In this document: positions 1-55,426 of the stretch, piece by piece | How the letters are laid out: every line of letters begins with the position of its first letter | Numbering within the stretch: position 1 is the first letter of the stretch | Assembly (NCBI GenBank): GCA_005808505.1 | Contig: SYLX01000164.1 | Location: 1-55,426, forward strand | DNA from: Bdellovibrionales bacterium | Lineage (GTDB): Bacteria > Bdellovibrionota > Bdellovibrionia > Bdellovibrionales > JAMPXM01 | DNA: 55,426 nucleotides | Direction: 5' to 3' | Made by a program: the position numbers and the translations under genes | Notes under the pieces: generated by a model | What the model was told of the DNA's origin: nothing | Database searches by the model: none | Seen by the model: only the letters and a program-made list of their open reading frames with translations

Positions 1-1917
1 CCGCACAACCTCGGCGAAGTGATCGACGGTTGTATTCACTTGATCCGCAATCCTGACTGCACGATCGATGACTTGATCGGATTTATTCCTGGTCCTGACT
101 TCCCGACGGCAGGTGTGATCGCGGGACGTGAAGGCGTTCTCCAAGCCTACAAAAAGGGCGCAGGGATCATCTCGCTACAAGCCGTAGCCGAGATCGTGCC
201 GAACAAAGATCGCGAAGACATCATCGTGACGGAGCTTCCGTACCAGGTGAACAAGGCGAAACTCATCGAGAGTATCGCTGATCTCGTACGCGACAAAAAA
301 ATCGAAGGTATTTCAGACATTCGTGACGAGTCGTCGCGTGAAGGTATGCGCATCGTGATCACCGTGAAGCGCGGTGAAAACGCGAGCGTGATCTTGAACC
401 GACTGTACAAGTTTACGCAGCTTCAAGTGAGCTTCGGTATCCGCATGCTCGCACTCGATGCACGCAACCAGCCGGTTACCTTCAACCTGAAGTCGATGCT
501 CGAAGCCTTCGTTGCCCACCGTAAAGACGTGGTCACGAAGCGCTGTATCTTTGAACTCAAGAAAGCGGAAGCTCGCCTCCACATCTTGGAAGGCTTGCAG
601 AAAGCTCTCGATCTCATCGACGCAGTTGTCTCGACGATTCGCGAATCGAGCGAAGTTACGATCGCAAAAGTGAACTTGATGGATCGTTTCGGCTTCTCGG
701 ATCGCCAAGCGCAAGCCATTCTCGAAATGCGCCTGCAGCGTTTGACGGGCCTTGAGCGCGAAAAGATCCTTGAGGAAATCGGCGAACTTCAAACGCAAGT
801 CGCATGGCTGAAAGACGTTCTTAGCGACGTTGCGAAGATCTACGACATCATCGTTGGTGAACTCACGGACATTCGTGAGCGTTACTCCGACGAACGCCGC
901 ACGAAACTTGCGGGCGATTCGAATGACATCGAAGACGAAGACTTGATCGCAAGCGCCGACATGGTCGTCGTGATGACGAACACTGGCTACATCAAGCGTA
1001 TCCCGCTCGATGAATACCGCACGCAAAAACGCGGTGGTAAAGGCCTGAAGGGCGCAGAGACGAAGGAAGAAGATTTCGTTTCTCACATCTTCGTTGCCGA
1101 CACCAAAACGTGGCTCTTGTTCTTCACGGATAAAGGGAAACTTTTCTGGGTGAAGGTTCACAAGCTTCCGCAAGGGAACCGAACTTCAAAGGGTAAAGGG
1201 ATCGCGAACGTTATTTCGCTTAGCCCGAATGAGAAAGTTCAGGCAATCCTCCCCGTTCAGCAGTTCTCGGAAGACAAGTACATCGTCATGCTTACTGAAA
1301 AAGGCGTGATCAAGAAAACGAGCCTCGATGCTTTCTCAAATCCTCGTCCGTCGGGCATCATCGCGCTCACAACGGACCTCGATGATCAGATGATCGACGC
1401 GCAGATTTCTGATGGTCGTTCCGACATCTTCGTAGCAACTCGCGAAGGGATGTCGATCCGCTTTGACGAAGGTGACGTGCGCCCCGTCGGCCGTAGTGCC
1501 CGCGGCGTGAAAGCCATCACCGTCGGCAAAACAGACATCGTCGTGGGTCTCGAGATCCTCAACAAGAACTCGAAAGCCACGATCCTCATGGTGACCGAAA
1601 ACGGCTACGGTAAACGTACACCGCTCGAAGAGTACAAGACTCAATCGCGCGGTGGCGTAGGTATCATCACGCAGAAAACGACCGACAAAGTCGGTAACGT
1701 GGTGGGAACTCGCAGCGTTCTCGATACGGATGAAGTCATGATCACTACGGATAAGGGTCAAGTCATCCGCATGATGTGCTCGGATATCTCGGTGGTCGGA
1801 CGCAACACCCAAGGTGTTCGCCTGATCAACTTGAATGAAGAGGAAAAAGTAACGGGCCTCGCGCTCATCACGGACGATGGTGGCAGCGGTGATCCAGCGG
1901 CTCTCAAGCCTCAATAA
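1..1917 (+). CDS. gyrA: DNA gyrase subunit A, 3' part (5' end outside window)
   Basis: GyrA is the breakage-reunion subunit of gyrase, which forms an A2B2 complex with GyrB and introduces negative supercoils using ATP. The frame is open from base 1, so about 638 residues of the C-terminal portion are present; the N-terminal region with the active-site Tyr is missing. Visible are the coiled-coil/tower end (LKSMLEAFVAHRKDVVTKR, encoded near 490-540) and the C-terminal beta-pinwheel repeats. The GyrA box QKRGGKG at 1024-1044 is the DNA-wrapping motif that separates gyrase from topoisomerase IV. The gene ends at TAA 1915-1917 and is followed within 10 bases by a perfect intrinsic terminator. Confidence 0.97.
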   Translation, partial: PHNLGEVIDGCIHLIRNPDCTIDDLIGFIPGPDFPTAGVIAGREGVLQAYKKGAGIISLQAVAEIVPNKDREDIIVTELPYQVNKAKLIESIADLVRDKKIEGISDIRDESSREGMRIVITVKRGENASVILNRLYKFTQLQVSFGIRMLALDARNQPVTFNLKSMLEAFVAHRKDVVTKRCIFELKKAEARLHILEGLQKALDLIDAVVSTIRESSEVTIAKVNLMDRFGFSDRQAQAILEMRLQRLTGLEREKILEEIGELQTQVAWLKDVLSDVAKIYDIIVGELTDIRERYSDERRTKLAGDSNDIEDEDLIASADMVVVMTNTGYIKRIPLDEYRTQKRGGKGLKGAETKEEDFVSHIFVADTKTWLLFFTDKGKLFWVKVHKLPQGNRTSKGKGIANVISLSPNEKVQAILPVQQFSEDKYIVMLTEKGVIKKTSLDAFSNPRPSGIIALTTDLDDQMIDAQISDGRSDIFVATREGMSIRFDEGDVRPVGRSARGVKAITVGKTDIVVGLEILNKNSKATILMVTENGYGKRTPLEEYKTQSRGGVGIITQKTTDKVGNVVGTRSVLDTDEVMITTDKGQVIRMMCSDISVVGRNTQGVRLINLNEEEKVTGLALITDDGGSGDPAALKPQ

Positions 1918-2767
1918 GGAATTTAAACGAAGCGCCTCACGTGGGCGCTTCGTTCTTTTCAAGGTGATGGCCCTCGCGATTTTCGTCGCGCCACTCATGG
2001 GCAACCAGGCCTGCAGTGTCTCGTCCGAGAAGCTCGAATACGAGCGCGCCGAGGCCGCTACTCAAAAAAACGAACCCGAAAAAGCATTTGAGCACTTCAA
2101 AAACGTCGTTGATCGGTACGTGAAAACGCCGATGGCGATCCAAGCGGCGAAAGAGGCTGCTCGGCTTACGCACTATGAGTTAAAGCGTCCGAAAGAAGCG
2201 GTCGTTTACTACAAACACATCGTTCTCTACTCGCCGTCTCAGGAAGAAAGAACCGAAGCGCAGAAGAAACTAGCGGATCTCCACTTCTCGCAAACGCTAG
2301 ATTACAACCAAGCCATCATCGAATTGAGTCGACTCTTGGAGCTGCCGCATACGTCGCAAGAAGACTATGCGTATCGCCTTAACATAGCTCGTAGTTATTT
2401 CTATCTTTCCAACTTCTACCAAGCTCAGGTTGAGGTCGATTCCATCTTGAATCGCGGCTACGCCAAAGAGCTGCTCTTCGACGCTCTACTTTTGAAAGCC
2501 AACATCTCGCTGACGACCAAAGATCTCGACGAAGCCATTGCGACGCTGAAACAGCTTCTGGAGAAGTATCCTGAGCGTTCAAAAACCGAGACGATCGGAC
2601 TAATGCTCGCCGTGACTTACGAAGAGCAGAAAAACTACGCGAAAGCGATCGAGACGTTGGAATCCATCAAAAACATCTATCCCCGCCGTGCGTTCATCGA
2701 GCATAAGATCAAGACGCTCAAAGAGCGGCAATCATACTTACCGGGCGCGAGGGGGTGGAGAAAATGA
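1877..2767 (+). CDS. Tetratricopeptide-repeat lipoprotein, probable
   Basis: Not assigned to a named family. The protein (296 aa from ATG 1877) has a hydrophobic stretch ending in a possible lipobox Cys (MGNQAC, Cys46), then helical repeats with TPR-like spacing through about residue 280 (for example LYSPSQEERTEAQKKLADLH and NYAKAIETLESIKNIYP). A periplasmic or outer-membrane anchored scaffold is the likely role. The start is uncertain. ATG 1967 would give a signal peptide without any basic residue. ATG 1877 or GTG 1880/1889 gives a basic n-region (KEFKRSASRGR) but overlaps gyrA by 41 bases and places the gyrA terminator inside the coding region. The lipobox lacks the usual Leu at -3. The stop overlaps the next ATG (ATGA). 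Confidence 0.7.
   Translation: MVAAVIQRLSSLNKEFKRSASRGRFVLFKVMALAIFVAPLMGNQACSVSSEKLEYERAEAATQKNEPEKAFEHFKNVVDRYVKTPMAIQAAKEAARLTHYELKRPKEAVVYYKHIVLYSPSQEERTEAQKKLADLHFSQTLDYNQAIIELSRLLELPHTSQEDYAYRLNIARSYFYLSNFYQAQVEVDSILNRGYAKELLFDALLLKANISLTTKDLDEAIATLKQLLEKYPERSKTETIGLMLAVTYEEQKNYAKAIETLESIKNIYPRRAFIEHKIKTLKERQSYLPGARGWRK
1926..1959 (+). terminator. Intrinsic terminator after gyrA
   Basis: A perfect 11-bp stem (1926-1936 pairing with 1944-1954, arms AACGAAGCGCC and GGCGCTTCGTT) has a 7-base loop and is followed by CTTTT. It lies 9 bases after the gyrA stop. It also lies inside the open frame that leads into the signal sequence of the next gene. Confidence 0.9.
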
Positions 2768-2991
2768 TGAACCGAAAGATGGCGATTCTAATATCCATGG
2801 GTATGGAGCTTTTCGGGATCGTTCTGGTCGGCGTTATGGTCGGTGGCTGGCTGGATGAAAAGTACGGCTGGAACCGAATGGCAACGCTCAGTCTCATCCT
2901 TCTCGGGTTCGTCGGATGGTTCACCCATCTCATCGTGGCCCTCCGGACACTTGAAAAAGATGACGAATCGGGCAATACCACCCCTCAATGA
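2764..2991 (+). CDS. AtpZ/AtpI-type F0F1 ATP synthase accessory protein
   Basis: A 75-residue protein with two membrane helices around a short loop (first helix near residues 8-25, GGWLDEKYG loop, second helix near 35-53). The length, the G-x-x-x-G-W-L-D loop and the position just before atpI-atpB fit the AtpZ/AtpI family (PF09527 type), small proteins that assist assembly of the c-ring or Mg2+ supply for the ATP synthase. Start ATG 2764 (or 2767) follows GGAG at 2757-2760; a GTG at 2755 is also in frame. It overlaps the preceding gene by ATGA, and its own TGA overlaps the next ATG, so translation is probably coupled. Confidence 0.75.
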   Translation: MMNRKMAILISMGMELFGIVLVGVMVGGWLDEKYGWNRMATLSLILLGFVGWFTHLIVALRTLEKDDESGNTTPQ

Positions 2992-3365
2992 TCTTTCTCC
3001 TGTCGTCACACGCCGTCTTCGCCTTGCTCGGAGCGGTTTTGCTTCATTTTACGGTCGGTGATCTCGCGATGCTCTCGTTTCTAGCGGGAGCAGGTGTCGC
3101 CTTTGCGAATTTGGCGGCTCTTTGCATCGCCTGGCCACTTATATTGGCCAAAAAACTGGTTGCGTTGTCGATTGGTGTCATTGTATTCAAGTTCGCGATA
3201 TTGGGTTGGATTATCAATATAGTGGTCACCGGAAAATACCTCAGTGTTGGGTGGTTTGCGGTGGGCCTCGGACTTGTTATTGCCAGTGTGCTGGCAACTT
3301 CAGTAAAAGTCTCTCGAACCCAAAATGCCGAAGAGCCTCTCCCTATCGAAGAATCTCGTGATTGA
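2988..3365 (+). CDS. atpI: ATP synthase subunit I-like membrane protein
   Basis: A 125-residue, very hydrophobic protein with four predicted membrane helices and a short charged C-terminal tail (EEPLPIEESRD). It sits between the AtpZ-like gene and atpB, the usual place for AtpI, the c-ring assembly factor. Sequence conservation in this family is low, so the call rests on length, topology and context. ATG 2988 overlaps the upstream stop by four bases (ATGA). Confidence 0.75.
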   Translation: MIFLLSSHAVFALLGAVLLHFTVGDLAMLSFLAGAGVAFANLAALCIAWPLILAKKLVALSIGVIVFKFAILGWIINIVVTGKYLSVGWFAVGLGLVIASVLATSVKVSRTQNAEEPLPIEESRD

Positions 3366-3392
3366 GCGGCTCCTAAAGAAAAGAGTGTTGAA

Positions 3393-4082
3393 GTGAAAAG
3401 CCACTTTACCTGGTTCGACCTGCTCCACATCGATCACCACTACTCAGCGGTAGCGGGTTCTATCCTCGCGACGATCTTGATCGTCCTCCTCAGCTTGATC
3501 GCTCGTGCCGCTCTCGGAAAAGGCGAAGCCGCGATTCGCCCGGCCGGAAAATTCTCGATCAAAGGTTTCTTCGAAATGTTCGCTGAGTTCATGGCCGGCG
3601 TTGTCGACATGGTTCTCGGTCATCACGGAAAGAAAATGGTTCCCCTCTTTGGCGCCATCTTCTTCTACATCGCCTTCAACAACTTGATGGGTTTGATCCC
3701 GGGTCTCCCTGCTCCGACTGCGAACATCAACGCAGCGTTGGCTCTCGGACTCTTCTCGTTTGTTGCTTACAACGTCTTTGGTTTCGCTCATGCTGGCTGG
3801 CACTACTTGCAGCACTTCATGGGACCGATCTGGTGGATGGCTTGGTTGCTCCTCCCGATCGAATTGATCTCGAACTTTGTACGTCCCTTGAGCTTGGGTA
3901 TCCGTCTCAGCGTTAACATGCAGGCGGACCACACCATTCTCGGAACATTCATCGACCTCACGAAGGTCGTCGTCCCGGTGATTTTCTACGGGATGGGAAC
4001 GTTTGTATCTCTGCTACAAGCGTTCGTCTTTACGATGCTTTCAATGGTTTACGTCATGATGGCCACGGCCGATGACCACTAA
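3393..4082 (+). CDS. atpB: ATP synthase F0 subunit a
   Basis: Subunit a forms the two half-channels through which ions reach the c-ring. The 229-residue protein has the family hallmarks: NNLMGLIPG near residues 96-104 and the conserved helix LSLGIRLSVNM, in which Arg171 corresponds to the essential stator arginine (E. coli Arg210). The C-terminal helix ends VYVMMATADDH. The start is GTG 3393 with only a weak upstream purine stretch. The gene lies 27 bases after atpI and 25 before atpE. No b, delta, alpha, gamma, beta or epsilon gene follows, so the ATP synthase genes are split between loci. Confidence 0.97.
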   Translation: MKSHFTWFDLLHIDHHYSAVAGSILATILIVLLSLIARAALGKGEAAIRPAGKFSIKGFFEMFAEFMAGVVDMVLGHHGKKMVPLFGAIFFYIAFNNLMGLIPGLPAPTANINAALALGLFSFVAYNVFGFAHAGWHYLQHFMGPIWWMAWLLLPIELISNFVRPLSLGIRLSVNMQADHTILGTFIDLTKVVVPVIFYGMGTFVSLLQAFVFTMLSMVYVMMATADDH

Positions 4083-4107
4083 ACCCAAAACACCACAAGA
4101 GGATAAA

Positions 4108-4449
4108 ATGAAAAAGGTTCTTCTCGCTCTCGCGACTTTGATGGCAGCTGCTCCCGCAATGGCTCAAGATGCTACTGTTAACGCAAACGCATCTGGCACA
4201 ATCGGCTGGGTTGCTCTCGGTATCGGTATCATGATGGGTCTCGCAGTTCTCGGCGGAACTCTCGGTCAATCGCGCGCTGCTTCGACAGCTCTCGATGGTA
4301 TCGCTCGTAACCCTGCGGCTTCGGGCAAATTCACAGTTCCCTTGATCCTCTCGCTCGCCCTCATGGAATCGCTCGTTCTCTTCGCGTTCCTCATCGGTCT
4401 CTTCCTCCAAGGTTCTGTTTCGGCAGTTCTCGCACGAGTTGCAGGCTGA
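4108..4449 (+). CDS. atpE: ATP synthase F0 subunit c, with a leader-like N-terminus
   Basis: The c-subunit forms the rotating ring of F0. From ATG 4108 (GAGGATAAA just upstream) the protein has 113 residues, longer than the usual 75-80 because of an N-terminal stretch resembling a signal peptide (MKKVLLALATLMAAAPAMAQ) before the first c helix. The polar loop ARNP is at residues 66-69. The ion-binding carboxylate is Glu87 (ALMESLV). Gln54 lies exactly 33 residues earlier and Ser88 follows the Glu, as in sodium-type rings, but Phe92 stands where those have Tyr. A strong terminator follows, ending this operon. Confidence 0.96.
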   Translation: MKKVLLALATLMAAAPAMAQDATVNANASGTIGWVALGIGIMMGLAVLGGTLGQSRAASTALDGIARNPAASGKFTVPLILSLALMESLVLFAFLIGLFLQGSVSAVLARVAG

Positions 4450-4478
4450 TCTAAGATTCGTCTAACGACGATCAATTG

Positions 4479-4515
4479 AAAAGGCGAGTCCAAGTGGCTC
4501 GCCTTTTTGTTTTTT
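4479..4515 (+). terminator. Intrinsic terminator after atpE
   Basis: Arms AAAAGGCGAG (4479-4488) and CTCGCCTTTT (4498-4507) pair perfectly over 10 bp with a 9-base loop, followed by a T-rich tract to 4515. Confidence 0.93.
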
Positions 4516-4556
4516 CTGGCTCTTCAAATCCAGTCCTGTAAATGTTGGCGGTAGAG

Positions 4557-5606
4557 ATGAAGCAATCACGAACGCTCCTACTATTAGCTTTGGTAGTCCT
4601 CGTTTCTGTCGGCCTCTACTTCGCCTGGCAGCGCTACCTTTCCTTCAAAGTCGAAGGCGCGTCCGGAGCGACTGCAACGGATGAGCTGGCCTCCAACATT
4701 CCGCAGGTCGATGCGCCTGAACCTAGCGAGGCGATCGACGTTGAGATGGATCTCTATCTCGGATCACTCGATACCGATAAAAAGACCGTCCGTTTTCGTT
4801 CAAGCTTTCAATATCCAAAAGGGCATGAGCTTTGGGTTCGCACCGGCACGCATGAGCCGGTAAAAGCGTCGGTCGTGAGTGCAGATGCAATCGTCTATGA
4901 AGGCGAAACCTGCACGATCAGCACGAATGACGACCGAGCAGAGCCTCGCTACGACGTCGTTCTAAATCTCTCGGCACCTTTGCCAGCAGCGCAGGAAACT
5001 TTGGGAACTGACGTTTTGGTTCTCAAAAAATCCGCGCCTGGCGGCAAAGTCCCGAAGGCAACAATGTTTGACGTTGCGACTCTCTCGCCCGCACTCCGAA
5101 AGCAGCTTGAGGCTGAATCACTCAAGGCTCTTCAAGAATCGCTCAAAGAGGAGCAGAAACGCGGGAACCCCTCCCCGTTTCGGGATCAAGAAGAGCGAGT
5201 CATCAGCGGGAAGATGGATGGAGTTACTTCTAACTTCACGTACCAGCGTTTCGTGATCGACGAGAATCGAGAATTGGTGCGTGCCTACGGTGAGTGGCAG
5301 TTCCAAGGAAAAGTGTTCGCGTTGCTTGCCGTCGATTTCAGTTTAAACGGTGGAAAAATCGAAGCGCGGGATCCCGATGATCAAGTTCTCGCGTTCATGC
5401 GCTTACCTGAATTTGAATCGGTCGATGATTGGTCACTCAAAAGACTCTTCCGTTACCGCGGCATCTTCGATGCTAATGGCGACGGAAAGGCCGAGATCCT
5501 GCGTGAGTCTTGGGGTTATGAATCGAGCGCCATGAGTCTTCATCCCGTTACGGAAGAAGGCCTCCTTTCTCAGAAGGCCATCTTCGAAGAAGACTGCGGA
5601 CTTTAA
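4557..5606 (+). CDS. Uncharacterised exported or membrane-anchored protein
   Basis: No family recognised. The protein (349 aa from ATG 4557) starts MKQSRTLLLLALVVLVSVG, a signal anchor or signal peptide, then an Ala/Pro/Glu-rich linker. A mostly beta-rich region follows (about residues 60-150), then a charged helical stretch (about 175-210) and a second beta-rich region. Near the C-terminus DANGDGKAE matches a calcium-binding loop of the FG-GAP or dockerin type (D-x-N-G-D-G-x-x-E). Cys residues are few (one in GETCTIS, one in the final EDCGL). ATG 4542 is also in frame; 4557 gives a better basic n-region. The gene converges on uvrA with a 4-base overlap. Confidence 0.7.
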   Translation: MKQSRTLLLLALVVLVSVGLYFAWQRYLSFKVEGASGATATDELASNIPQVDAPEPSEAIDVEMDLYLGSLDTDKKTVRFRSSFQYPKGHELWVRTGTHEPVKASVVSADAIVYEGETCTISTNDDRAEPRYDVVLNLSAPLPAAQETLGTDVLVLKKSAPGGKVPKATMFDVATLSPALRKQLEAESLKALQESLKEEQKRGNPSPFRDQEERVISGKMDGVTSNFTYQRFVIDENRELVRAYGEWQFQGKVFALLAVDFSLNGGKIEARDPDDQVLAFMRLPEFESVDDWSLKRLFRYRGIFDANGDGKAEILRESWGYESSAMSLHPVTEEGLLSQKAIFEEDCGL

Positions 5607-8227
5607 TGAAGCGCTGGCATCACGGTCTTTAGGAACTTCGCGGTCTCGCTTCGCGTGCTCTTAGCGACTTGTTCCGGCGTTCCGACACTTACGATCTCAC
5701 CACCCGCACGGCCACCATCGGGACCGAGATCAATCACATGATCCACAGACTTAACCACGTCGAGATTGTGCTCAATCACGAGCACGGTGTTTCCTTGAGT
5801 AACCAACTCTTGAAGAAGCTCGATGAGCTTTGCGATATCCGCAAAGTGCAAACCGGTTGTCGGCTCATCAAGAATGTAGAGCGTTTTTCCGGTGCCACGT
5901 TTTGAAAGCTCTTTGCTGAGTTTCACGCGCTGAGCTTCACCACCGCTCAAAGTCGTCGAGCTTTGACCCAGGGTCATGTAGTCTAGACCGACTCGGTGAA
6001 GCGTCTCGAGCTTCCGGCGAATCGCCGAGTGGTTCTGGAAGAAGTCGAGAGCTTCTTCTACGCTCATACCGAGAACATCCGCGATGCTCTTCTCTTTATA
6101 ACGAATCGCTAGCGTTTCACGGTTGTAGCGTTTGCCGTTACAGACGTCACAGTGGACGAAAACGTCTGACATGAAGTGCATCTCGACGCGAATCATGCCG
6201 CCACCTTGGCAGTTTTCGCACCGTCCACCTTTGACGTTGAAGCTGAAGCGTCCCGGAGCGTAACCACGCACTTTCGAATCCGGCAGGGCCGCGAACAGAT
6301 CTCGAATGAGCGGGAAAAGGCCCACGTAAGTAGCCGGAGTCGAACGCGGAGTGCGACCGATCGGATTCTGGTTGATGTCGATGACTTTATCGATGTGCTC
6401 AAGGCCCGAAATGGACTTGTACGGAGAGATCTCCCACTTCGCATTGTAGAAGTGGTTCGACAAAATCCGGTACAAGGTATCCATAATCAAAGTCGATTTA
6501 CCAGAGCCCGAAACGCCAGTCACCGCGGTGAACGTGCCCAACGGTATTTCAAGTGAGACGTCTTTTAGGTTGTTACCACTCGCACCTTTCAGCGCGATCT
6601 TCAAACCGTTACCCTTGCGACGCTCTGGAGGAATCGGAATTTGTAAGGCACCAGAAAGGTACCGGCCCGTAACGCTTTCTTTGACGTCCTCGATCTCCTT
6701 TGGAGTACCGGCAGCAATCACCTGCCCGCCCAGAACGCCGGCGCGAGGACCAATATCGATGATGTGATCGGCCGAGCGGATCGTGTCTTCGTCATGCTCA
6801 ACCATCAGGATCGTGTTACCGAGCTCACGGATATCCCGAAGAATATCGAGCAAACGATGATGATCGCGAGGATGAAGCCCAATGCTCGGCTCGTCGAGAA
6901 CATACAAAACACCCACGAGCGATGAGCCCACTTGAGTGGCGAGACGAATCCGCTGGGCTTCACCGCCTGAAAGTGTACGTGTAGGTCGATCAAGGCTCAG
7001 GTAGCCAGTGCCGACGCGAATCATGTACGTCAGTCGCGAATCGATCTGCTTCAAAATTTTTTCGGCGATGACTTGGCTTCGCTGGGCCCATTCACTTGTA
7101 CGTAGTGTTTCGCGTAAATCAGAGGCCGCAAGTGACGCGAGCTCGGTGATGGCTTTGCCAGCGATCAAAACATTGCGCGGAGCTTCGCTCAAGCGAGTGC
7201 CCTTACATTCGGGACAAGCGCGAATCGCGAGGTTATCGATTTCGCCTTCGTCGTCTTCTTCAGTTTTGTGCGCGATCGATTCGGCAACACGATACTTAAC
7301 ATTCGTGACCGTTCTAGGTTCATCGCCAGATTGATATTCGCTTGTTTCTGTCTCTTCGATGTCGATCGTACCGAGACCATTACAAGTTTTGCACGCCCCG
7401 CGAGGGTTGTTGAAGCTGAAGAAGCGAGGTTCGATCTCGGGGAAGCTGAAACCACAAACAGGACAAGCCGAGTAAATCGAATAAGCCTTGCGATCTCCGT
7501 TTGTCTTTTCAACGACGACTCGACCGTTTCCGTGCTGAAGTGCCGTGTGAACGCTTTCGGCTAAACGCGAGCGCACGCCGTCTTTGATGACGACTTTATC
7601 GATCACAATATCGATGTCGTGCGCCTTTGTTTTCGCGAGCTTTTTTGCTTTGTCGAGATCGATGTAAGCCCCGTCGACTTTCGCCGACACAAAGCCGCGC
7701 TTCAGAAATTTTTGGAAGTCGTTGAGAAACTCCCCTTTTTTACCTTGAGCAAACGGCGCCAAAATTATCAGGCGCGCTCCTTGGCCCATTTTCTCGATGT
7801 CCGAGATGATTTGATCAGGTGTTTGACCAGCCACGGGAACTTTGTGAACAGGACAATGAGCAACGCCGACCTTCGCGTACAAAAGGCGAAGGTAGTCGTA
7901 AACCTCGGTGACCGTGCCGACCGTCGATCGCGGATTCAATCCCACAGATTTCTGATCGATCGCGATCGCCGGCGAAAGACCGACGATCGAATCCACTTCG
8001 GGTTTTTTCAATTTATCGAGGAAGTTACGCGCATAGGTCGAAAGAGAGTCGACGTAGCGTCGTTGGCCTTCGGCATAAATCGTATCGAAAGCGATGCTCG
8101 ATTTACCGGAACCAGAAAGACCGGTGATGACGGTGATTTTATTCCTCGGAATTTCGACCGTGACGTTTTTCAGGTTATGCTCGCGAGCTCCCCTGACTCG
8201 AATCCCTTCGAATTCCTCCGGCTTCAT
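5603..8227 (-). CDS. uvrA: Excinuclease ABC subunit A
   Basis: UvrA finds bulky DNA lesions and loads UvrB in nucleotide excision repair. The 874-residue protein holds two ABC ATPase modules. Walker A1 is GLSGSGKS (36-43) with signature LSGGE (419-423); Walker A2 is GVSGSGKS (571-578) with a second LSGGE near 770. The zinc sites are C255/C258/C279/C282 and C670/C673/C693/C696. A CPEC pair at 338-341 lies in the insertion region. It is shorter than E. coli UvrA (940 aa), mainly through a compact insert. ATG 8227 is preceded by AAGGG. I see no LexA-type operator upstream. Another UvrA-like paralogue is unlikely given the full domain set. Confidence 0.97.
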   Translation of the reverse strand: MKPEEFEGIRVRGAREHNLKNVTVEIPRNKITVITGLSGSGKSSIAFDTIYAEGQRRYVDSLSTYARNFLDKLKKPEVDSIVGLSPAIAIDQKSVGLNPRSTVGTVTEVYDYLRLLYAKVGVAHCPVHKVPVAGQTPDQIISDIEKMGQGARLIILAPFAQGKKGEFLNDFQKFLKRGFVSAKVDGAYIDLDKAKKLAKTKAHDIDIVIDKVVIKDGVRSRLAESVHTALQHGNGRVVVEKTNGDRKAYSIYSACPVCGFSFPEIEPRFFSFNNPRGACKTCNGLGTIDIEETETSEYQSGDEPRTVTNVKYRVAESIAHKTEEDDEGEIDNLAIRACPECKGTRLSEAPRNVLIAGKAITELASLAASDLRETLRTSEWAQRSQVIAEKILKQIDSRLTYMIRVGTGYLSLDRPTRTLSGGEAQRIRLATQVGSSLVGVLYVLDEPSIGLHPRDHHRLLDILRDIRELGNTILMVEHDEDTIRSADHIIDIGPRAGVLGGQVIAAGTPKEIEDVKESVTGRYLSGALQIPIPPERRKGNGLKIALKGASGNNLKDVSLEIPLGTFTAVTGVSGSGKSTLIMDTLYRILSNHFYNAKWEISPYKSISGLEHIDKVIDINQNPIGRTPRSTPATYVGLFPLIRDLFAALPDSKVRGYAPGRFSFNVKGGRCENCQGGGMIRVEMHFMSDVFVHCDVCNGKRYNRETLAIRYKEKSIADVLGMSVEEALDFFQNHSAIRRKLETLHRVGLDYMTLGQSSTTLSGGEAQRVKLSKELSKRGTGKTLYILDEPTTGLHFADIAKLIELLQELVTQGNTVLVIEHNLDVVKSVDHVIDLGPDGGRAGGEIVSVGTPEQVAKSTRSETAKFLKTVMPALH

Positions 8228-8258
8228 CCGTCATCCCTTCTCGTTGTGTAGACTCTCT

Positions 8259-8287
8259 CTTCTCTGCTTCGGCGTGAATCAGAGAAG
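8259..8287 (-). repeat. Inverted repeat on the phosphohexomutase stop codon
   Basis: Perfect 8-bp arms CTTCTCTG (8259-8266) and CAGAGAAG (8280-8287) with a 13-base loop. The TGA stop (8279-8281) of the upstream minus-strand gene overlaps one arm. There is no U-tract on the minus strand. It sits between the phosphohexomutase gene and uvrA, so it could be a weak terminator or a 3'-end stabiliser. Confidence 0.6.
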
Positions 8288-9646
8288 CGGATTTACGATG
8301 CTTTCGATTTCGCCCTGAATGCGCTTGAGTCCTTCTTGTGTCGAGCTCTCGAAACGAAGAACCAAAACGGGTTGCGTGTTCGATGCTCGTGCCAGCGCCC
8401 AGCCGTCGCGGTAGCTGATGCGAATTCCGTCGATCAAGTTCACCTTGTAATCGGCGGTGTCACGAGAATAGATCGAGCGCAGTTTTTCCACAATGGAGCG
8501 CTTCTTATCTTCGGTCGTGTCGATGCGGATCTCCGGCGTGTTGAACGCAGGCGGGAATCCTTCGAGAAGTTCGCGAGGAGATTTACCGCTGCGACCGATC
8601 GCCTCGATCATGCGAAGACCTGCATAAAGAGCGTCATCGTAGCCGTAGTTGCGATCCGCGAAGAAAACGTGACCTGAAAGCTCACCACCAAAAGGCGCTT
8701 TCTCTTCTTTGATCTTCGTTTTGATCAAGCTGTGGCCCGTCTTCCACATAACTGGGTGACCACCGTGCTTCTTGATGTCGTCGTAAAGACGATCCGAGCA
8801 CTTCACGTCGCCGATGATCTTTGCGCCGGTTTTCTCTTTCAAAATCGCGCGGCTTACGATGACCATGAGTTCATCACCGGGGAGATAATTCCCTTCGTTG
8901 TCGACAACGCCGATACGGTCTGCGTCTCCGTCGAAACCGATCCCGATCTGTGCTTTGTGCTCAAGAACGGCTTTCTTAAGATCCTTCAAGTTCTTCTCTA
9001 CAGTCGGATCTGGGTGATGGTTGGGGAAGCGTCCATCTGGTTCCTCAAAGAGGAAGATCGGCTTAAGGCCAACAGCTTCGTACAAACGACGAACGATGCA
9101 ACCAGCAGCGCCGTTACCGCAGTCGACGACGACTTTGACGGGCGGCATGTTTTTGAACTCTTCTTTGTAGCGTGCAACGTAGTCGTCGAAGATATTGAAA
9201 GTCGTGTACGCGCCCTGACCTTTTGCGTACTCACCTTTCTCCATGATCTTGCGAAGATTTTGAATTTCCTCACCGTAGATCGTCGTCTTGCCGACCGACA
9301 CTTTGAAGCCGTTGTAATCGGGAGGATTGTGGCTTCCTGTGATCATGATGCCGCCCGCAGGGTTATCAAGGCTGAACATCGAGAAGTAAGAAATCGGCGT
9401 CGTTACGAGACCCAGGAAGATAACTTTCGCGCCGGCGCTTTGGAGGCCTTCTGCCATCGCTTTTGAAAGCGAAGGGCTCGAGAGACGCGCATCATGGCCG
9501 AGAGTCACAACAGGGCTTTTGGGAGCTCCACGCTCAACGAGATAAGTGACGAAGGCCTGACCGAGGCCGAAAGCAAACTTCTCGTCGAAGTCTTTTTGAT
9601 AAACCCCGCGAATATCATACTCGCGGAAGATCTCAGCATTGATCAT
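8279..9646 (-). CDS. Phosphomannomutase/phosphoglucomutase (alpha-D-phosphohexomutase family)
   Basis: The enzyme interconverts hexose 1- and 6-phosphates, feeding sugar nucleotides for LPS and other envelope glycans. The 455-residue protein shows all four domain signatures: TGSHNPPDYNG with catalytic Ser105; metal loop DGDADR (239-244); sugar-recognition loop GELSGH (321-326); and the phosphate-binding C-terminal RASNTQP. The GEMSG-type loop variant GELSG suggests an AlgC/ManB-like bifunctional mannose/glucose enzyme rather than GlmM, which usually has GEQSGH. Start ATG 9646 has a clear AAGGAG 8 bases upstream. Hairpins lie on both sides of the gene. Confidence 0.92.
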   Translation of the reverse strand: MINAEIFREYDIRGVYQKDFDEKFAFGLGQAFVTYLVERGAPKSPVVTLGHDARLSSPSLSKAMAEGLQSAGAKVIFLGLVTTPISYFSMFSLDNPAGGIMITGSHNPPDYNGFKVSVGKTTIYGEEIQNLRKIMEKGEYAKGQGAYTTFNIFDDYVARYKEEFKNMPPVKVVVDCGNGAAGCIVRRLYEAVGLKPIFLFEEPDGRFPNHHPDPTVEKNLKDLKKAVLEHKAQIGIGFDGDADRIGVVDNEGNYLPGDELMVIVSRAILKEKTGAKIIGDVKCSDRLYDDIKKHGGHPVMWKTGHSLIKTKIKEEKAPFGGELSGHVFFADRNYGYDDALYAGLRMIEAIGRSGKSPRELLEGFPPAFNTPEIRIDTTEDKKRSIVEKLRSIYSRDTADYKVNLIDGIRISYRDGWALARASNTQPVLVLRFESSTQEGLKRIQGEIESIVNPLL

Positions 9647-9664
9647 CTCAAGGTCTCCTTTGAA

Positions 9665-9722
9665 GGACGCTAGTTGGTGTGGCGTCCGAATGTCTTATGG
9701 GATCCGCAGGATGGAGCGGATC
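9665..9722 (-). repeat. Two hairpins between pdxA and the phosphohexomutase gene
   Basis: Arms GATCCGC (9701-9707) and GCGGATC (9716-9722) form a perfect 7-bp stem touching the pdxA stop codon (9721-9723). A second perfect stem, GGACGC (9665-9670) with GCGTCC (9681-9686), lies just before the next gene's ribosome-binding site. Neither has a U-tract on the minus strand. Confidence 0.55.
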
Positions 9723-10722
9723 AGAAGGTCAGAACAGCGGAAGATTTGCACAATCGGACGGCCCATTCAATCGCAAGCGTCATGGAACTTGCGTCGGCCT
9801 TGTTCTTGCCAAAAATGTCCTTGGCCGTGCCGTGGTCCACGCTCGTCCGTACGAACGGCAAACCTAACGTTACGTGTATACCGGATTCTTGGCCGTGAAT
9901 CATTTTGAAAGGTATTAAGCCTTGATCATGATAGTTCGCTAAATAGACGGAATAGCGTGACCAGTTTTCTTTAAAGAAAGCAGCGTCAGGTACTAAGGGA
10001 CCTTCGATCTTCAGGCCCTTCTCGCGCATGGCCTCCATGACGGCGCGATGGACCTTTTCTTCGGTGGAGCCAATTAGGCCTTCTTCTCCCGCATGAGGAT
10101 TGAGCCCTAAAAGCGCTATTGGCTTTGAGGCTGATTTTTTATCAAGCACTTGCCGTAGCTGATCCGTCGCCCGTAACGCCCTTTCTAATCGCGCTGGCGT
10201 TAAATGCGAATGGATCTCTTCGATAGGCACGTGGCCCGTTGCGAGGACGACATTGAACTTATCCCCGATAAAGCCCATGAAGAGCTCTTTTGATCGGCTG
10301 ACCCGCTTAAGGATGCCTGTGTGCCCCATATCCTTAAAGCCAGCTGATGCGATCGCCGTTTTCGAGAGGGGTGCCGTCACCATCGCGTCGATGTGACCGA
10401 AGTGGCTAGCTTGAGCACTCGTCTCGACCCAAACGGGTGGCGGTAAATTTGAAGAAATATCGACAAGCTGCTTGTGTGAATCAGGTGCCGCTTTCAGAGC
10501 CTCAGGCCAGGTGTTGACGGTGAGCCGTTTGAAGGCCCGATCTATCAAGCTGAGATGTTTGGTGGGGCAGACCGGCGAGCGCCAAAGGTAGAATTGAACA
10601 CCGGGCAGTGGCTTTAGTTTTGCGAGCGCCTTTGCGGTCACTTCGGTTCCGATCCCGTCGGCATCACCCGTGGTGATCGCAATCCGCAAAGGCTGTTTGG
10701 GCTTTTTATCGCCTTCGCTCAC
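9721..10722 (-). CDS. pdxA: 4-hydroxythreonine-4-phosphate dehydrogenase
   Basis: PdxA oxidises 4-phosphohydroxy-L-threonine in the DXP-dependent pathway to pyridoxal phosphate. The 333-residue protein has TTGDADGIGTE (N-terminal, in place of TPGEPAGIGPE), GLNPHAGE, YHDQGLIPFK and GLPFVRTSVDHGTA, which include the metal-binding His and Asp residues. Start GTG 10722 overlaps the stop of the upstream SurA-like gene (GTGA), so the two are translationally coupled. The surA-pdxA pairing is the same as in enterobacteria. A PdxA2-type paralogue is possible but the context favours PdxA. Confidence 0.93.
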   Translation of the reverse strand: MSEGDKKPKQPLRIAITTGDADGIGTEVTAKALAKLKPLPGVQFYLWRSPVCPTKHLSLIDRAFKRLTVNTWPEALKAAPDSHKQLVDISSNLPPPVWVETSAQASHFGHIDAMVTAPLSKTAIASAGFKDMGHTGILKRVSRSKELFMGFIGDKFNVVLATGHVPIEEIHSHLTPARLERALRATDQLRQVLDKKSASKPIALLGLNPHAGEEGLIGSTEEKVHRAVMEAMREKGLKIEGPLVPDAAFFKENWSRYSVYLANYHDQGLIPFKMIHGQESGIHVTLGLPFVRTSVDHGTAKDIFGKNKADASSMTLAIEWAVRLCKSSAVLTF

Positions 10723-11705
10723 TTCGCGTTGATCCTCACGAAAGCTTCTTGGCGAATTTGCTCAAGCCACGATTGGAACTGCTTCTTGTAAGCTTGTTCG
10801 TAGAGACTTGCGCGAATCTGTTCACGATCTTTTTCGGTGCGCGGATCGGCGATCAAACGCTTCTTCGTCACCTTCACGATGTGGAATCCACCGCGCGTAG
10901 GCAGAACACCTGAATTTTCGCCAGCGTTCAGCTTTTGAACCGCCGTCTCAAGTTCTTTCTGAAGTTCTCCCGTTTTGAAAACGCCGAGGAGACCCCCTTG
11001 TTCGAACGCAGGATCTTCGCTCAGCTCAGGGGCGAGCTTCTCGAAGTTGCCACCGTCGTTGAGTCTCTTCAGAGCTTGTTCGGCACGGGCTTTCGCAGCA
11101 GCGGGTCCACCTTTTTCATTCTGGAAGTAGATGTGTGATAGCGTGTACTCGTAAGCCTGGTCCTTGATGCCGCCCTTGGCCGTCGAATACGCCGCGATGA
11201 CGTCGTCTTCCGAGATCTTGATTCGCGACGTGATGGCTTTTTCAATCAGGCTCTGACGCTCTAAACCCGTTTTGATGAAGTCTTGGTACTGAGAGAAGCT
11301 GACGCCTCGCTCTTGGAGAGCCGCTTTGAGCTCATCGCGATTGACGTTGTTTCTCTTCGCGATCGCACGAATTTCTTGCTCCACCCGCTCGATCGGAACC
11401 GCAAGACCTTGTTTTTTAACTTCGGAGTCGATCACCTTCTCGTCGATAAGTTTTTGAAGGAGCTTTTCGCGATCCTTCAAGAGCGCTTCTTTTGTCGCTT
11501 CATCGGGAATCAACAGATCATCGGTGAGTCCGCCCGTGCGCAGACGATCGGCGTACTTTGTGACATCCGTTTGCGTGATCAAGTCGTCGTTTACAATCGC
11601 GACGATACGTTCAACGATCTCGGCTTGTGCGGACGCAGTCGCAATGACGATGCAAGCTCCCCAAAAAGTTCGACCAAGAAAACTTGTAATTTGGGATTTA
11701 CGCAT
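10719..11705 (-). CDS. surA: SurA-like periplasmic peptidyl-prolyl isomerase/chaperone
   Basis: SurA-type chaperones escort outer-membrane beta-barrel proteins through the periplasm. From ATG 11705 the protein has 328 residues: signal peptide ending SAQA (about residue 28), an N-terminal SurA-N core (EIVERIVAIVNDDLITQTD), one parvulin domain (near residues 180-275, starting around YTLSHIYF and including GGLLGVFKTGEL and RGGFHIVKV) and a C-terminal helix. E. coli SurA has two parvulin domains; here there is one. A longer in-frame start (11792) would lie inside the upstream gene and is unlikely. The ATG overlaps the upstream stop as TGATG, with GGGGG just before it. Next to pdxA as in many proteobacteria. 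Confidence 0.88.
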   Translation of the reverse strand: MRKSQITSFLGRTFWGACIVIATASAQAEIVERIVAIVNDDLITQTDVTKYADRLRTGGLTDDLLIPDEATKEALLKDREKLLQKLIDEKVIDSEVKKQGLAVPIERVEQEIRAIAKRNNVNRDELKAALQERGVSFSQYQDFIKTGLERQSLIEKAITSRIKISEDDVIAAYSTAKGGIKDQAYEYTLSHIYFQNEKGGPAAAKARAEQALKRLNDGGNFEKLAPELSEDPAFEQGGLLGVFKTGELQKELETAVQKLNAGENSGVLPTRGGFHIVKVTKKRLIADPRTEKDREQIRASLYEQAYKKQFQSWLEQIRQEAFVRINAK

Positions 11706-12700
11706 CAGGACCCCCGTGTTGTTACCTTGATCGCCCGAATGACCGCGTCGTTCCGACGAACCGAAGATTTGCGAACTTGCTCTTCTAGCCACACGCTAAA
11801 AGCTTGTTGCGCTTTCGTCTCCATCAATCGCGCCCGTATCTTAGCTTTGGCTTCTGGGAAACTCAAACGCGACTCTGGCTCTTTTTTCAACACCTCATAG
11901 ATGTGATAGCCATAAGGGCTTTTGAGAATCTTGCTTCGAGCACCCACGTTCATTTTAAACGCTTGATCGAACACCTCGAGTGTTCCCTTTTCGAGCCACC
12001 CAGTGTCACCGCCATTTGTTCCCTCAGGAGCTACCGAGAATTTCTTAGCTAGGGCTGCTAAGTTTCCGCCTGCCATCAGCTCATCCATGATGCGCTTGGC
12101 GTCATCTTCTTTCTCCAGAACAATCTGCCTCAAACGAATGCGCGCGGCCTGCTGAAATTGGAGTTTGTTCGCTTCGTAGTAGGATTTCAGTTCCGATTCT
12201 GGAATCTCGGGAATGCTGGCCGTGACGTTTGCGAAAATCTTCTTTTGCAAAAGGCTCAGCTCGAGATCGTCTTTCCACTTATCCAACGGCATGTTCTCGT
12301 CGGCTAAAGCACGGCGGAAGGCAAAGTCGTCAGGATACTTCGAACGAACATCCGCCACCTGGGCTTCGAGTTCTTCCTTCGTAACCTTGATGGAATGTTT
12401 CTCGGCGTAGTCGCGAGCGATTCCTTCGACGATGAACGCTTGAACGGTTTCCTCTTTCACGCGATCAAGATTGTTCTCATCTTTCGCGTAGAGAGCGTCA
12501 TAGTTTTTGAGTCGGAGCGCTAAGCGATCTGCGAACTCTTTGGTCGTCACGTTCTCGCCGTTGACCGTGAGGACCGGTTTGTCGAGAACAGCACGCTCTT
12601 GAGAAAAGCAACCTGCCGTCATCGTTGCGCTTGAAAGGGCCAAGAAAGTAAAAACGAGGGCGCGTAGGCCCTCGTTCAAAAATCGAAAGTTTGTAAGCAC
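11705..12700 (-). CDS. Parvulin-type peptidyl-prolyl isomerase lipoprotein (PrsA-like)
   Basis: The 331-residue protein begins with a lipoprotein signal ending MTAGC (Cys31). A SurA-N-like helical region follows (about 40-175), then a parvulin domain (about 185-285, with RLRQIVLEKE, NGGDTGWLEKG and YGYHIYEV). A role in folding of exported proteins is likely. The start is GTG 12700, preceded by GAGAG at a good distance. Codons 9-17 form one of the window's strongest terminator hairpins, directed along this gene's own strand. It is the middle member of three consecutive parvulin genes and overlaps the SurA-like gene by TGATG. Confidence 0.85.
   Translation of the reverse strand: MLTNFRFLNEGLRALVFTFLALSSATMTAGCFSQERAVLDKPVLTVNGENVTTKEFADRLALRLKNYDALYAKDENNLDRVKEETVQAFIVEGIARDYAEKHSIKVTKEELEAQVADVRSKYPDDFAFRRALADENMPLDKWKDDLELSLLQKKIFANVTASIPEIPESELKSYYEANKLQFQQAARIRLRQIVLEKEDDAKRIMDELMAGGNLAALAKKFSVAPEGTNGGDTGWLEKGTLEVFDQAFKMNVGARSKILKSPYGYHIYEVLKKEPESRLSFPEAKAKIRARLMETKAQQAFSVWLEEQVRKSSVRRNDAVIRAIKVTTRGS
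12650..12676 (-). terminator. Intrinsic terminator inside the start of the parvulin lipoprotein gene
   Basis: On the minus strand, arms AACGAGGGC and GCCCTCGTT (12668-12676 with 12653-12661) form a perfect 9-bp stem with a 6-base loop, continuing into TTT-AC-TTT. It lies about 24-50 bases downstream of the GTG start at 12700, within the signal-peptide codons. Confidence 0.75.
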
Positions 12701-12737
12701 GTCTAGCTCTCTTCGTTTCTAAAAATCCCTCAAGGGC

Positions 12738-12771
12738 CAAGGCCCCGAATGATCATTTTACGAGGGCCTTG
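12738..12771 (-). repeat. Hairpin straddling the stop codon of the third parvulin gene
   Basis: Perfect 8-bp arms CAAGGCCC (12738-12745) and GGGCCTTG (12764-12771) surround the TGA/TAA region of the upstream gene, and the loop itself holds the palindrome AATGATCATT. A small CCC/GGG hairpin followed by ATTTTT comes next on the minus strand, so this may be part of a composite terminator. Confidence 0.55.
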
Positions 12772-13574
12772 TTCACCTTAACGGGATACTGCTTTTTCAA
12801 ACGGGCAAAGTAGTTATCAAAGATCTCTTTGCGTTTTTCATCGAACACAGCGGCGCGAATCTGCTGTTTGTTCGCATCCGCATAGCCGCGACGGCCTGTT
12901 ACCTTGATGATGTGGAAGCCGTACTGAGTTTCCACAAGGCCTTTGAGTTCTCCCACTTTCATCGCAAGGGCCGCGTTGTAGTACGAAGGCATCAAAGTGA
13001 CTTTGCTTTGCCAGCCAACGTCTCCGCCCGTGCGTTTTGAGAGGACATCGTCCGTGTAGAGACCGACGAGTTCTTCAAAAGGCCGTTTGCTTTTTTTGAC
13101 TTCTTCGAAGATCTCGGTCGCACGATCACGAGCTGCTTTCTTTTGCTCTTCGTTCGCGTCGGGACGGAACTCAATCAAAATATGGCTCGTGCGAACCTCA
13201 GGATACTTTTGGTAGTAAGCCTGCATCTCTTTGTCGGTGACCTTGATATCCGCAACGCTCTTACCGAGTTCTTTCTCGATGAGGCCTTTGTAGATCTCCT
13301 GGCGAATGCGCTCTTTTACGATCGCATCGTCTTGAACACCTTTCTTCGCCGCCTCTTGTAGACCCATTTCGTAACGGATCAAATCCTCGAGGAAAATTTC
13401 CTTCGTGGGAGGATTCAGAGTTTGCTTGAGAACCTCTTCGTATTTGTCGTTGAGTTCTTTGACGGTGATGTTCTTCGTGCCGACGGCAGCGACGACATCG
13501 TCTGCGTGCGCGGAGACACTCAACAGAAGTCCCAGACATGCCATCGTCAGGGAAACGGAAATCTTCCGGATCAT
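12753..13574 (-). CDS. Periplasmic parvulin-type peptidyl-prolyl isomerase
   Basis: A 273-residue protein from ATG 13574, with AAGGGG six bases upstream. The signal peptide (MIRKISVSLTMACLGLLLSVSAHA) is followed by a helical chaperone segment and one parvulin domain (about 130-225) with VRTSHILIEF, GGDVGWQSK and YGFHIIKVTG. The C-terminal part is basic (RLKKQYPVKVNKALVK). It is first of three parvulin genes read in the same direction; the others are a lipoprotein and a SurA-like protein. Distinct substrates or prey-phase versus growth-phase use are possible but not shown by sequence. An upstream in-frame ATG at 13610 lacks a ribosome-binding site. Confidence 0.87.
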   Translation of the reverse strand: MIRKISVSLTMACLGLLLSVSAHADDVVAAVGTKNITVKELNDKYEEVLKQTLNPPTKEIFLEDLIRYEMGLQEAAKKGVQDDAIVKERIRQEIYKGLIEKELGKSVADIKVTDKEMQAYYQKYPEVRTSHILIEFRPDANEEQKKAARDRATEIFEEVKKSKRPFEELVGLYTDDVLSKRTGGDVGWQSKVTLMPSYYNAALAMKVGELKGLVETQYGFHIIKVTGRRGYADANKQQIRAAVFDEKRKEIFDNYFARLKKQYPVKVNKALVK

Positions 13575-13620
13575 AGGCAACCCCTTAATATTCCTTGGGA
13601 GAGTTACCATTTAGGCTAAC

Positions 13621-13637
13621 AGCGCCTCTAGGGCGCC
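13621..13637 (-). repeat. Short hairpin around the DUF374 gene stop
   Basis: AGCGCC-TCTAG-GGCGCC: a 5-bp GC stem with the TAG stop codon (13628-13630) in its loop. No U-tract. Weak alone, but it matches the pattern at other genes here. Confidence 0.4.
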
Positions 13638-14275
13638 GCAATAAGATTGGAGGCCTGTTGCCCTGCATTAGCTAGAGCCTCTTCAAGCCTTTTAGCGAGG
13701 TCAGGATCCCGACTATCGGCCTCACGTGCGACGGCAGGCAGACCTTCGCCCCACACGACAACAACGCGAGCGAAGGGAAGCGGAAGAAACGTTTTGTTCC
13801 ACGCTTTTTCAAAGACGTGTTTGCGATCGGCCGCGACGGCAATTGGATAAATCGTACCGTTGGTTACTTTCGAGATCTCGAACACGCCGGGCTTTACGCG
13901 GTGATAAGGACCCTTCGGTCCGTCGACGGCAACGCTAGGGCGCCAACCGTCGCGCGACAGACGAATGATACCTTTTAAAGCCGAAGCACCGCCGCGCGTA
14001 CTTGAGCCTCGCGACGTTCTCGCGCCGAAGCGACGGATGATGGCGTCCATTAATTCGCCGTCTTTACTTGTCGAGACCATGGCAGCCGCTTTGTAGCGAC
14101 CAAGTAAATACAAGATACCGAGCTCATCGCCATGCCAGTGCGCGAAGACCATCGGTTCTTTGTTTGCGAGTGCTTTTTTGAGAGAGGCGGATTCGATGAC
14201 CCGAATCCGCCACGTCAGCTTCAGAGAGCTATAGACGAGAAAGAGTAGCCAAGGAAGAACGTGCCTGCGCAGCAT
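13628..14275 (-). CDS. DUF374-family lysophospholipid acyltransferase-like protein
   Basis: A 215-residue protein of the LPLAT-like DUF374 (PF04028) group, membrane-associated acyltransferases thought to act on lipid A or phospholipids. Visible are an N-terminal hydrophobic helix (VLPWLLFLVYSSLK), HWHGDE with the catalytic His (about residue 46-49), STSKDGELM, RGSSTRGG and VDGPKGP. The N-terminal MLRRH fits an inner-membrane protein. It starts 6 bases after the etfA stop with a weak ribosome-binding site, so it may be translated from the etf transcript. The exact acyl acceptor cannot be told from sequence. Confidence 0.85.
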   Translation of the reverse strand: MLRRHVLPWLLFLVYSSLKLTWRIRVIESASLKKALANKEPMVFAHWHGDELGILYLLGRYKAAAMVSTSKDGELMDAIIRRFGARTSRGSSTRGGASALKGIIRLSRDGWRPSVAVDGPKGPYHRVKPGVFEISKVTNGTIYPIAVAADRKHVFEKAWNKTFLPLPFARVVVVWGEGLPAVAREADSRDPDLAKRLEEALANAGQQASNLIAAP

Positions 14276-14281
14276 GTTCGC

Positions 14282-15253
14282 TCAGTGTTGCAGGAGCTTT
14301 TTGAATTCCTGCGTGAGCAACGGAACGACTTCCGTCACGTCGCCAACGATGCCGTAGCTTGCCTTTTGGAAGATCGGCGCGTTTGCATCTTTGTTGATGG
14401 CAACAACGACTTTGCTGCCGCTCATGCCGGCCAAGTGCTGGATCGCACCCGAGATACCGCAAGCGATGTAAAGTGTAGGGGCAACGGTTTTACCCGTCTG
14501 ACCGACTTGCATGCTGTGCGGAACCCAACCTGCATCAACAACGGCACGAGACGCACCAACCGTCGCGCCGAGAACTTCGGCGAGATCTTCGAGCATCTTG
14601 AAGTTGGCGGGCTCTTTCATTCCGCGACCGCCGGAGACGATCACGTTCGCCTCAGACAAGTCGAGCTTGTTGGATGCGCCTTTGACGACTTCTTTGATGA
14701 TCGTTTTCAGATCTTTAACGGGAGCCTTGATCTCCTCAACTGTCGCTGTCTTCGCGGCCGAAGCCGGAGTGACCACGAGTTGGTTCGGGCGAGTGAGAAC
14801 GATTTTGATCGGGCTGTTTTCGAAAGCGACTTCCGCCGTGCACTTGCCGGCGTACATTGGGCGACGTGCTTTCACGTCGCCAGAGCCGCTGATCTCAAGC
14901 TCCGTGCAATCGCTAGTTACACCCGTGTTCAATCTTGCAGCGACACGAGGAAAGAGGTCGCGACCCAAGGTCGAGCTCGACGCCAGCACAACTGCGGGCT
15001 TCTTCGAGTTCAAAACGTTGGTGACGGCTTCGGTGAAAAGCTCGGGATTGTATTTATCGAAAGCGGCGTCGTCTCCGAGGAGAGCTTCGTCAACACCCTC
15101 TTTTCCGAGAGCGTCGGCAAGACCCTTAGCGCCGGAGCCAAGCGCAAGCGCTTGAACTTTCAACCCGGATTTACGTGCTGCCGAGAGAAGCTCGAGCGCG
15201 CTTTTTTTCAACTGACCGTTGGCGAATTCGGTGAAAACTAGAACGGATGCCAT
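14282..15253 (-). CDS. etfA: Electron transfer flavoprotein alpha subunit
   Basis: EtfA binds FAD and, with EtfB, carries electrons from acyl-CoA dehydrogenases to ETF:quinone oxidoreductase. The 323-residue protein has an N-terminal nucleotide-binding-like domain and the conserved C-terminal FAD domain, with [46 protein letters not shown] and AINKD. It lies 12 bases downstream of etfB in the same direction. The motif set matches classical housekeeping ETFs rather than bifurcating FixAB types. Confidence 0.96.
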
Positions 15254-15265
15254 CGTTACTCCCTC

Positions 15266-16045
15266 TTAGATGACTTTTGCTTCTTCGCGAAGAAGCTGAG
15301 CCAAAGTGCGCGCTTGCTCGGCGGAATCACCAGCGATCATCTTTACGGCTGGTTTTTCCGGAGGCATTTGATAATTTTTGAACTTCACGCGAACGTCCGC
15401 AGCGCTTGCGCCGGTGGCGTCGAGGGTGAGTTCTTTGATCGGTTTCTTTTTCGCTTTCATGATGCCCGGCAAGCTCGCGTAGCGAGGCATGTTGAGGCCT
15501 TTGTTCGCAGCAACCACTGCGGGTCCTTGCAGCTGAACGATCTCGCGAGAACCGCCTTCGGTTTCGCGCTCGGCTACAGCTGAACCGTCGGTCACCTCAA
15601 GTTTCGAAACGACAGTCGTGTGCGGAACGCCGAGGAATTCAGCAACCATCTGGCTCACGCTCGAAGCGTTGTCGTCGATGGCGAGCTTACCGGTCAGGAC
15701 GAGTTTGAATTCGCCACCCTCAGCTTTGATTGCGCCCGCAAGTGCTTTCGCCGTTGCTGATGGATCGAGGTCTTCGGGGCCGTCGATGACAATAGCATCG
15801 TCTGCGCCCATGGCGAGTGCCGTACGCAACGATTCAACGACGCGCGTTTTTGGACCGAGGCTTACGACGGTCACGTTTGTCGCCTTGCCGCCTTCTTTCA
15901 TTTTGATCGCTTCTTCGACGGCAAACTCATCATAGGGATTCATGACCCACTTCACGCCGGCCGGATCGATTCCGCTCGCATCGGCTTTGAGTTTGATTTT
16001 CGTTTCCGTGTCGGGAACCTGCTTGATGCACACAAAGACTTTCAT
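15266..16045 (-). CDS. etfB: Electron transfer flavoprotein beta subunit
   Basis: The AMP-binding partner of EtfA. From ATG 16045 (GAGG upstream) the protein has 259 residues, the standard length, starting MKVFVCIKQVPDTETKI. It contains NPYDEFAVEEAIKMKEGG, GADDAIVIDGP, GKLAIDDNASSVSQMVAEFLG (shown here in part: LAIDDN near residue 125) and a C-terminal helix. An in-frame start at 16102 would add 19 unlikely residues. First gene of the etfBA-DUF374 unit; its promoter must lie in the 409-base divergent region shared with sdhCAB. Confidence 0.96.
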   Translation of the reverse strand: MKVFVCIKQVPDTETKIKLKADASGIDPAGVKWVMNPYDEFAVEEAIKMKEGGKATNVTVVSLGPKTRVVESLRTALAMGADDAIVIDGPEDLDPSATAKALAGAIKAEGGEFKLVLTGKLAIDDNASSVSQMVAEFLGVPHTTVVSKLEVTDGSAVAERETEGGSREIVQLQGPAVVAANKGLNMPRYASLPGIMKAKKKPIKELTLDATGASAADVRVKFKNYQMPPEKPAVKMIAGDSAEQARTLAQLLREEAKVI

Positions 16046-16454
16046 AAAGACCTCGCTTGAACCTCTTATGTCAGAGAACCTACCGAGAAGCAAAAGAAGC
16101 AAAAGGCTTCCACAAAAATTTAGAGCATCGGCTCGCGCTCCCTGCGGCGCGAAAAATTTTGCTGAACTCGTTGAATCTTCTTTCTTGAATTCAGTGGAAT
16201 GACATGGACAGCGGGCGTCGGCGGGAGTAATTGATAAGATATTGAAAGTGCTTGTTTCCGCACTGTTTTTCTTTCTCCGAGCGGCCCCGCTTTGCGCTTG
16301 TTTCGGAGTCGTAACAATCTGGTTTGAAGCTCCCCTTGTGAGTTAAAAGCCAGGCGTGTTGGCGGATGGTGTGATTCAGACCAGAGGATTGCCTTGCGGG
16401 CGCTGGTCTCAGCACCAAGAGAGACATCGGATGAGGAAGGTTAGGTAACTGAAC
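16046..16454. promoter_or_regulatory. Divergent intergenic region etfB / sdhC
   Basis: A 409-base gap without a supported gene between two divergent units of aerobic metabolism. It must hold both promoters, but I cannot assign -35/-10 boxes with confidence. Visible are a 6-bp hairpin (TCGCGC/GCGCGA near 16134-16153), an AT-rich stretch near 16228-16250 (GTAATTGATAAGATATTG) and a leader hairpin just upstream of sdhC. Confidence 0.5.
16378..16409 (+). repeat. sdhC leader hairpin
   Basis: Perfect 7-bp arms AGACCAG (16378-16384) and CTGGTCT (16403-16409), with an inner GCC/GGGC pairing in the 18-base loop. It ends 45 bases before the sdhC start, so it would be in the 5' leader of the sdhCAB mRNA. 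Confidence 0.5.
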
Positions 16455-17120
16455 GTGGGATATCTGAAGTCAACTATCGGCCAGAAGCAGATCATGGGTA
16501 TAACGGGCCTTGCTTGGGCTTTGTTCGTACTCAGCCATATGATCGGGAACTTGCTCATTTTTGCGGGACCCGATGCGTACAACAAGTACAGCTACGCGAT
16601 CATTTCCAATCCGCTGCTCTACGTAGCGGAAGCAGGTCTAGTGATCACTTTGCTCTTGCACGTCTGGAAGGGTTTTGCGCTCACCATTGGCCGTAACAAG
16701 GCACGCCCGGTGAAGTACGCGATGCCCACGAACAACGATAAGTCGGCCCGCTTCCAATCGCGCTTCATGATCTTTCACGGGTCCCTTCTCCTCGTATTTA
16801 TCGTGCTTCACATCGCGGCCTTCAAGTACGGACCCGGCGAAGCGGAAGGTTATCTGACGACGATTAACGGCATCGAGATGCGCGACTTGCATCGCCTAGT
16901 GGTCGAGCGATTCCAGAATGCGGGCTTTCTCGCTTTCTACGCTTTGTGCATGGTTGGCGTGGGTCTCCACTTGAGCCACGGTTTTTATTCTTCGTTCGCA
17001 TCGCTCGGAATTTATCATCCGCGCTTTTCGCCGCTTTTGAGCAAGTTCGGTTACCTGTACGCGGCGCTGATCGCGCTCGGCTTTATCGCTCCGCCCATCT
17101 ACGTTTTCATCGCGCGCTGA
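16455..17120 (+). CDS. sdhC: Succinate dehydrogenase cytochrome b558 subunit
   Basis: Membrane anchor of complex II that carries heme and the quinone site. The 221-residue protein has five predicted membrane helices and resembles the B. subtilis/Bacteroidetes b558 type, in which one subunit does the work of SdhC plus SdhD. Candidate heme-ligand His residues are H28, H69, H119 (or H108) and H172/H175. No separate sdhD is present, which agrees with this type. The start is GTG 16455 with AGG upstream. Followed after 34 bases by sdhA. Confidence 0.92.
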   Translation: MGYLKSTIGQKQIMGITGLAWALFVLSHMIGNLLIFAGPDAYNKYSYAIISNPLLYVAEAGLVITLLLHVWKGFALTIGRNKARPVKYAMPTNNDKSARFQSRFMIFHGSLLLVFIVLHIAAFKYGPGEAEGYLTTINGIEMRDLHRLVVERFQNAGFLAFYALCMVGVGLHLSHGFYSSFASLGIYHPRFSPLLSKFGYLYAALIALGFIAPPIYVFIAR

Positions 17121-17154
17121 CGACATTGTTTGTTGATTGAAAGAGGGTTTTAAA

Positions 17155-19068
17155 ATGGCACTCGACTCAAAAATCCCAGGCGGTCCTCTCGAAACCAAGT
17201 GGGAGAAGCACAAATTCGAGATGAAGCTGGTCAACCCAGCGAACAAACGTAAGCACACGGTTATCGTTGTCGGCACGGGCTTAGCTGGTGCTTCGGCTTC
17301 GGCGACTCTCGGTGAGCTTGGTTACAACGTAAAAACTTTCTGCATCCACGAGTCCCCTCGCCGCGCGCACTCGATCGCTGCGCAGGGTGGGATCAACGCC
17401 GCGAAGAACTATCAAAACGACGGCGACTCCGTTTATCGCCTCTTCTACGATACGGTAAAGGGCGGCGACTTCCGCGCACGCGAGGCGAACGTTTATCGAC
17501 TTGCGGAAATTTCTCCGAACATCATCGACCAGTGCGTAGCGCAAGGCGTTCCATTCGCGCGTGAGTACGGCGGAACTCTCACCAACCGTTCGTTCGGTGG
17601 TGCGCAAGTTTCACGGACATTCTACGCCAGCGGTCAAACGGGCCAGCAGCTCCTCATCGGCGCCTACCAGTCGATGATGAGACAAGTTCACGAAAAATCC
17701 GTTACGCTCTACTCGCGTCGTGAAATGCTCGATCTCGTTCTTGTTGACGGCGTCGCACGCGGGATCATCACGCGGAACCTCGTAACCGGTGAGATTGAAT
17801 CTCACGCAGCCGATGCGGTCATTCTCGCGAGCGGCGGTTACGGGAACGTCTTCTATCTCTCGACGAACGCGAAACTCTCGAACGTCACGGCTGCATGGCG
17901 CGCACACAAAAAAGGCGCGTACTTCGCGAACCCTTGCTATACGCAAATTCACCCGACGTGCATTCCGGTTTCGGGCGACTATCAATCAAAGCTGACATTG
18001 ATGTCGGAATCGCTCCGTAACGATGGACGCGTATGGGTTCCGAAGCAAAAGGGCGACAAGCGCCCACCCGAACAAATTCCCGATAACGAGCGCGATTATT
18101 ATCTCGAGCGCATCTACCCGAGCTTCGGGAATTTGGCGCCACGTGATGTGAGCTCACGTCAGGCGAAATTCCGCGTCGACGAAGGCCGCGGCGTAGGGCC
18201 GACAGGCATGGCGGTTTACCTCGACTTCCGCGACGGTATTCAGCGTCTCGGTGAGAAAGTGATCGCCGATCGTTACGGCAACCTTTTCCAAATGTACGAA
18301 AAGATCACCGGCGACGATCCGTACAAAGTTCCGATGCGAATCTTCCCTGCTGTTCACTACACGATGGGTGGTCTCTGGGTTGATTACAATTTGATGAGCA
18401 ACATTCCCGGTTTGCACGTTCTCGGCGAAGCCAATTTCTCCGACCACGGTGCTAACCGCTTGGGCGCTTCGGCCCTCATGCAAGGTTTGGCGGATGGTTA
18501 CTTCGTCATTCCGTACACGATCGGCCACTTCCTCGCGAGCACAAAGCTCCCGAAAATCGATATCAATCACGACGCTTTCAAAGCGGCGAAGGCCGAAGTC
18601 GAGCAACGTATGCAGAAGTTGATGACGATCAAGGGCTCGCGCAGTCCCGACGATTTCCATCGTCAACTCGGCCACATCATGTGGGACAAAGTCGGCATGT
18701 CGCGAAACGCGAAAGGCCTTCAACAAGCGATCACTGACATTCGTAAGCTCAAAGAAGAGTTCTGGCAGAACCTGCGGATCATGGGCGATGCGAATTACAT
18801 TAATATGGAGCTCGAAAAAGCTGGCCGCGTGGCTGACTTCTTGGAGCTTGGCGAGCTGATGGCTCACGATGCGCTCGAAAGAAACGAATCGTGTGGTGGC
18901 CACTTCCGGGAAGAGTTCCAAACTCCCGATGGCGAGGCTCAACGAGACGATGCGAACTTCTGTTACGTCTCAGCATGGGAGTGGGGCGGCGCCAAGACGG
19001 CTCCCGTCCTCCATAAGGAAAACCTCGAGTTCGAGCGCGTAAAACTCGCAACTCGCAGCTACAAGTAA
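17155..19068 (+). CDS. sdhA: Succinate dehydrogenase flavoprotein subunit
   Basis: Oxidises succinate to fumarate in the TCA cycle and passes electrons to SdhB. From ATG 17155 (AGAGGG upstream) the protein has 637 residues. FAD-binding GTGLAG is at 40-45; the covalent-FAD His is H72 in AHSIAAQGG. Further conserved parts are the substrate loop HPTCIPVSG, the catalytic Arg region RDVSSRQ, and [10 protein letters not shown] and [17 protein letters not shown] near the C-terminal FAD site. Together with a single b558 anchor it fits complex II types B/C; operation as fumarate reductase cannot be excluded from sequence. Confidence 0.96.
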
Positions 19069-19086
19069 GACGAGAGGACGAAGCAA

Positions 19087-19860
19087 ATGGGTGGCACAGG
19101 GAACAAAACAATCAATCTCAAGCTTCGCGTTTGGCGCCAACGGAATGCGAACGAAAAAGGCCATTTCGACGACCTCGACGCCCAGAACATCAGTACGGAC
19201 GCGTCGTTCCTCGAGATGCTCGACATCGTCAATGAACGTCTCATTCGCGAAGGAAAAGATCCGATCGCCTTCGACCACGACTGTCGAGAAGGAATCTGCG
19301 GCTCTTGTTCGATGACAATCAACGGGAACCCCCACGGGCCCGAACTCGGCACGGCAACTTGCCAGTTGCATATGCGTCGATTCAACGACGGCGACACTGT
19401 TGTTGTGGAACCCTTCCGCGCCCGCGCGTTCCCGATGATCAAAGATCTTTCGGTGGATCGTACAGCTCTTGACCGCATCATTGCGGCAGGTGGCTACATC
19501 TCCGTGAACACCGGTAATGCGCCAGACGGAAACGCAACGCCGATTCCGAAGGTCAACGCGGATGAAGCTTTCCACGCGGCAGCGTGTATCGGTTGTGGTG
19601 CTTGCGTCGCGGCTTGCGTGAACTCTTCGGCGATGTTGTTTACTGCGGCGAAGGTGGGTCACTTGGCTCGCGTCCCGCAAGGAAACGTCGAGCGAAATGA
19701 GCGCGTGCTCAATATGATGAAGACAATGGAAGAAGCCGGTTTCGGTCATTGCAGCAACACGGGCGCTTGCTCGTTAGCTTGTCCGAAAGAAATCAGCTTC
19801 GAAAACATTGTGTTAATGAATAGAGAGTTTGCAAAAGCGTCCATAAAACGGCGCGACTAA
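19087..19860 (+). CDS. sdhB: Succinate dehydrogenase iron-sulfur subunit
   Basis: Carries electrons from FAD to heme and quinone. The 257-residue protein has the [2Fe-2S] ligands C66, C71, C74 and C92 ([10 protein letters not shown] then TCQLH), and two C-terminal clusters from [11 protein letters not shown] and [13 protein letters not shown]. The N-terminal insert and [16 protein letters not shown] resemble the Bacillus/Bacteroidetes b558-linked enzyme, in line with the SdhC type. ATG 19087 follows GAGAGGACGAAGCAA. Two hairpins follow the stop. Confidence 0.96.
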
Positions 19861-20278
19861 ACAAAAAGAGCGAAAGCTCGTTCGGCCGGGGGTGAGTTCA
19901 CTTTTCCCCCGGTTGACAGAAATCCCCGCCTCGGCTTCATTAGCCGTTCTGAATACTCAAAAAGAGATTTGCGTGAGTTCGCGTATTCGATCTCTGTGGA
20001 AAAAGCCGTTAGCATTTTTCACTCGCTCCCTTGCTTTGAACCAGTAAGACAGTCGACCTCCAATCATCTCGATCGAACCGATTGATAAACTCAGAAATTT
20101 TGCTGCTTATTCTCGCGACTGAGCCCTTTTGCCATTGCGGCTCAAGTAAACCTGGCGATACGCTTTACCTCGGAAGGCGTAAACCTAACCAATAACTAAA
20201 GATTTCTTTTGGCTGAGAGCGACGTGCATTGGCGCTTCGCCGCTAGCTACTAATGAATGACTCTAAGGAGGGGGAACC
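19861..20278 (+). promoter_or_regulatory. Long leader region of the secreted subtilisin gene
   Basis: A 418-base gap with no supported gene. TTGACA at 19913-19918 is a good -35 match, but the best -10 at 17-base spacing (TTCATT) is poor. Between 20119 and 20186 there is a structured segment: GAGCC/GGCTC hairpin (20121-20143), then GTAAACCT twice (20146-20153 and 20179-20186) around a TTTAC/GTAAA hairpin. The gene's ribosome-binding site AAGGAGGGGG is at 20263-20273. I do not recognise a known riboswitch. Confidence 0.4.
19868..19912 (+). terminator. Probable terminator region after sdhB
   Basis: A small GAGC-GAAA-GCTC hairpin (19868-19879) is followed by a CCGGGGG/CCCCCGG stem (19886-19892 with 19906-19912). 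The 13-base loop contains TTTT but no U-tract follows, so this is a weaker terminator or 3' stabiliser. Confidence 0.5.
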
Positions 20279-21961
20279 ATGAGTCGTATGGAAAAGACAT
20301 CTGTGGGTCGTGGGGCGATCCGCATTGCTTTTGCTGTGTTTGCAGTTGGTCTCATCAACGGAGCGCATGAGGCGCAGGCAGCGCCGAAGAAGGGTGCTAA
20401 GCCCGTTGAAGTCGTACCGGGACAATTCGTTGTTCAATTGAAGCGCGATCGCGCTTACTTCAACCAAGCGGAACTTGAGCGCCGCATGGGCGGAAAGATC
20501 GTCGACGAAGTTCGTCCTGATATGATCGTTCTTCAGCGCGCAGGCCGAGAAAATCCGAAAGCGGTAGCTCGGTCGCTACGCTCGCTCTCGGAAGTCAAAA
20601 TCGCAGAACCTAACTTCATCTTCCGCATCATCGGCGCGCCGAACGATACGGACTATCAAAAGCTCTGGGGTCTGAATAACAACGGCGGACTCGACAGCGA
20701 AGGTACGCGTGGTTTGAAAGGTCTTGATATCAGCGCTGAGCGTGCGTGGGAAATCCAGCGCGGTTCAAAAGATGTCATCGTAGCCGTGATTGACACGGGT
20801 GTGGATTACACGCATCCCGAACTCGCTAACAATATGTGGAAGAACGAAGCTGAAGCTTCGGGGCAACCCGGCGTCGATGACGATGGCAACGGTTACATCG
20901 ACGACGTTCACGGAATGAATTTCGTCACAGACAAAGGTGATCCTAAAGACGATAACGGGCACGGAACTCACTGCGCAGGCACGATCGGTGCGGAAGGCAA
21001 TAACTCCGCAGGCCTCGTCGGTGTGAACTGGAACGTCAGCATCATGGCGATCAAGTTCCTTGATTCAAGCGGTGGCGGAACTCTCGCCAACGCGGTCAAA
21101 GCGATCGACTACGCGAAAAAATCGAAAGCAACGATCCTCTCCAACTCTTGGGGTGGCGCGATCGTTTCCGACATTCTTGAAAAAGCTGTGGAAGAAACTC
21201 GCGAAGCCGGAAAGCTCTTCATCGCGGCTGCCGGTAACGACGGTGCGAACAACGACAACGGCGGGACAGTTCCGGGCGGCTATCGCTTCGAGAACATTCT
21301 CTCGGTAGCGGCCGTGGATAACCGTGGTGAACTTGCTTCGTTCTCGAACTACGGAACTGCTTCCGTGCACGTCGCAGCTCCTGGCGTAAATATCGTGAGC
21401 ACCGTGCTTCGCGGCGCTTACGACACGTACTCTGGAACTTCGATGGCGACTCCTCACGTGGCGGGCGTCGCGGCTCTTCTTCTCGCAAACGATCCGACGC
21501 TTACGTACGCGCAACTCAAAGAAAGGATCATGACGTCGGCCCGTCCGCTGAACTCGCTCAAGGGTAAGATTCAAACTGGCGCGATGCTCGATGCTTACTA
21601 CGCGCTTTCGGGTGAGGCTCCGCCTGCTGATCCGAACGATCCTTCTATCTGGTCGGAGCGTGAAGAACGCCAACTCTCTTCGCCGCATCCTTATCCGGAT
21701 AAAGCGAAAGAGCTCTATACGATCACGGTTCCTGGAGCTAAGCGGATTTCGGTTCACTTCTCGAAATTTGAAACTGAATCAAGCTACGACAAGGTTCACT
21801 TCCAAAACGCGAGCGGTGAGACGTTTGGAGTCTGGACAGGAACTCAGTCCGGCCGCTTCAGCCCGATCATCGATGGAGACACGGTTACTTTGATGCTCAC
21901 ATCCGATAGCTCAGTGAATGGTTACGGATTCGACGTCGATTACATCGCCTACGAAAAGTAA
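20279..21961 (+). CDS. Secreted subtilisin-like serine protease with C-terminal CUB-like domain
   Basis: A 560-residue S8 peptidase. Signal peptide (basic start, cleavage near AQAA, about residue 35), I9-type propeptide (GQFVVQLKRD to about residue 118), then the catalytic domain with Asp172 (VIDTGVD), His228 (NGHGTHCAG), oxyanion Asn320 (AAAGN) and Ser388 (GTSMATPH). An Asp-rich loop (DDDGNGYIDDV, about 200-210) probably binds calcium. The last ~95 residues resemble a CUB domain (SKFETESSYDKVHF, VTLMLTSDSSVNGYGF). The start has a near-perfect AAGGAGG site. Probably exported to digest extracellular or prey protein. A related lipoprotein protease lies at 47.9-49.2 kb. Confidence 0.93.
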   Translation: MSRMEKTSVGRGAIRIAFAVFAVGLINGAHEAQAAPKKGAKPVEVVPGQFVVQLKRDRAYFNQAELERRMGGKIVDEVRPDMIVLQRAGRENPKAVARSLRSLSEVKIAEPNFIFRIIGAPNDTDYQKLWGLNNNGGLDSEGTRGLKGLDISAERAWEIQRGSKDVIVAVIDTGVDYTHPELANNMWKNEAEASGQPGVDDDGNGYIDDVHGMNFVTDKGDPKDDNGHGTHCAGTIGAEGNNSAGLVGVNWNVSIMAIKFLDSSGGGTLANAVKAIDYAKKSKATILSNSWGGAIVSDILEKAVEETREAGKLFIAAAGNDGANNDNGGTVPGGYRFENILSVAAVDNRGELASFSNYGTASVHVAAPGVNIVSTVLRGAYDTYSGTSMATPHVAGVAALLLANDPTLTYAQLKERIMTSARPLNSLKGKIQTGAMLDAYYALSGEAPPADPNDPSIWSEREERQLSSPHPYPDKAKELYTITVPGAKRISVHFSKFETESSYDKVHFQNASGETFGVWTGTQSGRFSPIIDGDTVTLMLTSDSSVNGYGFDVDYIAYEK

Positions 21962-21982
21962 GCGAACAAGGAAATCGAAAAT

Positions 21983-22942
21983 CTACTTCGCCGCCTCGGA
22001 GCCCCGAGTGCGGCGTTTTTGTTTTTTCTTGGGAGCTTCAGTTGAAGGAGGCGCTTCCGAATCAGAAACGTAGTGATTCTCGGCCAAGAACTTTTCGATT
22101 CGAAGATTCACGAAGTCAGGCAAATCGAGTTGCGTGCAGTGCGATCCGTAGGGAACGCGCAGGTATTGGCTACCGCGAATCTGTCGATGCATCTTCTCTT
22201 GGTGCGATCGCGGAGTAACGCCGTCTTTGCTTCCGCTGATGATCAACACCGGAACTTCGATGCGATCCAAAACCTGAGTGCCATCGTAAGTCATCATCTG
22301 ATCAAAAAGTTTTATGAAGACATCCAGATCCATCGCCGCAACGCCGCGTGCGTAGACTTCGATGTCTTTCAAGCTCGTGAGACTCAGGTTGAAACCGCCA
22401 GCAAGTGAGCTCAATGGAATTGCAAGAGGGTTCGTGACTGCGAATTTCCAAATCGAAGATAACGTCGTCGGAATCGTGCGGTAGCCTTCTTTGAAAAGCT
22501 TGAACACGTGATCGACGACGTTCACGCCAAACATGCCTTTGATCGGATTCGACGCGAAACCGTTGATGAAAACCAGGTTCGAAACCGATTGGGGGAACAT
22601 ATCGTAAAACCGCAAGAGGATCTGAACGCCGTAGCTGTGTCCCCAAAAGGAAGCTTTCTCGATTCCGAGATGTTCCATCAATCCTTGCATGTCCCGGCAG
22701 ATCGCATCGAGCGTGAGATTCTCGCGATTCGTAGGTGCTGGCGTTTTGTGATGGCCGCGGTAATCGAAAACGATCGTCTGATAGTTCTCAGAGAAGTAGC
22801 GAATTTGGTGAGTCCAATGATTGATCAAACACGCAATGCCGTAACAGAGAAAAACGGGTCGACCTTCACCACGCACTTCGTAGTAAATCGGGGTGCCGTC
22901 GAAGCTAACGAATGTTCCGGTTTTCTTTGCGATCTCGGTCAA
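21983..22942 (-). CDS. Alpha/beta-hydrolase fold protein
   Basis: A 319-residue cytoplasmic-looking hydrolase with no signal peptide. Triad candidates are Ser103 in GHSYG, Asp in SGSKDGVTP (about residue 246) and His in GSHCTQLDLP (about 273). The oxyanion-hole HGG-type segment is replaced by CYGIA (33-37). The substrate is unknown. The C-terminal tail is Lys/Arg-rich (KKKQKRRTRGSEAAK) and is encoded entirely by the antisense of the converging subtilisin gene's terminator. The start is TTG 22942 with GGGGAAC upstream. It follows the FHA-protein gene by 27 bases, so the two are probably cotranscribed. Confidence 0.85.
   Translation of the reverse strand: MTEIAKKTGTFVSFDGTPIYYEVRGEGRPVFLCYGIACLINHWTHQIRYFSENYQTIVFDYRGHHKTPAPTNRENLTLDAICRDMQGLMEHLGIEKASFWGHSYGVQILLRFYDMFPQSVSNLVFINGFASNPIKGMFGVNVVDHVFKLFKEGYRTIPTTLSSIWKFAVTNPLAIPLSSLAGGFNLSLTSLKDIEVYARGVAAMDLDVFIKLFDQMMTYDGTQVLDRIEVPVLIISGSKDGVTPRSHQEKMHRQIRGSQYLRVPYGSHCTQLDLPDFVNLRIEKFLAENHYVSDSEAPPSTEAPKKKQKRRTRGSEAAK
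21989..22027 (+). terminator. Intrinsic terminator after the secreted subtilisin
   Basis: Stem CGCCGC-CTCGG (21989-21999) with CCGAG-T-GCGGCG (22004-22015), a 4-base loop, one bulged T, then TTTTTGTTTTTT. The whole element lies within the last codons of the convergent hydrolase gene. Confidence 0.93.
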
Positions 22943-22969
22943 TCAAGTTCCCCGCAGCTTTCGTCGAAC

Positions 22970-23683
22970 TCAGCCCAAATCGACCTGGATCTGGGTGTTT
23001 CTGACTTCTATCACATCTCCGTGCCGGAGGAACTCGCTCTCTACCCATTTGCCATTGAGTTTGACGTCTTTTTCAGACTCGTTTTTGAAAAGAACGCCCT
23101 GATGCTGGGGAATCAATTTAAAGCAAAGAGCCGGCGCTTCAGCCTCTTCAATTGCGAGATCGACGGAGTTAGCACCGATGAGCCGAGGTCCGTAACCAAT
23201 CGTCCACTCGGTGCCGACTTGAACGCCCTTCGTGAATCGAAGTTTCAGAGGCGGATCGAACGCCGCGATTTCTTTTTTGACAACCTTCGCGTCGGACATG
23301 GCCTTTTTAGTGAGGTCGAGTACTGTGTCCCAGAACGTTCGGGTAACGGTCACGGCCATCACGGCCGTTGGAACGTCGGCATCGACGGCGGCTTCTTGAA
23401 CGGAAACAATCTGGAAAAGAGTTCGCCCCAGGGTGAATTTGACTCCACCCTCTAATTTCAGCTCAAGTACACGGCCATTCTCGGTTTTGATTCCGTTGGA
23501 AGAGCCTAAATCCACGAGCCAGAAGTGATCGTCCGGCCGCTTTTCTACGGCGGCGTGTTTGCTGGAAACTTTGGAATCACGCACATTTAGGTCACCTTGG
23601 CGACGACCAATAATGAGCCCCGTCCGCACGGGCGTCCGGATTCCTTTCATCTCCCCTTCTAGGATTTCGATGTATAGCCGCAT
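22970..23683 (-). CDS. Tandem FHA-domain protein
   Basis: A 237-residue protein with an N-terminal canonical FHA domain (about 20-95), showing IGRRQGDLNV, SSKHAAVEK and DLGSSNGIKTENG, the loops that bind phosphothreonine. A linker and a divergent second FHA-like domain follow (about 140-237), with IGANSVDLAIEEAEAPALCF, KNESEKDVKLNGK and LRHGDVIEV; the second lacks the conserved GR, SxxH and N residues and probably does not bind phosphopeptide. No kinase or phosphatase gene is nearby. The ATG has a poor ribosome-binding site. Divergent from rpsF. Confidence 0.85.
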   Translation of the reverse strand: MRLYIEILEGEMKGIRTPVRTGLIIGRRQGDLNVRDSKVSSKHAAVEKRPDDHFWLVDLGSSNGIKTENGRVLELKLEGGVKFTLGRTLFQIVSVQEAAVDADVPTAVMAVTVTRTFWDTVLDLTKKAMSDAKVVKKEIAAFDPPLKLRFTKGVQVGTEWTIGYGPRLIGANSVDLAIEEAEAPALCFKLIPQHQGVLFKNESEKDVKLNGKWVESEFLRHGDVIEVRNTQIQVDLG

Positions 23684-23839
23684 CTGTCATTTAAGTATGG
23701 CAGAGATTCCGGGCGACACAACGGTCCGGTGCTTGTCGGGTGCGTTACGACGTGGTATTCCTCTACGACTTTGAAACCGACCTAATCCTTGCTCCTGGCC
23801 AAAAAGCTGGGGGCTGGCAAACCGAAAGGACCATGTTAC

Positions 23840-24415
23840 ATGGCATTTGAACTCGAAGTTCGCCCGCATCTTCGACCCTACGAGGGCGTAATCCTCATTC
23901 ACCCCGACGCTTCGGAAGACGAGCAAAAAGCTCTCTTCACGCGTAACAAATCGATCATCGAAGAGCAGTTCGGCGGTACCGTTCGTCACCTCGACACTTG
24001 GGGCAAGCGCAACCTCGCTAACCCGATCGAGAAGTTCAAAAAGGCGATCTACTTCCACACGACTTTCGAAGCAAATCCCCAGGCAATCGCCGAGCTTGAG
24101 CGCACAATGCGCATCAACGACCGCGTTGTCCGCTTCATGCACACACGTCTCGACGAAGGTACGGATCTCGTTGCTCACGTTGAGAACTTCAAAAAAGCAC
24201 TCTCTGAAAGCGCAGCTCGCGAACGTGAACGCGAAGCTAAATTCCAAGCTCGCAAAGCAGCTATGCGCGGTGGACCCGGTGGTCGTCGTGACGATCGTCG
24301 CGGTGATGACGGCGGTGGCTTCCGTCGTGACGAAGGCGGCGGCGGTCCCCGTGGACGCGGTCCTGCTGGCGGCGGCTTCGACGCTGGTGAAGACGACGGT
24401 GGCGACGAAGGCTGA
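23840..24415 (+). CDS. rpsF: 30S ribosomal protein S6 with low-complexity C-terminal extension
   Basis: bS6 binds 16S rRNA together with S18. From ATG 23840 (AAAGGA upstream) the protein has 191 residues. The S6 fold covers about residues 6-105 (RPYEGVILIHPD, WGKRNLANPIEKFKKAIYF, LERTMRINDRVVRFMHTR). A charged helix (ESAAREREREAKFQARKAAM) then leads to about 45 residues of Gly/Arg/Asp repeats (GGRRDDRRGDDGGG, ending DDGGDEG). S6 tails vary in nature, but one this long and RGG-like is unusual. rpsR, normally next to rpsF, is not here. An in-frame start at 23789 lacks a ribosome-binding site. Confidence 0.95.
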   Translation: MAFELEVRPHLRPYEGVILIHPDASEDEQKALFTRNKSIIEEQFGGTVRHLDTWGKRNLANPIEKFKKAIYFHTTFEANPQAIAELERTMRINDRVVRFMHTRLDEGTDLVAHVENFKKALSESAAREREREAKFQARKAAMRGGPGGRRDDRRGDDGGGFRRDEGGGGPRGRGPAGGGFDAGEDDGGDEG

Positions 24416-24433
24416 GGCCGGAGACAGAGCTAA

Positions 24434-25372
24434 GTGCTGAAATCTTCCTTTAAATACATTTCCCTGCTCGCGGCGAGCCTCTTGCTCTCGATGACTACGG
24501 TTGTCTTGGGCGCGCTCCCGATGCGTGTCATGCGCCGCTTGCACGGGCGTTTGCCGTATTGGATCGGCTTTACGCTTTCATCTGCAGCATTGGCAGCAGC
24601 AGGGTTGTCAGCTTACGGGCTTTTGGTTTTCGCCATGGCCGTGGCTGTAGGTATTTACACGGAGATTGAAGAACACGGTGGCTCTGTGTTCACGTCAGCG
24701 GCTGTCGCGATCTTGGCGGCCATGGGTACCACATCACTCGGTGTCGGCGCTTGGGTTTACCGCCTCAACGGCCACCTCTTGGAAGAAGCACGCAATCAAG
24801 TGGCTCCTCTCGTTGAGCGCCTTTCGGCGATGAACGCGGGTGCAACCGTGAGTGTTGAGTCTTTGATTCAGCAATTGCCCTCGGGAGTGATGATCGGGTT
24901 CATGATCGCACTCGCCATCGCTGTCATCGGCGAAGCACGGGTGATGAGTTGGTTCAGTCATCAAAAGCTCGACGAGAAAACAGAGATCCTAGGCGATTCC
25001 GACCGCGTTGTGGTTCGGGAGGACGGCGAAACAAAGCTCTCTGATTTCCGCGTTCCTGACTCGCTCACGTGGCTCGTTATTTTGGCGATCTTTGGTTCGT
25101 TCTTCCAGCACGGCATCGAGTTCGTTGAAGCAGTTTCGCTCAACATCCTCAATGTTTTGATCGTGGTTTATTTCTTCCAGGGTCTTGCGGTGGTCAGCCA
25201 GGTGTTCCGAGTGTACAAGATCAGCCCTTTTTGGCAGAGCCTTTGGTACATCGTTTTGGTCCTTCAGCTGTTCATCGTTGTGAGCTTCTTGGGTCTGGCG
25301 GATTACTGGCTTGAATTCCGCGAGCGCCTTGCGCGCAAGACAACCGAGACGAACAAGAATTTTTTGAAGTAA
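24434..25372 (+). CDS. DUF2232/YybS-type integral membrane protein
   Basis: A 312-residue protein with about eight predicted membrane helices and a hydrophilic loop (about 180-205, QKLDEKTEILGDSDRVVV). Topology and position between rpsF and rplI resemble YybS (DUF2232), which sits near rplI and the replicative helicase gene in Firmicutes. The assignment is by topology and context only. The C-terminal SLGLADYWLEFRERL-like end matches the family's usual closing helix. Function is unknown; a transport role related to cofactor uptake has been suggested for DUF2232 relatives. GTG 24434 is 18 bases after the rpsF stop. Confidence 0.65.
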   Translation: MLKSSFKYISLLAASLLLSMTTVVLGALPMRVMRRLHGRLPYWIGFTLSSAALAAAGLSAYGLLVFAMAVAVGIYTEIEEHGGSVFTSAAVAILAAMGTTSLGVGAWVYRLNGHLLEEARNQVAPLVERLSAMNAGATVSVESLIQQLPSGVMIGFMIALAIAVIGEARVMSWFSHQKLDEKTEILGDSDRVVVREDGETKLSDFRVPDSLTWLVILAIFGSFFQHGIEFVEAVSLNILNVLIVVYFFQGLAVVSQVFRVYKISPFWQSLWYIVLVLQLFIVVSFLGLADYWLEFRERLARKTTETNKNFLK

Positions 25373-25405
25373 ATATTAAAGATTTAGAATCAATCGGAGT
25401 TGGAC

Positions 25406-25849
25406 ATGAAAGTCATTTTACAAAAAGACGTGAAAAACCTCGGCAAAGTCGGCGAACTCGTCAGCGTTTCTCCTGGCTTTGCACGTAACTATCTCTTCCC
25501 CCGCCAACTGGCTCAGGAAGCGACTGAAAAGCGCGTGAAAGAATTCGCACACTTGAAGAAGGTTGCGGAAGTTAAGAAGAAAAAAGCAGTTGCTGAACGC
25601 CAAGATCTCATCACGAAACTCAAAGGCGTTAATCTCACGATCAAAGCTTCGGCTGGTGAGACAGACAAGCTCTTCGGTGCCGTTACAAACAACGACATCT
25701 CAAACGAGCTTGAGTCGAAAGGTTTCTCGATCGACCGTCGTGACATCGTTCTCGAAGAGCCGATCAAAATGCTCGGTCAGCACAAAGCTACCGTAAAACT
25801 CGGTGAAGGCCTCGAGGCTGAACTCACTGTATCGGTTGAGCGCGCTTAA
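25406..25849 (+). CDS. rplI: 50S ribosomal protein L9
   Basis: bL9 binds 23S rRNA near the L1 stalk. From ATG 25406 (GGAG upstream) the protein has 147 residues: N-terminal RNA-binding domain ([35 protein letters not shown]), the long connecting helix ([20 protein letters not shown]) and the C-terminal domain ([29 protein letters not shown]). Full length and typical. Last gene of the rpsF-yybS-rplI unit; a strong terminator follows. Confidence 0.97.
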
Positions 25850-25876
25850 TTTTAATTTTTGAAATTGGCGATGTAG

Positions 25877-25902
25877 AAGGCGACCTCTGGGTCGCCTTTT
25901 TT
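25877..25902 (+). terminator. Intrinsic terminator after rplI
   Basis: AAGGCGACC (25877-25885) and GGTCGCCTT (25890-25898) form a perfect 9-bp stem with a 4-base loop, followed by TTTT. The stop codon of the convergent small gene (25901-25903) lies at the end of the T-tract. Confidence 0.94.
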
Positions 25903-26110
25903 ATTTAGACGGCTCGGTTTTCGCGAGGTCTTCTTTCGCGGCGAGAAGGACGTCTTGAACGTACTCAGAGAGAATGCGGCGAAGATCATCTAACGTCATG
26001 TCGGTGCGACCAACGCCTGCAGCGTTGAGCAGACGTTCTAACTCACCTGCAATCGCGTCTTTCGGTAATCCGGTCGCGTCCGTGACTTGACCAAAGAGTT
26101 CTTCACCCAT
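25901..26110 (-). CDS. Small conserved-looking helical protein of unknown function
   Basis: A 69-residue protein not recognised by family, predicted to be all helical (EELFGQVTDATGLPKDAI, ELERLLNAAGV, TLDDLRRILSEYVQDVLLAA). ATG 26110 has an excellent ribosome-binding site (GGAGGGG, 7 bases away), which is why I prefer it to the in-frame start at 26203. Acidic, no Cys, no signal peptide. It lies between dnaB and rplI, reading in dnaB's direction 167 bases after dnaB. It could be a small regulatory or ribosome-associated protein, but nothing in the sequence proves it. Confidence 0.7.
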   Translation of the reverse strand: MGEELFGQVTDATGLPKDAIAGELERLLNAAGVGRTDMTLDDLRRILSEYVQDVLLAAKEDLAKTEPSK

Positions 26111-26217
26111 CTTCAAACCCCTCCGTGGGATGATCCCGTTCGCCCCGCAGCTTCCGTGTGCGTGAGCGCCCTCATTCGAGATCCACTTCAATGACACGGA
26201 CATTTGACCAAGGGGTT

Positions 26218-26237
26218 AAAGCGCTCTCAAGCGCTTT
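26218..26237 (-). terminator. Short palindromic hairpin downstream of dnaB
   Basis: AAAGCGCT-CTCA-AGCGCTTT: a perfect 8-bp stem with a 4-base loop, 39 bases after the dnaB stop. The minus-strand tail is only TTT, so termination efficiency is doubtful. Confidence 0.55.
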
Positions 26238-26276
26238 GCTCGTAGCGGATTGCGATCTAGACGGAAGTTGAGCCGA

Positions 26277-27680
26277 TCAGTTGCCAGCGCTGGGCGCGGC
26301 CTTTCTTTGGTGCATTTGAATGGGTTGCGGAGGCGGTGGCAACGGATGTTCGCTTCCACCTTCTTCGAGGTTGGAGAAGCGACCAATGTGGCCTTCCCAG
26401 CGGAGTTTCACGGTTCCTGTTGGACCGTTACGCTGTTTACCGATGATGACTTCCGAGACGCCTTTAACTTCCGGATTATCGCGATCGTAGTAGTCTTCCC
26501 GGAAGAGCATCATGATAACGTCGGCATCCTGCTCGATCGATCCTGATTCACGAAGGTCGGAGAGCATCGGTCGACGATCAGCGCGACCTTCCACGCCTCG
26601 GTTCAACTGAGCGAGAGCGATGACGGGAACTTGTAATTCCTTGGCGATCGCTTTCAGCGTTTTCGAGATTTCGGAGACCGCGCGTTCTCGGCTTTCGACT
26701 TTTTGCTTGAGATCCATCAACTGCAAGTAGTCGATCATGATGATGTCGAGACCGTGTTGAGCTTTCAAGCGGCGACACTTCGCCCGAATTTCGAAGGGGC
26801 TGATGCCTGACGTATCGTCGATGAAGAGACGAGCCTCCGCCATCTTTGAGGCCTTGTCGATCAGGCGCGGCCAAGCGGTGTCAGCGAGGTTACCAACACG
26901 GAGATCGGACAGGTTCACTTTTGCTTCCGACGCCAACATACGCATCATCAGCTGCTCTTTACCCATCTCCACCGAGAAGTAGGCCAAGCTCTTCTTCTCG
27001 CGAAGGACGACGTGCTGAGCGATGTTCAAGCTGAATGCCGTTTTACCCATCGACGGACGAGCCGCGATGATCGTCATTTCGCCTGGGTTAAAGCCTGACG
27101 TCATCTTATCCATCTGCGTGAAGCCGCTCGGAACACCCGTGAATTCGGCTTTGCGCTCAAAGAGCTCCGTAAGGCGGTTCATCGAGTCTTTAATGAGCTC
27201 CGCTGCGCCGACGAGACCTTGGGTCTTTTGCTTTTCGGTGATTGAGAAGATCTGTCCTTCGACTTCGTCCAAGAAGCTTTCAACGTTCTCGTAAGATTCG
27301 CTGTAGGCTTTTTCGACCATCTCCCCGCTCATGTGAATGAGTTTACGAAGGAGTGCTTTTTCGTGAACGATTTTAGCGTAGCTTTCGATGTGCGCGGCCG
27401 TTGGGGTCGCGTTCATGACTTCCGCTAGATAAGAAGCGCCGCCGATGGCGTCGAGTTCTTTTTTGTCCGTGAGGAGGTTAGAAACCGTGATGATGTCGAT
27501 TGGCTGGCTCTTCGCATAGAGCTCCGCAATCACGCTGTAGATCTTGCGATGAGCGACTTTATAGAAGTCGTCTTCGGTGATGACGGACGATACTTGGTCG
27601 AACGCGTAGGGATCGACCATCAAGCCGCCGAGAATCGACATCTCGGCTTCTAGATTGTGCGGTGGAATACGAAGCGCCAT
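26277..27680 (-). CDS. dnaB: Replicative DNA helicase
   Basis: The hexameric helicase that unwinds DNA at the fork. The 467-residue protein has the N-terminal DnaG-binding domain (PHNLEAEMSILGGLM, HRKIYSVIAELY), linker and RecA-like domain with Walker A ARPSMGKTAF (about residue 208), FSVEMGKEQLMMRM, Walker B IIMIDYLQLM, the QLNRGVEGRADRRPMLSDLRESGSIEQDAD arginine-finger region (parts) and REDYYDRD. No intein. The C-terminal tail is Pro-rich (PLPPPPQPIQ). ATG 27680 has GAGAGGG upstream. It lies next to rplI as in many bacteria but in the opposite orientation. Confidence 0.97.
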   Translation of the reverse strand: MALRIPPHNLEAEMSILGGLMVDPYAFDQVSSVITEDDFYKVAHRKIYSVIAELYAKSQPIDIITVSNLLTDKKELDAIGGASYLAEVMNATPTAAHIESYAKIVHEKALLRKLIHMSGEMVEKAYSESYENVESFLDEVEGQIFSITEKQKTQGLVGAAELIKDSMNRLTELFERKAEFTGVPSGFTQMDKMTSGFNPGEMTIIAARPSMGKTAFSLNIAQHVVLREKKSLAYFSVEMGKEQLMMRMLASEAKVNLSDLRVGNLADTAWPRLIDKASKMAEARLFIDDTSGISPFEIRAKCRRLKAQHGLDIIMIDYLQLMDLKQKVESRERAVSEISKTLKAIAKELQVPVIALAQLNRGVEGRADRRPMLSDLRESGSIEQDADVIMMLFREDYYDRDNPEVKGVSEVIIGKQRNGPTGTVKLRWEGHIGRFSNLEEGGSEHPLPPPPQPIQMHQRKAAPSAGN

Positions 27681-27776
27681 CTCAAACCCTCTCCCAGATT
27701 CTCCGCATAGGTCGATCGAAAGAAAAAGACCAGTCCTTCCGTTTATAAATCGGAGGTCCCGAAAGACGGGAGGCGG

Positions 27777-27818
27777 AAAACGCGGGCCTGTTCAAGAAGC
27801 GATTACAGGCTGACCCGC
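27777..27818 (-). terminator. Terminator after fis
   Basis: On the minus strand GCGGG-(TCAG bulge)-CCTGT pairs with ACAGG-CCCGC, with a 13-base loop, followed by GTTTTCC. It starts 17 bases after the fis stop and precedes the dnaB leader, which itself contains two short hairpins (27733-27770). Confidence 0.7.
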
Positions 27819-27834
27819 TGATGCGACGCTCTGG

Positions 27835-28134
27835 TTAGTTCGATTTTCTGACACGAATCTTGTAGTTGTCGATCTTCTTTTTCAGAGTGTTGCGGTTGAT
27901 GCCGAGCATCTGAGCTGTTTTGACCTGGTTTCCGTTGTGGGAAAGGAGTGCAAGCTCGATGAGGGGTTTTTCTACCTGCTCGATAACGATGTTGTAGAGG
28001 CCGTTGAGTTCGACCTGAGCTTCTTTTTGCTGTTGGAAGAGAACCTCGAGTTTGCTCTTTACGAGCTTCTCGAGACTGACCGACTGGAGGTTGGCAACAA
28101 AGAGGTTATCCGAGTGGTTCAGATTGGGTGTCAT
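27835..28134 (-). CDS. fis: Fis-family DNA-binding protein
   Basis: Fis is a nucleoid protein that bends DNA and regulates stable RNA and growth-phase genes. The 99-residue protein is the size of E. coli Fis (98). The C-terminal helix-turn-helix GNQVKTAQMLGINRNTLKKKI aligns in pattern with [21 protein letters not shown] (motif segments of about 20 residues). The central LNGLYNIVIEQVEKPLIELAL matches the dimerisation helices. ATG 28134 has AGGAG at 4-5 bases. The N-terminal beta-arm region is divergent. The HTH resembles NtrC-type C-termini too, but there is no other domain. It has its own hairpin-rich leader. Confidence 0.88.
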   Translation of the reverse strand: MTPNLNHSDNLFVANLQSVSLEKLVKSKLEVLFQQQKEAQVELNGLYNIVIEQVEKPLIELALLSHNGNQVKTAQMLGINRNTLKKKIDNYKIRVRKSN

Positions 28135-28154
28135 GCCGCTCCTGCTGACTGATC

Positions 28155-28205
28155 AAAAAAACGCAGATTCATGAAAGCCTCTCGTTCCCTGAACGATGCT
28201 TTCAT
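28155..28205 (-). promoter_or_regulatory. Hairpin and poly-U in the fis leader
   Basis: Perfect 8-bp arms ATGAAAGC (28171-28178) and GCTTTCAT (28198-28205) enclose a second perfect stem CGTTC-CCT-GAACG (28183-28195). On the minus strand this is followed, after 9 bases, by seven U residues (28155-28161) and then the fis ribosome-binding site. The rest of the 234-base queE-fis gap shows no clear promoter. Confidence 0.6.
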
Positions 28206-28368
28206 CATCCGCTCCGTTATTGGAAGAGCCGATCGCCGATTGAGATCAACGCGCCTTCATTCAACTCGTCAAAAAATCTCGCGAAAAACGGAGCTGCGAT
28301 CTGAAATTCCATCGCATCAAGTTTCCTACGATTTTCTAACGATGTGAGATTTAGTTGCGTCGTGAAGC

Positions 28369-29007
28369 TCAAACGCCTCGACTGTGTGCAGACCAAATAT
28401 ACTTATGAAGTTGCAATTGCAACCGGGCAGATGAGTTTTCAGAAAGAATTTTTTTTGCAAGCCATTTCTCGTCCACTCTTCTGAATGCCGGGCTGTATAA
28501 AACGTTCGAACGTGAGAACAAATCGTTCATCTTTGCGAAGTTCTCCGCCCAGGCGAAATCAGCTTCGTCGCAAATGACGAATTTGAATTCCGTGTTGACA
28601 TCAACGAATCGCAAATTCTCCTGCGCGAAAGATTTCTCTTCGCCACTGCCAGGTGTTTTTACGTCGATGATTTTCTTCACGCGAGGATCGACATCGGAAC
28701 AATCGATCGAGCCACTCGTTTCGACGGAAACTTTCAAGCCGAGATCGCAGAACTTCTTCATCAGCGGAAGAACTTCTTTCTGGAGCAACGGCTCTCCGCC
28801 GGTTACGCAAACATAGTTGGCGTTGTGCTTGAGAGTCTCGGCGACGATCTCTTCTTCCGACATCAGTCGACCTGAGTAGTAGGCGTAGGTCGTGTCGCAG
28901 TACCCGCAGCGAAGATTGCAACCAGACGTGCGGATGAAAACGGTCGGATACCCGACGTAAGACGATTCACCCTGAATGCTGTAGAAAATTTCGTTGATCT
29001 TGATCAT
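28369..29007 (-). CDS. queE: 7-carboxy-7-deazaguanine synthase
   Basis: A radical-SAM enzyme that makes the ring-contracted deazaguanine precursor of queuosine. The 212-residue protein has YSIQGESSYVG at the N-terminus, the cluster motif with C30, C34 and C37 (CNLRCGYC), TGGEPLLQ, VETSGS and the C-terminal LQLHKYIW. No queC, queD or queF gene is near, and no preQ1-type aptamer is seen upstream. ATG 29007 has a GAG six bases upstream. Divergent from ftsK. Confidence 0.93.
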   Translation of the reverse strand: MIKINEIFYSIQGESSYVGYPTVFIRTSGCNLRCGYCDTTYAYYSGRLMSEEEIVAETLKHNANYVCVTGGEPLLQKEVLPLMKKFCDLGLKVSVETSGSIDCSDVDPRVKKIIDVKTPGSGEEKSFAQENLRFVDVNTEFKFVICDEADFAWAENFAKMNDLFSRSNVLYSPAFRRVDEKWLAKKILSENSSARLQLQLHKYIWSAHSRGV

Positions 29008-29030
29008 GGCTCTACTTGGCTCCCGACCGC

Positions 29031-29064
29031 CGTCGCCGTTTCGGGCGAGCGACGTTTGAACGTC
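29031..29064. repeat. Palindromes in the queE/ftsK divergent region
   Basis: CGTCGC (29031-29036) pairs with GCGACG (29049-29054), and directly overlapping is GACGTT-TG-AACGTC (29051-29064). The latter, with 6-bp arms and 2-base centre, looks like an operator for a dimeric regulator. I cannot name the regulator. Confidence 0.4.
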
Positions 29065-29197
29065 CGTCTAAAGTGCGGTGCTGGAAGAGCTTGGGACGAT
29101 GTGCTGAACTTGCGCCAAACTAAAAACCGACCGAACCAAAGTCAAGAGCCCAAAAGCCAGACTAGGATTGCGCCTGGGGTTCTCTTACGATGGTGGA

Positions 29198-31684
29198 ATG
29201 AGCGCTTTTTTCAAGAAATTCCGGCGTGATGTCGCCGGTGTGATGTGGCTGGCGGCGAGTCTTTTCATGGGTCTGGCTTTGTTCAGCTTCAGACCTACGG
29301 ATCCGTCCTTCAATTCGACCGGCGTGAACCTCAAGGTTCACAACTTTTGCGGCTACTTCGGGAGCTTCATCGCCGATCTTTTGTACCAGTGCTGGGGTCT
29401 CAGCGCGTGGATCCTCACGGTTGGCTGCATTCGCCTTTGTTTGAGCACGTTTCGGGGCAAAACCGAGTCGTGGATCGGCCCCCGCCTCCTTTGGGGCCTC
29501 TTGCTCATGACGACGACCTCGAGCCTTTTTGCGCTTTACTTGCCTGGCAAGAAAGTCTTCAGCAATCAGATCCCTGTGGGCGGGATCGTCGGGACGGTCG
29601 TTTCAAAGGGATTGGTCTCCGCCTTTAACTTTTTGGGCGTGTCGATCATCCTTTGGAGCGTCGTTCTTCTTCTTTTGGTGTTCTACACCGAGCGCTCTTT
29701 GCCCGATCTTTTCAAAACGCCGATCGCTTTTTTCACGAAAATGCGTGAGTCGCTCTTCGAGAAGGGAAATCTTTTCCGTCAATTCTTCGAGTTCGATGCT
29801 TTGAAGCCTCAACCTGCTGGCGCAAGCGGCGGTTACGTTCACGACTCAAAAGAGTCCAAAAAAGAAAAGAAGGCTGACGAGAAGAAGTCAGAAAAAAAGG
29901 GCCTCCTTCCTCTAGCCGCGAAGCTGATTCAGCGCGCGGAAGCGGACAAAGCCGATTCTGCAAAAGAGGCAAAGGCTGCAAAGTCTCTCAAGCTTGAAGC
30001 GAAATCAGAAGAGACTGACGAATCTGCAGACGATGAAAATGATGAGAGCGAAGAGGAAGAAGCTCCGGCAGCTCCTCCCCGTCAGCTTAAACTCGAATCG
30101 GGAGATGTTGCGCGCCGAAAGGTTCGCCTCACGGCAAAAGTTGAACGCCGAGTTGAGAACTGGAAGCTCCCCGACATCAACTTGCTCGAAGATCCGCCCG
30201 TCACGCGTATCAAAATCGATGAGCGTGAGATCAACCGCAAAGCGCAAATTCTCGTAGACAAGCTGTCTCAGTTCTCCGTCAAAGGCGAAGTCGTTCACGC
30301 GAAGCCCGGCCCTGCGGTTACGATGTATGAGTTCAAGCCGAACGCTGACGTCAAAATCTCGAAGATCACGGAGCTTTCGCAAGACTTATCGCTCGCTCTT
30401 TCCAGTGAATCCGTTCGTATCATCGCGCCACTTCCGGGTCGCGACGTTGTCGGGATCGAGACGTCAAACTCGCAGCGCGAAACGGTTTACCTGAAAGATA
30501 TCTTGGCGAATGACAACTTCTGGTCGGATGCGATGAAGCTTCCGATTTGTCTTGGTCGTCAAGCTGACGGTGATCCGAAAGTCGTCGACTTGAGAAAGAT
30601 GCCGCATCTTCTCGTCGCGGGAACGACGGGTTCTGGTAAGTCCGTCTTCGTGGTTTCGGCGATTACGGGGCTTCTCTTCCGTCACTCCCCGAAGACTCTG
30701 CGCTTGATCCTCATCGATCCGAAGCAAGTCGACTTGGCAACCTTCAGCAATATTCCGCATTTGTTGATGCCGCCGATTCGGGAGCCCAAGAAAGCCGTCA
30801 CTGGATTGAAATGGGCGGTCCGCGAGATGGAAAAGCGCTATCGTTCGATGTCGAAGTTCGGTGCGCGTGGACTCGAAAGCTTCAACGAAATCGTGGGCAA
30901 GCTTCCTGAAGAGAAAGTGAAAGACCACGAAACATTGATGGCCGAGTGGGAGCTAGATGCGCGAAAGCTCGAGCAGTATTACTACACGCCCCAACCGTAC
31001 ATCGTAATTGTGTTGGAAGAGTTTGCGGACTTGATGGCCGTCGACAAACAAAATGTGGAAGGGTTGGTTGTTCGTTTGGCGCAGATGGCTCGCGCGTGCG
31101 GAATGCACTTGATCCTCGCAACGCAGAGCCCACGTAAAGACGTCGTCACGGGCTTAATCAAAACAAACATCCCGGGGCGTATCAGCTTTAAGGTCGCGAG
31201 CAAAATGGATTCGCGAATCGTTCTCGACGAAGGCGGAGCTGAGTGCTTGCTCCCGAACGGTGACAACTTGTACTTAGCGCCTGGGGTATCAAAACCGGGT
31301 CGTCACCACGCACCTTGGGTCACGGAAGCGGAAATCGCATCCGTGATGAAATTCTGGAGTGAGCAAGGCGAGCCTCAGTACGATGTCTTCGCCATGCGCG
31401 CTCTTGAAGGCACTGGCGGCGGCTTCGACCTGGGCGGCGAAGGCGAAGAAGGTGGCTTCGGTGGCGATGGCGATGAGAACGAATACGATGAGCGGTACGA
31501 CGAAGTTCTCGCCGCAGTTTCCGGCATGAAAGAAGTCAGTGCTTCGCTTCTGCAACGTAAGTTTAAATTGGGATACCCGCGCGCTGCGCGGATGATCGAA
31601 ATCTTTGAGCGCGAAGGCGTTGTCGGACCGGCCAACGGCAGCAAACCGCGCCAGGTTCTCGTGAATTCCTACCAAGATAAGTGA
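29198..31684 (+). CDS. ftsK: DNA translocase FtsK/SpoIIIE
   Basis: FtsK pumps chromosome ends across the closing septum and activates XerCD at dif. From ATG 29198 the protein has 828 residues. Four membrane helices lie in the first ~190 residues. A highly charged Lys/Glu/Ala linker follows (about 205-300), then the alpha/beta motor with Walker A GTTGSGKS (about 476-483) and Walker B IVIVLEEFADLM, then an Asp/Gly-rich spacer (about 740-765) and the C-terminal gamma winged helix (SASLLQRKFKLGYPRAARMI), which reads KOPS. The in-frame TTG at 29168 would add ten residues; it has no better ribosome-binding site. Linker is short compared with E. coli. Confidence 0.95.
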   Translation: MSAFFKKFRRDVAGVMWLAASLFMGLALFSFRPTDPSFNSTGVNLKVHNFCGYFGSFIADLLYQCWGLSAWILTVGCIRLCLSTFRGKTESWIGPRLLWGLLLMTTTSSLFALYLPGKKVFSNQIPVGGIVGTVVSKGLVSAFNFLGVSIILWSVVLLLLVFYTERSLPDLFKTPIAFFTKMRESLFEKGNLFRQFFEFDALKPQPAGASGGYVHDSKESKKEKKADEKKSEKKGLLPLAAKLIQRAEADKADSAKEAKAAKSLKLEAKSEETDESADDENDESEEEEAPAAPPRQLKLESGDVARRKVRLTAKVERRVENWKLPDINLLEDPPVTRIKIDEREINRKAQILVDKLSQFSVKGEVVHAKPGPAVTMYEFKPNADVKISKITELSQDLSLALSSESVRIIAPLPGRDVVGIETSNSQRETVYLKDILANDNFWSDAMKLPICLGRQADGDPKVVDLRKMPHLLVAGTTGSGKSVFVVSAITGLLFRHSPKTLRLILIDPKQVDLATFSNIPHLLMPPIREPKKAVTGLKWAVREMEKRYRSMSKFGARGLESFNEIVGKLPEEKVKDHETLMAEWELDARKLEQYYYTPQPYIVIVLEEFADLMAVDKQNVEGLVVRLAQMARACGMHLILATQSPRKDVVTGLIKTNIPGRISFKVASKMDSRIVLDEGGAECLLPNGDNLYLAPGVSKPGRHHAPWVTEAEIASVMKFWSEQGEPQYDVFAMRALEGTGGGFDLGGEGEEGGFGGDGDENEYDERYDEVLAAVSGMKEVSASLLQRKFKLGYPRAARMIEIFEREGVVGPANGSKPRQVLVNSYQDK

Positions 31685-31787
31685 CTCATTGCGCCTCGCT
31701 GAAGCTCGCCGCTCCACCGATCACGGATCTTGGAGTGAGCTGAGAAAAAGTCGGGGCGCGGTTTCGAGCTTCTACAATCATTTCGCT

Positions 31788-31849
31788 AAAATGAAACTCC
31801 TCGATCCAAGTGCAGAATCGCCTCAAGCGTTGTCTTGAGGTTTCATTTT
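31788..31849 (+). terminator. Nested inverted repeat / terminator after ftsK
   Basis: Inner hairpin CCTCAAG (31821-31827) with CTTGAGG (31834-31840), followed by TTTCATTTT, is a plausible terminator 137 bases after the ftsK stop. An outer perfect 10-bp pair, AAAATGAAAC (31788-31797) with GTTTCATTTT (31840-31849), would sequester that U-tract. The intervening 23 bases are unpaired. Confidence 0.6.
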
Positions 31850-31962
31850 GTCTTCGCGGCTTCCTTCAGCTCGCCGCCGCGCGAGCACTGCCCTTGACTC
31901 CGAATCTTCCGATGGGATGATAACCGCATTCTTATCTGCAAACCCATTCAAGGAGGATGGTT

Positions 31963-32553
31963 ATGACTAAATTTTTCGGATTGATCGCGTCGGCCATGGT
32001 GGCTTTCAGCGTTTCTTCTCAGGCACGGGCCGACTACCAAGTTGACGTGGCGGCTTTGCAAGCTTCGACAATGTTGGAAGCAAAAGCGACAGCGGGACTG
32101 AATTGGACCGTTGGCGACAAAGCTTCTTACGCACTCAAGCTCATGGGCGGAATGATCAAAGGGACTTCGAACAATATCGTTCGCGAAGACACGGGCACTC
32201 ATTACTGGATGGTTCAAGACATGGACCTCATGGGCCAAAAGCAAAAAGCTGAAGCCATGTTGAACAAGCAAACAGGTGCCATCGAAAAGCTCTTGGTGAA
32301 CGGTCAGGAACAGAAAGTTCCCGACGCAGGCGAGCAAGAGATCCTCGAGATGAAAGAAGCTAACGTCACGGTTGCGGCTGGCACTTACGACTGCATCTAT
32401 GCAAAGATCAAAAACAAATCAGATGGTAAAATCACTGAGGCTTGGATCAACCCACAAGCCGTTCCCATGACGGGCATGATCAAAGCCATCGCGGATAGCC
32501 AACTTGGAAAAGTCGAACAAGAACTCACATCTGCGGAATTCGCGAAGAAGTAA
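31963..32553 (+). CDS. Small secreted protein of unknown function
   Basis: A 196-residue protein with signal peptide MTKFFGLIASAMVAFSVSSQ (cleavage near ARA-DYQ, about residue 24). The mature part alternates beta strands (LNWTVGDKASYAL, HYWMVQDMDL, TVAAGTYDCIYAKIKNK) and looks like an antiparallel beta fold, possibly related to LolA/DUF3108-like periplasmic proteins, but this is only a resemblance. A single Cys (TYDCIYA). AAGGAGG lies six bases before ATG 31963; an ATG at 31957 is too close to it. A TPR protein gene follows after 10 bases, with a terminator between or inside its start. Confidence 0.75.
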   Translation: MTKFFGLIASAMVAFSVSSQARADYQVDVAALQASTMLEAKATAGLNWTVGDKASYALKLMGGMIKGTSNNIVREDTGTHYWMVQDMDLMGQKQKAEAMLNKQTGAIEKLLVNGQEQKVPDAGEQEILEMKEANVTVAAGTYDCIYAKIKNKSDGKITEAWINPQAVPMTGMIKAIADSQLGKVEQELTSAEFAKK

Positions 32554-32563
32554 TCTTCTCAGC

Positions 32564-33544
32564 TTGAGAACGAGGAAGGCGGTCGCTTCGGCGGCCGCTT
32601 TTGTTTTCGTCGCCTCCTCACTCGGCGCATCTCTCGCCCGAGCGCAAAAACCGACACCAAAGCCAGCCAACAAACCATCGACGACCAGCTCTGAAAAAGC
32701 GGCCGCATCCACGTCGGGATCAGGCGGGCGTCTTGAGAACCATCAAGATCTCATCGCAAAAGCGCAGAATCTGACCTTACAGCGCGATCGTCTCCAGGCG
32801 AGCCAAGTTTTGATTCGTGCTCTTCAGCCATTACAGAAAGACAAATCGTCGGCCGCATACAAAGAGCTCGTAACGGCCCTCGATGAATTAACGACTGTGT
32901 TTTACACCGAAAAGGCTCAAAGCCATTTTGCAACGGCAGAATCGTTGATGGAAACGAGGCCTCGAGAAGCTCTCGATCAACTTCAAGAAGCTCTCCAAAA
33001 AGAAGAACGAAACGTTACGGTTCTAAAAACAATCGCGCGCATTCATCTTCGAGCCGTTGATTGCAGTCGCGCTGATACGGCGGTGAAGCAAGCTGAAGAA
33101 GTAAACCCCTATTCAGCCGAAATTAAGCTTTTGCGGTTGCAGACTCTGGCGTGCCAGAAAAATTTTGAACTCCTCGGCACTAAACTCGAGGCTCAAACTC
33201 AAGATCTAGAGTCAGTGGAGAAATTCACCAAGTCGCTTCAAATCCAAGAGCAAATGCACGAGAAAGATCTCAAAAAAGCTCGAGCTACTCTTACGAGCTG
33301 GGAGTCGCAACAGCCCGATTATCCCGAAGTGCAATTTTGGAAGTGGGAGCTTTCCCGCCAAACGCCGACTCCAGATCGTACGGCTGCGTTGAAGTACGTC
33401 CAACTTTGCCAAAATCTCACACCGAGAAAGCGCAAAAGCTTCAGTTTAGACGTCGAATTGTGTAAGGGAAAAGAGCAGGTCGACGCTTATCTCAGAGAAG
33501 TTCAACTTCAGTCCTCGGAGGCGTCGGGAGAGGATGCGAGATAA
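32564..33544 (+). CDS. Exported TPR-like helical protein
   Basis: About 326 residues from TTG 32564. Signal peptide with RTRK n-region and AVASAAAFVFVASSLGASLA core (cleavage near ARAQ), then a Pro/Lys/Ser-rich linker (about 29-55) and helical repeats with TPR-like periodicity through about residue 300. Cys pairs occur near VDCSRAD and LACQKNF. Function unknown. Other in-frame starts are TTG 32504, which overlaps the preceding gene by 50 bases; no ATG is available and no good ribosome-binding site is visible. A UUCG-loop terminator overlaps codons 5-15. The stop overlaps the next gene's start by one base (TAATG). Confidence 0.7.
   Translation: MRTRKAVASAAAFVFVASSLGASLARAQKPTPKPANKPSTTSSEKAAASTSGSGGRLENHQDLIAKAQNLTLQRDRLQASQVLIRALQPLQKDKSSAAYKELVTALDELTTVFYTEKAQSHFATAESLMETRPREALDQLQEALQKEERNVTVLKTIARIHLRAVDCSRADTAVKQAEEVNPYSAEIKLLRLQTLACQKNFELLGTKLEAQTQDLESVEKFTKSLQIQEQMHEKDLKKARATLTSWESQQPDYPEVQFWKWELSRQTPTPDRTAALKYVQLCQNLTPRKRKSFSLDVELCKGKEQVDAYLREVQLQSSEASGEDAR
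32576..32607 (+). terminator. Terminator overlapping the signal-peptide codons of the TPR protein
   Basis: GCGGTCGC (32579-32586) and GCGGCCGC (32591-32598) pair with one G-U wobble around a UUCG tetraloop. The stem extends by AAG/UUU pairs to about 11 bp. TTTTGTTTT (32599-32607) follows. It lies 22 bases after the stop of the 31963-32553 gene. Confidence 0.88.
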
Positions 33545-33783
33545 TGTTCGCGAAAGTCTCGAAGAATCATCGTTTTCAGGTCGCAATATTTTTCGGTTTG
33601 CTTTCGAGTCTCGTTGCCTGCGGAGTCAAGGGTCCTCCGCGCCCTCCTGAACGAAGCGCCGAGCTCGGAAGAGGGCAGCCTTCCTTTACTCGAGCAACGG
33701 AACAATTTGCGTTCCCTGATGTGCCAAGTCCCGATGGCACACCCCAACCTACGAAAAAGCAGCAAAGCGGGGAATCGAATTGA
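33544..33783 (+). CDS. lptM: LptM/YifL-like small lipoprotein
   Basis: A 79-residue lipoprotein with signal ending SSLVAC (Cys26), followed immediately by GVKGPPRPPE, the C-G-x-K-G-P hallmark of the LptM (YifL) family. E. coli LptM assists LptD oxidative maturation at the outer membrane. The remainder is Pro/Gln/Ser-rich and disordered. It stands directly before dapF, as yifL does in E. coli, which supports the assignment. The ATG overlaps the preceding stop (TAATG) and its own stop overlaps the dapF ATG (TGATG). Confidence 0.85.
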   Translation: MFAKVSKNHRFQVAIFFGLLSSLVACGVKGPPRPPERSAELGRGQPSFTRATEQFAFPDVPSPDGTPQPTKKQQSGESN

Positions 33784-34652
33784 TGTCGACTCCAGACGGG
33801 GGACAAGTGGCATCAACCGATCTTACCTTTAGCAAACTGCAAGGCACCGGGAACGACTTCCTTTTCGTAGATGCTCGTACGGCTCTTCCGCCCCTGATTG
33901 AGAAAATTCCGCGACCTGAGCTTGCGCGAAAGCTTTGTCACCGCCAGTTCGGGGTAGGGGCTGATGGTTTAGTCTTCGTTGAGACCGGCTCATCACCTGA
34001 TCTGCTCAAATGGGATTTCTATAATAACGACGGCTCAACCGCTGAGATGTGCGGAAACGCGAGCCGATGTATGGGGCGGTGGGCCCACACAAAGCTTGGC
34101 CTTCAAAACCTCACGTTTGAAACACGATCTGGATTGGTGACAACCAAAGTGGTTGGCGAAGAGATCTCTTCACATCTTGATTATCTCTCGCTTCAATTTC
34201 GAACTTTGGATTTCGAGTTCGACGGTAAAAAATTTAAAGCCAACTTCGTGAACACCGGTGTGCCTCATGCGGTAGTCGAAATCGAAAAGATTGCGAGCGC
34301 TAACCCCGACGATGCTTTTGCCGCCGCGGCCATTCGCCAGCTAAGGTTTCATCCCGATGCGGGCTCAAAGGGGACGAACATTACCTTCCTTGAAAAACGA
34401 GGAGAAGATCAATTCGCGACCACAACCTTTGAGCGCGGTGTTGAAGACTTCACGCTCTCGTGCGGAACCGGAGTTCTTTCAGCAGCGGCGACGGGATTAG
34501 AAAAATCGAAAATAGAGATCAAGAAAGCGACCGTTGAATCGCCGGGAGGGCGATTGAAAGTTGAATTCGGCAAATCGTGGCGTGGAGCTTCTCTGCAAGG
34601 ACCCGCAGTGCATGTCTTCGACGGTCGAGTGCCAGAAAGATTTTTGAAATGA
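33783..34652 (+). CDS. dapF: Diaminopimelate epimerase
   Basis: Converts LL- to meso-diaminopimelate for peptidoglycan and lysine. The 289-residue protein has KLQGTGNDFLFVD at the N-terminus and two catalytic Cys motifs: Cys90 in EMCGNASRC and the second in SCGTG (about residue 230). HRQFGVGADGL and GSKGTNITF are also typical. ATG 33783 overlaps the upstream stop; an in-frame TTG at 33780 is also possible. It overlaps dapA by ATGA. With dapA and dapB it forms a coupled operon. Confidence 0.96.
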   Translation: MSTPDGGQVASTDLTFSKLQGTGNDFLFVDARTALPPLIEKIPRPELARKLCHRQFGVGADGLVFVETGSSPDLLKWDFYNNDGSTAEMCGNASRCMGRWAHTKLGLQNLTFETRSGLVTTKVVGEEISSHLDYLSLQFRTLDFEFDGKKFKANFVNTGVPHAVVEIEKIASANPDDAFAAAAIRQLRFHPDAGSKGTNITFLEKRGEDQFATTTFERGVEDFTLSCGTGVLSAAATGLEKSKIEIKKATVESPGGRLKVEFGKSWRGASLQGPAVHVFDGRVPERFLK

Positions 34653-35527
34653 AGGATTTCTCAGGAGTCTTCACCGCCCTCATCACGCCTTTTAAAGATG
34701 GCGAAATCGACTGGAAGTCGCTGCAGAAGCTGGTTCGCTTCCAGCTCGACGGTGGGATCAACGGTTTTGTTGTCATCGGAACAACAGCTGAAAGCCCAAA
34801 TCTTACGCCTCAAGAAAAACAAAAATTGTTTGAGTATGTGAAATCGGAATCAGCCGGCCAGGTGCCGCTGATCGTAGGAACAGGCTCTAACAGTACAAGC
34901 GAGACAATTGCGGCAACGCAAGCTGCGGCAAGGTGGGGGGCCGATGCGGCTCTCGTCGTTGTTCCCTACTATAACCGCCCCCCGCAGCGCGGACTCTTTG
35001 CGCACTACCAGAAGGTCGCGGAGTGTTCGGATCTTCCCGTCATTCTCTACAACGTTCCTTCGCGTACGGTTGCGAAGCTAGAACTCGAAACCATCAAAGA
35101 GCTGAGTCACCTCCCCAAGATCATCGGCATCAAAGAAGCCACAGGTGACATCGGGTTTGCGCGCCAAATCGCTCACGACTGTGGAAAGTCTTTCTTACTT
35201 TCCAGCGGCGATGACGGCACGTACTTGGATTTGGTTGCGGCCGGAGGACACGGAACAATCGCCGTTGCTTCGCATATCTTGCCGAAAGAATTTACGACTT
35301 GGTGCGATCGTGTGCGCAAAGGCGATCAAACGGCAAAACAGGAGTTTTCTCGCTACGCGGAACTTATTGCGGGCCTTTACCTCGAGTCAAATCCGATTCC
35401 CGTGAAGATGGCTCTTCATTTGATGAACATCATTGAAAGCCCTGAGTTAAGACTTCCGCTCGTAACTCTCTCTGAGCCTTACAAAGCTGAGTTGAAGAAT
35501 CGAATGATGGCGGTTGGTCTCTTATGA
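34649..35527 (+). CDS. dapA: 4-hydroxy-tetrahydrodipicolinate synthase
   Basis: Condenses pyruvate with aspartate semialdehyde in the lysine/DAP pathway. From ATG 34649 the protein has 292 residues, the standard length. Schiff-base Lys162 (IGIKEATGD), Tyr134 in LYNVPSRT, GTTAESP (44-50), and the VPYYNRPPQ loop are all present. The upstream in-frame start at 34577 lies inside dapF and is not used in my view. It overlaps both neighbours by ATGA. Confidence 0.96.
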   Translation: MKDFSGVFTALITPFKDGEIDWKSLQKLVRFQLDGGINGFVVIGTTAESPNLTPQEKQKLFEYVKSESAGQVPLIVGTGSNSTSETIAATQAAARWGADAALVVVPYYNRPPQRGLFAHYQKVAECSDLPVILYNVPSRTVAKLELETIKELSHLPKIIGIKEATGDIGFARQIAHDCGKSFLLSSGDDGTYLDLVAAGGHGTIAVASHILPKEFTTWCDRVRKGDQTAKQEFSRYAELIAGLYLESNPIPVKMALHLMNIIESPELRLPLVTLSEPYKAELKNRMMAVGLL

Positions 35528-36219
35528 AAAAGCTCGCGATCATCGGCATCTCAGGCCGAATGGGCGCTGAGCTTTTAGCACTCGCGCCTGAATTTGATTT
35601 CAAGGTCACGAGCGGCGTTTCGAGACGTTCGCTCGAATCAACGCTGACCGTGGTGTCCTCTTGCGAAAAGTTGAAGCCAGCTGACGTCGACATTGTCATC
35701 GACTTCTCTCTTCCCGAACTCACGAAAGGTGTGGCGGAGTGGTGCAAAGCGAATCAGAAGCCACTCGTGTCAGGCGTGACGGGGCTCAAGGATCCTGAAA
35801 GAAACGCGCTTGCCGAAGCCGCAGAAAAGACTCCAGTGCTCTGGGCGCCAAACATGAGTCTTGGCGTCGCGGTTCTTGCGCGGATGCTCGCAAAACTCTC
35901 TCTCCTCGATGGATTCGACTTTCAAATTGAAGAGCTTCATCACAATCGAAAGAAAGACAAGCCGAGCGGAACCGCCGTGTTTCTGCAAGAGCGGTTAAAA
36001 GAAGCTGTCAAAGCTGATGTTCCAGATCCACTGGCAATTCGGGGCGGAGGCATTTTTGGAATCCATCGCATCTGGGCAATGGGTGAAGAGGAAACTCTGA
36101 CGCTCGAGCACACCGCGATGAACCGTCGCGTGTTCGCGCGAGGCGCGATGAAGGCCGCGCAGTGGCTGATCCAAAGGCAGCCTGGTCTCTACAAAATGGA
36201 CGATGTGTTAGGCGTTTGA
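35524..36219 (+). CDS. dapB: 4-hydroxy-tetrahydrodipicolinate reductase
   Basis: Reduces the DapA product with NAD(P)H. The 231-residue protein has a slightly modified dinucleotide motif (GISGRMG, 8-14), the catalytic segment EELHHNRKKDKPSGT (His139/His140, Lys) and the final GLYKMDDVLG. It is shorter than E. coli DapB (273) through a compact N-terminal domain. ATG 35524 overlaps dapA. It completes the lptM-dapF-dapA-dapB operon. A GCGTCC/GGACGC inverted repeat lies downstream (about 36243-36278), without a U-tract. Confidence 0.95.
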   Translation: MKKLAIIGISGRMGAELLALAPEFDFKVTSGVSRRSLESTLTVVSSCEKLKPADVDIVIDFSLPELTKGVAEWCKANQKPLVSGVTGLKDPERNALAEAAEKTPVLWAPNMSLGVAVLARMLAKLSLLDGFDFQIEELHHNRKKDKPSGTAVFLQERLKEAVKADVPDPLAIRGGGIFGIHRIWAMGEEETLTLEHTAMNRRVFARGAMKAAQWLIQRQPGLYKMDDVLGV

Positions 36220-36354
36220 ATTCGCACCTCTGGTTTTCCCGTGCGTCCTGAGGGAGCGCTTGCTTTTTAAGGACGCGGGTCCTAAACCTTTTGTATCCAT
36301 AAGCAAAAATACACCGATACCTGCAATGCTCTAGGTTGTACGAAGGAGTGAGCT

Positions 36355-36999
36355 ATGAAGTTCTTCATAGATACGGCGGATATGAACGAAATCCGCGAAG
36401 CTAATTCACGTGGTTGGGTCGATGGCGTGACAACGAACCCGACACTCATCGCGAAAAGCGGTCGCCGTTTGAACGACGTGATCCTCGAGATCTGCAAAGA
36501 AGTGAAGGGCCCTGTTTCAGCAGAAGTCGTAAGCCTGAAAGCAGACGAGATGTACGCTGAAGGCGTTGCGCTCGCAAAACTTCACGACAACATCGTCGTA
36601 AAAGTTCCAATGTGCGAAGAGGGCATGGTCGCCGTGAAGCGCTTCTCGAAAGAAGGCATCAAAACAAACGTCACGCTCATCTTCAGCCCGCTTCAAGCTT
36701 TGTTGGCGGCAAAAGCTGGCGCAACGATGGCGTCACCTTTCGTTGGCCGTCTCGATGATATCTCGACAGAAGGTATGGGTTTGATCAGCCAAATCCGCCA
36801 AATCTACGACAACTACAACTTCAAGACTGAGGTCTTGGTCGCGAGCGTTCGTCATCCCATTCACGTCCTCGAGAGTGCTATGATGGGAGCAGACATCATG
36901 ACCGCCCCGTTGAAGGTCTTTAAGCAAATGGTCAACCATCCGTTGACCGATGCGGGCATCCAGACCTTCTTGAAAGACTGGGAGAAAGTTCCGAAGTGA
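36355..36999 (+). CDS. tal: Short-type transaldolase (TalC/FSA subfamily)
   Basis: Transfers a dihydroxyacetone unit between sugar phosphates in the pentose phosphate pathway, or acts as fructose-6-phosphate aldolase. The 214-residue protein is of the short TalC/FSA class, with Schiff-base Lys83 (NIVVKVPM), FIDTAD at the start, [13 protein letters not shown] and [20 protein letters not shown]. The FSA class usually has Gln59 and Tyr131 variants; here SAEV precedes and PFVGRLDDI follows, as in transaldolases. ATG 36355 has AAGGAG at 8 bases. A long hairpin follows the stop. Confidence 0.93.
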
Positions 37000-37499
37000 T
37001 ACGAACGAGTCGTCAAGACCGAACCTACCCCCACCCCAGCAGCGCTGCTGTTGGGCGGAGGCATTCGGTTTTGACTCTCGCCTTGATCGCCTTCGGTTTT
37101 TGCACTGTTTTGGTCGGATGCGTGACGAAAGCCAAGATCAACGATGTTTGGCTTTCGTATCCGACAGTCCGCAAAGTCGTCATGACCAATATGCCTCTCG
37201 GGGTTCGCGACGAAAGTCCCAACGGTCGAGAGATCACTTCAAATTACTTCAGTCCCAAGAATTGGGAAGTAAACGCCACCGAGAAGTCAGAGCGCGCATT
37301 CGCGAAAGCAGTCATTCTCGGCTCGAGCCGCCCCTACAAGATCGATATCAAAATCATGCGAGAGAAAAAGTCTGGGAAAGGTTACGTGTCTTTAGGTGAA
37401 GACAAAAAACTGACCCAAGAACTAGTCGAAGCCATTCGCGATGCCTTGGCCGATCGTCGCGAAGAACGCAACATTATTGACGAGTTCCGCGCCTTCTAA
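36996..37499 (+). CDS. Lipoprotein of unknown function
   Basis: A 167-residue protein from GTG 36996, which overlaps the tal stop (GTGA); GGGAGAAAG upstream is a fair ribosome-binding site. The unusually long n-region (about 24 residues, basic) leads to [15 protein letters not shown] (lipid Cys42). The mature part contains [14 protein letters not shown] and a basic C-terminal half ([13 protein letters not shown]); no family recognised. The region coding the n-region folds into the tal terminator-like hairpin. A coupled start with tal seems likely, but the shorter hydrophobic part alone would lack a start codon. Confidence 0.75.
37018..37072 (+). terminator. Long hairpin after tal, overlapping the lipoprotein start
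   Basis: ACCGAA (37018-37023) pairs with TTCGGT (37064-37069), continuing with CCT/AGG and CCC/GGG to an inner palindrome CAGCAGCGCTGCTG (37037-37050). TTTT follows at 37069-37072. It lies 19 bases after the tal stop and codes for residues 8-25 of the next lipoprotein's signal sequence. Confidence 0.7.
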
Positions 37500-37556
37500 C
37501 ACACTGATAAAGTGTGAGCAGGATGCTCGCATTCAAAACGCACTCAAGGAAGAGTC

Positions 37557-39863
37557 GTGTATAAGTTTCGCTCCAGACCGAAAAAGTCATGGATCAAGCG
37601 CAATGCTCCAACAGCGTTGCTGATGGCGATGAGTATCGCCAGCGTTTCTTTCGGCTTTCTCCTCCCCGCTGCCTCTGGGGTTGATTCCAACGTTCGTGTT
37701 TTTTCCGAAGGTTTGAAAATCCATCTTGATCGCACTTCGCCTGCTTTCGCCGCTCTCGAAGATGCGTGGATGCCAGATCAGGTTAAGGAATCCCCACCTG
37801 TATCGCTAATTCCTGCGAGCGTGCCGAGTTTGGCATTGAGTGTCGGTTCAGACCAAACGGCGTTCCTTGCTGGCAAAATCATGCGTGCAAATCAACGCGA
37901 GCGGAATCTTTATGCTCAAGAAAAAGCCGCACGCGAAGCGCAGAGCCGTCTCTACGCGCAGGTTGCCGCCGATGCATTGAAGAAGATGTCATCGCAACTT
38001 CGTCCGATGGAAATGGGCGAACATGCGGTTGCACCGTCTCCTCCGGCTGAGTCTCCCGAAAAAGTCGAAGTAGTGGCACAATCTGAACCCTCGCCAGCCG
38101 AAGAACCGACCACGGTTACTAAAACGATTTCTCTTACCGACTTACGTATGAGTCGGGAAGAACTTCTCGGAAGTCTCTTCTTGCCGCTCGCCCAATCGGC
38201 AAAAAAATCGGCAAACGGACTAAAGCTATTGGCGACGTCCCCTCGTCAGCCTTCCTCTGATCCACCGACTGAAACCTATTCTTCGGGTCGCTGGCCAAAA
38301 CCAGATCGAAAGCAGAAAGCCTCAAGGTACGCGAAATCGCCGAGCGATTTTGAAACCGGCGCCGAAGCAGACTCGGCCGTAGCCCAAACGATTGTTCGCC
38401 AAGCGATCGTTTCAGGACCACTCGAATTCTCGGGTGGGCTTGCCCTTTCAAACACGTTAGACCGCGTTCTTGTTTACCGCGAGTACGAAGGTGAAACGCT
38501 CGAAGCGGGCGTCGTTTGGCTTCGTGAAGGGCGCTACGAAATTTTTGTAGAAGAAACTACGGGTCAACTCGTGGGCGAATTGAGAACTCCCTACGGAGAC
38601 GTGATGGGACGTGGTCAGCTCGACTTCTCGCGCATCCCGATCAAAGAAAACCAACGTAAGGTGAGTTCCGTTACCCTCAGAATCGCTCCGGTCCTGCAAG
38701 GACTTACTGGTCGCGTTCTCGCGACCAAGGCTCCCCTTGCGCCTCCGATTGGTCTTCGCAAATCGGATGTCACCTTTGACGATCTGCCGTTCCACACAGA
38801 AACGCTGAAAGACGGCGTATTCGAAGAAGCGGATTTGCTCGAAGGTTCGATCGCGATTCTTCGTGCAAACAAATCAGGTTTTGTTGGCTCGCTTGCATTC
38901 GCACATGCTGGCCGAGTTAACGATATCGAAATCTTCCCGAATCTCGAAGGCCAGCCGATTCGCAGGCTTCTTGATTTCATTCCTGACGTAAGTCTCCAGC
39001 ACTCTTCTGTTATCTGGGGCAAGGTTACAAAATCGGGTCGACCTGTTTCTGGTGCTCGCGTCGAACTCATGACGGGCGAATCCAATGTTCGTCCCGTTTA
39101 CTTCAACGCATCTCTTCAACCGGATCCCCGCCTCTCTTCGACGACGGAAAATGGTGTCTACGCTTTCTACCCCGTCTCTCCAGGATCCCATGCGGTTCAG
39201 GCTTTTGCACCGGGTGAACCTTCTACGGAGCCGATGGTCTTCCCTACCGAAGAGCGTATGGTTTCTAAAGTCGATCTTGAAATTCGCGCAAACCGCCGTG
39301 CAAAGGTCAAAGTGTTCGATGCTTTCGAAACGCAGCGACCCGTTAGCACGGAGCTTCGAGCTGTTGGTCGAAGCCAAGGGCTCGTCGTTAACCGCACGGG
39401 CGTAAGCGAGATCGCGTTTGCCGATAACTCGGGCCTCTTGATCTTCGATGCATTCTCGTCTTCCGAGTACGCACGGACAAGAATCACGATGGGTCGCGAT
39501 CGAAAAGTGATCAATGTACCGATGATCAGAACAAGATGGCTTGAATCACTTCGCTCACGATTGAGTTTGTCGAAAGAAGCCGAAACAGGTTCGATTATCG
39601 GGTTTGTGCAGGGGGCTCTCCCCTATAAGGTCGCGATGGAAGAGCGTAGTCTTCGCGCGCAATCCCGAATCATTTACTTCGACAGCAAGGGCGAACCAAT
39701 CGAAAGCGATCACGGGATTCCGGGGGGAGGCTTTGTGATCTTCAACGTGCCTGAAGGATTCAGAACGGTGACGATCCAACCTTCAGGAACTTCCAAAATG
39801 CTTTCAGCCTTGGCGCTCGTTGAGTCTGAAGCAACGAGCGTTATGAGTCAGGGTTTACGTTAA
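37557..39863 (+). CDS. Large exported protein with a carboxypeptidase-regulatory-like Ig domain
   Basis: A 768-residue protein not assigned to a family. N-terminal basic segment and hydrophobic helix (MYKFRSRPKKSWIK, then ALLMAMSIASVSFGFLLP) suggest a signal peptide or anchor. Helical and Pro/Glu-rich stretches follow (about 115-180), then beta-rich domains. SSVIWGKVTKSGRPVSGARV (about 482-501) starts a carboxypeptidase-regulatory-like fold. Almost no Cys. It could be a surface-exposed or periplasmic structural protein. GTG 37557 has AAGGAAG just upstream. It converges with the transglycosylase gene by a 4-base overlap. Confidence 0.8.
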   Translation: MYKFRSRPKKSWIKRNAPTALLMAMSIASVSFGFLLPAASGVDSNVRVFSEGLKIHLDRTSPAFAALEDAWMPDQVKESPPVSLIPASVPSLALSVGSDQTAFLAGKIMRANQRERNLYAQEKAAREAQSRLYAQVAADALKKMSSQLRPMEMGEHAVAPSPPAESPEKVEVVAQSEPSPAEEPTTVTKTISLTDLRMSREELLGSLFLPLAQSAKKSANGLKLLATSPRQPSSDPPTETYSSGRWPKPDRKQKASRYAKSPSDFETGAEADSAVAQTIVRQAIVSGPLEFSGGLALSNTLDRVLVYREYEGETLEAGVVWLREGRYEIFVEETTGQLVGELRTPYGDVMGRGQLDFSRIPIKENQRKVSSVTLRIAPVLQGLTGRVLATKAPLAPPIGLRKSDVTFDDLPFHTETLKDGVFEEADLLEGSIAILRANKSGFVGSLAFAHAGRVNDIEIFPNLEGQPIRRLLDFIPDVSLQHSSVIWGKVTKSGRPVSGARVELMTGESNVRPVYFNASLQPDPRLSSTTENGVYAFYPVSPGSHAVQAFAPGEPSTEPMVFPTEERMVSKVDLEIRANRRAKVKVFDAFETQRPVSTELRAVGRSQGLVVNRTGVSEIAFADNSGLLIFDAFSSSEYARTRITMGRDRKVINVPMIRTRWLESLRSRLSLSKEAETGSIIGFVQGALPYKVAMEERSLRAQSRIIYFDSKGEPIESDHGIPGGGFVIFNVPEGFRTVTIQPSGTSKMLSALALVESEATSVMSQGLR

Positions 39864-41416
39864 GAGCGCTTAGGCGCAACGTCGTCGACAGCCGCAAAGA
39901 GGCTTTCGATGTCACGCAACAGGTGTTGAGGTACGTGCAAGCGGAATCCGCGAGGCAAAAGAAGATTGCGGCGAGCCGCCGTTTTCAACTCGGGATTGAT
40001 CGTTAAAAAATCCGTCAGCGAAAGTTTGCTGACGCGCAAGAGATCGCTGACACGAACAGAACGTGAAAGTTTCACGAGCTGAAGGTCGAGGTGTTCCTCA
40101 CGATCGAGATTCTCAAAAATCTCGTGGCTGTATTTTTCCGCGTGAAGCGCGGCCAAGAACTCTGAATAAAAATTCGAGGATGCGAAGTCGAACGAGCGGC
40201 TGCGGTAACGTGCAATGATTTGCGCGAGATCGCGAGAGCCAGCTTTTTGCGACGCCTTCCGGATGCCGCCGGGACCGTGGTTCCACGCGGTGATCGCAAG
40301 CGGCCACGAGCGATAAAGAATCATGTGATTTTCTTTGAGCAGGCGAGCCGCAGCTTCCGTAGCTTTGAGCGGGGAGCGACGCTCGTCGATCACGCCATCA
40401 ACTAACATGAACTTGCGACCTGTGTTGCCCATGAACTGCCAGATGCCCGAAGCGCCAACCTTGCTTGTCGCGTGGTCATTGAAGCTCGATTCAACGAAAG
40501 GGATCCGCGTAAGCTCAGTGGGGAGCTTATAGCGTTTGAAGATCTCTTCCATCGTATTCAAGTAACGTGTCGACTGCGTTAAGCCTGAAGCGAAAAAGTT
40601 ACGCTGGCCTGTTTGGACACGCACTTCGTGAAGCGCGAGCATCGCTTGTTTGCGAACGTCTCCGCCTAGCGGCGCCAGCGCATCGGCAACCATCTGCTCG
40701 GATTCCGAAAGATCTTTGAGGGTTTTACGATTAGCGAGTTTGCGGAGGGTAGCGCGCACAACCTGCGCTTCTTCCTTCACGATCTTGTCGGCTTTTTCGC
40801 GTCTCATCCAAAGGCGACGGGGAGTGTCGCTATTGATGATGTAAGTCGTGTCGACGACTTTGAAGATGATTTGCGGATGACGAGAGTGATGGATAATCCG
40901 GCGATTCGAATCGTACTTTGTGTAGACGTCGAACCAAAATCCAACGCGTCCTTTGAGACCGGCGGGAATCTTGAATTCCTGCGAGATGCGGTTGTCGAAA
41001 TCATCGAGAACGGCATCACGATCAAAAGGAGTCTCAGCCGTTTGCGCAACTTCCTTTGGAACAACGGGGAAGATGGTTTCGATCAAACCGAGTTGGTTCA
41101 GGATTTCTACCATTTCAGAATCGGGAGCGTATTCCGCGCGTAAGCTTTCGGGAATTTCGATTTCGCCGTCGTCTTCGTCTGACTCATCTTCAGCCGTGAT
41201 GTTCTCAGCCCATGCCTTGTCTTCTTCAGACACGTCGGCCACGACCTCCGCGGTCTGTGTCGTGGGCATCACGACGATGTTAAAGTGAACGGCGGCCGCC
41301 AAAGTTAAGCCCGAAACGATGCCCGCAAAAGCTGCGAGGGCAACGGTGCGAACGAGCCAAACGGGGAGGCGGAGTGCCTGAGCCTTCTCTTTAATTTTAC
41401 GCGTGAGCTTTTCCAT
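39860..41416 (-). CDS. Membrane-anchored lytic transglycosylase (SLT/MltD-like)
   Basis: Cleaves the glycan strands of peptidoglycan with 1,6-anhydromuramyl formation. From ATG 41416 the protein has 518 residues: one N-terminal membrane helix (about 22-45), an acidic linker (about 65-95), an uncharacterised region (to about 275), and an SLT domain with catalytic Glu309 (IPFVESSFN), ATSKVGASGIWQFM and AITAWNHGPGGI. The C-terminal segment resembles a LysM-like or MltD-type cell-wall binding unit (VRVSDLLRVSKLSLTDFL). A TTG at 41425 is in frame. Possible roles are wall remodelling or prey entry; sequence cannot tell. Confidence 0.9.
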   Translation of the reverse strand: MEKLTRKIKEKAQALRLPVWLVRTVALAAFAGIVSGLTLAAAVHFNIVVMPTTQTAEVVADVSEEDKAWAENITAEDESDEDDGEIEIPESLRAEYAPDSEMVEILNQLGLIETIFPVVPKEVAQTAETPFDRDAVLDDFDNRISQEFKIPAGLKGRVGFWFDVYTKYDSNRRIIHHSRHPQIIFKVVDTTYIINSDTPRRLWMRREKADKIVKEEAQVVRATLRKLANRKTLKDLSESEQMVADALAPLGGDVRKQAMLALHEVRVQTGQRNFFASGLTQSTRYLNTMEEIFKRYKLPTELTRIPFVESSFNDHATSKVGASGIWQFMGNTGRKFMLVDGVIDERRSPLKATEAAARLLKENHMILYRSWPLAITAWNHGPGGIRKASQKAGSRDLAQIIARYRSRSFDFASSNFYSEFLAALHAEKYSHEIFENLDREEHLDLQLVKLSRSVRVSDLLRVSKLSLTDFLTINPELKTAARRNLLLPRGFRLHVPQHLLRDIESLFAAVDDVAPKRS

Positions 41417-41492
41417 CAAGCTCAAGGGGTAGCAACGGAGGTGCCACGGAACCTAGAGCGGCAACTCGACGACGAGCCATCTGAGTCGGGAA

Positions 41493-41561
41493 GGGGGGAG
41501 CCCCCCCTGTCAAATTTTCTAACAGGGGTGCCCAGAAACGGGCCCAATAACCAACCCGTTT
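41493..41561 (-). terminator. Triple-hairpin region after the mutase gene
   Basis: Three stems in a row: AAACGGG/CCCGTTT (41536-41542 with 41555-41561, touching the mutase stop), CCCTGT/ACAGGG (41505-41510 with 41522-41527) and GGGGGG/CCCCCC (41493-41498 with 41501-41506). Very GC-rich, no minus-strand U-tract. Confidence 0.55.
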
Positions 41562-43188
41562 AGATTGTGATCGTCTCCTTATAAAGACCGAAGACTTTGC
41601 GGAGAGAGTCGGAGATCTCACCGAGGGTCACACCTTTTTCCACAGCTTCAACGAACAACGGCATCAAATTATCGCGGCCTTCGGCGGCGTTTGCGATGCG
41701 CGAAAGTTGCGATTTCACCGTAGCCGCGTCCCGCGAGGCTTTGAATTTGGTGAGACGCTGAATCTGCTCGCGAGCAACGTCCTCGCTGATCTTCAGAATT
41801 TCTGTTTTTTCGTTCGACTTCTGGATGAAGTCGTTCACCCCAACGACGATTTCTTCTTTCGTCTCTACGGCTTTTTGGAAAGCGTAGGCCGCGTTTTGAA
41901 TTTCACGTTGGATCCATCCGCTCTCAATACACCTGATCACGCCACCCTGAGCTTCGATGCGGGCGATGTAATCAGTCGCTTTCGTTTCGAGCTCATTTGT
42001 GAGCGACTCAACGAAGTACGATCCGCCGAGCGCATCGATCACGTCAGCGACACCCGATTCGTTCGCAATAATCTGCTGGGTGCGCAAAGCGATCGTCGCG
42101 GCTTTTTCCGTCGGGAGACCCAAAGCTTCATCCATCGAGTTCGTGTGTAAGCTTTGCGTTCCGCCGAGAACCGCCGCAAGCGCTTGAAGAGTCACGCGGA
42201 CGATATTGTTTTCAGGCTGCTGAGCGGTGAGGGTGCTTCCCGCGGTTTGCGAGTGGAAGCGAAGGCGCCATGACTTATCGTCTTTTGCGCCAAAACGCTC
42301 CTTCATGATCTTGGCCCACATCCGACGAGCTGCACGGAATTTCGCAACCTCCTCAAAGAAGTTGTTATGAACGTTGAAGAAGAAGCTCAAACGACCCGCA
42401 AACGAGTCGACATCGAGTCCGCGATCAACCGCACTTTGAACGTAAGTGATTCCGTTAGCGAGTGTGAACGCGATTTCTTGGGCCGCCGTCGAGCCAGCTT
42501 CGCGAATATGATAGCCCGAGATCGAAATCGTGTTCCAGTTCGGTACTTCGCGTGAGCAGAAATCGAAGATGTCCGTAATTACGCGCATCGAAGGCTTCGG
42601 CGGATAGATGTACGTTCCGCGTGCGATGTACTCTTTCAATAGATCGTTTTGAATGGTGCCGGTGAGCTTGTCGGCACCGATGCCACGGCGACGAGCTACC
42701 GCAATGTAAAGCGAGAGCAGAATGCCAGCTGTGGCGTTGATCGTCATCGAAGTCGAGATCTTATCAAGCGGAAGATCCTTCAAAAGAATCTCCATATCCT
42801 CGATCGAAGAAATCGCAACGCCCACTTTTCCGACTTCGCCTGTCGACATCACGTGATCGGAGTCGTAGCCCATCTGCGTGGGCAAATCGAAAGCAACGCT
42901 CAAACCCGTTTGCCCGCGCTCAAGGAGCATCTTGTAACGTTCGTTGGACTCGCGCGCAGACCCGAAGCCTGCATATTGGCGCATCGTCCAGAAACGCCCA
43001 CGATACATCGTTTCCTGTACACCACGTGTGTAGGGATACAGCCCTGGAGAATTGAGATCGCGAGCCGCAAGTTTCGAACTATCCCAATCCGAGGAAGTAT
43101 ATTCACCTTTGATCTCAATTCCGCTTGAGGTGATGAACTTTTCTTTGCGGAGGCGCGAGGGTTTCTTTGAGGGTTTTTCTGTAGACAC
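41560..43188 (-). CDS. Methylmalonyl-CoA mutase catalytic (large) chain
   Basis: Isomerises methylmalonyl-CoA to succinyl-CoA. The 542-residue protein contains the TIM-barrel domain: [20 protein letters not shown] near residues 52-71, [11 protein letters not shown], and [17 protein letters not shown] with the active-site His. It ends before any cobalamin domain: no DxHxxG motif exists, so a separate B12-binding subunit must be coded elsewhere, as in archaeal and some bacterial enzymes. The start is GTG 43188 with AGGAGA. It lies downstream of a biotin-carboxylase set, which would supply methylmalonyl-CoA. Related mutases (isobutyryl, ethylmalonyl) are alternatives. Confidence 0.92.
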
Positions 43189-43232
43189 GTCTGTCTCCTG
43201 AAAATTGAAGAGTGGCTTCGGCTACGACGTCG

Positions 43233-43715
43233 TCAGAACGAAGTCACCAATCCCGCGATTGCACCATCGGGATTCGGTGAAAGATAGGGGAGGAAGTTCG
43301 CCTTCTTCTTGCTTCGGCTCTCGAGCGATCGGTTGTAACTTTCGGCGGCATCGGCGACCGCGTTTCTTTGGAAGTAGCTCAGGACTGCAGAACCTGCGAT
43401 CAATCCAGCGCCGATCGGAATTTCATTCTTTTTGTTCCCGCTACCAAGTCCATAACCAACAAAGTAGCCGCCCGCGCCAGCCATGAGGACAGTCGGCCAA
43501 AACAAAAGCTTTGCTGTCCGTACGGAACTCTCGGCTTCCGGAACGGCTTCGAAGGCATTCATCGTTTCGACGGGATTTACGGGTGAACCGTTTTGCAGAA
43601 TCGGTGGACCAAAGAAGCCACGCTGAATTTCAACGGGCTTCGAACTATCGAACTTAGCGGGATGAGCACAGCCGGACATCGCGAAAACCAAAGAAAGAAC
43701 GAGGATCTTGCGCAT
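43233..43715 (-). CDS. Small lipoprotein of unknown function
   Basis: A 160-residue protein with signal MRKILVLSLVFAMSGC (lipid Cys16; AGGAG eight bases before ATG 43715). Mature part: Pro-rich, then two hydrophobic Gly-rich segments (WPTVLMAGAGGYFVGYG and IPIGAGLIAGSAVLSYF) that may form a glycine-zipper-like hairpin in a membrane. It is inserted between the biotin-carrier gene and the mutase gene in the same direction, 22 and 44 bases away. Nothing links it to propionate metabolism except position. An in-frame start at 43766 overlaps the carrier gene and lacks support. Confidence 0.75.
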   Translation of the reverse strand: MRKILVLSLVFAMSGCAHPAKFDSSKPVEIQRGFFGPPILQNGSPVNPVETMNAFEAVPEAESSVRTAKLLFWPTVLMAGAGGYFVGYGLGSGNKKNEIPIGAGLIAGSAVLSYFQRNAVADAAESYNRSLESRSKKKANFLPYLSPNPDGAIAGLVTSF

Positions 43716-43737
43716 GTCCGGCGCTCCTACTTGATGA

Positions 43738-44274
43738 TTAGGCTTTGGGTACCGGCTCAAACGCAATGAGCGTTTGACCAGCTTCTACGCTGTCGCCCGC
43801 TTTCACGAGTACGTCTTTGATCTTCGTATCGTGCGAAGCGCGCATCTCGTTCTCCATCTTCATCGCTTCCATGATGAGAAGAGGCTGACCCGCTTTGACG
43901 ATGTCGCCTTTGTTCACCATGATTTTGACGATCTTGCCGGGCATGCCCGCGCCGAGGTTCGCGTCTCCACCGAGCGCGCCACCTTTTTTGAGGCTTTCGT
44001 GCAAGAGAGCTTCGTCGTTATAGATCGTGACGTTGCGGACCGAGCTCCGTGTGTAAACGGTGTATTCCGTGCCCGAGCCGAAACAATCCATCAGGTACGA
44101 ACCGCCTTGGAAGATCAAGTTAATCGTGTTTTCCACGAGCTTGTAATCTTCTTTGGAGATCTCGTACTTCACCCAGTCTTGTCCCTCTTCTTGAAGAGCG
44201 ATCTTCCAGGCGCGACGAGTTTCGTTGATATCGATTTTGTAGTGTTTGCCGCGAAGGTCTGCTTCGAAAAACAT
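43738..44274 (-). CDS. Biotin carboxyl carrier protein of an acyl-CoA carboxylase
   Basis: A 178-residue protein. The C-terminal biotinyl domain has MEAMKME with biotinylation site Lys139. The first ~95 residues are a separate beta-rich region (YKIDINETRRAWKIAL, SGTEYTVYTRSSVRNV), as in the BT-type linker of propionyl-CoA carboxylase alpha subunits. Here the carrier is separate from biotin carboxylase, unlike most PccA proteins where they are fused. It follows the carboxylase gene by 6 bases. Confidence 0.9.
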   Translation of the reverse strand: MFFEADLRGKHYKIDINETRRAWKIALQEEGQDWVKYEISKEDYKLVENTINLIFQGGSYLMDCFGSGTEYTVYTRSSVRNVTIYNDEALLHESLKKGGALGGDANLGAGMPGKIVKIMVNKGDIVKAGQPLLIMEAMKMENEMRASHDTKIKDVLVKAGDSVEAGQTLIAFEPVPKA

Positions 44275-44280
44275 CGTGGA

Positions 44281-45774
44281 TTACCTCAAGCCTTCTTTGC
44301 GCGCCATATCCTTCCAGCGGCTGGCGACGTTGTACTCAGAAACAGCCTTTGCCTTCTTCTCGTTGTAGGCCGCAATCGCTGCCGTAATGAGGAAGACGTG
44401 GTCATCAACGACCTGGAAGAGCTTCGGCATCTTGATCTCGAGATCCTTTTCGCAGAACTGAGTGGTGTACGAACCATCCAGGAACTTCGGCGACTGCAGG
44501 ATCGACTTGTGCAGAACGATGTTCGTCTTAATGCCCGTGAGCGTGAACTCAGTCAGCGCGCGATCCAGGCGACGAATGGCCGTTTCGCGGTTCGGTCCCC
44601 AAGCGATGAGCTTAGCGATCATCGGGTCGTAATAGATCGGCACTTCGTAGCCAGGGTAAGCGTACGAATCGGTGCGAATGAACGGACCTTGCGGGTGACG
44701 GCAGCGACGAATGAGACCCGGCGACGGAACAAACGTAACCGGATCTTCCGCGCAGATACGCGCTTCGATCGCGTGGCCACGTTGAACGACGTCCTCTTGT
44801 TTGAACGAGAGCGGCTTTCCAAGAGCGACCATGATCTGCTCTTGAACGAGGTCGATACCGGTCACCATTTCGGTGATCGGGTGTTCCACCTGCAGGCGCG
44901 TGTTCATGTCCATGAAGTAGACGTCTTTGGTCACGTTATCGAAGATGAACTCGAACGTTCCGGCGCCGATGTAGTTGATCGACTTCGCTGCACGAACGGA
45001 GACTTCACCGAGCTTCTTACGCACCTCGGGAGGAACCGAAGGCGAAGGGCTCTCTTCGATGATCTTCTGGTGACGACGTTGGATCGAGCACTCGCGCTCG
45101 AACAAGTGACAAACGTTTCCGTGCTTATCGCCGAAGACTTGCACTTCGATGTGCTTCGGGTTTTGTACGTAACGTTCGATATAAACCGTGTCGTTTTTGA
45201 AGTAGTTCAAGCCTTCAGAGCGAGCTGCGCGGTAGGCGCTCTCAAGTTCTTCCATCTTGTAAACGACGCGCATCCCCTTACCACCACCGCCGGCTGTGGC
45301 CTTGATGATGATGGGGAGGCCAATCTTCTCGACGACTTTTTTAGCCTCTTCGATCGTGTCTACGGGGCCGCCGGAACCAGGAACGGTGGGAACATCCGCT
45401 GCCTTCATCAAACGAATCGCCGAGAGCTTATCGCCCATCGCCCGAATGTTCGCCGGAGTTGGTCCGATGAAAGTAACGCCCGCTTTTTCGAGAGCTTCGG
45501 CGAAGCCAGCGTTTTCGCTCAAGAACCCATAGCCAGGGTGAACGGCATCCGCGCCAGACTTTTTGATCGCCGCGAGAATGTTGTCGACGTTCAAGTAAGA
45601 GTCTTTAGAGGGAGCAGGTCCGACGTTGTAAGCCTCATCAGCCAAAACGACGTGAAGACTGTTGCGGTCCGCATCCGAATAGACGGCAACGGAAGCGATG
45701 CCGAGGTCGCGGCATGCGCGGATCACGCGCAACGCGATTTCGCCCCGGTTCGCGATCAATACCTTTTTAAACAT
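44281..45774 (-). CDS. Biotin carboxylase subunit (PccA/AccC type)
   Basis: Carboxylates biotin at the expense of ATP and bicarbonate. The 497-residue protein starts MFKKVLIANRGEIALRVIRA and shows ADAVHPGYGFLSENA, the Gly-rich ATP loop KATAGGGGKGMRVV, RDCSIQRRHQKIIEESPSP in a variant (ERECSIQRRHQK), FMDMNTRLQVEHP, and EARICAEDP. The C-terminal region beyond about residue 450 is an extension with KMPKLFQVVDDH, which may bind the carrier or carboxyltransferase. Context with the neighbouring carboxyltransferase and mutase points to propionyl-CoA carboxylase. Confidence 0.92.
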   Translation of the reverse strand: MFKKVLIANRGEIALRVIRACRDLGIASVAVYSDADRNSLHVVLADEAYNVGPAPSKDSYLNVDNILAAIKKSGADAVHPGYGFLSENAGFAEALEKAGVTFIGPTPANIRAMGDKLSAIRLMKAADVPTVPGSGGPVDTIEEAKKVVEKIGLPIIIKATAGGGGKGMRVVYKMEELESAYRAARSEGLNYFKNDTVYIERYVQNPKHIEVQVFGDKHGNVCHLFERECSIQRRHQKIIEESPSPSVPPEVRKKLGEVSVRAAKSINYIGAGTFEFIFDNVTKDVYFMDMNTRLQVEHPITEMVTGIDLVQEQIMVALGKPLSFKQEDVVQRGHAIEARICAEDPVTFVPSPGLIRRCRHPQGPFIRTDSYAYPGYEVPIYYDPMIAKLIAWGPNRETAIRRLDRALTEFTLTGIKTNIVLHKSILQSPKFLDGSYTTQFCEKDLEIKMPKLFQVVDDHVFLITAAIAAYNEKKAKAVSEYNVASRWKDMARKEGLR

Positions 45775-45786
45775 AAAGCATCTCCA

Positions 45787-47370
45787 TCAGAGCGGAATGT
45801 TTCCGTGCTTCTTCGCCGGGTTGGTGTCTTTTTTATTCTTCAGCATCTCGAGCGCGTCGATGATGCGCTTGCGTGTAAGAGCCGGCTCGATGACTTCGTC
45901 AACGTATCCAAGCTCCGCCGCAACGTACGGATTCGCGAACTTCTCTTCGTAATCAGCCGTCAATCGAGCGCGCTCATCTTCGGGCTTGCCCGCTTTTTTG
46001 ATCGCATCGCGGAAGATGATGTTAACCGCGCCGTCAGCACCCATGACCGCGATTTCCGCCGTCGGGTAAGCGAGGTTCACGTCACCGCGCAAGTGCTTCG
46101 AGGACATTACGCAGTAGGCGCCGCCGTAGTCTTTGCGAGTGATGATCGTGATCTTCGGGACCGTCGCTTCAGCGTAAGCGTAGAGAAGCTTCGCGCCGTG
46201 AGTGATGATGCCGTTCCACTCTTGATCCGTACCGGGCAAGAAGCCAGGAACGTCAACGAACGTGATGATCGGAATATTGAACGCGTCACAGAAGCGAACA
46301 AAACGTGCCGCCTTCTTCGAAGCGTCGATGTTCAAGCAGCCCGCGAGAATTTGCGGCTGGTTCGCGACGATACCGACCGAGCGTCCGTTGAAGCGCGCGA
46401 AACCAACGATGACGTTCTTTGCGTAGTGCTGGTGCACTTCGAGGAAGTAGCCTTCGTCTACGACCATCTTCACGAGCTCGTGCATGTCGTAGGGCTTCTT
46501 CGGATTATCGGGGATGAACGTGTTTAAAGCTTCTTCGATCCGGTCGGGACGATCGTTGGTCGGAATAACCGGCGGATCGTCGACGTTGTTCGAAGGAAGG
46601 AAGCTCAAGAGTTCGCGAATCAAGAGCAAGCAGTGCTTGTCGTCGTTTGCAGCAAAGTGCGAAACGCCAGACTTCTGCGCGTGCGCGTTGGCGCCGCCGA
46701 GCTCTTCTTTCGTAACGTCTTCATGAGTAACGGTCTTGATCACATCGGGGCCTGTCACGAACATGTAGCTCGTGTCTTTGACCATGAAGATGAAGTCCGT
46801 GATCGAAGGAGAGTAAACCGCGCCACCTGCGCATGGTCCCATGATCGCGCTGATCTGGGGAACAACGCCCGATGCGAGCGTATTGCGAAGGAAAATATCC
46901 GCGTAGCCACCGAGAGCTTCAACGCCTTCTTGAATCCGTGCGCCACCGGAGTCGTTGAGTCCGATGATGGGGGCGCCGTTCTTCATTGCCATGTCCATGA
47001 TCTTGAGGATCTTGTTGGCTTGCGTGCGCGACATCGATCCGCCGAAAACCGTGAAGTCTTGGCTGTAGCAGTAAACAAGTTTGCCGTTGATGCGGCCGTA
47101 GCCGGTGATAACGCCGTCACCGAGGATGCGCTTATCGCCCATGCCGAAGTTTTGCGAGCGGTGAGTGACGAAACGATCCATCTCCACGAAGCTGCCCGGA
47201 TCAAGAAGCACGTCGAGACGCTCGCGCGCCGTGAGGCGGCCGCCTTCTTTGTGCTTGGCAACTCGGTCTGCGCCTCCGCCTTGGAGAGCGACGGAGTTCT
47301 TTTCTTCAAGCTGCGCGACCCGAAGCTCCGTTCGCGATAAAGTTGAATCCGTAGTCGTGGTAGATGCCAT
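45787..47370 (-). CDS. Propionyl-CoA carboxylase beta-type carboxyltransferase
   Basis: Transfers the carboxyl group from biotin to an acyl-CoA. From ATG 47370 (GGAGA upstream) the protein has 527 residues, the usual length for PccB. N-terminal: [25 protein letters not shown] in parts, [13 protein letters not shown] and the oxyanion-forming [21 protein letters not shown]-terminal: [35 protein letters not shown], and [16 protein letters not shown]. The residue after MGADGA is Val/Asn, resembling the propionyl rather than acetyl enzymes. Longer in-frame starts at 47460 and 47544 have no ribosome-binding site. First gene of the carboxylase-mutase unit. Confidence 0.93.
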
Positions 47371-47676
47371 TGGTTTCTCCGTTGATTTCTCAAACGTTTC
47401 TTGATCGCTTGCGCGATCGTTTTCTTTTCGGTTCTTTTTTCCGGGCAAATTTAATTCCATAGCTAACTCAAAAAACTTCTCGAGAGCTTCGTCGAAGCTC
47501 AATCGCGAAGAGAATCTCGCTTGAGCAAAAACTCCTCGCGGCATTTTCGCACGCGTGGAACTTGCTCCCCGCGCAGCTTTCTCGAGCGAGAAAATCGGTT
47601 GTTAGTCGACCCGACTCCGATCAAGCAGCTGACAGGTATCAGAGACGCACTCTACTGAGAAAACGAGGGAAATTTC

Positions 47677-47722
47677 AAAAAAAGTACCCGCCGCACGTCG
47701 CGTTAGGCAAGCCATTGGCGGG
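47677..47722 (-). terminator. Second terminator-like element in the gap
   Basis: On the minus strand CCCGCC (47717-47722) pairs with GGCGGG (47687-47692) over a 24-base internal part with its own small pairs, followed by TAC and seven T residues (47677-47683). Confidence 0.55.
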
Positions 47723-47795
47723 GGCTCAGAAGCACTGCGTCCGACCTCATGGCCCGCTTCCTAAGAGAGGCGGAAAAGCCACAAGAGAGCGACGC

Positions 47796-47833
47796 AAAAA
47801 AGCCTCGGGTCGCGGATGTCGCGGCCCAAGAGG
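47796..47833 (-). terminator. Intrinsic terminator after the subtilisin lipoprotein gene
   Basis: On the minus strand CCTC-TT-GGGCCGCG pairs with CGCGACCC-GAGG (one wobble, two-base bulge) with a 5-base loop, followed by C and six T residues. It lies 31 bases after the protease stop. Confidence 0.88.
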
Positions 47834-47863
47834 GTCTTCCAAAATTTTTGTGCGGAGGAAAGA

Positions 47864-49162
47864 TTAAGGGACGAGGACGGTGAGAGCTTCAAGCGATTTA
47901 CGCAGGTTCAAGCGACCTTCCGTTGAAACAGCGTACGTGCCTTTGTCGACGCCATCCAAAAGCGCTTTGCGGATCTGTGCAACCGTTGCGTTCGGACGGT
48001 GACTCCACAAGACAGCAGCCGCACCGGAAACGAAGGGCGTCGCCATACTCGTTCCGTCTTCGTAGCAATAGCCGCTGCCTGCATATGTCTCACACTTTGC
48101 CGATGCGGGATAAGTGCTGAAGACGCCTTGGCCAGGAGCAACGAGGTGAACAAGCTTTCGGCTGTAATTCGAAAAGCTCGTCATGTAATCGTTGTAGGTT
48201 GAAGCGCCTACGGTGATCGCGTCAGGAAGCCCGAAAGCACCAGGGTAGGTGGGCGACTTTTCGAGATCTTGTCCTACGTTATAGGCATCGCCGTTACCAG
48301 AAGCTGCGATGAACAAAACTCCGCGAGAACCGAGAGTCGAGACCACACTTCGGAGAGTTTTCGAACAGCCTCCGCCCCAACTTGCATTCACAACGCGAGC
48401 TCCGCGCGAAACCGCGTATTGAATGGCGGCGATTGCGTCGCTCATCATGCCTTGTCCGGCATCATCCATGAAGTCGAGCGGGAGAATCTTCGCGTCGGGC
48501 GCAACGCCTTTCATCGCGTTTCCGCTTTGATGTTCGGCCGCGATGATCCCGGCGACGTGGGTCCCGTGACCAGAACCATCGGTCACATTGCCCGATTTTT
48601 GTTCGAAGTCGTAACCTCGAACGTCGTCGACGTAGCCATTGCCGTCGTCATCAAGACCGTTGCCGGGAATCTCTTTCGTATTCACCGCAATTTGATTCAC
48701 AAGCTGCGGATGAGTGACATCGACGCCTGAGTCAACAACGGCAACAATGACGTCTTTTCCAGTTGCGATCGGCCAAACGGAAGGAGCTTCGATTCTCTCG
48801 TGGCCCCAGGCGCGATAATCTGATGCGGAAGTCACTTTCGATGACGCTCGTAACGAAGATTTTGGCGAAACTCGAATTTCATTGAGAGAAACTTTTTGAT
48901 CGTGCTCGGCAAGTACGATTTCCCCTAGGTGGGGTTGCAAGAGATCTCTTGCGAGAGCGTCCCGGTCTTCCGCTTGCTCCACGGTGATGGAGCCATCATT
49001 CCAAGTGACGAGAAATTGGTTGGGGAGCGCGGAGCTAGCGCACTCGGCGCTGGGCTTTTCCACGCTCTCCGCTCGTACCTTGCCGTTGTCCATTCCGCAG
49101 GCGGAAAGAAGCAAGAGCAAGAGTACGAGCGGGGGCGTAGAGCGGGCGCGTACGACATCCAT
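47864..49162 (-). CDS. Subtilisin-like protease, lipoprotein-anchored
   Basis: A 432-residue S8 peptidase with lipoprotein signal LLLLLLSAC (lipid Cys22), an I9-like propeptide (NQFLVTWNDGSITVEQ, about 48-110), and a catalytic domain with Asp144 (VVDSGVD), His199 (GSGHGTHVAG), Asn290 (AASGN) and Ser372 (GTSMATPFVSG). The Asp-rich DDDGNGYVDDVRGYDF loop (171-186) is nearly the same as in the secreted protease at 20.3 kb, but the CUB-like tail is absent. Cys pairs (GGGCSKT, KCETYAGSGYCYEDG) may form disulfides. Likely anchored in the outer membrane. A strong terminator follows. Confidence 0.92.
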   Translation of the reverse strand: MDVVRARSTPPLVLLLLLLSACGMDNGKVRAESVEKPSAECASSALPNQFLVTWNDGSITVEQAEDRDALARDLLQPHLGEIVLAEHDQKVSLNEIRVSPKSSLRASSKVTSASDYRAWGHERIEAPSVWPIATGKDVIVAVVDSGVDVTHPQLVNQIAVNTKEIPGNGLDDDGNGYVDDVRGYDFEQKSGNVTDGSGHGTHVAGIIAAEHQSGNAMKGVAPDAKILPLDFMDDAGQGMMSDAIAAIQYAVSRGARVVNASWGGGCSKTLRSVVSTLGSRGVLFIAASGNGDAYNVGQDLEKSPTYPGAFGLPDAITVGASTYNDYMTSFSNYSRKLVHLVAPGQGVFSTYPASAKCETYAGSGYCYEDGTSMATPFVSGAAAVLWSHRPNATVAQIRKALLDGVDKGTYAVSTEGRLNLRKSLEALTVLVP

Positions 49163-49337
49163 GTCGAACCCTTCCAGAGAAGCATCCTGCCTCTCTGTCT
49201 CTATGATCGCAGGAACCCACCGGATCGGTTAGTCCAAGCCCCGCAAACAGGACTCTTGATCGGCCGTGCCGCCAAGTCAGAGGACTGGGAAAATTTTTCT
49301 GGTCTGGATTTTTAGACGCGATCGCAGCCGCTGGGAA

Positions 49338-50156
49338 CTAAAGCTGCGCAATGAACTCTTTCAAGAGCGAGCAGAATTTGTCTTCAACCATACGGGCGGT
49401 TTGCGTCACTTCCTCGTGCGAGAGCTTGTGTTTAGCGATGCCCGCAGCAGGATTGGTGATGCAGCTCAAAGCGCAGACACGTAGACCCAAGTGGTTAGCT
49501 GCGATGGCTTCAGGCACCGTGCTCATGCCGACAGCTTTACCGCCGAGCATTTGGAGGTAGCGGACTTCCGCCGGAGTCTCGTAAGTGGGTCCGCTGACGG
49601 CGCAGTAGATTCCTCTCCAGTGGCGAATTTGCTGTTTAACCAAAATCTCGGCGAGCTTGTCGTTGAGTTTTCGGTCGTAAGCTTCGCTCATGTCGGGAAA
49701 GCGTGGACCCAGCTGCGCAAGGTTCGGACCCTTGAGGGGATTGTCTCCCATCAAGTTGATGTGATCATCGATGATCATGAAATCGCCAGGAGCCATCTGC
49801 GCATCGAGGCCGCCGGCCGAGTTTGTGAGCAGAAGAATCTCGATTCCGAGCATCGCCATCGTGCGGGTGGGATGCACGACCGCCGTCATCGAGTGGCCTT
49901 CGTAATAATGAACGCGACCCTGAAGGCATGCGATCGGAACGTTGCCAACGTGACCGAGCAGCAATCGTCCGCCGTGGCCATCGATCGAAGGAGAGATGAA
50001 GCCCGGAATTTCGTCGTAAGGAAGAGACGTTTCAACGTCGATGAGGTCGACAAAGGAGCCAAGGCCGGAACCTAGAACAATGCCCATTCGCGGCTTAATG
50101 TGCGATCGTGCGCGGATGTAGGCGGCAGATTCTTCCAGGTTCTTCTGTATGTTCAA
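49338..50156 (-). CDS. punA: Purine nucleoside phosphorylase
   Basis: Phosphorolysis of purine (deoxy)nucleosides to base and (deoxy)ribose 1-phosphate. The 272-residue, trimeric-class protein has GIVLGSGLG, GRVHYYEGH, TNSAGGLD, GPTYETPAE, MSTVPEAIAANH and SCITN. Together with deoA and deoC upstream it makes a nucleoside salvage and sugar-degradation route. It starts 4 bases after deoA ends, consistent with coupling. Confidence 0.95.
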   Translation of the reverse strand: MNIQKNLEESAAYIRARSHIKPRMGIVLGSGLGSFVDLIDVETSLPYDEIPGFISPSIDGHGGRLLLGHVGNVPIACLQGRVHYYEGHSMTAVVHPTRTMAMLGIEILLLTNSAGGLDAQMAPGDFMIIDDHINLMGDNPLKGPNLAQLGPRFPDMSEAYDRKLNDKLAEILVKQQIRHWRGIYCAVSGPTYETPAEVRYLQMLGGKAVGMSTVPEAIAANHLGLRVCALSCITNPAAGIAKHKLSHEEVTQTARMVEDKFCSLLKEFIAQL

Positions 50157-50160
50157 AGCC

Positions 50161-51480
50161 TTAGTTCACCTTTCTCTTCGCAATCAAAGCGTTCACATTT
50201 GGCTTTTGCAAGGAAATAGTCGTCGCCGACAAAAGCGTATTTTTCGCCTGCGCGAAAAGTGCATCGGTTGCGGGCTTCTCGGCGTAGAGGGTGTAGAGCT
50301 TCTCGCCTTTGCGAACTTCGTCTCCAAGCTTGCGATGAACTTCGATTCCCGCCGTGAAGTCGACGGCATCATTCGTCTTCAAACGACCAGCGCCAAGGGC
50401 CAAAGCGGCTAACCCGATTTTTTCTGTTTCGAGTGCGCCGACGAAACCCTCTTTCTCGGAAAGAACGTCGACGCGAGTTTTCGGCGAGGGGAGCTTTTCC
50501 AAATCGCCACCCTGGGCTTTACAGAGTTTGCTGAACATTTCCCAAGCTCGGCCTGAGCGCAGAGCTTCTTCGGCGAGCTTCAGCCCTTCCTCAGCATCAT
50601 TCGCCTTACCCCCCAGCCACACCATCGTGCCCGCGAGTTCAAGACTCAACTCCTTAGTGTCTGAAAAATCGGATCGTCCGAGGTAATCCTCGCCTTTCAA
50701 AATCGCGAAACATTCACCCATTTCGAGAGCGTTTCCGATGAAACGGCCGAGCGGCTGCTCCATGTTCGTCAGGAGAGCGGCTACACGTTTTCCGTGAGCA
50801 GTTCCAATCTCCATGAGCTTGTTGGCCAAAGTCTCTGCTGCTTCGAGAGTCTTCATGAACGCGCCGGACCCAAACTTCACGTCGAGGACGAGCGCGCCGA
50901 TCCCTTCGGCAAGTTTTTTCGACATGATACTCGCGCAAATGAGCGGAAGCGACTCAACCGTCGCGGTCACATCGCGAAGCGCATAGATTTTTTTGTCGGC
51001 CGGGCAGATCTCTTTTGTTTGTCCGATGATCGCGTAGCCAAGCGTTTCGACTTGTCTCGCAAATTCGTCGAGAGAAAGACCAATGCGGAATCCGGGAATC
51101 GCCTCGAGTTTGTCGAGCGTTCCACCCGTATGCCCAAGTCCACGGCCCGCGATCATGGGGACTCGAACACCGCAAGCCGCCGCAATCGGCGCGAGGATCA
51201 TGCTTGTTTTATCACCAACACCACCGGTGCTGTGTTTATCGACCGCGATGCCGAGGTGCTTGAAATCGAGCGTGCGTCCCGAATGCAGCATCGTTTCGGT
51301 TAAAGTTGCGGTTTCTGGCCCCGTCATGCCTTTGAAGTAAACGGACATCAACCAAGCCGACATCTGATACTCGGGGAGTTCACCGCTTACGAAACTTTCG
51401 ATGAGAAAACGAATTTCCTCAGGAGTGTGAGTTCCGCCGTTGCGCTTTTTCTTGATGAGTTCAGCCGGGAGAAAGTTCAC
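50161..51480 (-). CDS. deoA: Thymidine/pyrimidine-nucleoside phosphorylase
   Basis: Releases the base from thymidine or uridine to give deoxyribose or ribose 1-phosphate. The 439-residue protein has ELIKKKRNGG, YFKGMTGPET, KHSTGGVGDKTS (phosphate loop), GRGLGHTGGTLDKLE, SIMSKKLAEG and KFGSGAFM. The C-terminal domain (EVHRKLGDEVRKGEKLYTLYAE) is typical. Length matches DeoA (440) or Pdp (434); which nucleosides are accepted cannot be told. It lies 22 bases after deoC. Confidence 0.95.
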   Translation of the reverse strand: MNFLPAELIKKKRNGGTHTPEEIRFLIESFVSGELPEYQMSAWLMSVYFKGMTGPETATLTETMLHSGRTLDFKHLGIAVDKHSTGGVGDKTSMILAPIAAACGVRVPMIAGRGLGHTGGTLDKLEAIPGFRIGLSLDEFARQVETLGYAIIGQTKEICPADKKIYALRDVTATVESLPLICASIMSKKLAEGIGALVLDVKFGSGAFMKTLEAAETLANKLMEIGTAHGKRVAALLTNMEQPLGRFIGNALEMGECFAILKGEDYLGRSDFSDTKELSLELAGTMVWLGGKANDAEEGLKLAEEALRSGRAWEMFSKLCKAQGGDLEKLPSPKTRVDVLSEKEGFVGALETEKIGLAALALGAGRLKTNDAVDFTAGIEVHRKLGDEVRKGEKLYTLYAEKPATDALFAQAKNTLLSATTISLQKPNVNALIAKRKVN

Positions 51481-51502
51481 GAGAGAGCACTCCTTTTATT
51501 TT

Positions 51503-52192
51503 TCAGTAACCCGAAGGAGACACGTCACTACCGGTGACGAGCGCTACGCCGGAGCTTGTGCCGAGGCGATCCGCACCTGCGGCAACCATCGCTTGGGCTT
51601 GCGCAAACGTTTTGATTCCGCCGCTCGCTTTGATCTTCACGTGGCTTGAGCAAGTCTGTCGCATGAGCTTGACGTCTTCGATCGTGGCGCCTCGGCCGAG
51701 GAAGCCCGTCGCCGTTTTCACGAACCCAGCGCCAGCCGCTTCAGAGGCGCGACAAGCGTTTACGATTTCTTCTGGCTTCAGCAGGCCTGTTTCGAGAATG
51801 ACTTTGACGACGGCGTTGCCTGCAGCGCGCACAACTTCGCGAACATCTTGCTCTGCCGCTTTCCAGCTCGCGATCTTCACGAGATCGAGGCGAATCACCA
51901 TGTCAATTTCCGATGCGCCATCCGCGACCGCTTGTTCCGTCTCGAGCGCTTTCACTTTCGAAAGACTTGCGCCGAGGGGGAAGCCAATCACCGAAGCCGA
52001 CAAGACTTGTGTGCCTTCGAGCCATTCGCGTGTGCGTTTCACGAAGACTGGATTCACGCAGACAGCTTTGAAGCGATGTAGTTTTGCTTCTTCGCAGAGG
52101 CGCGCGATCTCGGATTCGGTCGCGTCGGCCTTGAGGAGCGTGTGATCGATCAGAGGGGCGAGATCACCCGGGGCCGTGATAGTGCCCTGCAT
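51503..52192 (-). CDS. deoC: Deoxyribose-phosphate aldolase
   Basis: Splits 2-deoxyribose 5-phosphate to glyceraldehyde 3-phosphate and acetaldehyde. From ATG 52192 (TTGGAGGG five bases upstream) the protein has 229 residues. Schiff-base Lys159 is in FVKTATGF, the second active Lys188 in KIKASGG, and DMVIRLD holds the catalytic Asp. An in-frame start at 52282 would run into the acylphosphatase gene and is rejected. It heads deoC-deoA-punA. deoB (phosphopentomutase) is not in the window. Divergent from acyP with a 51-base shared region. Confidence 0.95.
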   Translation of the reverse strand: MQGTITAPGDLAPLIDHTLLKADATESEIARLCEEAKLHRFKAVCVNPVFVKRTREWLEGTQVLSASVIGFPLGASLSKVKALETEQAVADGASEIDMVIRLDLVKIASWKAAEQDVREVVRAAGNAVVKVILETGLLKPEEIVNACRASEAAGAGFVKTATGFLGRGATIEDVKLMRQTCSSHVKIKASGGIKTFAQAQAMVAAGADRLGTSSGVALVTGSDVSPSGY

Positions 52193-52243
52193 AAACCCTC
52201 CAAAAAAGTTGAAATTAACCACCTGCAGCCGGATTGTCAAAAT

Positions 52244-52573
52244 ATGGTCCGCAAGCATTACTTGGTCACGGGGCGAGTACAAGGCGTTGGTTTCCGTAAC
52301 TTCGTTTACAAGCAGGCTCGCGGATTAGGCGTGCGAGGGCAAGTGCGGAATCTCGTCGACGGAAGAGTCGAGATTCTCGCGCAAGGCGACGCCGCCGCGA
52401 TGAAAGCGTTCGATGTTGCGGTCGCGCGTGGTCCAATGATCGCGAACGTAACGAAGCTCGAAATCAGGGAACTCGAAATCACCGAAGTGAACGAATTGGA
52501 CGCGAGTCTCGCCAATGCGCGCGACTTTGCGATCGTAGAAGACGGGGAGACTCCATGGTCCATCAAATCTTGA
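52244..52573 (+). CDS. acyP: Acylphosphatase
   Basis: A small cytoplasmic enzyme hydrolysing acyl phosphates. From ATG 52244 the protein has 109 residues. The catalytic Arg18 is in GRVQGVGFRNF and Asn36 in VRNLVDGRVE; the AIVED end fits the family with a short extension (GETPWSIKS). The ribosome-binding site is weak. An in-frame upstream start at 52142 overlaps deoC and is not supported. The last 19 bases overlap the next gene in another frame. Confidence 0.93.
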   Translation: MVRKHYLVTGRVQGVGFRNFVYKQARGLGVRGQVRNLVDGRVEILAQGDAAAMKAFDVAVARGPMIANVTKLEIRELEITEVNELDASLANARDFAIVEDGETPWSIKS

Positions 52574-52959
52574 AGCTCTTTGTTTGCGTCGCGCTTGTCG
52601 TCTCGATGACGGGATCCGCCTTCGCGCAAGCGGGCTCACTTTCAGACGACCAAAAGAAATCACTCAGTGGTCCGCGGAAGCAACTCGCAACGATCATCTT
52701 TGGCGGATTAGGCGGAGCGATCTTGGGCCTCAGCACGTTGAGCTTCTATGGTCGGCCGCAAGATAAGCTTTCAAACATCGCGATCGGAGCTGCGGTCGGG
52801 GTCATCGCGGGAACTGCGTTTGTTACGTACAAAGCGGCGACAAATCCCTCTGAGCTCTACGGAGATCGCTCGCAGCTTGAACACGAATTGGCGTTAGCTC
52901 AAGCCGCCAAAAGCGGCGAGAGCCCCGCACTTGGTGCAAAGCTCACTTTTGAATTCTAA
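52555..52959 (+). CDS. Small exported protein with glycine-zipper-like segments
   Basis: A 134-residue protein with signal peptide (MVHQILKLFVCVALVVSMTGSAFA, about 25 residues) and two Gly/Ala-rich hydrophobic segments (TIIFGGLGGAILGLSTL and NIAIGAAVGVIAGTAF) that suggest a membrane-inserted glycine zipper. The C-terminus is helical (LEHELALAQAAKSG). Similar in build to the lipoprotein at 43.2-43.7 kb but without a lipobox. ATG 52555 lies in the end of acyP, with GGGGAG six bases upstream. Function unknown. Confidence 0.75.
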   Translation: MVHQILKLFVCVALVVSMTGSAFAQAGSLSDDQKKSLSGPRKQLATIIFGGLGGAILGLSTLSFYGRPQDKLSNIAIGAAVGVIAGTAFVTYKAATNPSELYGDRSQLEHELALAQAAKSGESPALGAKLTFEF

Positions 52960-52986
52960 TCGGCAAATTGGAATTAGCGATTCTGC

Positions 52987-54150
52987 TCAGCTCGATTTCT
53001 TGAAGCGGCTCGCGAGTCCGCCAAGTGCTCCGGCAGCTCCGCCCGTAGGCTGAGCTGGTTGCGGTTGCGGTGGTACGCCCACGCCAGCTGGCTTCGCGCC
53101 TGCGCCCGCTTTCATCTCACCCTCGTTTTTGCCGAGAACATCGTTCATCGTCTCGCGAGTGATCAAGTCTCGCTCGAGCAATGTGCCCAAGTAAGCTTCG
53201 AGCGTGATGTTACCTTGCGCGCGCGTGATCTGCATCGTCGACGGGATTTGGAAGATCTTCCCCTCGCGAATCAAGTTCGCGATCGCCTTGTTGTTGAACA
53301 TAACTTCAAAAGCCGCCACGCGACCGCCGCCTACTTTGGGCAACAGTGTTTGCGCGATAACGCCGCGAAGAGATTCCGCGAGCATGACGCGAATCTGCGC
53401 CTGCTTCGATTCGGGGAAGACGTCGATGATACGGTCAACAGTCTTGGGGGCGCTCGAGGTGTGGAGCGTTCCGAAAACTAAGTGACCTGTTTCAGCCGCG
53501 GTCAACGCGAGCTGAATCGTCTCGAGGTCACGCATCTCGCCGACGAGCACGATATCGGGATCTTCACGAAGCGCGGCTTTCAGCGCGTTCGCAAAAGATT
53601 TCGTGTGACCACCGACTTCACGTTGGTTGATGAGTGACTGCATGTTCGGATGCACGAACTCGATCGGATCTTCGATCGTGATGATGTGCGCTTGTTGATT
53701 CTCGTTGATGTAGTTGATCAGGGCAGCAAGCGTCGTCGACTTACCGGAGCCCGTGGGTCCCGTTACGCAAACCAAACCTTTGTGGACTTTGACCATCTCG
53801 ATCAACTCAGGTGGAAGATTCAAGTCTTCCGCAGTTTTAATTTTGTCGGGAATGATCCGGAAAACCGCCGCGAGACCCTTGCGCTGCATGAAAACGTTGC
53901 AACGGAAACGCGCTAAACCTTCAACCGTGTAGCTGCAGTCAAGCTCCCAGTTTTCCATGAAGTTGCGCTTTTGCTTCTCGGTGAGGATTTCGAAAACGAG
54001 CTGCTGAACCTCTTCGTTCGAGAGAGATTTCATCGCCAGCTTCACCATCTCGCCATCCAAGCGAAGGTAAGGCGGAGAGCCCGCCGTCAGATGCAAGTCT
54101 GAGGCGTTCTGCTGAAACATGATTTTGAAGAGCTGATCGATGTTTGCCAT
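52987..54150 (-). CDS. pilT: Type IV pilus retraction ATPase
   Basis: PilT powers pilus disassembly, needed for twitching and, in related predators, for prey contact. From ATG 54150 the protein has 387 residues. N-terminal SASDLHLTAG-type motif (QNASDLHLTAGSPP), Walker A GPTGSGKST (131-139), Asp box REDPD, Walker B VLVGEMRD, and the His box TGHLVFGTLHTSSA. The retraction motif is AIANLIREGK, with Ala where most PilT have Arg. The C-terminal ~40 residues are a Gly/Pro/Ala-rich tail. GTG 54162 is in frame but its ribosome-binding site is too close. Confidence 0.94.
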   Translation of the reverse strand: MANIDQLFKIMFQQNASDLHLTAGSPPYLRLDGEMVKLAMKSLSNEEVQQLVFEILTEKQKRNFMENWELDCSYTVEGLARFRCNVFMQRKGLAAVFRIIPDKIKTAEDLNLPPELIEMVKVHKGLVCVTGPTGSGKSTTLAALINYINENQQAHIITIEDPIEFVHPNMQSLINQREVGGHTKSFANALKAALREDPDIVLVGEMRDLETIQLALTAAETGHLVFGTLHTSSAPKTVDRIIDVFPESKQAQIRVMLAESLRGVIAQTLLPKVGGGRVAAFEVMFNNKAIANLIREGKIFQIPSTMQITRAQGNITLEAYLGTLLERDLITRETMNDVLGKNEGEMKAGAGAKPAGVGVPPQPQPAQPTGGAAGALGGLASRFKKSS

Positions 54151-54246
54151 TGCTCGCGTCACTCCGTGGGAGCCTGCCGGATCTGCAGTGCCAGTGGCTC
54201 CTATAAATTTTTATCGGCGGAATCGACGGTTCTGTTGAGGTCTTGA

Positions 54247-54279
54247 GCGGCTTTGGCTAAAGTCCTCGACTCTAGCCGC
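54247..54279 (+). repeat. Hairpin in the RNase E/G leader
   Basis: GCGGCT (54247-54252) and AGCCGC (54274-54279) form a perfect 6-bp stem with a 21-base loop that includes TTGGCTAAAG. It lies 52 bases upstream of the RNase start. RNase E mRNAs in enterobacteria are autoregulated through 5' hairpins; a similar role here is only inference. Confidence 0.4.
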
Positions 54280-54331
54280 CATCGAGCGTCATTCCGGACG
54301 TCCTGTTGGTGGAGAAAGCGAACTGGTCACT

Positions 54332-55426
54332 ATGCCCTCAGAGATTTTAATCAACGTTCGACCCAACGAAACCCGCGTGGCTTATCTCGAGAACGGGACC
54401 CTTTTAGACCTCAAGATCGAGCGTAAAACCTCCCCGACCTTGGTTGGATCCGTCCTTCGCGGCAAAGTGATTCGAGTTTTGCCGGGAATGCAGGCCGCGT
54501 TTGTTGATATCGGGCTAGACCGAGCTGCCTTCCTTTACGTCGGTGACGTGCGAGGCGATATGGACGAAGCGGGTCACGAGTTGTTCGATCCTGAGCCGGT
54601 CCAAGAGGAGGACCGCGGCGGCGCCGAAAACCCAACTGGGGATGCGGCTCCACACAAGCCCCGCATCCAAGAGCTTCTCAACGAGGGTCAGTCGATCTTG
54701 GTCCAGGTGGCAAAAGATCCACTCGGCTCAAAAGGCGCGCGGATCACGACCCACATCTCTCTCCCTGGCAGGAACGTCGTCTTCATGCCGACGCTCAACC
54801 ACCTGGGCGTCTCCAGGCGCATCGAAGACCCGGCCGAGCGCGAACGCCTTCGCGACATCGTGGCCAAGATCGAACCTAAAGGCGGCGTCATCGTGCGCAC
54901 GGCGGGTGAAGGAGCTTCGGAAGCAAGCCTTCGCTCCGACCTCGATTACTTGCACCGTCTTTGGCAGGACATCCAAAAAGGTTACGAGAAGAGAACGAAA
55001 CCCGGCTCCGTTCACACCGAACTCGATGTTGAGCTGCGCGCACTTCGCGACCTTTTGAACGAAGATGTCGAGCGCGTGATCACCGACGACGATGAGGCTT
55101 ACAAGCGAATCTCCGCCTTCATCTCGCAGTTCATGCCAAAGTTTAAGAACAAGGTTTCGCTCTACCGCGAGCCGCGTCCACTCTTTGACCAATACGAGAT
55201 CGATCTCGAAATCTCGCGAAGCCTCGAGCGAAAAATTTGGCTCAAGTCGGGTGGCTATATCGTCGTCGATGAGGCCGAGGCCCTCGTTGTCATCGACGTC
55301 AACACGGGTAAATACGTCGGAAAGAAAGATTTCGAAGATACGATCTTGAAAACGAACCTCGAGGCTGTCCGGGAGATCGCGCACCAGCTGCGGATCCGCA
55401 ACTGCGGCGGCATCATCATCATCGAC
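54332..55426 (+). CDS. rng: Ribonuclease E/G family endoribonuclease, 5' part (3' end outside window)
   Basis: Endoribonuclease for mRNA decay and rRNA processing. From ATG 54332 the open frame runs 365 residues to the window end. N-terminal S1 region (INVRPNETRVAYLENGTL, LRGKVIRVLPGMQAAFVDIG, RAAFLYVGDV) carries an extra acidic insert (about 80-110). The catalytic domain has Asp322 (VVIDVNTGKYVG) and ends exactly on the second metal Asp365 (GGIIIID), spaced 43 residues apart as in E. coli RNase E D303/D346. Whether it is RNase G or E depends on the missing C-terminus. GGAG lies 18 bases before the start. Divergent from pilT. Confidence 0.93.
   Translation, partial: MPSEILINVRPNETRVAYLENGTLLDLKIERKTSPTLVGSVLRGKVIRVLPGMQAAFVDIGLDRAAFLYVGDVRGDMDEAGHELFDPEPVQEEDRGGAENPTGDAAPHKPRIQELLNEGQSILVQVAKDPLGSKGARITTHISLPGRNVVFMPTLNHLGVSRRIEDPAERERLRDIVAKIEPKGGVIVRTAGEGASEASLRSDLDYLHRLWQDIQKGYEKRTKPGSVHTELDVELRALRDLLNEDVERVITDDDEAYKRISAFISQFMPKFKNKVSLYREPRPLFDQYEIDLEISRSLERKIWLKSGGYIVVDEAEALVVIDVNTGKYVGKKDFEDTILKTNLEAVREIAHQLRIRNCGGIIIID

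Follow-up and report, generated by a model that had tools for sequence, protein, structure and literature searches.

Gene order at the locus

In a Bdellovibrionales genome, a gene for an exported protein is followed by a hairpin and a U-tract that lie within the first codons of the next gene, also predicted to encode an exported protein. This raises the question of which of the two genes owns the element, and what its position means for transcription of the second one. A preliminary description of this DNA had suggested a switch, in which transcription would go on or stop according to whether the signal sequence is translated.

The window, i.e. the whole stretch of 55,426 nucleotides that was analysed, carries on its + strand, in this order, an ftsK-like gene (29168..31684), a gene whose exported product has about 196 amino acids (31957..32553, with a first ATG at 31957 and a second at 31963; hereafter the upstream gene), a gene for an exported TPR-like protein of 326 amino acids (32564..33544; the downstream gene), an LptM-like small lipoprotein gene (33544..33783), dapF (diaminopimelate epimerase, 33789..34652) and dapA (dihydrodipicolinate synthase, 34646..35527). 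Since the start of the LptM-like gene overlaps the stop of the TPR-like gene, we assigned both to the same operon. The ftsK-like gene adjoins the pair in 38 of the 39 relatives with sufficient flank. The sole sigma70-like promoter match near the upstream gene (TTGACT-16-GATGAT, 31894..31921, + strand) is a weak prediction, and was set aside because the count is below chance expectation (1 match found vs 3.1 expected in shuffles). No promoter was found between the upstream and downstream genes, where there is almost no room for one.

The upstream protein shows weak similarity to DUF3108, and its predicted fold is only loosely of the LolA/RseB periplasmic type; a search by sequence found no solved relative. 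It is conserved, very highly codon-biased and periplasmic.

A terminator-shaped hairpin within signal-peptide codons

The hairpin occupies positions 32575..32602 (+ strand) and comprises 11-12 bp with an A-U foot, a G+C core (32579-32598) and a UUCG loop. Its arms, AAGGCGGTCGC-TTCG-GCGGCCGCTTT, pair perfectly over 11 bp, two of them G-U (-17.4 kcal/mol), and a slightly wider stretch folds into 12 bp (-19.5 kcal/mol). The U-tract TTTTGTTTT (32599..32607, + strand) follows directly, giving the arrangement of an intrinsic terminator, a G+C-rich stem-loop with a U-tract immediately after it. The hairpin starts 22 nt past the TAA of the upstream gene and 11-12 nt past the first base of the TTG at 32564..32566 (+ strand), the likely start codon of the downstream gene, which lies 10 nt from the end of the upstream ORF. 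An alternative in-frame TTG at 32504 is also 5' of the hairpin, and the next in-frame ATG, GTG or TTG after 32564 is TTG 32810, within the mature protein. As there is no in-frame start between 32564 and 32810, every mRNA for the exported TPR protein includes the hairpin.

The putative signal-peptide codons LRTRKAVASAAAFVFVASSLGASLARA span 32564..32644 (+ strand), with a cleavage site judged by eye, not by SignalP. Counted from TTG 32564, codons 5-15 read K A V A S A A A F V F, the U-tract encoding the F-V-F of the hydrophobic core. Read from the DNA, the same bases serve as a terminator-shaped element and as a signal sequence. The preliminary description had reported a UUCG hairpin with a stem of about 11 bp and a U-tract after the upstream gene, its exact coincidence with codons 5-15 (KAVASAAA and FVF), and the lack of a start codon between it and the mature protein; direct reading and folding of the sequence bore out all of these.

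Terminators were scored on a d'Aubenton-Carafa-type scale with a ViennaRNA-based scorer; a simple stem scorer with greedy mismatches was dropped, as it missed bulged hairpins such as that of L046. None of 150 synonymous recodings of the window junction matched its terminator score. Over both strands of the whole 55-kb window only five hairpins scored above 10, and at this threshold the junction hairpin was the only terminator in the first 100 nt of any called gene, so that its earlier ranking as the strongest of four was not reproduced. Elsewhere in the window, a strong terminator (score 54, 21989-22015) follows the gene at 20279-21961 and overlaps the 3' end of a convergent gene (21983-22942).

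Conservation of the junction among relatives

Searches for the downstream protein covered 60 relative genomes; those for the upstream protein covered 141 genomes of the order and GTDB-named contigs, including Bdellovibrio bacteriovorus. The upstream protein is present in 84 of the 141 genomes of the order, and 91 distinct junction records were assembled, with the gene pair adjacent in 60. Among these 60 junctions, 54 score above 0 and 46 above 15, with a median of 30 that compares with genomic terminator medians of 25-33. An in-frame start precedes the hairpin in 54 of the 60 (score cut-off -10), which places the hairpin within the first codons of the downstream gene; L049, whose hairpin lies about 134 nt past the stop, is a 55th in-coding case. 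Aligning the junction in relatives to see whether pairing and signal frame are both kept had been proposed earlier, and the outcome is clearly positive: the in-coding hairpins span 24 genera and three families (genus labels being taken from the order-wide upstream-protein search), with 34 distinct first stem heptamers among 54 hairpins. As the sequences are related, these counts are not independent events, and the number of genera and the diversity of stems are the fairer measure. Peptides encoded across the hairpin include KAALGAAFLF, KKGPQLHWGLFYF, RKGLIVSISLF, RVAIYATLFF, RRSSLAGAPFY and SYKACCARAFF. The stems of Bdellovibrio covary, as in GAGCCGC/GCGGCTC, GAGCCACC/GGTGGCTC and GAGCCGTC/GACGGCTC; within this genus four pairs are doubly changed (covariation score 0.204 vs 0.099, 0/500 shuffles).

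Several junctions depart from this pattern. In the genus Bdellovibrio the U-tract is interrupted (e.g. TTTCCTTTTT) and many species score only 0-27, so termination there may be weak. The hairpin is absent from L143, and scores are weak for L133, L092 and L063. L111, by eye, has kept a long stem inside the signal codons and lost the U-tract; this is a possible decayed terminator, and L125, from another species of its genus, carries a strong terminator. In L132 the start codon falls inside the hairpin, and in L040 and L098 it comes after it. L048 (same as L002) and L120 have no ATG, GTG or TTG from the upstream stop to the hairpin, implying that they start within the upstream gene or at an unusual codon; that of L048 may be ATT or lie 50 nt inside the upstream gene. 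The window (TTG 32504) and L042 share the TTG inside the upstream gene.

In relatives, the stem begins a median of 28 nt past the upstream stop (quartiles 23-34 nt), which equals the genomic norm, and the downstream start falls within -1 to +4 nt of that stop in 42 of 55 cases, often as TAATG.

Selection on the element and the gene to which it belongs

Signal peptides might give rise to such elements by coincidence, given that Lys/Arg, Ala runs and Phe yield A-rich, palindromic G+C and U-rich DNA. Synonymous recoding of the downstream N-terminus produced scores above 0 in 7.6% and above 15 in 2.2% of sequences, against 51/55 (93%) and 43/55 observed; when the downstream gene's own codons were shuffled, the values were 18.5% and 7.3%. 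Composition does raise the background, with 7.6% to 18.5% of recoded sequences scoring above 0, but the observed proportion is far beyond it. Phe codons in the U-tract are TTT:TTC 64:2, vs 410:268 elsewhere in the same genes, a bias partly inflated because the tails had been picked for T content. Judged by codon choice, the U-tract is under selection at third positions, and across relatives both the pairing and the U-tract are held by selection.

The orthologues that lack the adjacent upstream gene bear on the same point. None of 25 such downstream genes scores above 15 and only two score above 0, this set leaving out L196, L208, L216, L221 and L222 (fragmentary, weak, or with the upstream gene present). 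Conversely, 14 of 28 upstream genes that lack this neighbour have a terminator scoring about 10 or more within about 75 nt of their stop, an ordinary one at a distance similar to that in the gene pair. The terminator follows the presence of the upstream gene and is absent without it, which indicates that the element belongs to the upstream gene. Signal peptides of the same downstream gene are thus found without a terminator when the upstream gene is missing, and about 1 Mb of related genomes yielded only one further case at a signal-peptide gene. Taken with the synonymous null, the orthologues without the upstream gene refute an origin in signal-peptide composition, which we regard as hardly credible.

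The latter frequency comes from stretches of three relatives' genomes plus the window (about 1 Mb), in which genes and signal peptides were called by simple scripts, not by Prodigal or SignalP. Four terminators scoring above 10 occur there in the first 100 nt of signal-peptide genes, three of them at this locus, and the idea that such elements are common at signal-peptide genes in these genomes was rejected on this count. The fourth lies in an unrelated lipoprotein gene (G082:C4 ~384058-384075, - strand, within L187/L230), 13 nt after another gene, where a terminator-like hairpin GCCCCGCACTGACGGGGC followed by TTTTTATTT is found in the signal sequence MKFLKSPALTGLFILGLMFAGSAC... Among 294 tight co-directional gene pairs, five have a terminator scoring above 10, and two of these are this locus.

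A step in codon bias between the two genes

By codon adaptation to ribosomal-protein genes, the upstream gene ranks at the 100th, 99th and 87th percentile in G037, G082 and the window's genome, and the downstream gene at the 47th, 36th and 15th, the ranking for the window resting on only about 50 genes. The fraction of C-ending codons is higher in the upstream than in the downstream gene at 54 of 60 loci. In B. bacteriovorus HD100, ftsK is Bd0041 (PMC11318664); given the gene order, the upstream gene is probably Bd0042 in this strain, an assignment made from numbering, not from a sequence match, and the downstream gene is probably Bd0043. Bd0042 is reported to have a secretion signal and a log2 fold change of 2.15 at exit phase, and Bd0043 is absent from the table that lists it (PMC12546842). 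The codon-bias step and the data on Bd0042 and Bd0043 fit a terminator that steps expression down.

Proposed mechanism and alternative explanations

We consider it likely that the element is a leaky intrinsic terminator of the upstream gene, nested in the signal sequence of the next gene and giving a steep step-down in expression. This reading is consistent with what the sequences show: a terminator-shaped element in coding sequence, conserved and under selection, that depends on the upstream gene, and a step in codon bias between the two genes. The hairpin and U-tract would be a selected terminator that ends most transcripts of the presumably very highly expressed upstream gene. It sits within the first 10-20 codons of the gene that follows, and its bases would also specify where the n-region ends and the h-region begins in a Sec signal peptide, the A-rich foot standing for Lys/Arg, the G+C palindrome for Ala/Gly/Val and the U-tract for Phe/Leu. 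A minority of polymerases would read through and provide the mRNA for TPR-lptM-dapF-dapA, presumably by this route only. As the downstream start overlaps or abuts the upstream stop, ribosomes may re-start on the read-through RNA and open the hairpin by translating it. The net result would be a steep, sequence-set drop in expression from the first gene to the second with almost no intergenic DNA, and expression of the downstream genes is probably held low by the nested terminator. Control of dapF-dapA by the terminator is not a given, as these two genes could be transcribed from a promoter within the downstream gene. Terminated transcripts would offer a re-initiated ribosome a start codon without a stop codon, a cost that the model leaves unexplained; this is the same situation that approximately halved upstream expression in a published experiment (PMC4824070).

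The overlap could also be passive, a complete terminator of the upstream gene into which the downstream start has drifted, with the downstream genes served by their own inner promoters and the TPR gene receiving trace read-through at no selected ratio. Two observations speak for it: about half of the lone upstream genes retain a terminator of their own, and scores are strong in many genera. However, the stop-start coupling of most relatives and the signal frame, intact everywhere, suggest that read-through RNA is used, and the exported TPR protein cannot be made from RNA without the hairpin; we judge a purely passive overlap unlikely. An action on translation or mRNA stability only, for instance by slowing the ribosome at the signal sequence, seems highly improbable: beginning about 11-15 nt past the start codon, the hairpin could influence initiation, but the U-tract is under selection of its own and the element follows the upstream gene, as a terminator would.

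Translation might also gate the terminator, with read-through set by how closely the ribosome trails RNA polymerase as the upstream gene ends, or by the signal sequence itself. In this modified form of the earlier proposal, a close ribosome blocks the hairpin, polymerase goes on, and the overlapping start codon lets the ribosome begin again. Blocking of intrinsic terminator hairpins by ribosomes is known, e.g. in the pyr leader (PMC5021804), the stop and start codons here overlap or abut, and the stem starts 23-28 nt past the stop (lower quartile and median). In E. coli, terminators very near an upstream stop are repressed, with a fitted ribosome reach of 27 nt, and those located within 100 bp of the beginning of a coding sequence perform well; translation from an AUG 30 bp ahead of tR2 reduced the efficiency of this terminator by only about 10% (PMC4824070). 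This closest published experiment argues against a large effect of signal-sequence translation; ribosomes that complete the upstream gene may have a smaller one. The distance from stop to stem is near the 27-nt boundary yet is that of ordinary terminators in these genomes, so that a ribosome-gated component may exist. The hairpin also persists at +81 (L006) and about +134 (L049) from the stop, and a search for antiterminator pairing of the 5' arm with the preceding 110 nt found no conserved alternative structure (mean z -0.12). Overall, a translation-gated switch appears rather unlikely; if there is any gating by ribosomes, it more likely comes from those of the upstream gene than from the signal sequence. 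It is equally doubtful that the locus is a regulatory gate, where upstream ribosome coupling, varying with the predatory life cycle, would set transcription of TPR-lptM-dapF-dapA, and where the signal sequence would have evolved as RNA sensor and export signal. From the switch first proposed, the double duty of the bases and the presence of the hairpin in every mRNA for the exported protein stand. The part given to signal-sequence translation in deciding transcription is not supported, in view of the small effect in E. coli, of a hairpin that tracks the upstream gene and not the signal peptide, of a search that found no conserved alternative pairing and of the ordinary stop-to-hairpin spacing.

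Comparison with known systems and significance

A leaky nested terminator has its closest counterparts among internal terminators and attenuators. In the ABC substrate-binding-protein genes of cellulolytic clostridia (PMC9045158), a partial terminator behind a highly expressed exported-protein gene reduces the expression of the operon genes that follow, as predicted here; there the stem-loops lie in long intergenic regions, whereas here the element is inside signal-peptide codons with abutting stop and start, and 54 of the 60 junctions have it within the coding sequence of the downstream gene. The pair here is tight and co-directional with a strong codon-bias step, and the upstream product may be in excess. 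The frd terminator/ampC attenuator of E. coli and nlpD1/penA of Burkholderia (PMC6045580) likewise have an upstream terminator that also limits transcription into an exported-protein gene, as we predict at this locus. The penA hairpin lies in an untranslated leader (-73 to -25), while here it is translated and no promoter was found between the genes. Attenuators of the pyrBI type (pyrL) and engineered early-coding terminators (PMC4824070, PMC5021804) share with our case a terminator in a translated frame, which a ribosome can open in them and may open here, but the frame in question there encodes a regulatory leader peptide or is a synthetic ORF. Here there is no dedicated short leader ORF: the frame is that of the structural gene itself and appears to encode the functional signal peptide of a conserved protein. 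No prior report of a terminator inside signal-peptide codons was found in the open-access literature, and among the known systems we found none that puts a terminator in what looks like a functional signal peptide conserved across an order.

The locus offers an order-wide case of one DNA stretch that appears to be under two codes, RNA termination and a Sec signal peptide, with dozens of sequences keeping both. It indicates that the codons of a functional gene can harbour a conserved intrinsic terminator, a position that terminator and operon predictors usually exclude, and suggests that signal peptides, with their Lys/Arg, Ala and Phe/Leu, may be unusually easy hosts for terminators. In Bdellovibrio, it provides a place for direct tests of transcription-translation coupling and of the handling of non-stop mRNA.
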